Positions 1 to 35,985 of a DNA stretch of 35,985 nucleotides are shown here, one piece after another; position 1 is the first letter of the stretch, and each line of letters starts with the position of its first letter. The stretch lies in NCBI GenBank assembly GCA_007693595.1, contig REDI01000020.1:1-35985 (forward strand). Reading direction: 5' to 3'. Under the pieces are notes generated by a model. It did not search any database, was not told the DNA's origin, and saw nothing but the letters and a program-made list of their open reading frames with translations. The stretch is from Deltaproteobacteria bacterium (GTDB lineage: Bacteria > Myxococcota_A > UBA796 > GCA-2862545). The position numbers and the translations under genes are program-made.

Positions 1-1976
1 GGTCCGAACGGGCGCCAGCCCTCTTCGATGAGGGCGTCGAGAGAGCTGGACTCCGTGGCCAACACGACGCACATGGAGCGAATCGCGAGGGGGTCGTCAC
101 CCTGATCTCGTTGAATGAACGCCCCAGACCAGTTGTCGATGGCAGCGGTGGCCTTGATGACGGCGTGAAGGTCGTAGTACCTGTTGGAGATGTGCAGAAG
201 CAAGAGGCCATCTTCGTTCAGTCTCTGTCGGTAGACCCGCAGAGCTTCCAGGTTGATGAGGTGTGCTGGGATGCCGTCTCCGGAGAAGGCATCCATCTGC
301 AGGAGGTCGTACTTCTCGTCGTGCTCGAGGAGTAGCAACCGACCGTCACCAACATAGACCGACACTTCGGCGGGGCTCTCGTCGAGGAACGTGAACCACT
401 TTCTGGCAAGCTGCTCGTTGTCAGGATCGATCTCGAAGAAGTCGATCTGGTCTCCGTGTTCCCCAAAACCGGCGAGAGCTCCAGCTCCAAGACCGACGAT
501 GCCCACCTTCTTGGGGCTGACCTTCTGATTGTACACCTCTGCGATGCACTGGGACGGATGGTAGTAGGCGGTCGGCTCAAGACTTGGCTCAGGATCGATG
601 AGCTGAACGCCGTGTAGGGTGGAGCCGTGGATGATCTGCCGGATCTGCACTTGACCGCGTTCATGAAGGTGGTCGTAGACTCGAAAGACACCGTAGAAGT
701 TCCTATAAGAGTCTAGTAGCTGGGTGTTCTCGGGGCGGGCGAGCAGCCCGTGGTAGGTGGCCGTCAACAGACCGAGGGCGATCAGAGAGATACGACCGAC
801 ACGGGCCACGATCCAAGTGTTGACGATGTTCTCGAGGTCCTTTCGTCCCCGGATCAAGACCATTACGATCGCGCTGATGACGAGGATGATGGGATATTCC
901 CAGACCCCTCGAAAGATGAACGGCGCGACGTAGGTCACCAGACTGCCTCCGACGAAGCCGCCGACGGACATCCAGAGGTAGAAGGAGGTCAGGTAGCGGG
1001 TGTGGGGACGGAGCAGGTAGAGCTCCTTGTGCAGCACGATGGAGAACCCGAATAGGATCAGGGCGCAGAGGAGCGCGGCGAACAGGTTTGGGATCCCGAC
1101 CACGAACAGGACCGCTCCGATGACGAGCATCTCAGGCCATGCGGCGATGAGCCAGGCCGGGGCGCCGCCCTTCTCGCGAAAGACCATCATGAAGCTCGCG
1201 AGGTACAGCGCGAGGGGTATGACCCACACTAAGGGGAAAGAGCCCACCTCGGACGCGATGACGTTTGTGGTCGCAAGGAGGAATGCGGACGGAAGAGCGC
1301 TCAGCGTCAACCACCAACCGACGCGACCCCACCCCGGTCGTTCATGGTCCCCTTCGGTCGATGGCTCGATCTCCGCAGCAGCTCTGGCGGGATGAGGCCG
1401 TGCGACGAGCCAGGTCGTGACGCCAAGGGCGATGAACGATGCATAGGCGACCGTCCAGATCCATCGCTGGGAGGTTGTTCCTAGCAAGGGCTCCACGATG
1501 AAAGGATAGGCCAGGAGCGCCAGCAAGGAGCCTGCGTTAGACGCGGCGTAGAGCGGGTAGGGTTGCCCTGGAAGGTTCAGACTTGACCGGGCGTACCAGC
1601 TCTGCGCGACGACAGAGACCGTGGAGAGGGCCAAGAAGGGCAAGCCGATAGCCCTCAGCACCGAGAGGGAGACCTCGACGACGGGCGCATCGGCCGCGAC
1701 GTTGGCGACGAGGTCGAGCGGTAGGAAGAGCAGACCTGCGAGCAGCAGGAGCAGGTGCCAGAAGCCTAAGCGCGGTGCGACGAAGTGAGCCCAAGCGTAG
1801 CCCAGCAGAAGGAGGCCTTGGAAGACCACCAGGCACGTGAGCCAGACATGGACGGCGCCGCCAAAGTAGGGGAGCAGGAGTCGACCTACCAACGGTTCTA
1901 CCCCAAAGAGCAGGGTCGCGCCGAAGAATACGAAGATAGTCAGAAGCCAGATGGCAAGCTTGGGCCGGGATATCAC
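1..1976 (-). CDS. Fused multi-pass membrane / spermidine synthase-like protein, 3' end cut by window edge
   Basis: The reading frame stays open from a GTG at 1976 down to base 1, giving about 658 residues, and the gene continues off the left edge. The N-terminal two thirds are hydrophobic and multi-pass, opening with LFGVEPLVGRLLLPYFGG, a motif common in fused transporter-like/spermidine synthase proteins. The C-terminal part is a Rossmann methyltransferase-like domain with GIVGLGAGALAGFGE, an acidic FFEIDPDN strand, GDGR and MDAFSGDGIPAHL. I chose the GTG start because GGAG lies 5 nt upstream; an upstream TTG at 2027 is also in frame but less well placed. True spermidine synthases carry a D-(S/A)-(S/T)-D-P catalytic motif, which is not intact here, so the substrate is unknown. 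No polyamine gene is nearby. The gene is divergent from the small membrane-protein pair to its right. Confidence 0.85.
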   Translation of the reverse strand, partial: MISRPKLAIWLLTIFVFFGATLLFGVEPLVGRLLLPYFGGAVHVWLTCLVVFQGLLLLGYAWAHFVAPRLGFWHLLLLLAGLLFLPLDLVANVAADAPVVEVSLSVLRAIGLPFLALSTVSVVAQSWYARSSLNLPGQPYPLYAASNAGSLLALLAYPFIVEPLLGTTSQRWIWTVAYASFIALGVTTWLVARPHPARAAAEIEPSTEGDHERPGWGRVGWWLTLSALPSAFLLATTNVIASEVGSFPLVWVIPLALYLASFMMVFREKGGAPAWLIAAWPEMLVIGAVLFVVGIPNLFAALLCALILFGFSIVLHKELYLLRPHTRYLTSFYLWMSVGGFVGGSLVTYVAPFIFRGVWEYPIILVISAIVMVLIRGRKDLENIVNTWIVARVGRISLIALGLLTATYHGLLARPENTQLLDSYRNFYGVFRVYDHLHERGQVQIRQIIHGSTLHGVQLIDPEPSLEPTAYYHPSQCIAEVYNQKVSPKKVGIVGLGAGALAGFGEHGDQIDFFEIDPDNEQLARKWFTFLDESPAEVSVYVGDGRLLLLEHDEKYDLLQMDAFSGDGIPAHLINLEALRVYRQRLNEDGLLLLHISNRYYDLHAVIKATAAIDNWSGAFIQRDQGDDPLAIRSMCVVLATESSSLDALIEEGWRPFG

Positions 1977-2226
1977 TCGCGCTCCATGATAGGTCGCAGA
2001 CTGCCTCTCGCGGAGTGTATGCGTCAAGGGCGCGTGTGATTGTCTGGCCCCTCCCCCGCCGATGGCCCGCTCCGGCCGCATCCACCAGCCGGCGAGCTGA
2101 GAGCGAGGGTTCGTGGGCCCACGCTCGCAGCGCTAGCGGTGCACCGCCGTGCGCTGGTCGGCCACAGTTCAGTGCGCTGCAGAGCTGGCTCCATGAGGTA
2201 CACTGGTGTTGGGCAAGGGAGTTCGG

Positions 2227-2688
2227 GTGAACTGGCCAGTGCTAGATCTCGTGAGACGCAACCTTGGGGGCGTAGACCTGCCGACCACGCTGGTCTTGGG
2301 CCTCCTCGTGCTGGGGTGGGGCGGGACGATGGTCGCCGTTGTATTTCCATCGTTTTGGCTTGAGCGCGGTCATATGAAACATGGGTTCGGAGTTTTCGCC
2401 ATCACCCAGTTCGTGCCCTTTATGTATACCGGCGAAAACCATTTTCGGATCAACTTCCTAGGAGAGATCAACGAAGAGCTGCGGGACGACTGCAAGTTCA
2501 GCGCCGAAGGGTATCGGAATCACGTGCCTGTGGGTGCGGTCTACATGGCGAGCTTTCGGAGTGTCCTTGCTCTTTGTTCCGACGAGTCGCAGATCGAACT
2601 CAGGTCGACCCTTCGTGAGCACGAAGCCCGATCTGTGTGGCGCGTTCGTAGGCTCGATCAGGGCTACGAGCTCTGGCAGGAACCGTGA
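2227..2688 (+). CDS. Unrecognised single-pass membrane protein, coupled to the next gene
   Basis: A 153-residue protein from the GTG at 2227, chosen because AGGGAG sits 5 nt before it; an in-frame GTG at 2206 lacks such a site. It has one clear hydrophobic segment at about residues 18-40, followed by a roughly 110-residue soluble part with two cysteines (in DDCKF and LALCSDE). By topology this part could lie outside the cytoplasmic membrane. The stop codon overlaps the GTG of the following membrane gene (GTGA), so the two are probably translated together and may form a complex. I do not recognise the family and infer no function. Confidence 0.6.
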   Translation: MNWPVLDLVRRNLGGVDLPTTLVLGLLVLGWGGTMVAVVFPSFWLERGHMKHGFGVFAITQFVPFMYTGENHFRINFLGEINEELRDDCKFSAEGYRNHVPVGAVYMASFRSVLALCSDESQIELRSTLREHEARSVWRVRRLDQGYELWQEP

Positions 2689-3527
2689 AACGGAAGAGCC
2701 CGATCCTCTCCCGATTTCTTGCGTTACCCACACCCTTTCGGGCCCTGTATGTGCTCACGGTCGGTCATGGGCTAGCGATCTTGTTTTCGTTCAACCTCGT
2801 GCTCCCCAACTTGATTCGCAACCTGATCTTTCCTATCACCGACCCCTACTTTCCTCTCGTTCTGCGAAATCCGACTGTCTACGCCCTGCTGATCTTCTGG
2901 CCCGCCCTCTTCTCTTTGTACATCACCTTCCGTCCCTCGCCAGGCAATCTGCGTCTCTGGGCATGGATGACGTTCTTAGGGGGTGCGGTAGGGCTCGTAC
3001 ACCAGCTCAGCTTCGGCTGGGCCGAGGTTCTGGTCATGTTTTGGACCGGGGTATGGGCCCTCTGGCTGGCGCATGTGCGAACGTCTCTCCGCTGGGGCCC
3101 GCTGATCGCGTTGCTCACCTGCTCTCTTATGTTCGCGTACCCGGCGATGGGTAAGCTAAGTCCAGGGTTCTGGACGGGCGAGCTCTACTGGGAGTTCCAC
3201 TGGAGACACGGAGCTGGGATCGCATCGAGGATCGCCAAGTTGCTAGTAGGAAATGAAGGTAAGCCTCTTCTATGGCTTTTCGGATGCCTCTCGATTGGGG
3301 TCGAGCTCTTGATCGCCGTTGTATGGTTGGGCCCTGCTCGAGTGGGGTTCGGAATCATGGCCTTTAGCGCTATAGGAATCGTCGCTGCGGGTGGGCTTGG
3401 CTTCATTGGGGCTGGTGGAATGTTGGTGTCGATGGCGGCCTCTGGTCTGGTGCTATCCGAGTTTGTAGCCAATGAGGCGAGGCGAGCCGCCTCGTCGAGC
3501 CAGGGGAGGCCTCCATCGCTGCCATGA
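2685..3527 (+). CDS. Multi-pass membrane protein, possibly HTTM/DoxX-like
   Basis: A 280-residue protein starting at a GTG that overlaps the previous stop codon (GTGA). It has about seven hydrophobic segments. The central stretch (YPAMGKLSPGFWTGELYWEF and the helix that follows, around residues 150-170) recalls the AG-x-x-KL-x-P-x-W-x-x-G pattern in HTTM and DoxX-like membrane families. The resemblance is weak and the assignment tentative. The C-terminus is short, basic and proline/serine-rich. Coupling to the upstream single-pass protein suggests a two-subunit membrane unit. No catalytic residues can be named with confidence. Confidence 0.65.
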   Translation: MKRKSPILSRFLALPTPFRALYVLTVGHGLAILFSFNLVLPNLIRNLIFPITDPYFPLVLRNPTVYALLIFWPALFSLYITFRPSPGNLRLWAWMTFLGGAVGLVHQLSFGWAEVLVMFWTGVWALWLAHVRTSLRWGPLIALLTCSLMFAYPAMGKLSPGFWTGELYWEFHWRHGAGIASRIAKLLVGNEGKPLLWLFGCLSIGVELLIAVVWLGPARVGFGIMAFSAIGIVAAGGLGFIGAGGMLVSMAASGLVLSEFVANEARRAASSSQGRPPSLP

Positions 3528-3739
3528 CCTTTGGAGCCAAACCTGTGCATCCGGCGTCGGTCGCGAACACCTTGCCTACCCCCCTGCAAGAGCGGACCGC
3601 CTCTCTTGGGTTGAGGCGTGGGCGGGCTGGAGCTAGTCTTGGAAGCCCCATGCGATAAGAAGCTTCTTCGAGCTCTGCGGGTCCGGCTTCTTTACGTCGG
3701 GCTCGCCACCGGCGCTTCCAGTCTCAAGTGAGAGTGTGA

Positions 3740-5335
3740 ATGGACAATCCCCATGAAGCGGCGGCTCGCGACGCCATCGCGAAGGCGATCACGACGGTCG
3801 TCGTGCTTCTTGTCAGCCTCATCGCGATGAACGCGTTGGTCATCTTGATCATGAGCGATGGGGTCTTCGTCTATGGCTTGGATGATCCTTATATTCACCT
3901 GGCCCTTGCAGAGAATCTCCTACAAGGCACCTACGGCGTGAACCCGGGGGAACACTCCTCTCCCTCGTCAAGCATCTTGTGGCCCCTCTTGCTTGCGCCC
4001 TTTTCCTGGTCTCCGTGGGCGCCGTTGATCATCAACACCGTCGCGGCCTTGGCGCTGGTCGTTGTGTTTGCGAAGATCGGCGTGTTGACTCTACGAGACG
4101 AACGGTACCCCATCGATCCATTGGAACTCACGTTTCTCGTGGCTGCCCTGGTCGTCGCGACCAACCTCATCGGGCTGGTCTTCGTCGGAATGGAGCATGT
4201 GGTTCAGCTGCTGTTCGTGAGCTTGATCGCGTGGGGGCTGCTTCGGATCCTGCACGGCTCAGATGTGCCCGTCTGGCTGCCCCTGGTGATCGCGATGTCG
4301 CCAGGGTGGCGGTTCGAGAATGTGGTAATCAGCGTGGCTGCGGTGCTGTTCTTGTTCTTTCTGGGGAAGACCCGAGCGGCCCTGGCAGGACTCGGGGGTA
4401 TCGTGTTGTTATTTCTGGCCTTCACGGGCTTGATGGTGTCCTTGGGGCTCTCTCCCGTTCCAACATCGGTGCTCATGAAGCTCAGCGCTGGGGGGGACCA
4501 TACGGTGCCGCTCGGCGATAGTATCTTGTGGTCCCTCTACTCCATGACGACGGTGCCAGGGATCATCCTCATCACGTTGATGATTTTTTTGGCGTACTCT
4601 GCGGCGGTCACGCAGGACCGAGTCGTGCGCTGGCTCGCGGTGTTCTCGGGGCTCGCGCTCTTGGGACACGTCGTGTCTGGGAAGTACGGCTGGCTGAACC
4701 GCTACGAGATCTACATGGTGGGTTTTGGGCTAATCATAAGCCTTCACCTTGCCTTTAGGCTCTTCCTTCTTCCCGGGTTCGGCGCGCCAACGGGCAGGCG
4801 CCGTCGGCTCGGAATGTTGGCGATATTGCTGGTCTTGACCACTTGGAGTGGCCCCTACCTCATGAGCTTGGGGCAGATCCCCCTCGCGTCCCGCAACATC
4901 TACCTTCAGCAATGGCAGATCCAGCGGTTTCTCAAGGACTACCACCAGGGCCCGGTGGCGGTCAATGATCTCGGCCTCGTCTCTTATCGATACGATCCCT
5001 ACGTGCTGGACCTCTGGGGTCTGGCATCCAGCGAGGCGGCGTATCTGCGGCGTACCAGCTCTTCGGCGGACTGGATGCGCCATCTTGTCGCGAGGCACGG
5101 CGTCGAGCTGGTCGTCATCTACGATGCCTGGTTCGAAGAGGTGCCCGAAGAATGGGAGCGCTTGGGCGTCTTGCTCATGGAGACCTATCGGGTGAGCGCT
5201 GCAGAAGATAATGTCTCTTTCTACGCGACCTCTATAGAGTCCGCTCCCCGACTTCGGGCCCAGCTTGAGCGGTTCTCGGCTACACTTCCGCAGCGGGCTC
5301 GATTGGAGCTCTCGCAGGCGCATGTCGACCCCTGA
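3740..5335 (+). CDS. GT-C type membrane glycosyltransferase-like protein
   Basis: A 531-residue integral membrane protein with about ten hydrophobic segments. After the first transmembrane helix (about residues 17-39) comes GLDDPYIHLALAENL with paired aspartates D48-D49. An acidic DD/DE pair in the first external loop is the usual catalytic signature of GT-C enzymes that use polyprenyl-phosphate sugars. After the last helix (around residue 370) a soluble C-terminal domain follows, with phrases such as VAVNDLGLVSYRYDPYVLDL that resemble external domains of actinobacterial and deltaproteobacterial GT39-like proteins. The likely role is transfer of a sugar to an extracytoplasmic acceptor; donor and acceptor are unknown. 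The ATG is preceded only by a weak purine stretch (GTGAGAG). Confidence 0.7.
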   Translation: MDNPHEAAARDAIAKAITTVVVLLVSLIAMNALVILIMSDGVFVYGLDDPYIHLALAENLLQGTYGVNPGEHSSPSSSILWPLLLAPFSWSPWAPLIINTVAALALVVVFAKIGVLTLRDERYPIDPLELTFLVAALVVATNLIGLVFVGMEHVVQLLFVSLIAWGLLRILHGSDVPVWLPLVIAMSPGWRFENVVISVAAVLFLFFLGKTRAALAGLGGIVLLFLAFTGLMVSLGLSPVPTSVLMKLSAGGDHTVPLGDSILWSLYSMTTVPGIILITLMIFLAYSAAVTQDRVVRWLAVFSGLALLGHVVSGKYGWLNRYEIYMVGFGLIISLHLAFRLFLLPGFGAPTGRRRRLGMLAILLVLTTWSGPYLMSLGQIPLASRNIYLQQWQIQRFLKDYHQGPVAVNDLGLVSYRYDPYVLDLWGLASSEAAYLRRTSSSADWMRHLVARHGVELVVIYDAWFEEVPEEWERLGVLLMETYRVSAAEDNVSFYATSIESAPRLRAQLERFSATLPQRARLELSQAHVDP

Positions 5336-5440
5336 GAGGTGAGGGCTCGACGCGAACCAGGGCCTCGGCAACCGCGCGACCTCCTAGCGCACAGAGAAAA
5401 GACGGATGGGAAGCATGGTTCGAACTAGCGGGGTCCACCG

Positions 5441-6517
5441 ATGAGACGACGCCCGCTCTGGCTGCTGGCGGCGTTTGCCGTGGTCGTGGGCCTCCTTGGG
5501 GCCCTGGTCTACCCCATCCCGGTGTGGGCGCCGGTGGTCGAGGCGCCCGAGCTCGCCGCGACAGGCACAGGTGACGCCGAGATGTACGGTCAGGTCGTCG
5601 ACCGTCTGGCCGAGGGGGAGCCCTACTATTCAGCCCTTGGCGCTGCGCTTCGCGAGGGCGACTTCCCTCGCCGTCCAGTGTTCAACTGGCGCACGCCGCT
5701 TCACCTCCCCGCCCTAGCGCTCTTGCGCGGTTGGGGGCTGTCTCACCTGGCTTTTGGTCTGCTGCTCCTCCCTGGGATCCTCGTGTTGATCCTCGAGTGG
5801 CGACACGCGTCGGCGTTGCGGATCACTGGCGCGCTGGTGCTCGTAGTCCTCGTTGCCGCGCCGCAGTTTCATCCTACGCTCTACCTCTTCGCCGAGGTGT
5901 GGTGCGGCGCTGCCCTCTTCCTGGGCTTCTCGCTCAGGGCGACGTCCGACCCTCGGTTGCGCACGCTGGGCGCGCTTCCCCTCATCTTGGCGCTCTTCCT
6001 GCGTGAGCTCGCCTTGCCGTGGCTCCTCGTCGTCGCCCTCGTCGATCTCTTCGAGCGTCGATGGGTGTCGGCAAGCACCTTGTTGGTCGGGCTCTTGGCG
6101 TGGTGCGCATGGTTTGGACTTCATGTAGGTCAAGTGAACGCGCACTTAATCCCAGGGGTTGACGATCAGGCCCGATCCTGGGTGGCCTTCGGCGGTGTAC
6201 CGTTTCTTCTCGACTCCATGCGCTACTTCTCGGTGGTCACGCTGGCCCCACGGCTCGCGCCGCTGACTGTCAGCCTTGGGGTGGTCGCTGTGGTGGCGAG
6301 CTGGAGGGGTCCCCATCGAGCGCTCGCCCTCGCGATCCTGGCATGGGGGTCCGCGCTCTTGATCTTTGGACGAGACGTCAACCACTACTGGGGTGCCGTG
6401 ACGGTCCTTCCGCTGGCCCTCCTATTCATGGCCCGCATCATCGGCGATGGGGGTGTCGCGAAGCCGGATCCCACCCCATCGCCCCAACCGTCTGGCGAAG
6501 GCGCTGCCTCTCCCTAG
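5441..6517 (+). CDS. Multi-pass membrane protein, possible GT-C/GT87-like glycosyltransferase
   Basis: A 358-residue protein with a hydrophobic N-terminal segment (residues 7-28), then an external loop with D45-AEMYG, PYYSAL and FNWRTPLHLP (residues 81-90), then about eight hydrophobic helices. The acidic residue early in the first loop and the Y-x-x-A/W-R-T-P arrangement are reminiscent of DUF2029/GT87 and other GT-C proteins, but the family call is tentative. It lies 105 bp after another GT-C-like gene on the same strand, so both may serve one surface-glycan pathway. The last 15 residues (PTPSPQPSGEGAASP) are low complexity and look like translated intergenic repeat rather than a folded domain. 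The gene converges on hutU, with stop codons 25 bp apart. Confidence 0.65.
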   Translation: MRRRPLWLLAAFAVVVGLLGALVYPIPVWAPVVEAPELAATGTGDAEMYGQVVDRLAEGEPYYSALGAALREGDFPRRPVFNWRTPLHLPALALLRGWGLSHLAFGLLLLPGILVLILEWRHASALRITGALVLVVLVAAPQFHPTLYLFAEVWCGAALFLGFSLRATSDPRLRTLGALPLILALFLRELALPWLLVVALVDLFERRWVSASTLLVGLLAWCAWFGLHVGQVNAHLIPGVDDQARSWVAFGGVPFLLDSMRYFSVVTLAPRLAPLTVSLGVVAVVASWRGPHRALALAILAWGSALLIFGRDVNHYWGAVTVLPLALLFMARIIGDGGVAKPDPTPSPQPSGEGAASP

Positions 6518-6542
6518 GCGGACGACCTCGTGCCCTCTGGCG

Positions 6543-8207
<1,665 letters not shown>

Positions 8208-8306
8208 GGCGACTCCAGGATCGCCGACGCTATAGCACGGTGCAGCGCGCGAGAGAGCGCCTGGCGCACGAGCTTCGCTACGAGACAGCGCGTTCGTAGC
8301 AGCTTG

Positions 8307-8329
8307 ACGACGAGCTCAGGACTCGTCGT
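8307..8329 (-). terminator. Hairpin overlapping the stop codon of the 65-residue gene
   Basis: A perfect 8-bp inverted repeat, ACGACGAG / CTCGTCGT with a 7-nt loop, spans the last codons and the TGA of the small minus-strand gene downstream of rpoZ. There is no T-run after the stem, so a classical intrinsic terminator is not established. It may be an attenuator or an mRNA 3'-end stabiliser separating the rpoZ cluster from hutU. Confidence 0.35.
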
Positions 8330-8513
8330 TGGCCGAGCCTTCGGCGCGTGACGCCACGATGGGCTCGAACGTGACCTGGGTCTCGATGGCCTCCTCGGCG
8401 GAGTCGGGCAAGGACTCGAGATACTTCTTGTATTGGTCGAGGGGCAGGGTGCCGCGACGGAGGTTGAACTCGATCACGCGCACGTCGAGCTCTTTCATGG
8501 AGGTCTCGGACAT
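8316..8513 (-). CDS. Small acidic protein encoded after rpoZ
   Basis: A 65-residue protein with a strong AGGAG 5 nt before its ATG. It has no signal peptide or membrane segment and is probably cytoplasmic. The N-terminus is a short charged stretch (MKELDVRVIEFNLRRG), followed by LPLDQYKKYLESLPD, which resembles a small helical unit, and an acidic C-terminal tail. It lies 23 nt after rpoZ on the same strand and is probably cotranscribed with it. I do not recognise a named family. Its codon use matches its neighbours and the ribosome-binding site is good, so I regard it as real. Confidence 0.75.
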   Translation of the reverse strand: MSETSMKELDVRVIEFNLRRGTLPLDQYKKYLESLPDSAEEAIETQVTFEPIVASRAEGSANDES

Positions 8514-8536
8514 TGGGGCTCCTGCTTGGAAGAGGC

Positions 8537-8827
8537 TCAGGCCTCGGGGGGAAGCTCGTCGTCGAAGTCGTCATCGGCCTCGTCGACAGAGGTGCGGCGC
8601 TCTTCGGGCATCCAGCGGTCTTCGGCGAGCACCTTGGACTCATCGACCGTGAAGGCGCGCGCGGCGACCTCGCGGAGCGCGGTGACGACCTCTTTGTTGT
8701 CGTCGTGGAGCTCGATGCAGGGTTGCTCACCTTGGAGGAGCTGCTTGGTGCGCTCCGCCGCCACGAGTACGAGCGAAAACCTGTTAGGGACTACTTCAAG
8801 GCAGTCTTCGACAGTAATACGAGCCAT
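8537..8827 (-). CDS. rpoZ: DNA-directed RNA polymerase omega subunit
   Basis: A 96-residue protein opening with [20 protein letters not shown] and continuing [12 protein letters not shown], the diagnostic core of bacterial omega. Omega binds the beta-prime C-terminus and helps RNA polymerase assembly. The C-terminal tail is strongly acidic ([15 protein letters not shown]). I chose the ATG at 8827 because GGAGG lies 8 nt upstream; the in-frame GTG at 8833 would be only 2 nt from that site. It sits between an unknown helical protein gene (61 bp upstream) and a small acidic protein gene (23 bp downstream). The usual partner gmk is not present. Confidence 0.96.
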
Positions 8828-8888
8828 GGCCACTTCCTCCGCGTCGGCGACGGGTAAGCGGTCTGGCGCTCGCCGTCAAGGCGGCGCG

Positions 8889-9470
8889 CTACGCCGGCCG
8901 CAGGTCGTCGATCGGGATGTGTCGAGCGCGTAGCCGGCGCGCGATCGCGTCGGATCGGGTGCGTTGCCACTCGTCTACCAGCCGCATCAGCGTGGCGGCG
9001 TCGTCGTCGATGTGTTGCTCGTTGACCACGGTGAGGAGCTCGACACAGTCGCGGAAGGTGCCGGACAACTCGCGGAACACCGGGCCAAAGGCGTCGGCGA
9101 ACCAGCGCTTGAAGACCTGGTCGACGCGATAATAGGCCGAGGCTCCCATGTCTTCGTAGTATCGTGGCCCCACCGGCCCACGATCGAGGCTCTCCTTGAA
9201 GCAGCCGAGGCGGTAGAGCGCGCGGTCGCCCAGCTCCCGGTAGGCGCGGGCCTGTTCGCTCGGTGGTGCGTGGACCGCCCGGCCGTAGAGCTCGGCCAGG
9301 GTGGACTCGGGCAGGGTGGGGTGGTCGGCGCGGGCGCGCTCGGTCAGCAGGCGGGCCAGGTAGAGCACGGTGTCGGAGGACAGCTGGACCTCGACCGCGG
9401 CTTGCGCGTCGAGGGTGCGCTCGTAGAAGTAGTGGAACAGATCGGATCTGTCCTCGAGGTGATGGGACAT
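8889..9470 (-). CDS. Unrecognised all-helical protein upstream of rpoZ
   Basis: A 193-residue protein with no signal peptide or membrane helix. Composition is rich in A, R, E, D and L, consistent with an all-alpha cytoplasmic protein. Conserved-looking aromatic clusters include DLFHYFYERT near the N-terminus and YYEDMGASAYYRVDQVFKRW in the middle. The start ATG at 9470 follows AGGAG at 5 nt; the in-frame GTG at 9476 would overlap that site. It is on the same strand as rpoZ, 61 bp upstream, and divergent from groES. I do not recognise the family and assign no function. Confidence 0.75.
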   Translation of the reverse strand: MSHHLEDRSDLFHYFYERTLDAQAAVEVQLSSDTVLYLARLLTERARADHPTLPESTLAELYGRAVHAPPSEQARAYRELGDRALYRLGCFKESLDRGPVGPRYYEDMGASAYYRVDQVFKRWFADAFGPVFRELSGTFRDCVELLTVVNEQHIDDDAATLMRLVDEWQRTRSDAIARRLRARHIPIDDLRPA

Positions 9471-9620
9471 GCTCACTCCTCCATGGGCGTCTCGGGGGCG
9501 ATCAGGATCGATCGACGGGGTCGTGAGCCCACGGCGTGACCAGCTGAGGGGCGGTCGCGCGATCGTTCAGGCTCAAAGCCATGTTTTTGGATGGAGGCGA
9601 GCGAAATGAGCGGCGCCCGC

Positions 9621-9648
9621 TTGACGAGGAGCGGGGGGTGTCTACCCT
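9621..9648 (+). promoter_or_regulatory. Candidate promoter for groES-groEL
   Basis: TTGACG is followed after 16 nt by TACCCT, about 105 nt before the groES ATG. The -35 box is close to the sigma-70 consensus and the -10 box is weak. I find no CIRCE element (TTAGCACTC-N9-GAGTGCTAA) between the divergent gene and groES, so control by HrcA is not indicated. A heat-shock sigma promoter cannot be excluded. Confidence 0.35.
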
Positions 9649-9754
9649 GCCGGACGAAGAAGCCGGGGCGGCGCGCTGCCGCCTCCATCATCGTGAACAA
9701 CATCACGGCACCAGGGTACACGCAGCCCTGCCGTGCCCGCAAGGAGGACATCGC

Positions 9755-10048
9755 ATGAACATCCGTCCGTTGTATGATCGGGTCCTGGTCCAGCGCGTCG
9801 AAGAAGAGGCTCGCTCCAAGGGTGGGCTGTTCCTTCCCGAATCCGCCAAAGAGAAGCCCAGTGAAGGCATCGTCATCGCCGTCGGCAAGGGTCGTGTCAA
9901 CGACAAGGGCGAAGTCACCAAGCTCGTCGTGAACGAGGGCGATCGCGTCGTCTTCGGCAAGTACGCCGGCAACGAGATCAAGGTGAACGGCGAAGAGCGC
10001 CTCATTCTCAAAGAGAGCGAGATCTTCGGCATCGTGACCGAGGCCTGA
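9755..10048 (+). CDS. groES: Co-chaperonin GroES (Hsp10)
   Basis: A 97-residue protein, the normal length for GroES, starting [19 protein letters not shown]. It forms the heptameric lid of the GroEL folding chamber. The mobile loop is visible ([18 protein letters not shown], about residues 21-38), as are the conserved [14 protein letters not shown] stretch and the final KESEIFGIV strand. The start at 9755 has AAGGAGGA just upstream; the frame is open further 5' but those codons have no ribosome-binding site. groEL follows 116 bp downstream on the same strand. Confidence 0.97.
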
Positions 10049-10062
10049 TCCGCGAAGCTTGA

Positions 10063-11820
<1,758 letters not shown>

Positions 11821-11849
11821 CCCCGCCCCCGAGCTTCGTTGCTCCCGTC

Positions 11850-11878
11850 AGGCCGGCTCCCTCAGGGGGGCCGGCCTT
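11850..11878 (+). terminator. GC-rich hairpin after groEL
   Basis: About 30 nt after the groEL stop, AGGCCGGC-TCCCT and AGGGGG-GCCGGCCTT form a long stem of roughly 12 pairs with a tiny loop, followed by TTCTTG. The stem is strong but the T-run is short, so it is a plausible intrinsic terminator for the groESL transcript. It also faces the convergent TPR gene. Confidence 0.55.
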
Positions 11879-12000
11879 CTTGCGTCTCTGGGGGCTGGAC
11901 CTTCGCGGGAGACCACCGCAAGCCGCTCGCTCGGGTATCTTGGGCGCTACCGGACCCGAAGCCCCAGGCCTCGCGAGTGGTGTGAGGGCTGTAGTCCGCC

Positions 12001-14028
12001 CTACGCCCTCGCCAAGAAGCGATCGACCTCCTCGCGTTCGAGCAGGCCCAGGCTGCGGTCCACCACCTCGGCCGAGAGGGCGACGCCGTTGTAGACGTAG
12101 AGCTCGCGGGTGTCGACGAGGGTGCGGCCCGTCATGGCGCACTCGACGCGGGGGTCATCGGTGATGAGCTCGTGGCGGTGACGGGCGATCTCGGTCACGC
12201 AGCGGTCGCACACGGCGGTCTGGCCGCGTACCATCATGTGGTCGACCTCATTACCCCGACGGCCGCAGGTCGCGCAGGTCAACTCGGGCTGATCGGAGAC
12301 CGGCCGGTACACGGCGGGACCGTCACTGCTGATCCCGGCCTGGAGCAGGCTCTTGAGATGGCGTTGGGCTTCGCGCTGCTCGACCTGCTCCCGGAGCATG
12401 TCTTGGGCGTGGGGGTCTCCCAGCAGGGCCAGTCCGGCGCGGGCGGCGAGGGCGAGCTCTGGATCGGCCTCGGCGGCCCAGCGAACGAGCAGGTTGCGGG
12501 CGCTCTCGGTGCCGCGACTCGCGATGGCGAGCAGGAGGGAGGCTTGCCAGGCGCGCGCTTGCTGTCGCTGGACCTCGACCCGTCGGCGGTGGGTCAAGAC
12601 GTCGCGGGCGGGGCCGTTGCGGTCGACCGCTGCGCGCTGGAGGTCTTCTTCGGTGAGGTGCAGCCCGTTGGCGAGGGCGGGCTCTGGGAGGAAGGGGGCG
12701 AGGGCCAGGATCTGTGCGCCGCGCTCCGCCCCAAAGTAGCGGCCAGGCTCGCTGAGCCAGCGGTGGGCCTCACGGGCTTGCCCCTCGGCCATGGCCTCGA
12801 GGGCCCGCTCCCACAAGGTGGCGCGCAAGGGCTCGTCGGTGGTGAGGCTCATGATGTCGAGGAGGGTCTGGCTCGCGTCGTCGGCGATCTCGCGCAGGGT
12901 GTCGATGAGCAGCTTGATGCGCTGCCGGGTCGAGTCACGGGGGCGCAGGGGCTCGCCGTTCTCGCTAAAGTCCAGGGCCGGGAGGCGATCGTAGAGGCCG
13001 ACCTCGGCGCGGAGGGCCTGCCCGACCCAGGCTGCATCACGCGCTTCGCGGCGTAGTTTGACCAGCTCGACGAAGGCCGGCAGGTATTGCGGGGCGTCGC
13101 GGAGCACTTCGCGGAAGAGGCGGATGCCCTCGTCGGTGCGGGCCTCTTCGAGGTAGGCGCAGCCCAGCGCCCAGCGGGCGTCGAGGTGGGCGGGCTCGAG
13201 GGCGAGGGCCTGGTGACAGGTCTCGCGGGCTCGGGAGATCTCGCCAAGGTGAAGGTAGCACATAGCGATACGGGCGTAGACGTGTGGGCTGTCGCCGTGT
13301 TCTTGAAGGTGCTGACGCAGGTGGAGGATGGCGTTCTTGTACTTTCCCATCTGCATGGCGACGACGCCCAAGTGGTAGCGTGCGCGCGCTTGCCAGGGCT
13401 GGTGCTCGACCAGGCGGGTGAGCAGGCGATGGGCTTCGGCCAGCCGGCCGGTCTGCACGCAAGACAGGGCGAGTTCGTAGTGCAGTCGGTTCGACCAGCT
13501 TGGCGAGGGGCGGAGCTGCACGGCGCGGACCATGTGGAACTGGCTGCGCTCCAGCACCCGTGGTGGATGGCCGAGCTCGTCGGCGCGGCGGCGGAGGAGC
13601 AGGCCGAGCTGGGCGTGAGGCTCCCAGGAATCGGGCGCTTCGCGGCAGGCGAACTCGAGCTCGCGCACGGCTTGGTGTCGCTCCCCGCGGCGCTCGTGCA
13701 GGGCGCCGAGCGCCAGGTGCAGCTCGGGTCGCTCGGGATCGGTCCGCGCGGCCTGGTCGAGGTATTGCAAGGCCGGATCGAGCCGATCGAGGCCGATGAG
13801 CGCGGCGCCGGCGACGACCAGGGCTCTGGGGTTCGCAGGATCGTCATGTAGGACCCTGCGCGCCAGCGTGAGCGCCTTGTTGTACCAAAGCTCGCCGCCC
13901 TCGTGCCACCAGGCGCGCGACAGGGCGGACCAAGCCAGCTCGGCGCGGGTTGAGGCGTCGTCGGGGTGCTGTTCGAGCTGCCGCTCCAGGCGCGAGAGCG
14001 TCCAGTCGAGCTTCTGGTGAGGGAACAT
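12001..14028 (-). CDS. TPR-repeat protein with C-terminal ClpX-like zinc finger
   Basis: A 675-residue cytoplasmic protein. Residues ~1-340 are tandem TPR-like helical repeats (for example LGALHERRGERHQAVRELEF, YELALSCVQTGRLAEAHRLL and RYHLGVVAMQMGKYKNAILH). Residues ~350-570 are helical and HEAT-like, with ARAGLALLGDPHAQDMLRE near the end. A four-cysteine zinc finger follows: C585-ATC588, 18 residues, C607-DRC610. The CX2C-X18-CX2C spacing and the embedded NEV...G pattern match the ClpX N-terminal zinc-binding domain, which binds adaptors and substrates. A short C-terminal segment has another cysteine (VECAMTGR). No AAA+ ATPase domain is present. The gene is divergent from the fused spermidine-synthase-like gene. 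The ATG at 14028 has only a distant AGGTGG. The precise role is unknown; scaffold or adaptor function is an inference. Confidence 0.85.
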   Translation of the reverse strand: MFPHQKLDWTLSRLERQLEQHPDDASTRAELAWSALSRAWWHEGGELWYNKALTLARRVLHDDPANPRALVVAGAALIGLDRLDPALQYLDQAARTDPERPELHLALGALHERRGERHQAVRELEFACREAPDSWEPHAQLGLLLRRRADELGHPPRVLERSQFHMVRAVQLRPSPSWSNRLHYELALSCVQTGRLAEAHRLLTRLVEHQPWQARARYHLGVVAMQMGKYKNAILHLRQHLQEHGDSPHVYARIAMCYLHLGEISRARETCHQALALEPAHLDARWALGCAYLEEARTDEGIRLFREVLRDAPQYLPAFVELVKLRREARDAAWVGQALRAEVGLYDRLPALDFSENGEPLRPRDSTRQRIKLLIDTLREIADDASQTLLDIMSLTTDEPLRATLWERALEAMAEGQAREAHRWLSEPGRYFGAERGAQILALAPFLPEPALANGLHLTEEDLQRAAVDRNGPARDVLTHRRRVEVQRQQARAWQASLLLAIASRGTESARNLLVRWAAEADPELALAARAGLALLGDPHAQDMLREQVEQREAQRHLKSLLQAGISSDGPAVYRPVSDQPELTCATCGRRGNEVDHMMVRGQTAVCDRCVTEIARHRHELITDDPRVECAMTGRTLVDTRELYVYNGVALSAEVVDRSLGLLEREEVDRFLARA

Positions 14029-14147
14029 GGGGCGAAACCACCTGCGGGTCGGACGCCACCGTAACGCAGGTGAGGCGCAGCTGTCGCCCCCGCGCGATAG
14101 GTAGCCGGCCGTCGGGAGGATCCGGCGGAGCCAGTCCGGGAGGCAAG

Positions 14148-17012
14148 GTGGCGGGTGGCGCGTCGAAGGTGGAGAACGACGAGGTCGATCCGCTCGTGGC
14201 CAGCCTGCGCCGCGAGCGCGCGGTGCTGGTTCTCTACCCCCTGTTCTTTCTGTCCGGGGCCACGGGGCTGACTTACCAGACCTTGTGGGCGCGTCAGCTC
14301 CACCTGGTCTTTGGCACCTCGACCTTCGCCATCACCACCGTCTTGACAGCCTATATGGCGGGGCTGGCCATCGGCGGCTTCGCCATGGCCCGCTATGCGG
14401 ATCGGATCCTTCGCCCAATGGCGGCCTATGGGTGGATCGAGGCAGGGATCGGGCTCTACGCGCTGCTCTTTCCTGCCCTCGTCGGCCTGGCCACCCCGCT
14501 CTACCTCGGGCTCTGGCGCCTCGCAGAGCCTCCGCCTGTGCTCTTTGGGGTGTTGCAGTTCCTCGTCATCGGGTTGTTGCTCCTGCTGCCGACGGCTCTG
14601 ATGGGCGCGACCCTGCCGCTGCTGGCTCGCTTCGCCACCGATCGCGTCTCCGCGGCCGGCGATGCCGTGGGTCGGCTTTATGGGCTGAACACCGCCGGCG
14701 CGGTCGCGGGGACCTTCCTCTGTGGCTTCTTCTTGCTGCCGGGGATCGGCTTGTGGTGGACCACGGTGCTCGCGGCCGCCACCAACCTTGCGCTGGCTGG
14801 CGCAGCGCTCTGGGCCCAGCACATGGCGCGGGGGGCCGAGGGCGCCGCACCCGACGAGGATCTGTCGGACCCCACCTTCGATCCCAACCTGGCCATCGTC
14901 GGCCTCGCCACGGGCCTGGCCGGCTTCTCAGCCTTGACCTACGAGATCGCCTGGACTCGGGTGCTCGGGCTGGTCCTGGGAGCGAGTGTCTATGCCTTCT
15001 CGTTGATGCTACTAGCCTTTCTGCTCGGCATTGCGATCGGTGGCTGGGGGGGAGGCTGGGCCTCGGATCGCCTCTTGCGCGGGTTTGGGCAACGGGGCCT
15101 GCTCGTCTCGTTGGCGGCCTTGCAGGTCGGCGTCGGGCTGATGTCCTATGGCTTGCTGCTCCTCTTCCCCGAGCTACCCTTCCTCTACGTGCAGCTCTTC
15201 GACCTCTTTGACGCCGAGCGCTCCCCGGCCCTGTTGTGGTCGGTCTCGATGGTGGTGGCGGTGGCCGTGATGACGCCTCCCGCCGTGCTGATGGGGGCCT
15301 CCTTCCCGGTCGCGGTGCGCGCCGTGATCGGCTCGGGGGATGCGCTCGGCGGCCCCGTAGGGCGGATCTACGGCTTCAACACCCTCGGTTCCCTGCTCGG
15401 CGCGGGCCTGGCCGGCTTTCTCTTCTTGCCCTGGATCGAGATCCGCGGAACGGTCCTGCTCGCGGTGCTGGTGAACTTCGGCGCGGCGGTCGCCTTGCTC
15501 GGGTGGGTCGCCTGGTCCCGCAAGACGCGCGCGGAGATCCCGATGGTCGCAGGGGTCTCGCTGCTCTCGGTCGCCCTGGTCGGGGTGGCGCTCTGGCCCG
15601 CTTCGATCGAGCAGGCGCAGCGTCGACAGCTCTTGATGACCGCGGGCATGTATAAGTATGTGAGCGATCTCTCGGAGCGAAGCCGCGAGGGGGTGCTGCG
15701 CTACACCGTCGAGCCCTACGAGCTGCTCTTCTATCGCGAGGGGCTGTCGAGCGTCGTGACGGTGGCGCGCAATAAGCGAACCTCCAACGTCTGGCTTGCG
15801 AACAACGGCAAGGTCGAGGCCTCGACCACCGTCGACATGCCTACGCAGGTCCTCGTGTCGCTCTTGCCCTTCCTCTTCGCCGAGGAGCGCGAGAAGGCGC
15901 TGGTGATCGGGCTCGCGAGTGGGATCACCGCGGGCTCCGTCACGCGGATCCCCGAGGTCGAGGAGCTCACGATCGTCGAGCTTGAGCCTGCCATCGAGCG
16001 GGCGGCCCGCTACTTCGATGAGCAGAACCATGGCGTGCTCGACGATCCCCGAACACGACTGATCTTCAACGATGGGCGCAACCACCTCCTGCTCACGAGT
16101 CCCGCCAGCTACGACGTCATCATCAGCGAGCCCTCGAACCCGTGGATCAGCGGCGTGAGCAACCTCTTTACCCAAGAGTTCCTTGCGATGGGGCGAAGGC
16201 GGCTGCGTCCTGGCGGGGTCTGGGCCCAGTGGGTGCAGATGTACGGCATGGGCGAAGACGATCTCTGCTCGTTGCTCGTCACGTTCGCCGACGCCTACCC
16301 GCACGTCGCCTTGTTCATGACCGTCGAGGACGCCGATCTGGTGATGCTTGGCTCGGAGCGCGAGCTCTTACCGGACCTCGAGCGCGTGCGACGGGTGTTG
16401 GGTTCGGAGCCTGGGCTGTCCCAGGAGCTCGGGCGGGTGGGCCTGGACGAGCCGATCGCCCTGCTCTCGGCCTGGCAGATGGACCGCGAAGGCATCTACC
16501 AGATGTGCCCGAAGACCCGGAGAAATACCGATGACAACATGCGGATCGAGTATGCCGCCCCCCTCAACCTGCACAAGGCCACCACCCGTCGCAACGTCGA
16601 GCGCTTGCTGGAGTTTGCCCAGATCCCGCCACAGGTTCGAGGAGTTGACGATCTGATCAGGCTGGCCGGGGCGTACCTCTGGAGGAAGGACTTCGATCGG
16701 GGCCTCGAGGCTCTCTTGCTCGCGATGGAGCACAGCGAGGATGAGCAGGCGGTGGCGCTGGCGTCCCGCGCTCGCGAGGCCTGGGATGGCTCGGCGGGCT
16801 GGGAGCCGGCCTTGAGGCTCGCGATCCGGGGAGGGGAGCGGCTCGCGTCGGAGCGCGAGGAGCTGGGACAGCCTTGGGCGCGGTGGAGGGTGGCGATGCT
16901 GCGCTATCTCGGCGAGGACGTTCCCGAGGCCCTGCTCGAGCGCGCCAGGATCCGCCGTGACCTGGATGAAGACGGCGATCCCACCTACGAGCTTCTCCGC
17001 GATCCCGGCTGA
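14148..17012 (+). CDS. Fused multi-pass membrane / spermidine synthase-like protein
   Basis: A 954-residue protein from the GTG at 14148, chosen because GGGAGG lies 4 nt upstream. The frame is open further upstream, but that would overlap the divergent TPR gene. The membrane half is an internal duplication: GATGLTYQTLW (37-47) recurs as GFSALTYEIAW (258-268), and GRLYGLNTAGAVAG (174-187) as GRIYGFNTLGSLLG (404-417). A Rossmann methyltransferase-like domain follows, with VIGLASGITAGS (585-596), IVELEPAIE, NDGRNHL (640-646) and SEPSNPW (659-665). SEPSNPW replaces the catalytic D-x-x-D-P of true spermidine synthases, so aminopropyl transfer is doubtful. The C-terminal ~200 residues are helical and may include TPR-like repeats. 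Aspartate kinase follows after 57 bp. Confidence 0.88.
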   Translation: MAGGASKVENDEVDPLVASLRRERAVLVLYPLFFLSGATGLTYQTLWARQLHLVFGTSTFAITTVLTAYMAGLAIGGFAMARYADRILRPMAAYGWIEAGIGLYALLFPALVGLATPLYLGLWRLAEPPPVLFGVLQFLVIGLLLLLPTALMGATLPLLARFATDRVSAAGDAVGRLYGLNTAGAVAGTFLCGFFLLPGIGLWWTTVLAAATNLALAGAALWAQHMARGAEGAAPDEDLSDPTFDPNLAIVGLATGLAGFSALTYEIAWTRVLGLVLGASVYAFSLMLLAFLLGIAIGGWGGGWASDRLLRGFGQRGLLVSLAALQVGVGLMSYGLLLLFPELPFLYVQLFDLFDAERSPALLWSVSMVVAVAVMTPPAVLMGASFPVAVRAVIGSGDALGGPVGRIYGFNTLGSLLGAGLAGFLFLPWIEIRGTVLLAVLVNFGAAVALLGWVAWSRKTRAEIPMVAGVSLLSVALVGVALWPASIEQAQRRQLLMTAGMYKYVSDLSERSREGVLRYTVEPYELLFYREGLSSVVTVARNKRTSNVWLANNGKVEASTTVDMPTQVLVSLLPFLFAEEREKALVIGLASGITAGSVTRIPEVEELTIVELEPAIERAARYFDEQNHGVLDDPRTRLIFNDGRNHLLLTSPASYDVIISEPSNPWISGVSNLFTQEFLAMGRRRLRPGGVWAQWVQMYGMGEDDLCSLLVTFADAYPHVALFMTVEDADLVMLGSERELLPDLERVRRVLGSEPGLSQELGRVGLDEPIALLSAWQMDREGIYQMCPKTRRNTDDNMRIEYAAPLNLHKATTRRNVERLLEFAQIPPQVRGVDDLIRLAGAYLWRKDFDRGLEALLLAMEHSEDEQAVALASRAREAWDGSAGWEPALRLAIRGGERLASEREELGQPWARWRVAMLRYLGEDVPEALLERARIRRDLDEDGDPTYELLRDPG

Positions 17013-17069
17013 GGGGAGGGCTCGGGGTGCGGCGGCGCGTTAGCTCGGGCCCTTGCCGAGAGGGCTCAG

Positions 17070-18239
17070 GTGGCGCGTATCATCCAGAAGTATGGTGGAT
17101 CCTCGGTGGCGGATCTGGAGCGGCTCGCCGGCGTCGCGGATCGGGTCTGCCAGGCTCGACGCGAGGGGCACGAGGTCGTGGTCGTGGTGAGCGCGATGGG
17201 CAACACCACCACCGAGCTCTTGTCGCTGGCGAAGGAGCTGAGCGCAGCGCCCGATCGGCGGGAGCTCGACATGTTGGTGAGCGTCGGGGAGCGGATCAGC
17301 ATGGCGCTCCTCGCCATCGCCCTGCGCGAGCGAGGGATCCCCGCGCGCTCGCTGACCGGCTCGCAGGCCGGCCTCGTCACCGATGAGTCTCACGGCGACG
17401 CGCGGGTGGTGGCGGTGCGGCCCGCTCGCTTGCTCGACGTGCTGGGCCGGGGTGAGGTGCCGATCATCGCAGGCTTTCAGGGGGTCAGTCGCGAGCGTGA
17501 GGTCACGACGTTGGGCCGGGGAGGCTCCGACACCACCGCGGTGCTCCTCGCCGCAGCGCTCGATGCGGCTTGGTGCGAGCTCTGCTCCGATGTCGATGGG
17601 ATCTGGAGCGCGGATCCCCGCGTGGTCTCGGCGGCGAAGCGGCTGGAAGCCCTCTCGCTCGACGAGGCGCTCTCCCTGGCGCGGGGCGGTGCCCGTGTGC
17701 TCTTCGAGGATGCGGTCCAGTACGCTCGAGATCAGGGCGTGGAGCTCCGCGCGGTGGCGACCTTTGGGCCCGGTGCCGGCACGCGCTTGACGGTGCAGGC
17801 CCACGAGCCCCTCGGCGCCAAGGCAGTCACGGGCGATGCCCAGCTCGTCAAGGTGCGGCTGGGCGCACTGGATCGCGATGGGGCCATCGAAGCGCTCCGC
17901 GCGGCGGGGGCACGGCTTCGTCGACGGCGGGGCGAGCGCCTCTACGTCGACGTGCGGCACATGCATGGGGCGTCGGTCTCGGCGGTCCACCGCGGCTTGA
18001 CCGTCGAGGGGCCCTGTGCGGTGGTGACGGCGGTAGGTTCGGGTCTTGGCCAGCGACTCTCCGATCTCGAGCGAGGCACGGCGTCGCTGCTCGAGGCGGG
18101 GCTGTGGATCGTCGACCAGGGGGCGGAAGGCGACGTGGCGTGGTGGGAGCTCGACCGCGGCCAGCTCGACCAAGGGGTCGAGGTCGTGCACCGGGTGCTG
18201 GTGCTCGGTCAGCCGACCCCGCTCGAGGCGCAGGGCTAA
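17070..18239 (+). CDS. lysC: Aspartate kinase
   Basis: A 389-residue protein starting at a GTG with GAGAGGG upstream. It phosphorylates L-aspartate, the first step toward lysine, threonine and methionine. The kinase domain shows KYGGSS (7-12, variant of KFGGTS), the SVGERIS loop (71-77), GRGGSDTTA (149-157) and [12 protein letters not shown] (173-184). The C-terminal part (~250-389) should hold two ACT domains for amino-acid feedback. The first is recognisable near [16 protein letters not shown], but the second is short and diverged, ending in [13 protein letters not shown]. Feedback control may therefore differ from the LysC norm. It is 57 bp after a membrane-protein gene and converges on the secreted-protein gene. 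Confidence 0.93.
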
Positions 18240-18283
18240 CCGAACGACACCTCCGAGGGAGCCGCGCAGTCGGAAGGAGGGAC

Positions 18284-19123
18284 CTAGTAGATCTCGAAAG
18301 AACGCAGCACGATCCGGTGCCGCGCGCGGAGCTCGGGGAGCTGGGAGCCTGTGCTGTCGCGCAGTCGGATCGCGCTGATCCTCGCCGAGTCGAGAGCAGG
18401 CCAGCTCGGATCTAGAGGCTCAAGCTCTTGAATCGGAACCTCCCACAGACGGGGCGTGGCGTCGATCCGGTACAGCTTGCCGGATAGGGCGTAAGCGAAG
18501 CCTCGTTCATCCTCGACGATGAGCTCCATGAGGGCGTTGTCGTCCTCGGCGTGGAGCTCGATCCGGACCCCGCTCGGGGCACGCTCGGGTTGGTCGACAG
18601 CAACGATCAGATCGGCGACCTGGGGGCCGGCGATCTCTTGAGACCAGACCAGCGCCCCCTGGCCTTCGCGGGTCTCGAGGGCCATCGAACCCCGCTCCGA
18701 GAAGAGCACGAAGCCTTCCTCGGAGCGCTCGAAGGTCCAGCGGGTGGGGACCTCGCGGATGGCCCCTTGCTCCAAGGCGACCTGTCGCGCACCGGCCGCG
18801 CAGGCCGAGGTGTCGATGTCGGCGATCCCCGCCGTGCTCAGCCGCCGACAGGCCTCGAAGGCTTTGCGCGCTTCGTCGAGATCTCCGAGGGCCCGCAGGG
18901 CACGCCCGGCCGCGAGCATGGCGCGCGCGCGGAGCTCGGCGTGTTGGGGGGCGTCGAGCTGAGTGGCGAGATCGCGGTAGATCTGCACCGCTTGACGGTG
19001 ATCACCGCTCGAAGACTGCAGGAGCTGCGCATCCCAGTACCGCCGCTCGGGCGAGGGGGCGTCGGGGGTGGCCCACGCGCTGCTCGCCAGGACGCACGCG
19101 CCGATGACGAGCGCGGATCTCAC
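18284..19123 (-). CDS. Secreted protein with TPR-like and beta-rich domains, coupled to the response regulator
   Basis: A 279-residue protein with a signal peptide ([18 protein letters not shown], cleavage probable after A18). Residues ~28-110 form two or three TPR-like helical hairpins (AELRARAMLAAGRALRALGD, LDEARKAFEACRRLS). Residues ~120-279 are beta-rich with repeated WTFERSEEGFVLF-like strands and an SARISAIRLRD stretch that recalls jelly-roll carbohydrate-binding (CIA30/CBM-like) folds; this call is tentative. The GTG start overlaps the stop codon of the response regulator (GTGA), so its synthesis is tied to the two-component pair. It is probably exported across the inner membrane. It may feed a signal to, or act as output of, the kinase; this is inference. 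Confidence 0.75.
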   Translation of the reverse strand: MRSALVIGACVLASSAWATPDAPSPERRYWDAQLLQSSSGDHRQAVQIYRDLATQLDAPQHAELRARAMLAAGRALRALGDLDEARKAFEACRRLSTAGIADIDTSACAAGARQVALEQGAIREVPTRWTFERSEEGFVLFSERGSMALETREGQGALVWSQEIAGPQVADLIVAVDQPERAPSGVRIELHAEDDNALMELIVEDERGFAYALSGKLYRIDATPRLWEVPIQELEPLDPSWPALDSARISAIRLRDSTGSQLPELRARHRIVLRSFEIY

Positions 19124-19821
19124 CCTTCTTCGCCGATGAAGCGGTAGCCTACGCCGTGCATGGTCTCGATGAAGCGAGGCGAGGCGGCGTCGTCGCGCAG
19201 CTTCTTGCGCACGTTGAGGATGTGCGTGTCGACGGTGCGTGTCGTGACGTTGGGCGAGTAGCGCCAGATGCTCGTGAGCAGTTCTTCGCGGGGGAGGACC
19301 TTGCCGCGGTTCTCGATGAGGTAGCGCAGCAGCTCTTGCTCGCGGTTCGAGAGCCGCTCTTCGTCGCCGGCACCATGGCGGATCGCGTAGTTGTCGAGGT
19401 CGACCTCGATGTGGCCGAAGCGGTAGATCGACCGGGCGCCGCCGGTCCGACGGAGCACGGCGTTGACCCGCGCCGCGAGCACAGGCATCGAGAAGGGCTT
19501 GGTGACGAAGTCGTCGGCGCCGAGGTTGAAGCCCTTGAGCTTGTCATCGTCGGAGGTGCGTGCGGTGAGGAAGAGCACGGGGCCGCGGTAGCCCTCGTCG
19601 CGCAGCGCCTTGCAGACATCGAAGCCATCGTGCTCGGGCTCTGGCCCCTCGTTGAGCATGACGTCGAGGACCAGCACGTCGGGCGGGAAGCGGTGGGCGA
19701 GATCGAGGGCCTCGGTGCGGCTGCGCGCGGTGTAGACATCGAAGCTCTCGCGCTCGGTGAAGTAGCGCTGCAGCATCTCGCTCACCGCCAGCTCATCTTC
19801 GACAAATAGGATTCTAGCCAT
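19120..19821 (-). CDS. OmpR-family response regulator
   Basis: A 233-residue protein: receiver domain (residues 1-120) plus winged-helix DNA-binding domain (about 130-230). Receiver residues are E8-D9, phosphoacceptor D53 in VLDVML, T86 in LFLTAR and K108 in FVTKPF. Between D53 and the following DG (residues 65-66) there are five more residues than in OmpR: the loop reads [11 protein letters not shown]. The effector domain has [20 protein letters not shown] and [15 protein letters not shown], standard for the family. It starts within the last codons of the kinase gene (8-bp overlap) and its stop overlaps the start of the secreted-protein gene. Targets are unknown. Confidence 0.95.
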
Positions 19822-21892
19822 GGGATGTTGCTCCTCCGCCGTCTCGGGCGGTCAGCGGGAGGTGGACCGTGAAGGTTGTGCCGCCGCCGGGGGTGGGTTC
19901 GGCTGTGATGCGACCGCCGTGGGCCTCTACAATGTATCGCACGATCGTCAGCCCGATGCCGGTGCCTTTGCAGCGACGAACGCGGGGGTCGGCAGAACGG
20001 TAGAAGTCATCGAAGATCCGGTTGCGATCCTCGGGCGCGATCCCGATCCCGCGATCGCGCACCCGAAGCTCCAGCGCCTGTCCGGTGTGGCGCGCCTCGA
20101 CGCCGATCCACTTGCCCGAGGCGCCGTACTTCACGGCGTTCGACAGCAGGTTGATGAGCACTTGACCGATCGCGTCGCGATCGATCCACACGACCGGCAG
20201 GTCGTCGGGTAGATCCAGCTCCAGGGTCATGCCGGCGCCCTCAATGTTCGCTCGGCTGGTCTCGACGGCTGAATGGATGAGCACCACGGGGTCCTCGGGT
20301 CGCATGGTGTAGCGCTTGGCCCCGCGCTCGATGGCGGCGAAGTCCAGCACGTTGTCGACCAGTCGAGACAGGCGCTCCGCCTCGCGCACGATAGCGTCGT
20401 ATTGGGCGCGCCGGTCGTCATCGTCGCGGATCAGATCGAGCTGGAGCGCCTCACCCTTGAGTCGGATCTGGGTGATGGGAGACCGGAGCTCGTGTGAGAC
20501 GTTGGCTGCGAAGTCGGTCTTGATGCGCGCCGACTCGAGCTCGTTGAGGACGTAGCGCACGGTGACCCCCACCCCGATGACCGACGTCGCGATCGCGAGC
20601 AGGACGATCGCGATACGGGTGGCGGCTCGGCGACGGCGAGCCTCGGTCAGACCTTCGGGATCCGCCGCGCTCACCTGGACTTCGAAGCCGGGGAGGTGGT
20701 CGAAGGCGCGTCGGAACACGGTCGGGCCCATCGGGCTGCCATCTTGGAGCCGGATCTCGGAGACCAGATCGGCCTTGAGCTCCGAGAGGCGATCGGCGGA
20801 CCGCTGAAGCGACTGGAGGATCTCGTCGCGATCGAAGGCGTAGACGATGAGGTCCTGACCGGATCGTCGGAAGGCCCACAGGGCCGGCGAGTTCGGATGG
20901 GTGCGGTAGGTGGTGCCGGCCTCGGTACCGACTCCGCGGTCGACGAGCTCCGCCAGCTCGTCGAAGAGGTAGCCTGACCAATAGAGCTGCGCGTCTCGGC
21001 GATCCAAGCTGCGTCGGGTGCGAGAGAGCCAGTCGGGATCGATGCTGCCCCCCGTGCGCCGGATCGTCTCGAGCTTCGAGAGCGCGCGTCGCGCGACGGT
21101 GGGCTCCCCACCTTCGAAGAGCACCCAGCGGGACCCCATGAGCATGTCGACCAGCTCTCGCAGGGCCAGGGCGCCATCGGGAGAGCGCCCGGCCGCGAGC
21201 TCGGCCTGGTTGAGACGCGCGACGTCGCCGATCCGAAAGCCTCGGCTATCGCGGAGCGCCCCGTAGTCTCCGATCACGTCGGCGTAGGTGTAGGCGCCGA
21301 CCCCGAGCACGCCGTAGAGCCTCGCTTGGTGGAGACGGGCTTCGCCGCTCAGCCGCGCAGAAGTCGTCTGCTGGGCCGCCTCGGCATAGCGCTCGGCGGC
21401 CTCGGCGAGCTCGCCCCGTTGTTCCGCATGGATGGCGCGCTGCATCGCGCGCTCGAAGGCGGGAGTCAGCTCGGCGGGGTCCTCGCTGAGGGGAAGGTCG
21501 AAGGGCTCGACCAGCGAGGTTCCACCTTGGAGCTGATAGGCTGCGATGAGGTGTGGCGAGAGCTCATCGAGGCCGTTGACAGGGGACTGGTTGCGGAGCA
21601 GGCGGCGATCCACCGCCGTCTCGAAGGTTCCGAAGATCTCGCGCTCCTCATCGAGGATCTGCTGGACCAGCCCGCGCCCTTCCGGCGCGAGATCAGCCTC
21701 GATGGAGGTCGCGCCATCGCTCGTGCTCGCGAGCGCGAAGTAGGCGAGCAAGGCGACAGGTGCGACGATCAGCAGGCCGAACACGCCGACCAAGCGGGTG
21801 GCGCGGAGCAGCTGGCGCCCCTCATGCTCGGAGCGCACCTTGAGCAGGCGCGCGATAAAGCGGATCAGGCGGGGGCTGCGGCGAGAGCTCAA
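19814..21892 (-). CDS. Membrane sensor histidine kinase with large periplasmic domain
   Basis: A 692-residue kinase. The start is a TTG at 21892 with GGAG 5 nt upstream; no nearby ATG or GTG fits as well. Transmembrane helix 1 is at about 34-55 and helix 2 at about 425-448, enclosing a ~370-residue periplasmic domain. This domain includes helical TPR-like stretches ([21 protein letters not shown], residues ~149-169) and a C-terminal PAS/Cache-like segment near [20 protein letters not shown]. The cytoplasmic part has HisKA with [16 protein letters not shown] (phospho-accepting H467), the N box [14 protein letters not shown] (N585), G1 box [10 protein letters not shown] (613-622), F box IFDDFYRS and G2 box GTGIGLTIV (643-651). 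All catalytic elements are intact. It overlaps the response regulator by 8 bp. Confidence 0.95.
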
Positions 21893-21992
21893 CGTCGCTC
21901 CGAGCGGGTCTTACGGACCCTATCACCCTTGGGTGGAGAGGGGCAGGGGGAGCGCGTCCGGTCGAGGTGCGCTGCGGAGGCTGAACGTACAG

Positions 21993-22024
21993 CGGCCCGC
22001 CGTCGCAGGGAGCGGGGCGGGCCG
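21993..22024 (-). terminator. Hairpin downstream of the four-lipoprotein operon
   Basis: A perfect 9-bp inverted repeat, CGGCCCGCC / GGCGGGCCG with a 14-nt loop, lies 30-61 nt past the stop of the last lipoprotein gene and before the kinase gene. No U-run follows on the minus strand, so it may be a Rho-dependent or mRNA-stabilising hairpin rather than a classical terminator. The surrounding 160 bp carries no gene that I can see. Confidence 0.4.
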
Positions 22025-22053
22025 AGGGAGCGATCCAGGGAGAGGGGGACCCG

Positions 22054-22341
22054 CTACTTAGGTGGCTTGGGCGCCTTGGTCTCGAGGGCCTCGGTCACCG
22101 AGGGCTGCGCGCTGCAGGCCAGGGAGTTGTCGTTGTTGAGACGACACAGCATGAGCTTGCCCTTGGTGCTGAAGCAAAGACCGCCGGCTCCCATGCAGTT
22201 GCCTTCCCAATAACCAAGGTAGTATTGGCTACGACCTTCGAGGTCCCACTGGTCGGCGGTGATGGTGTGAACGATGCTGGTGCAACCAGCGCTGGCGAGC
22301 GCGATAGCACCGATCAGAACGAATTTGGTCCAGTTCATCAT
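22054..22341 (-). CDS. Small lipoprotein 4 of a four-gene cassette
   Basis: A 95-residue precursor starting at one of two adjacent ATGs (MMNWTKF). The lipobox is ASAGC with lipidated C20. The mature part carries C49, C56 and a cysteine pair C66-x9-C76 within LMLCRLNNDNSLAC, which echoes the other three lipoproteins. The extra C49/C56 could form a second disulfide. The C-terminal tail is lysine/proline-rich (ETKAPKPPK). It starts 1 nt after the stop of lipoprotein 3, so the two are surely cotranscribed. It lacks an Asp at +2 (C-T-S), so export to the outer membrane is possible. Function unknown. Confidence 0.85.
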   Translation of the reverse strand: MMNWTKFVLIGAIALASAGCTSIVHTITADQWDLEGRSQYYLGYWEGNCMGAGGLCFSTKGKLMLCRLNNDNSLACSAQPSVTEALETKAPKPPK

Positions 22342-22342
22342 G

Positions 22343-22615
22343 TCAGTGCCCCGAGGAGTAGTAGTCGATGACCAATACGCTGTCGAGGACGAGGGTCGTC
22401 TTGCAGTTCGCAGTCTGACCATTATCGACATCGCAGATTTGAAGGTAGTAGTTGACGGTCTGTGCGTCGCCGGACGAGATGCCGACCTGCGCTTGCGTCG
22501 CACGCACCAGCTTGTCCGTCTGGGGGATGAAGTAGCTGTCGATGAGGTATCGCGGGGAGCAGGCTCCAAGAAAGACCAGCATCGAGGCCGCCAGGCCAAG
22601 TCTTGTGATGTTCAT
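22343..22615 (-). CDS. Small lipoprotein 3 of a four-gene cassette
   Basis: A 90-residue precursor from the ATG at 22615, with AAGGAGG 6 nt upstream. The lipobox is LGAC with lipidated C19. The mature domain has the cassette signature C61-x9-C71 (QICDVDNGQTANC), followed by a hydrophobic strand (TTLVLDSVLVIDYY). It is flanked by lipoprotein 2 (stop 11 nt upstream of its start) and lipoprotein 4. No family is recognised. Confidence 0.88.
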   Translation of the reverse strand: MNITRLGLAASMLVFLGACSPRYLIDSYFIPQTDKLVRATQAQVGISSGDAQTVNYYLQICDVDNGQTANCKTTLVLDSVLVIDYYSSGH

Positions 22616-22626
22616 GAGGGGCCTCC

Positions 22627-22911
22627 TTAGAACCAGTTGGAGCGGCAACGGATGCGGTCACCTTCTTCGTTGTTGACGTTGCAGGTCCGGACGCAGTCGA
22701 GGATGTCGCCGTCCTTGCCGCATTCGTAGTACACCATTTGGATGTGGGGGAACACGGCGTACCAGGTGGTCTCGCGCACCTGGAGGATGGTGGTGGCCTG
22801 GCCGGAGGCGGTCGCGACGGGCGTGTCTTGCACCCCCAAGACGTAGCGCAGCGTGCAGCCGGAGCTCCCGAAGAGGACCGCGCCGAGCAGCAGAGGAATC
22901 ATGTGCTTCAT
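22627..22911 (-). CDS. Small lipoprotein 2 of a four-gene cassette
   Basis: A 94-residue precursor. The signal peptide ends in the lipobox GSSGC (C19). The mature part includes ETTWYAVFPHIQMVYYECGK and the cassette signature C64-x8-C73 (ECGKDGDILDC), then C77 and C89 near the C-terminus, which could pair. The GDG turn between the cysteines matches the DG or NG of its neighbours. It begins 9 nt after the stop of lipoprotein 1. Function unknown. Confidence 0.88.
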   Translation of the reverse strand: MKHMIPLLLGAVLFGSSGCTLRYVLGVQDTPVATASGQATTILQVRETTWYAVFPHIQMVYYECGKDGDILDCVRTCNVNNEEGDRIRCRSNWF

Positions 22912-22920
22912 GGGTGGCTC

Positions 22921-23154
22921 CTAGGGCTTGCGGAAGGAGATGGCGAGGTTCTTGCAGTTCGAGAGGGTGCCATCTTCGGCGCGGTCGCACTCGACGACGC
23001 CGGTCTCGGCAACAAAGATCCTCTGCTTGAAATAGGCGATCTTGGCGTGAGACGGTGCCAGGGTGATGTCGGTGACGACACGAGGCCAACAGCCCGCGCT
23101 CAGACCCATGACGCCGACAAGCAGCGCAGCGGTGATCGGTCGCGCTCTAATCAT
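22921..23154 (-). CDS. Small lipoprotein 1 of a four-gene cassette
   Basis: A 77-residue precursor from the ATG at 23154, with GGAGG 5 nt upstream. The lipobox is LSAGC (C22) followed by W. The mature part has the signature C56-x10-C67 (ECDRAEDGTLSNC), followed by a strand NLAISF. It is the first gene of the cassette and lies just downstream of a strong promoter match (23189-23217). The frame is open further upstream, but that extension has no ribosome-binding site and would bury the signal peptide. Confidence 0.88.
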   Translation of the reverse strand: MIRARPITAALLVGVMGLSAGCWPRVVTDITLAPSHAKIAYFKQRIFVAETGVVECDRAEDGTLSNCKNLAISFRKP

Positions 23155-23188
23155 GCAATCCTCCAGTGGTTCCCGATAGGGTGACCGG

Positions 23189-23217
23189 ACTTTACGGGAG
23201 GCGTCCGACAGGGTCAA
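23189..23217 (-). promoter_or_regulatory. Sigma-70-type promoter of the four-lipoprotein operon
   Basis: On the minus strand TTGACC (23217-23212) is separated by exactly 17 nt from TAAAGT (23194-23189). Both boxes are one or two bases from consensus, and the first gene starts about 30 nt beyond the expected transcription start. This is the best-formed promoter in the window after the rrn promoter. Confidence 0.65.
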
Positions 23218-23261
23218 GCGGAGGTGCGAAATTTTCTACCGTGAGCGGTGCGGTCTGGAAG

Positions 23262-24428
23262 CTAGTGAAACGCTTGAATACCCGTGATCCATCGCCCGAG
23301 GATCAGGTTGTGGATATCATGTGTTCCCTCGTAAGTATAGACGGACTCCAGATTCGCCATGTGTCGCATGACCGGGTATTCATCGAGGATCCCGTTCGCA
23401 CCGTGCACATCGCGGGCGACGCGAGCGATCTGGAGCGCCACGTCGACGTTGTTCATCTTCGCGAGGCTGACCTGCTCGTGAAAGAGGGTTCCATCGTCCT
23501 TCATGCGACCCAGCCGCCACGCGAGGAGCTGGCCTTTGGTGATCTCGCGGAGCATCCAGGCCAGCTTGTTCTGAACGAGCTGGTAGCTTGCGATCGGCTT
23601 GCCGAACTGCTCGCGCTCGATCGCGTAACGCCGCGCCGCGTCGTAGCAGGCCATGGCGGAGCCCATGGCGCCCCAGGCGATCCCGTACCGCGCGTTGTTG
23701 AGGCACGAGAAGGGCCCGCGGAGGCCCTTGACGCCGGGCAAGAGGTTGCCTTTGGGAAGCTTGACGTTGTCGAAGACCAGCTCTGAGGTGACCGAGGCGC
23801 GCAGGCTGTGCTTGCCGTGCATCTCGGGGGCGCTGAAGCCTTCCATGCCGCGCTCCACGAGGAAACCACGGATGACGCCGTCGAGCTTGGCCCAGACCAC
23901 CGCCACGTCCGCCAGGGTGCCATTCGTGATCCACATCTTGGCGCCGTTGAGCAGGTAGTGATCACCCCTGTCTTCGGCTCGGGTCACCATGCCGCTGGGG
24001 TTGGAGCCGTGATCGGGCTCGGTCAGCCCGAAGCACCCGATCGCCTTGCCCGAGGCGAGGGCCGGGAGCCAGCGCTCCTTCTGCTCTTCGGTGCCGAAGG
24101 CGTGGATGGGGTACATGACGAGGGAGCCTTGCACGCTCGCGAAGGAACGGATCCCGCTGTCGCCGCGCTCGAGCTCCTGGCAGATCAGCCCGTAGGCGAT
24201 GTTGCTCAGGCCCGGGCAGCCATACCCTTGAAGGTTTGCGCCCAGAAAGCCCATCTCACCCATCCGCTCCGGGAGATGGGTCGGGAAGGTGCCGGCTCGG
24301 GCGTGTTGCTCGATGATCGGCATGACGTTGTCGTCGACCCAGGTGCGCACCGTGTCGCGGATGGCGCGCTCTTCTTCGGTGAGCAGGTCGTCGATGTTGT
24401 AGAAGTCCAGTCCTTGAAAGCGGGCCAT
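23262..24428 (-). CDS. gcdH: Glutaryl-CoA dehydrogenase
   Basis: A 388-residue FAD flavoprotein. It oxidises and decarboxylates glutaryl-CoA to crotonyl-CoA in lysine/tryptophan degradation and passes electrons to ETF. Family-specific features are YGCPGLSNIAYGLICQELER, GCFGLTEPDHGSNPSGM, GAKMWITNG, the flavin/substrate region ARYGIAWGAMG, and the catalytic glutamate E367 in YTYEGTHDIHNLILGR; the ending ITGIQAF is typical. The ATG at 24428 has AAGGA 5 nt upstream, better than an in-frame ATG at 24455. It is divergent from the aminotransferase gene and lies upstream of the lipoprotein cassette, which has its own promoter. Confidence 0.93.
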   Translation of the reverse strand: MARFQGLDFYNIDDLLTEEERAIRDTVRTWVDDNVMPIIEQHARAGTFPTHLPERMGEMGFLGANLQGYGCPGLSNIAYGLICQELERGDSGIRSFASVQGSLVMYPIHAFGTEEQKERWLPALASGKAIGCFGLTEPDHGSNPSGMVTRAEDRGDHYLLNGAKMWITNGTLADVAVVWAKLDGVIRGFLVERGMEGFSAPEMHGKHSLRASVTSELVFDNVKLPKGNLLPGVKGLRGPFSCLNNARYGIAWGAMGSAMACYDAARRYAIEREQFGKPIASYQLVQNKLAWMLREITKGQLLAWRLGRMKDDGTLFHEQVSLAKMNNVDVALQIARVARDVHGANGILDEYPVMRHMANLESVYTYEGTHDIHNLILGRWITGIQAFH

Positions 24429-24480
24429 GGGTGTCCTTGGGGGAAGGGAGGTCATCTCGAAGCGGTCTGGCGGTTCACGC

Positions 24481-24510
24481 TTGACCCGAGGGCAGGTGAC
24501 GTTCTATCGG
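24481..24510 (+). promoter_or_regulatory. Candidate promoter for the aminotransferase-muramidase pair
   Basis: TTGACC is followed after 18 nt by TATCGG, about 48 nt before the aminotransferase ATG in the divergent interval with gcdH. The -35 box is good, the -10 box weak and the spacing slightly long, so this is only suggestive. Confidence 0.35.
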
Positions 24511-24557
24511 TATGGCGTCGCTCAGGCGAGCGAGGTGCGGCACGGGGAGGGCTGGAC

Positions 24558-25322
24558 ATGGACGGTGTGGCGATCATCAACGGGGTCTTGGTACCGCTCG
24601 ATCAGGCGGCGATCCCTGCTACGGACCCAGGCTTTACCCTCGGTTGGTCCGTCTTCGAGACCCTCACCAGCAGCGGGGGCGTGCCCGATCACCTGCCCGA
24701 CCACCTCTACCGCCTGACCCACTCCTGCAACGAAGCCTGCGTTCCGATGCCTGACGTGCAGGTCCTCGAGCGCGAGGTTCACCGCGCGGCTCGGTCGGTG
24801 TCTGGCCGCGCTCGGGTCCGGATCACCGTTACCGCCGCCGCGACCCGGGTCGTGGTCGCGACGCCGCTCGATCTCGATCGGAAGCATCGGCCTATCACCG
24901 CAGCGCGCGGTACCTATCGCGAGGACCCCTACCTCGCAGGCTCGGTCAAACACTCGAGCCGCGCCAGCTGGATGACCGCCGTCACCCGCGCGGGCGTCGA
25001 CGAGGTCTTGCTCGTCGATGGGCGGGGTCGGTTCACCGAGGGCACCACCTCGGGGATTCTGGCGGTGATCGACGGCGTGCTCTTCACCCACCCGCAAGAT
25101 GGCCGTATCCTCGAGTCCACGACGGTCCGTCGGCTGCTGGAGCGCGCCAAGGCGCTCGGCTTTACCATCCGCCTCGAAGGCCCCCCTTCCGCGGGTCCCT
25201 GGGATGGTCTCTACATCGCATCGGTCAGCCGCGACCTCGCGCCGGTCACCTTGATCGACGGCGAGCGCCTGACCGGCTGGGAGCCCGTCGGGCGCCGGCT
25301 GGCCGGGCTACCCCTTCGCTGA
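24558..25322 (+). CDS. Class IV PLP-dependent aminotransferase (ADCL / D-amino-acid / branched-chain type)
   Basis: A 254-residue protein from the ATG at 24558 with GGAGG 7 nt upstream. The frame is open for another 750 nt 5' of this, but that stretch is antisense to gcdH. Fold-type IV features are DPGFTLGWSVFETL (23-36), DHLYRL, the PLP lysine K131 in AGSVKHSSR, and E161 in GRFTEGTTSGI, which binds the pyridine nitrogen of PLP. The length is slightly under that of typical BCATs (~300) and close to ADC lyase and D-amino-acid aminotransferases. Substrate cannot be decided by eye. A muramidase-family gene follows after 22 bp, which would suit a D-amino-acid role in wall metabolism; this is inference. 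Confidence 0.82.
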   Translation: MDGVAIINGVLVPLDQAAIPATDPGFTLGWSVFETLTSSGGVPDHLPDHLYRLTHSCNEACVPMPDVQVLEREVHRAARSVSGRARVRITVTAAATRVVVATPLDLDRKHRPITAARGTYREDPYLAGSVKHSSRASWMTAVTRAGVDEVLLVDGRGRFTEGTTSGILAVIDGVLFTHPQDGRILESTTVRRLLERAKALGFTIRLEGPPSAGPWDGLYIASVSRDLAPVTLIDGERLTGWEPVGRRLAGLPLR

Positions 25323-25344
25323 CTTCTCCCTCCCTGGAGCCCCG

Positions 25345-26526
25345 ATGAGAACTGGCCTCGACGTCTTTCTGGAACATGGTTGTGCCGCCCTCGAGGGCCT
25401 CCGAGTCGGGCTCTGCTGCAACCCCACCGCGGTCGACCGAGATTTTCGGCACGCCATCGATCGGCTGATCGAGCGGGGGGTACGGATCGAGCGCCTCTTC
25501 GGCCCCGAGCACGGCGTGCGGGCGACCCTGCAAGACATGGAGCACGTGCATGAGCACGTCGATCCGGTCACGGGGATCCCGACCGTCAGCCTCTACGGCA
25601 CCACCGAGGCCTCGCTCCATCCCGATCCCGGCGACCTTGAAGATCTCGACGTCGTGCTCTTCGACATCCAAGACATCGGAGCCCGGTTCTACACCTACCA
25701 GGCCACCCTCGCCTTCATCATGGAGGTCGCGGGCCAGGTGGGCACCAAGGTGATCGTGCTCGATCGCCCCAACCCTATCGGAGGCCACAAGGTCGAAGGC
25801 AACGTGGTGCAGCCCGGCTTTCATAGCTTCGTTGGGGCGTACCCCCTGGCGGTGCGCCACGGCATGACCATGGGCGAGCTCGCAGGCTTCTTCCAGCGAG
25901 CTTGCGGCATCGACTGCGAGGTCGAGGTCGTGCAGGTGCAGGGGTGGCGTCGGGATCAGTGGCTCGACCAGACCGACGCCCCCTGGGTCTACCCCTCGCC
26001 CAACATGCCCACGCTCGAGACGGCGACGATCTATCCGGGTATGTGCCTGTTCGAAGGTACGAACCTCAGCGAGGGCCGCGGTACGACCCGACCTTTCCAC
26101 CTCTTCGGGGCGCCGTGGATCGATCCCCAGGCCCTCGCCAAGGCCTGTTCCGAAGGGGCGGCGCGCTATGGCCTGAAGGGGGTCCGCTTCCGGCCCGCCG
26201 CCTTCGTGCCCGGCTTTCAGAAGCACACCCGCAAGCCATGTGGTGGCGTCGAGGTCCACGTCGTCGATCGCGAGGCCCTCGATGCCTTCCTGCTGGGCCT
26301 GGTCACTGTCGAGGCGAGCTACCGGGTCGATCCCGAGCGCTTCGCCTGGCGTACCGAGACCTACGAATACGTCGACGACCCGATCGCCATCGACCTGCTC
26401 ATCGGACAGGCGGACTATCGGGCGTGCGTCGAAGCGGGCGGGGATCTACGCGACCTGTTCGGAGCGTGGGCTGCCCAGCTTCAAGACTTCGCCGCGATCC
26501 GCGAAGGTTGCCTGCTCTACGCATAG
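25345..26526 (+). CDS. namZ: DUF1343 / NamZ-like exo-beta-N-acetylmuramidase
   Basis: A 393-residue protein with the full DUF1343 pattern: GLCCNPTAVD (22-31), LFGPEHGVRA (51-60), DIQDIGARFYTYQAT (107-121), LDRPNPIGG (139-147), SPNMPTLETA (217-226) and EGTNLSEGRGTTRPF (236-250). The characterised member, NamZ, releases MurNAc from non-reducing ends of peptidoglycan fragments (GH171). Known NamZ proteins are secreted, but no signal peptide is visible here: the protein begins directly with MRTGLDVFLEHG. It may work in the cytoplasm on imported muropeptides. It follows the class IV aminotransferase by 22 bp and is probably cotranscribed. Confidence 0.9.
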   Translation: MRTGLDVFLEHGCAALEGLRVGLCCNPTAVDRDFRHAIDRLIERGVRIERLFGPEHGVRATLQDMEHVHEHVDPVTGIPTVSLYGTTEASLHPDPGDLEDLDVVLFDIQDIGARFYTYQATLAFIMEVAGQVGTKVIVLDRPNPIGGHKVEGNVVQPGFHSFVGAYPLAVRHGMTMGELAGFFQRACGIDCEVEVVQVQGWRRDQWLDQTDAPWVYPSPNMPTLETATIYPGMCLFEGTNLSEGRGTTRPFHLFGAPWIDPQALAKACSEGAARYGLKGVRFRPAAFVPGFQKHTRKPCGGVEVHVVDREALDAFLLGLVTVEASYRVDPERFAWRTETYEYVDDPIAIDLLIGQADYRACVEAGGDLRDLFGAWAAQLQDFAAIREGCLLYA

Positions 26527-26545
26527 ACAAGGCCGCCTGGGCGCT

Positions 26546-26574
26546 GTCCGCGAGCCCCCGAGGACTCGCGGGAC
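26546..26574. terminator. Hairpin between convergent muramidase and acyl-CoA dehydrogenase genes
   Basis: GTCCGCGAG and CTCGCGGGAC form a nine-pair stem with one bulged G and a 10-nt loop in the 59-bp gap between two converging genes. It has no T-run on either side but is well placed as a bidirectional barrier. Confidence 0.4.
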
Positions 26575-26585
26575 GGAAGCGCGGT

Positions 26586-28394
26586 TCAGGCGAAGAGCCG
26601 CTCGTCGAGGCAAGAGGTGTCCCCCGACTGGATGGCCTTGCCGGTGGCGATCGCCTCGGGGAGCAAATTCTTGACGAAGAAGGTGAGGTTCAGCAGCTTG
26701 CCGTGCAGGTAGGCGCTGTCTTCTCCCGCCTCGATCTTGGCCTTGGCCACGCGGGCTTGATCGAGGGCTTCGAGAGCGAGCACGACGTGGCCCATCATGG
26801 CCTGGAAGGGCGTGGCTTGGAGCATGGCGTCGGCGAGCTTGCCCTTCTGGCCCAGGGCCCCGAGGTGCATGGCGGTCTGGCCGACGTGGCCGAGGGCCTT
26901 GCCGATCGCTTCCGCTTCGGCGGGGAAGTCACCGGACGTCTTCTGTACGAGCTTCTGAGAGTCGCCGAGCCACTCCATGAAGAGCGCCCCGCCCTTCATG
27001 CGCAGCTTGCGGCCGAGGAGGTCCATGGCCTGGACGCCGTTGGTGCCCTCGTAGATGCTCATGATCTTGGCGTCGCGCACGAGCTGCTCGAGGGGGTACT
27101 CGTTGATGTAGCCGTAGCCTCCGAGGACCTGCACGCCGGTAACGCAGACGTCGAAACCGAGGTCGGTGCAGTGCGCTTTGGCGATCGGCACGAGCAGATC
27201 CACCCGATTCGCGAGCTTCTTGCGCTTGGACTCTTCGAGGTCATCGCTGTGGGAGAGGTCTTCGTACAGAGCGACCCGGTAGAGCAGGGCCCGCATGGTC
27301 TCGACCAGGACCTTCATGGTCATGAGCATGCGGCGAACGTCGGGGTGCTCGATGATGGCGACGCGTGGGGCGTCGGGGTTCTTGAAGTTCTCGACCGAGG
27401 CACCCTGGACGCGATCCTTGGCGTACTTGAGGGCGTAGGTGTAGGCGGCCGCGGCCACGGACTGACCCTGGACGCCGACGCCGATCCGGGCCTCGTTCAT
27501 GAGGTGGAACATGATCGGCAGCCCCTGGCCTTCTTCGCCGAGGAGCCAGCCCTTGCAAGGCTTGTCGGCGCCCAGCGCGAGCACGCAGGTGGCGGAGCCG
27601 TTGATGCCCATTTTGTGCTCGAGACCGACGACCTTGGCGCCGTTTCGCTCACCGAGGTTCATGTCGTCGTCGAATTCGAACTTGGGCACGAGGAAGATGG
27701 AGATTCCGCGCGACCCCGAGGGGGCGTCGGGGGTGCGGGCGAGCACCATGTGCACCACGTTGTCGTAGAAGTCGGCGTCGCCCCCAGAGATAAAGATCTT
27801 CTCGCCTTCGAGAAGGTACACGCCAGGTTCGTCGGTGGGGGTGGCGCGGGTGCGGTTGTCGCCGACGGCGGTGCCGGCTCCCGCCTCGGTGAGGCACATG
27901 GTGCCGCCCCACTCGCCGGTGAACATCTTGGTGGCGACGGGGAGCTGCCAGGCCTCGGGGGCGAACTTGTGCACCAGGCGCGCCGCCCCGGCGGTCAGAC
28001 CTGGATACATCGAGAAGGCGGTGGCCGCCGAGCTGAAGAGCTCGGTACAGATCATGGCGATGGTGTTGGGCAGGCCGACGCCACCGACCTCGGGATCGGC
28101 GTTCATGCCGATCCAGCCGCCCTCGCTGAAGGTGCGCCAGGCCTCCGCGTAGCCTTCGGGGGTGGTGACGTTGCCGTCGTCGTCGACCTTGCAGCCCTGT
28201 CGGTCGCCGGGGCCGTTGATGGGGTTGAGGACCTCGGTGGCGATGCGGGCGGCTTCTTCGACCGTGGCTTGGTAGGTCTCTTTGTCGAAGTCTGCGAAGC
28301 GCGCGATCTCGCCGAGGCGACCGTCGGCGTCGAGCTGCTCGAACACGGTGAAGAAGATGTCTTGAAGATCAGCGTCGAACGCGATGCTGCTCAC
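26586..28394 (-). CDS. Long-form acyl-CoA dehydrogenase (about 600 residues)
   Basis: A 602-residue FAD enzyme from the GTG at 28394, chosen because GGAGG lies 4 nt upstream; an in-frame ATG at 28424 falls inside the palindromic operator and has no ribosome-binding site. It belongs to the long bacterial ACAD group with an extra C-terminal helical domain (AcdM/DmdC-like). Visible are TGEWGGTMCLTEAGAGTAVG (159-178), GEKIFISGGD, the central LMNEARIGVGVQG, GYGYINEYPLEQLVRDAKI and catalytic-type E449 in SIYEGTNGVQAMDLLGRK. Residues ~470-602 are the extra domain. It probably starts beta-oxidation of fatty acyl-CoA, with ETF as acceptor; the chain length preferred is unknown. It lies 136 bp after radA on the same strand. 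Confidence 0.92.
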   Translation of the reverse strand: MSSIAFDADLQDIFFTVFEQLDADGRLGEIARFADFDKETYQATVEEAARIATEVLNPINGPGDRQGCKVDDDGNVTTPEGYAEAWRTFSEGGWIGMNADPEVGGVGLPNTIAMICTELFSSAATAFSMYPGLTAGAARLVHKFAPEAWQLPVATKMFTGEWGGTMCLTEAGAGTAVGDNRTRATPTDEPGVYLLEGEKIFISGGDADFYDNVVHMVLARTPDAPSGSRGISIFLVPKFEFDDDMNLGERNGAKVVGLEHKMGINGSATCVLALGADKPCKGWLLGEEGQGLPIMFHLMNEARIGVGVQGQSVAAAAYTYALKYAKDRVQGASVENFKNPDAPRVAIIEHPDVRRMLMTMKVLVETMRALLYRVALYEDLSHSDDLEESKRKKLANRVDLLVPIAKAHCTDLGFDVCVTGVQVLGGYGYINEYPLEQLVRDAKIMSIYEGTNGVQAMDLLGRKLRMKGGALFMEWLGDSQKLVQKTSGDFPAEAEAIGKALGHVGQTAMHLGALGQKGKLADAMLQATPFQAMMGHVVLALEALDQARVAKAKIEAGEDSAYLHGKLLNLTFFVKNLLPEAIATGKAIQSGDTSCLDERLFA

Positions 28395-28409
28395 GGGGCC
28401 TCCAGAGAA

Positions 28410-28427
28410 TGAATGAGGATTCATTCA
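28410..28427. promoter_or_regulatory. Palindromic operator TGAATGA-N4-TCATTCA before the acyl-CoA dehydrogenase
   Basis: Perfect 7-bp arms TGAATGA / TCATTCA flank GGAT. An overlapping 8-bp palindrome, GAATGAAT-GAGG-ATTCATTC, shares the same bases shifted. The site ends about 6 nt upstream of the Shine-Dalgarno of the ACAD gene. Arms and spacing match the TGAATGA-N4-TCATTCA consensus of the TetR-family fatty-acid regulator FadR (YsiA) in Bacillus. Its position suggests repression of the ACAD gene relieved by long-chain acyl-CoA; the cognate regulator is not in the window. Confidence 0.65.
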
Positions 28428-28530
28428 GGCTCTATCGCTGCCCTATGCGGAGGGCAAGGTTGGTGCATCGAACCGTCGCAAGAGATGACGCCGATCCTCA
28501 TGGGCCGCGGTGTAGCGCGATCCCAGCAGG

Positions 28531-29889
28531 TTATCGGCGAAGTCGGTCGAGGACCTCGCGGACTCGGCGTAGCGGGAGGACCTCGAGGCTGTTGGGGGCG
28601 TGCTCGGCGGCGCTGGCCGGAGCGATGGCCGCTCGAAAGCCGTGGCGTTCGGCTTCACGGAGGCGCATGGCGGGGTGGGTAATGCCGCGGATCTCTCCGA
28701 CGAGGCCCACTTCGCCCATGATTACGGTGTCGCGGGGCAGGGGGCGGTCGGTCAGGGTGCTGGTCAGGGCGCAGAGGATCGCGAGATCGGCGGCGGGCTC
28801 GTCGAGACGGACCCCCCCGGCCGCGTTGACGAAGATGTCGCGGTCATGAAGGGAGAAGCCGTGCTTACCCAGGACGGCAGCAAGCATGAGCACGCGGGCG
28901 CGGTCGACGCCGACGCAGGTACGGGCGGGGGTGTAGGCCCCGGGTGCGCCGACCAGGGCTTGAACCTCGGCCAACAAGGGGCGGCTGCCCTCGAGGGTGG
29001 CGACCACGGCGGTTCCAGGGGCGTCGGGGTCGCGCTCTTCGAGCAGACGGGCCGAGGCGTCGGGGACCTGACGTAGGCCCTTGTCGATCATCTCGAAGAT
29101 GCCGAGCTCCCCGGCGGCGCCGAAACGGTTCTTCACCGAGCGGAGGATTCGCAGGGCGCTGCGGCCGTCGCCCTCGAAGTAGAGCACGGTGTCGACGAAG
29201 TGTTCCAGCACCTTGGGGCCTGCCAGATCGCCCGATCGGGTGACATGGCCTACAAGCCAGGTCGCGATGTTCTGCCCCTTGGCCAGGTTCATGGCGCGGT
29301 GGGCGACCTCGCGGATCTGTGAGACGGAGCCGGGGATCCCGCTGGCGTTGGCGGTCCGCACCGTCTGCACGGAGTCCACCACCAGCACGACCGGCCGGCT
29401 CTCGCGGGTGGCGGCCTCGATGACATCAAAGTCCGTGCAGGGCAGGAGCAGCAGGCTCTCGGCGTGGATCCCTAGCCGGTCGGCGCGGAGCCGGATCTGT
29501 CGCGCGGACTCTTCGCCGGTGGCGTAGAGCACGGGCACGCCCCGCTTGGCGAACCGCTCCGCAGCCATGAGCAGCAGCGTGGACTTCCCTACGCCGGGAT
29601 CGCCGCCGAGCAGAGTCAGGCTCCCCGCGACGAGGCCACCCCCCAGGACCCGATCCAGCTCTTCGAGGCCTGTGCGCATGCGCAGCTCGCCTCCCGCGTC
29701 GAGGGCGACCTCGGTGAGGGGGATGGGACGTTGCTGGGCGGTCAAGACGGGCAGCGGGGCCTGGCTCTGTTCGGCGGGGCTGACCTCTTCGATCGTGTTC
29801 CACGCCCCACAGCTCGGGCAGCGCCCCGCCCACTTGGGGACCTGATGGTCGCAGGCCGTGCAGCGGAAGATCGATTTGGAGCGTGCCAT
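28531..29889 (-). CDS. radA: DNA repair protein RadA
   Basis: A 452-residue protein of normal length. RadA is a RecA-related ATPase/helicase that extends D-loops and branch-migrates recombination intermediates. The N-terminal zinc finger is C10-TAC13...C24-PSC27. Walker A is GGDPGVGKST (95-104). The RadA-specific KNRFG motif is at 253-257, preceded by GHVTRSGDLAGPKVLEH. The C-terminal ~170 residues form the Lon-protease-like domain (inactive as a protease), with GGVRLDEPAADLAI and MGEVGLVGEIRG. The start ATG has AGGAGG 5 nt upstream. The 197-bp region between this gene and the HAD phosphatase gene downstream of korAB holds no gene that I can see. Confidence 0.97.
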   Translation of the reverse strand: MARSKSIFRCTACDHQVPKWAGRCPSCGAWNTIEEVSPAEQSQAPLPVLTAQQRPIPLTEVALDAGGELRMRTGLEELDRVLGGGLVAGSLTLLGGDPGVGKSTLLLMAAERFAKRGVPVLYATGEESARQIRLRADRLGIHAESLLLLPCTDFDVIEAATRESRPVVLVVDSVQTVRTANASGIPGSVSQIREVAHRAMNLAKGQNIATWLVGHVTRSGDLAGPKVLEHFVDTVLYFEGDGRSALRILRSVKNRFGAAGELGIFEMIDKGLRQVPDASARLLEERDPDAPGTAVVATLEGSRPLLAEVQALVGAPGAYTPARTCVGVDRARVLMLAAVLGKHGFSLHDRDIFVNAAGGVRLDEPAADLAILCALTSTLTDRPLPRDTVIMGEVGLVGEIRGITHPAMRLREAERHGFRAAIAPASAAEHAPNSLEVLPLRRVREVLDRLRR

Positions 29890-30086
29890 CCTTGCCTCCT
29901 GATTGGCGGTTGGGAGTCGGGGCCGAGCACGGCGCAGGTTCGTGATTCGGGACAGAGAGAGAGGGGGCGATGAGGCGACGAAGGCCAGAAGTCACGGAGC
30001 GAACCGGGAGGCGTCCAGCAGCCTGCTCGGAGCCCTGGGTAGCCCTGGGCCTGCGCGTTGCTTGACTAGCCTGTCCAGACTTCCGC

Positions 30087-30905
30087 TCAGGTCTCGGCGG
30101 GATCGCGTGAGGTGAGCAGGTGGTCGATCACCTGGGCGAAGCCCGCGCCTCCTGGCTCGGCGGTAATATAGGTCGGGCCGTGGAGCATCCGAGGGAGGAA
30201 TCGGCGCACGTTGGCTACCCCGATCGACAGGGGGAAGGCTCGGAACATGGGCTCATCGTTCGCCGAGTCCCCGACGTAGATCCACCCGCTCAGGTCCCCG
30301 TCGAGGTCCTCTTGGTAGCGGTCGCGCACGAAGCGCCTGCACCCCTCGAGCTTGTCGAAGAACCCGAACCAGCCGTTGACGTGGATGCTGCTCACCTTGC
30401 AGGTCGCGCCTGCCTCGTGGAAGAGGGCGACGATGGCGTCGATGGCTGCATCGTCGAGGGCGGGCACGTCCTCGCAGAAGTCGATCGCCAGATCCAGCTC
30501 GCGGTAGGGTTGATCGCTCGCCAGCGCGGTCCCTGGCACGCGCTGTAGGATCTGCTCCCCGAGCGCACGCAGCCGCTCGCGGTTGGCTTCGCGCTCGGAG
30601 GGAGGCTGGAGGAAGCGGCGGACGAGTACGCCCCCTTCCATGCTGAACCAGAGCCCTCCGTTCTCGCCGACACAACCATCGACGGGCCACATGCGGGCGA
30701 TGTGATCGACCCACCCCGCCGGCCGGCCGGTGACGGGCACCACCCGCAGCCCGGCCTGATGAGCGCGAGCCAAGGCCGCGAAGGCGGAGGGAACCAGTCG
30801 CCCGTGCCAGGTGAGGGTGTCGTCGATGTCGCAGAAGATCCCCCGCACGCCTCGGCAGGACGCGCGAGGGAGGTGGCTCAGGGCGAGGGGCTCGGCGGCG
30901 GTCAT
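30087..30905 (-). CDS. HAD-superfamily (Cof/IIB type) phosphatase
   Basis: A 272-residue cytoplasmic hydrolase. Motif I is FCDIDDTLT with nucleophile D26 and general acid D28. Motif II is VPVTGRP (T59). A lysine follows in FFDKLEG (K185), and motif III/IV is GDSANDEPMF (212-221). The 80-190 insert fits a type IIB cap, as in sucrose-phosphate or mannosyl-glycerate phosphatases and Cof proteins. The substrate is unknown, probably a sugar or metabolite phosphate. Its ATG overlaps the stop of korB (ATGA), so it is translationally coupled to the 2-oxoacid oxidoreductase genes. That link is unusual and unexplained. Confidence 0.85.
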   Translation of the reverse strand: MTAAEPLALSHLPRASCRGVRGIFCDIDDTLTWHGRLVPSAFAALARAHQAGLRVVPVTGRPAGWVDHIARMWPVDGCVGENGGLWFSMEGGVLVRRFLQPPSEREANRERLRALGEQILQRVPGTALASDQPYRELDLAIDFCEDVPALDDAAIDAIVALFHEAGATCKVSSIHVNGWFGFFDKLEGCRRFVRDRYQEDLDGDLSGWIYVGDSANDEPMFRAFPLSIGVANVRRFLPRMLHGPTYITAEPGGAGFAQVIDHLLTSRDPAET

Positions 30906-31906
30906 TCTCGGCGTACCTTGAAGCTGTCGCTCGCGCGGAGGAGCCGCTTGATGTCGCCTTCGCCGAGGGTCGCGCGCGCGTCGCTGATCTGACGCAGGGC
31001 CTCGGACTCGTAGGTAGGGCGCTGGGTCTGGTAGAGCGTGCCGAGTATCAAGGGCGCGTGTGGACCTTCGAGCGTCGCGAGCGCCCAGGCTAGGTTGCGA
31101 TCGGAGGGGTTGTGGCGCAGGCAGTCCTCGGCCTGCTCCGGCCCGTCGAGGATCTCGACCCTTAGCCCAAAGCCATCTTGGACCAGACCTCGGAGCGTCT
31201 CTTTGCCCCAGACCAGCGGCGCTCCGGGTTTGAGGTAGAGGATGCGATCGTCCCGATGGGCGCGGTCGGTGTAGTCTGCGAAGGCGCCGTCGTTGAAAAT
31301 GTTGCAGTTCTGCAAGATCTCAAGGAAGGTCGACCCTCGGTGCTCGTGGGCGTCGACCAGCGCCTCACGAAGATGCTTGGGGAGCACGTCGACCGAGCGG
31401 GCCACGTGGGTGGCGCCCGTACCGATGGCGAAGGCGGCGGGGTTGAGCGGCGGGTCGACGACGCCCGAGGGGGAAGACTTGGTGCGCTTGCCGATCTCGG
31501 AGGTGGGGCTGAACTGCCCCTTGGTCAGCCCGTAGATCCGGTTGTTGAACAGAAGGATCGACAGGTCGACGTTGCGCCGAAGCACATGGGCGAGGTGGTT
31601 GCCGCCGATGGAGAGGCCATCGCCGTCGCCGGTGATCACCCAGACCGACAGCTCGGGCCGGGCCAGCTTGAGGCCCGTGGCGACGGCGGGGGCGCGCCCA
31701 TGGATCGTGTGAAAGCCGTAGGTCTCGACATAATAAGGGAGACGGCTGGAGCAGCCGATGCCCGAGATCACGGCGTATCGCTCGCGCGGCAGGCCGATCT
31801 GCGCGAAGGCGGTCTGGAGCTGGGCGAGGATGGAGTAGTCGCCACAACCGGGACACCACCGGATCGTCTGGTCCGACATGAAGTCGCGGCGAGAGAGATC
31901 GCTCAT
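30902..31906 (-). CDS. korB: 2-oxoacid:ferredoxin oxidoreductase beta subunit
   Basis: A 334-residue TPP-binding subunit. It has the CPGCG motif (18-22), GDGDGLSIGGNH (93-104) carrying the TPP/Mg-binding GDG, and NNRIYGLTKGQ (121-131). With the alpha subunit it decarboxylates a 2-oxoacid, probably 2-oxoglutarate, to the acyl-CoA and reduces ferredoxin. It overlaps korA by 4 nt (ATGA) and the HAD phosphatase by 4 nt, so the three genes form one tightly coupled operon. No ferredoxin-like delta subunit is present, as in other two-subunit KorAB enzymes. Confidence 0.92.
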   Translation of the reverse strand: MSDLSRRDFMSDQTIRWCPGCGDYSILAQLQTAFAQIGLPRERYAVISGIGCSSRLPYYVETYGFHTIHGRAPAVATGLKLARPELSVWVITGDGDGLSIGGNHLAHVLRRNVDLSILLFNNRIYGLTKGQFSPTSEIGKRTKSSPSGVVDPPLNPAAFAIGTGATHVARSVDVLPKHLREALVDAHEHRGSTFLEILQNCNIFNDGAFADYTDRAHRDDRILYLKPGAPLVWGKETLRGLVQDGFGLRVEILDGPEQAEDCLRHNPSDRNLAWALATLEGPHAPLILGTLYQTQRPTYESEALRQISDARATLGEGDIKRLLRASDSFKVRRE

Positions 31907-33747
31907 GCCAAGGCTCCTTCGGGTGGCTCGCCCTGCAAGAGGAGCTCGACCGCGGCGTGGATCTCGCGCACCTTGAAGGGCTGGCCTTGGACCTTGCTCA
32001 GCGGCACGGCGTCGACGAGGAAGTGGGCGCGCAAGAGCTGACAGAGCTGGCCGCTGTTCAGCTCGGGCACCAGGATCCGGTCGTAGCGGCTCAGCACCTC
32101 GGCCAGACCCGGGGGGAAGGGGTTGAGTGCGCGCAGGTGCAGGTGGGCGAGGGCATGCCCCTGAGCTCGCCCGCGCGCTACGGCGGTCTTGATGGCCCCG
32201 TAGGTGGAGCCCCAGCCGATAAGGAGGGTGCCAGATGGATCGCCCTTGGCCTCGGCCGGCTGGAGGAGGGCCTGGGCGCGCTGGACCTTTTGGGCGCGGA
32301 GCTCGGTCATTCGTTGGTGGTTCTTTGGGATGTAGCTGACGGTTCCCGTGACATCCTGCTTCTCGAGGCCGCCGATTCGATGGGCGTACCCTGGAGTGCC
32401 CGCCGCGATCCAGGGTCGGGCCAGGCTCTCGGGGTCGCGTGAGTAGGGCGCGAAGGCTTGGGGACTCGGGGGGGGCGGCGGCGCGATCGGGGGGAGGTTG
32501 TCGAGGTCGGGGATGCGCCAGGGCTCAGCCCCGTTGGCGATGTAGCTGTCGGAGAGGACCATGACGGGCACCATGCTGTGGATGGCGATCCGCACGGCCT
32601 CGTAGGCGGTGCGAAAGGCATCGGCCGGGGTGCGAGGCGCGAGCAGCACCATGGGCGAGTCACCGTTTCGGCCGTACATGGCCTGAAGCAGGTCGGCCTG
32701 TTCGGTCTTGGTGGGCATGCCCGTGCTCGGTCCTGCCCGCTGAACATTCAGCACGACGAGCGGGAGCTCCGCCATGATGGCCAGGTTGATCGCCTCGCTC
32801 TTGAGCGCCAACCCCGGTCCCGAGGTGCCGGTGACGCCGACCGCCCCGCCGTAGGAGGCACCGATGGCGGCGCAGACGGCGGCGATCTCGTCTTCGGCCT
32901 GAAAGGTCACGACCCCGTACTCCTTGAACACGGACAAGGCGTGCAGCACGTCGGAGGCGGGGGTGATCGGGTAGCTGCCGTAGAAGAGCGTCCGGTCGAC
33001 GGCCTGGGCCGCGATCACGAGGCCGGTGGCGAGCGCCTGGTTGCCGGTGACGGTACGGTAGCGGGCGTCGGGGATGTGGGGGACTTGCGGGACTTCGAAG
33101 GGAAGGGGGTGGAGCTCGCGGGTGTCGGCGTAGCTCCAGCCTGCCTCGAGGGCGGCCAGGTTCGCTTCGCGGAAGGGGCTGCCGAAGCGGCGCTCGATCG
33201 CGTGACGGGTGGGGTCCATGGACTTGCTGTAGAGCCAGAACATCATGCCCAGCGCGAAGAAGTTCTTGCAGCGATCCGCCTGCTTGCGGTTGAGCCCGAA
33301 GGGTTCGACGGCGCCCGTAGTCAGGGTGCTGATCGGGGCCTCGAAGACCCGAAAGTTCGCCAAGGAGTCGTCGGTGAGAGGGTTGGACGCCAGCTCCGCC
33401 TTCTTGAGGTCAATGGCCTCGAAGCGGTCGACGTTGACGATGGCCAGCCCACCCGGCTTGAGGTCGTCGAGGTTCTTGACCAGGGCGGCAGGGTTCATCG
33501 CGACCAGCACGTCGCACTCATCGCCTGGCGTGTGAATGACCTCGCTGGCGAACTGGATCTGGAAGCCCGAGACCCCGCCGCGGGTGCCGGCTGGGGCGCG
33601 GATCTCGGCGGGAAAGTCGGGTAGGGTGGCGTGATCGTTGCCATCGAGCGCGGCCGCGTGCGTGAACTGCTGCCCGAGAAGTTGCATTCCATCACCGGAA
33701 TCTCCGGCAAATCGGATGACGACGTGGTCGATGGACTGGGCGCTCAT
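31903..33747 (-). CDS. korA: 2-oxoacid:ferredoxin oxidoreductase alpha subunit (gamma-alpha fusion)
   Basis: A 614-residue protein in which the gamma domain is fused to alpha. The gamma part opens with FAGDSGDGMQLLG (13-25) and DFPAEIRAPAGT. The alpha part has YGSYPITPASDVLHAL (256-271), FQAEDEIAAVCAAIGASYGG (282-301), TSGPGLALKSE (308-318) and QRAGPSTGMPTKTEQADLL (336-354). A proline-rich linker (IAPPPPPSP) precedes the C-terminal domain. The architecture matches KorA of the two-subunit 2-oxoglutarate:ferredoxin oxidoreductases of actinobacteria and deltaproteobacteria, more than pyruvate enzymes. The substrate call is by resemblance. The ATG has GAGG 6 nt upstream. It is divergent from a secreted-protein gene. 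Confidence 0.93.
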   Translation of the reverse strand: MSAQSIDHVVIRFAGDSGDGMQLLGQQFTHAAALDGNDHATLPDFPAEIRAPAGTRGGVSGFQIQFASEVIHTPGDECDVLVAMNPAALVKNLDDLKPGGLAIVNVDRFEAIDLKKAELASNPLTDDSLANFRVFEAPISTLTTGAVEPFGLNRKQADRCKNFFALGMMFWLYSKSMDPTRHAIERRFGSPFREANLAALEAGWSYADTRELHPLPFEVPQVPHIPDARYRTVTGNQALATGLVIAAQAVDRTLFYGSYPITPASDVLHALSVFKEYGVVTFQAEDEIAAVCAAIGASYGGAVGVTGTSGPGLALKSEAINLAIMAELPLVVLNVQRAGPSTGMPTKTEQADLLQAMYGRNGDSPMVLLAPRTPADAFRTAYEAVRIAIHSMVPVMVLSDSYIANGAEPWRIPDLDNLPPIAPPPPPSPQAFAPYSRDPESLARPWIAAGTPGYAHRIGGLEKQDVTGTVSYIPKNHQRMTELRAQKVQRAQALLQPAEAKGDPSGTLLIGWGSTYGAIKTAVARGRAQGHALAHLHLRALNPFPPGLAEVLSRYDRILVPELNSGQLCQLLRAHFLVDAVPLSKVQGQPFKVREIHAAVELLLQGEPPEGALA

Positions 33748-33862
33748 TCTCTACCTCGACGGCCAGGCTCAGGGGTGTATCCGGCTGGGGCGAGGCAGGC
33801 AGCGGCGGCCAGGAGTCTTGTGGGATACGGAACGGAGGTCGTGGCGTAACCCGGGAGGTCTG

Positions 33863-34783
33863 GTGGGCCCGATCCTCGTCGTGCTGGCGCTCGGAACGGC
33901 CTTGGCCGGCGAGCGTCGAGAAGTCCTCCCCGCGCGCGAGATCGAGCGGCCCCTCCATCTGCCGAAGGGCTGGATCGAGATCCAGCCAGGCGTCGCACGC
34001 GGCAGCCACCCTTGGCGATCGGCGACGGAGACCCTGACCCTCGGTCGAGGGAGCCTCGCGCTGCGCGGCGCGCCCTGGGCAGCGGTCGAGCTTCGTGGCT
34101 CGGTGTCCGGGACCTCGACGCGGGGGCTCAGCGCAGGGGCTGAGCCGGTGCTCCGACCCGGTCGGTTGAGCTTCGGCGGCTCCTACGCCTTCCTCTGGAA
34201 GGATGCGCCAATGCGGAGTCTCGTCGCCGAGATCGATGTGAGTTCGCCAGCCATGAAAGGGCCCACTTCCCTCGTCCTCAATCCCGACACGCCGGGCCCG
34301 GAGCGTCCACTCGACCTCCCGGCCTGGACCGCTCGCCTCGGTCTGGCGGGGCGCCACCAGCTCAGCCCCTTCGCGTGGAGCGGGCGGATCGGCGGCGAGC
34401 TCCGCGGCCTCGTCTCCGAGGCCGTGGTGGCCCCGATGGACCCTGAGCACGTCGCGCCACTCCGGCCAGGGCACGGCCTTGATCTGAACACCAGCTTGGA
34501 CCTTCAGCTCGGACCCCTCGTCCTGCGGGGCGGCGTCGCGGCCGGATACACCCAGCCCGCCAGGTTCCTTGCCGAGGGAGCAGGTTTTCAGGTCGTGCCC
34601 GGCACGGAGGGGCCGTGGGTCTCCGTCGATCTTGGCCTCACCGCTCACCTCACCCGGGCCTTCGACCTCGACGCGGGCTGGCAGCGAACCCTGGCGACCC
34701 CACGGCCGATCTTCTTCGGTTCAGGCGCCCCGGTGCCTCTGCCGGGCGGTGTCGGCTGGCTGCGCGGTCGCGTGCGGCTCTAG
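33863..34783 (+). CDS. Secreted protein, probably beta-rich outer-membrane or surface protein
   Basis: A 306-residue protein from a GTG at 33863 with GGGAGG 4 nt upstream; the frame is open earlier, but that would overlap korA. It begins with a short signal peptide (GPILVVLALGTALA, cleavage near A15). The rest is rich in alternating polar and hydrophobic residues typical of beta strands (GSLALRGAPWAAVELRGSV, RLSFGGSYAFLW, LVLRGGVAAGYTQ, WVSVDLGLTAHLTRAFDLDA). It ends in ...GVGWLRGRVRL, a beta-strand-like C-terminus, though the last residue is Leu rather than the usual Phe. A beta-barrel transporter-like or surface role is an inference. Family not recognised. Confidence 0.65.
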   Translation: MGPILVVLALGTALAGERREVLPAREIERPLHLPKGWIEIQPGVARGSHPWRSATETLTLGRGSLALRGAPWAAVELRGSVSGTSTRGLSAGAEPVLRPGRLSFGGSYAFLWKDAPMRSLVAEIDVSSPAMKGPTSLVLNPDTPGPERPLDLPAWTARLGLAGRHQLSPFAWSGRIGGELRGLVSEAVVAPMDPEHVAPLRPGHGLDLNTSLDLQLGPLVLRGGVAAGYTQPARFLAEGAGFQVVPGTEGPWVSVDLGLTAHLTRAFDLDAGWQRTLATPRPIFFGSGAPVPLPGGVGWLRGRVRL

Positions 34784-34950
34784 GCTCCACCGAGCCGTGG
34801 GCAACTATCCATGTTGTAGACGGCTTATAGAGAAACATTGCGTCGTCGAATGAACCGATCCTGGACACCGTCGACCGATGCGTTACACGTCGGGGGCTCG
34901 GCGCCTGAGGCGTCGGGCTGCCCCGCCCCGGCCGCTCCGCGCCAAGGGGC

Positions 34951-34979
34951 TTGACACCCTCCGGCAGGGTTGCTAAGGG
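34951..34979 (+). promoter_or_regulatory. rRNA operon promoter
   Basis: TTGACA is followed after 17 nt by TAAGGG. The perfect -35 box and its position ~250 nt before the 16S gene make this a good candidate rrn promoter. The GC-rich start region downstream (GGGCGCCGC) would suit a stringent discriminator. The 34784-35201 interval holds no protein gene that I can see. Confidence 0.6.
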
Positions 34980-35028
34980 GCGCCGCGCTTCGGCAGGGAC
35001 CCGCCCCCGCGGGATCCGCCGACGGTCG

Positions 35029-35038
35029 GTCTTTGAAA
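35029..35038 (+). promoter_or_regulatory. boxA-like antitermination element in the rrn leader
   Basis: The sequence GTCTTTGAAA in the leader between the rrn promoter and 16S rRNA resembles boxA (consensus near GCTCTTTGAAA), bound by NusB-S10 for rRNA antitermination. Its position about 165 nt before 16S fits. Confidence 0.45.
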
Positions 35039-35111
35039 TTCAGGCAGCAGTGGAAGATGAGCGTTCTGTCATCTTGCGAGCGCAAGGTGGCAACCCCTGT
35101 GAACAACAGGC

Positions 35112-35130
35112 GTTGAACTACGGGTTCAAC
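35112..35130 (+). other. Hairpin in the 16S rRNA leader
   Basis: GTTGAAC and GTTCAAC form a perfect 7-bp stem with a 5-nt loop (TACGG), followed by an AACAACAAC run that can partly pair with GTTGTTGTC at 35186-35194. These are likely pre-16S processing elements. The partner sequence after 16S lies outside the window. Confidence 0.5.
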
Positions 35131-35201
35131 AACAACAGCGGGTCATCGGCTTCGTGTCGGTGGCTCATGGCATCATCCTTCGGGTTGTTGTCAACAGAGA
35201 T

Positions 35202-35985
<784 letters not shown>

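Follow-up and report, generated by a model that had tools for sequence, protein, structure and literature searches.

A conserved cassette of four small lipoproteins that may form a hetero-oligomer on the outer membrane

In BamB, a lipoprotein that belongs to the BAM complex, one chain carries the whole β-propeller. Oligomeric propellers have been obtained by engineering, e.g., with WRAP and PkwA fragments (PMC6805158). The single blades that were tested in the laboratory failed to fold alone, and the engineering of propeller blades has given homo-oligomers only (PMC6805158). Four-stranded meanders are found outside propellers as well, namely in β-prisms and in the luminal domain of IRE1 (PMC6805158). 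In the literature searched, no natural hetero-oligomeric propeller made of single blades is described, and neither is the gene cassette that is the subject of this analysis.

This cassette is located on the minus strand of contig REDI01000020.1, of which the whole stretch of 35,985 nucleotides that was analyzed is called the window. It consists of four intact open reading frames that are separated by 9, 11 and 1 nt, i.e., G1 (22921..23154, stop included; 77 aa, family A5), G2 (22627..22911; 94 aa, family A6), G3 (22343..22615; 90 aa, family A7) and G4 (22054..22341; 95 aa, family A8). All four encode lipoproteins with a lipobox and all four have orthologues, those of G1 being found with the cassette in 27 genomes. 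The coordinates, lengths and motifs in the original prediction, which had described genes of 77, 94, 90 and 95 codons spaced by 1 to about 11 nt with a lipobox on every protein, are correct. In G1, the signal peptide (23089..23154) has the lipobox LSAGC at its end, with Cys22, the predicted lipidation site, being invariant in 19 sequences, and the lipobox Cys of the other three proteins is likewise invariant in the family alignments. Compared to relatives from the same genus, G1 to G4 show an amino acid identity of 51–59%. The genes are real, as illustrated by dN values that are well below the dS values in each of them (dN and dS against a same-genus relative are 0.32 and 1.08 for G1, 0.35 and 0.66 for G2, 0.40 and 1.15 for G3, and 0.38 and 0.79 for G4); for G1 the ratio is about 0.3. 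A candidate σ70-like promoter, TTGACC-N17-TAAAGT (23189..23217, minus strand), is present 35 nt upstream of G1, with 0.2 such sites expected in the shuffled region; it matches the consensus at 9 of 12 positions, which is not evidence of function. One promoter for the set is thus plausible, whereas the claim that it is a strong one finds no support.

The predicted C-x8 to x10-C signature is present in all four proteins. It corresponds to C56-x10-C67 in G1 (CDRAEDGTLSNC; 22954..22989), to C64-x8-C73 in G2 (CGKDGDILDC; 22693..22722), to C61-x9-C71 in G3 (CDVDNGQTANC; 22403..22435) and to C66-x9-C76 in G4 (CRLNNDNSLAC; 22114..22146), all on the minus strand. G2 carries a second pair, C77-x11-C89 (CNVNNEEGDRIRC; 22645..22683, minus strand), of which C77 is invariant and C89 is found in most sequences, and G4 has additional cysteines at C49 and C56. 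In each protein, the mature part, which mostly has about 55–80 residues, begins almost directly past the lipid anchor and the Cys pair is located late in it. Invariant columns are few in the family alignments. In each of the four families they include the lipobox Cys and both cysteines of the pair; G2 has a third invariant Cys in addition, and G4 a few further residues. The mature parts mostly have lengths of 52–61 residues for G1, 75–85 for G2, 61–90 for G3 and 61–100 for G4. The spacing of the pair varies from x8 to more than x20, the latter in some G3 proteins of family f15. Some members from this family have long acidic tails or inserts in the mature part; its G2 proteins (L064, L066, L070 and L113) have long acidic or Glu-rich C-terminal tails that are absent elsewhere. 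According to the sorting rule of E. coli, lipoproteins without Asp at position +2 go to the outer membrane. None of the 91 cassette proteins tallied has Asp at this position, and by this rule they would be sorted to the outer membrane.

A search with G2 among 38 relatives gave strong matches in four other genomes, and in each of these loci the same four lipoproteins are encoded in unchanged order. Family profiles were built from five sequences and later from 16–19 sequences per family, and were scanned over 377 genomes of the phylum. With the scan tables tallied together, the complete set, adjacent and in the order 1-2-3-4, is present in 27 of the 377 genomes, spread over seven families (f1, f14, f15, f23, f26, f36 and f55); co-occurrence in the same order elsewhere had originally been proposed as a check. 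The spacing between the genes of a cassette ranges from −7 to 41 nt in all genomes. In two genomes (G097 and G152) the set is interrupted by contig ends, and two f15 genomes (G162 and G206) have a second cassette besides the standard one. Contig ends aside, none of the genomes that were searched has the set divided into intact pairs. The pattern lies far beyond chance, given that 27 genomes share these genes in an identical order and that the lipobox Cys and the Cys pair are invariant in every family. Outside the phylum, coverage consisted of a pattern scan of genome contigs with a narrow G4 alignment and of one tblastn search of plasmids with a G3 protein as query, the latter giving no match.

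Members of the set do occur separately in a few places. In two genomes of a single f16 genus, a lone G1-like lipoprotein of 78 aa with a C-x10-C pair is encoded (L118 2926-3162 in genome G090; L119 3251-3487, minus strand, in genome G207), the other three genes being absent; it was found in none of 50 other genomes of the class that contains this genus. This protein is possibly a homo-oligomeric cousin of the cassette proteins. In genome G009 (L063, about 4839-5252), G4 is intact, of G3 a C-terminal fragment is left next to it, and G1 and G2 were not found; this locus is apparently an eroded cassette. Unrelated predicted folds, or single homologues lacking the Cys pair, had been named beforehand as findings that would refute the proposal. 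Only minor cases of this kind were found: the f16 protein stands alone but retains the pair, and genome G009 has its G4 next to a G3 fragment.

In the window, the cassette is flanked by genes for an acyl-CoA dehydrogenase and a histidine kinase. The kinase gene belongs to a response regulator and sensor histidine kinase pair (19120-21892) that is encoded on the strand of the cassette and begins 162 nt downstream of G4; this pair was not found adjoining other cassettes. An aspartokinase-like gene is found near the cassette in three genomes, i.e., at 17070-18239 in the window, downstream in L071 and upstream in L073. As its position and orientation differ, this is probably a coincidence. Neither the histidine kinase nor the aspartokinase was retained as a partner gene, since their position is not constant. 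A search for a conserved partner gene beside the cassettes yielded flanking genes common to close relatives only. The flanks change from genome to genome, indicating that the cassette is self-contained.

In three loci (L108, L111 and L112), G3 and G4 form a single open reading frame of about 174–190 aa that has a single signal peptide and retains the Cys-pair domains of both proteins. Genome G112 has this fusion, and so do the two f15 genomes mentioned above, which carry it in their second cassette (L111 and L112) besides the standard set. Two genera are represented, both from family f15, and the fusions may go back to one event. Gene fusion is accepted as indirect evidence for contact between proteins that are otherwise separate, and the fused gene therefore suggests contact between G3 and G4.

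To determine how the four proteins are related, their family profiles were compared. Since the comparison of full-length profiles is inflated by the signal peptides, it was redone on the mature parts alone, with 60 column shuffles in which the Cys columns were held in place as a control. The matches G1-G3 (E = 4.9e-5), G1-G4 (5.3e-4) and G3-G4 (1.4e-3) score above all 60 shuffles. This is also the case for G2-G3, a match that spans just 18 columns, whereas the G1-G2 and G2-G4 matches are not beyond the shuffles, 3 and 12 of the 60 reaching their score, respectively. In whole-genome scans, where cross-family scores may be raised by signal peptides, six genomes show a match of the G1 profile to the G4 gene of their own cassette (9.5e-6 to 0.0097), and the G4 profile matches G3 (3.5e-4), in four f14 genomes, as well as G1, these matches likewise falling within the cassette. 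G1, G3 and G4 thus have a common ancestry, and the duplications of their ancestral domain predate the split of the phylum into families. G2 probably shares this ancestry, being joined to the others mainly by its predicted structure. Of the diverged tandem duplicates that were originally proposed, three are therefore clear and the fourth is weaker. The equivalence of the cysteines in G2 is less straightforward than assumed in that proposal, as the profile alignment pairs the second Cys pair of G2, and not the first, with the pair of G3, while in the model of G2 it is the first pair that occupies the equivalent hairpin of strands 3 and 4.

Models of G1, G2 and G4 give an indication of the fold. 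G1 and G2 share one reading frame in the window, so that a fused model could be made by reading the stop codon of G1 as Gln. For mature G1 plus G2, AlphaFold2 with 11 aligned rows reached a pLDDT of 82.7 and a pTM of 0.73. Both parts are predicted to fold as antiparallel meanders of four strands, the last two of which are spanned by the Cys pair (strands 3 and 4; model strands 28-37 and 43-54 for G1, and 114-127 and 130-136 for the first pair of G2). The two parts pack like neighboring β-propeller blades, a packing that may be biased toward a propeller-like pair, as the linker is a signal peptide and the alignment is shallow and unpaired. G4 modeled alone has a pLDDT of 67 and shows three strands plus helices, its Cys pair spanning the last two strands (36-49 and 55-59, with low confidence). 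The common hairpin stapled by cysteines that was originally predicted is thus seen in the models of G1 and G2 and, with low confidence, in that of G4. Lactonase-type propeller blades have a similar hairpin. Shared ancestry with these blades was considered and not retained, as the match is not clearly above shuffles. In Foldseek and VIA-align comparisons, the best matches of the G1-G2 model are mostly adjacent blade pairs of β-propellers, among them PON1, GH43 enzymes, levansucrase, Nup159, DDB1 and sialidases, with a VIA Z of up to 8.8, an rmsd of about 3–5 Å over about 100–120 residues and a Foldseek E of 0.06. For models that lack a clear match, a Z of 8–9 is close to background, and the likeness to propeller blades is suggestive only. 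For the G4 model, Foldseek returned noise only.

None of the four proteins could be assigned to a described family, in agreement with the earlier remark that the family was not recognized. In Pfam and NCBIfam nothing scores above cut-off for G1 to G4, and in Pfam nothing credible was found for members of A5 and A7, propeller families being absent in both cases. PDB sequences gave no credible match for A5 and A7, and a search of a viral library gave no match with E < 0.001. The YgdI/YgdR lipoproteins (NF033216) score 12.4 bits against G2, with a curated cut-off of 42, and the J517_1871 lipoproteins (NF045606) score 17.3 bits against G4, with a curated cut-off of 60. Both are families of small lipoproteins like those of the cassette, and the weak matches are confined to the N-terminal half. 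Membership of either family was rejected, as the scores are far below the curated cut-offs.

Taken together, it is moderately probable that the four proteins are non-interchangeable subunits of a fixed hetero-oligomer of blade-like lipoproteins on the outer membrane. This reading is based on the nearly all-or-none occurrence of the set, its constant order, the G3-G4 fusion, the thin, anchored predicted sheets and the failure of the single blades tested in the laboratory to fold alone (PMC6805158). The hetero-oligomer that was originally proposed is thereby supported indirectly, by the near all-or-none set, the conserved order and the fusion in two genera. The lone f16 lipoprotein counts against it, as this shows that the domain is not confined to the set, and so do the G4 model, which is not a clear blade, and the unconvincing sequence relation of G2 to G1 and G4. 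A narrower form of the same reading is a naturally split propeller, in which each lipoprotein would be one separately lipidated, disulfide-locked blade of a closed hetero-oligomeric ring of four, or of eight with two copies of each, lying flush with the outer membrane and having its lipid anchors on one face. The mature domains have the size of a blade, the G1-G2 model resembles two consecutive blades (VIA Z up to 8.8), and the four distinct genes in fixed order with a G3-G4 fusion would fit; moreover, blades that do not fold alone would explain why the set is all-or-none (PMC6805158). However, the Z is near background with a Foldseek E of only 0.06, the G4 model is not a blade, neither a Pfam propeller family nor a link to lactonase-type blades beyond shuffles was found, and engineering attempts have yielded homo-oligomers only (PMC6805158). 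This closed ring is possible but rather unlikely.

Instead of a ring, the subunits might form a layered β-sandwich, or else pair up as G1-G2 and G3-G4 heterodimers. The fusion and the G1-G2 model indeed concern one such pair each, and four-stranded meanders are not unique to propellers (PMC6805158), but intact separate pairs are absent from the searched genomes, contig ends aside. This arrangement is rather unlikely, too. That the four lipoproteins act independently and are kept together merely through shared expression is quite improbable. As a rule, paralogues that act independently vary in both copy number and arrangement, whereas this set is ordered and nearly all-or-none across seven families, with two members fused in two genera; the divergent sequences, the extra cysteines or acidic tails of single subunits and the lone f16 protein are what such a view could explain. 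Lastly, the invariance of the Cys pair in all four families would also suit a redox or metal site instead of a structural staple. This is very improbable indeed, as the spacing is variable, a CxxC motif is lacking, no His or Asp beside the pair is invariant across all families, and the pair spans a hairpin in the models.

In the fixed hetero-oligomer, the preferred reading, the four mature sheets would be thin, with little hydrophobic core of their own, and would pack against one another. The hairpins would be disulfide-bonded by their Cys pairs, and several lipid anchors would hold the assembly flat on the outer membrane. By analogy with β-propeller lipoproteins, it might work as a scaffold or binding platform. 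A cassette that stays complete and ordered over seven families must serve a specific role in the envelope. It is covered by none of the family models searched and the complex would be previously undescribed, offering a clean system to study a repeat-unit protein that evolves as separate, diverged subunits instead of as one chain. If the propeller reading is true, the cassette would encode a naturally occurring hetero-oligomeric propeller composed of single blades.

Compared to known systems, the cassette proteins would resemble β-propeller blades in the blade-sized, four-stranded antiparallel meander predicted for G1 and G2, in the predicted packing of these two as consecutive blades and in the expectation that the unit needs partners. 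They differ in being separate lipid-anchored gene products that match no propeller family in sequence. The engineered WRAP and PkwA oligomers are built from identical units, whereas four diverged units are found here (PMC6805158). Like BamB, the cassette proteins are lipoproteins, and they are possibly propeller-like and part of an outer-membrane scaffold, but BamB carries a whole propeller on one chain, whereas four chains are present here.
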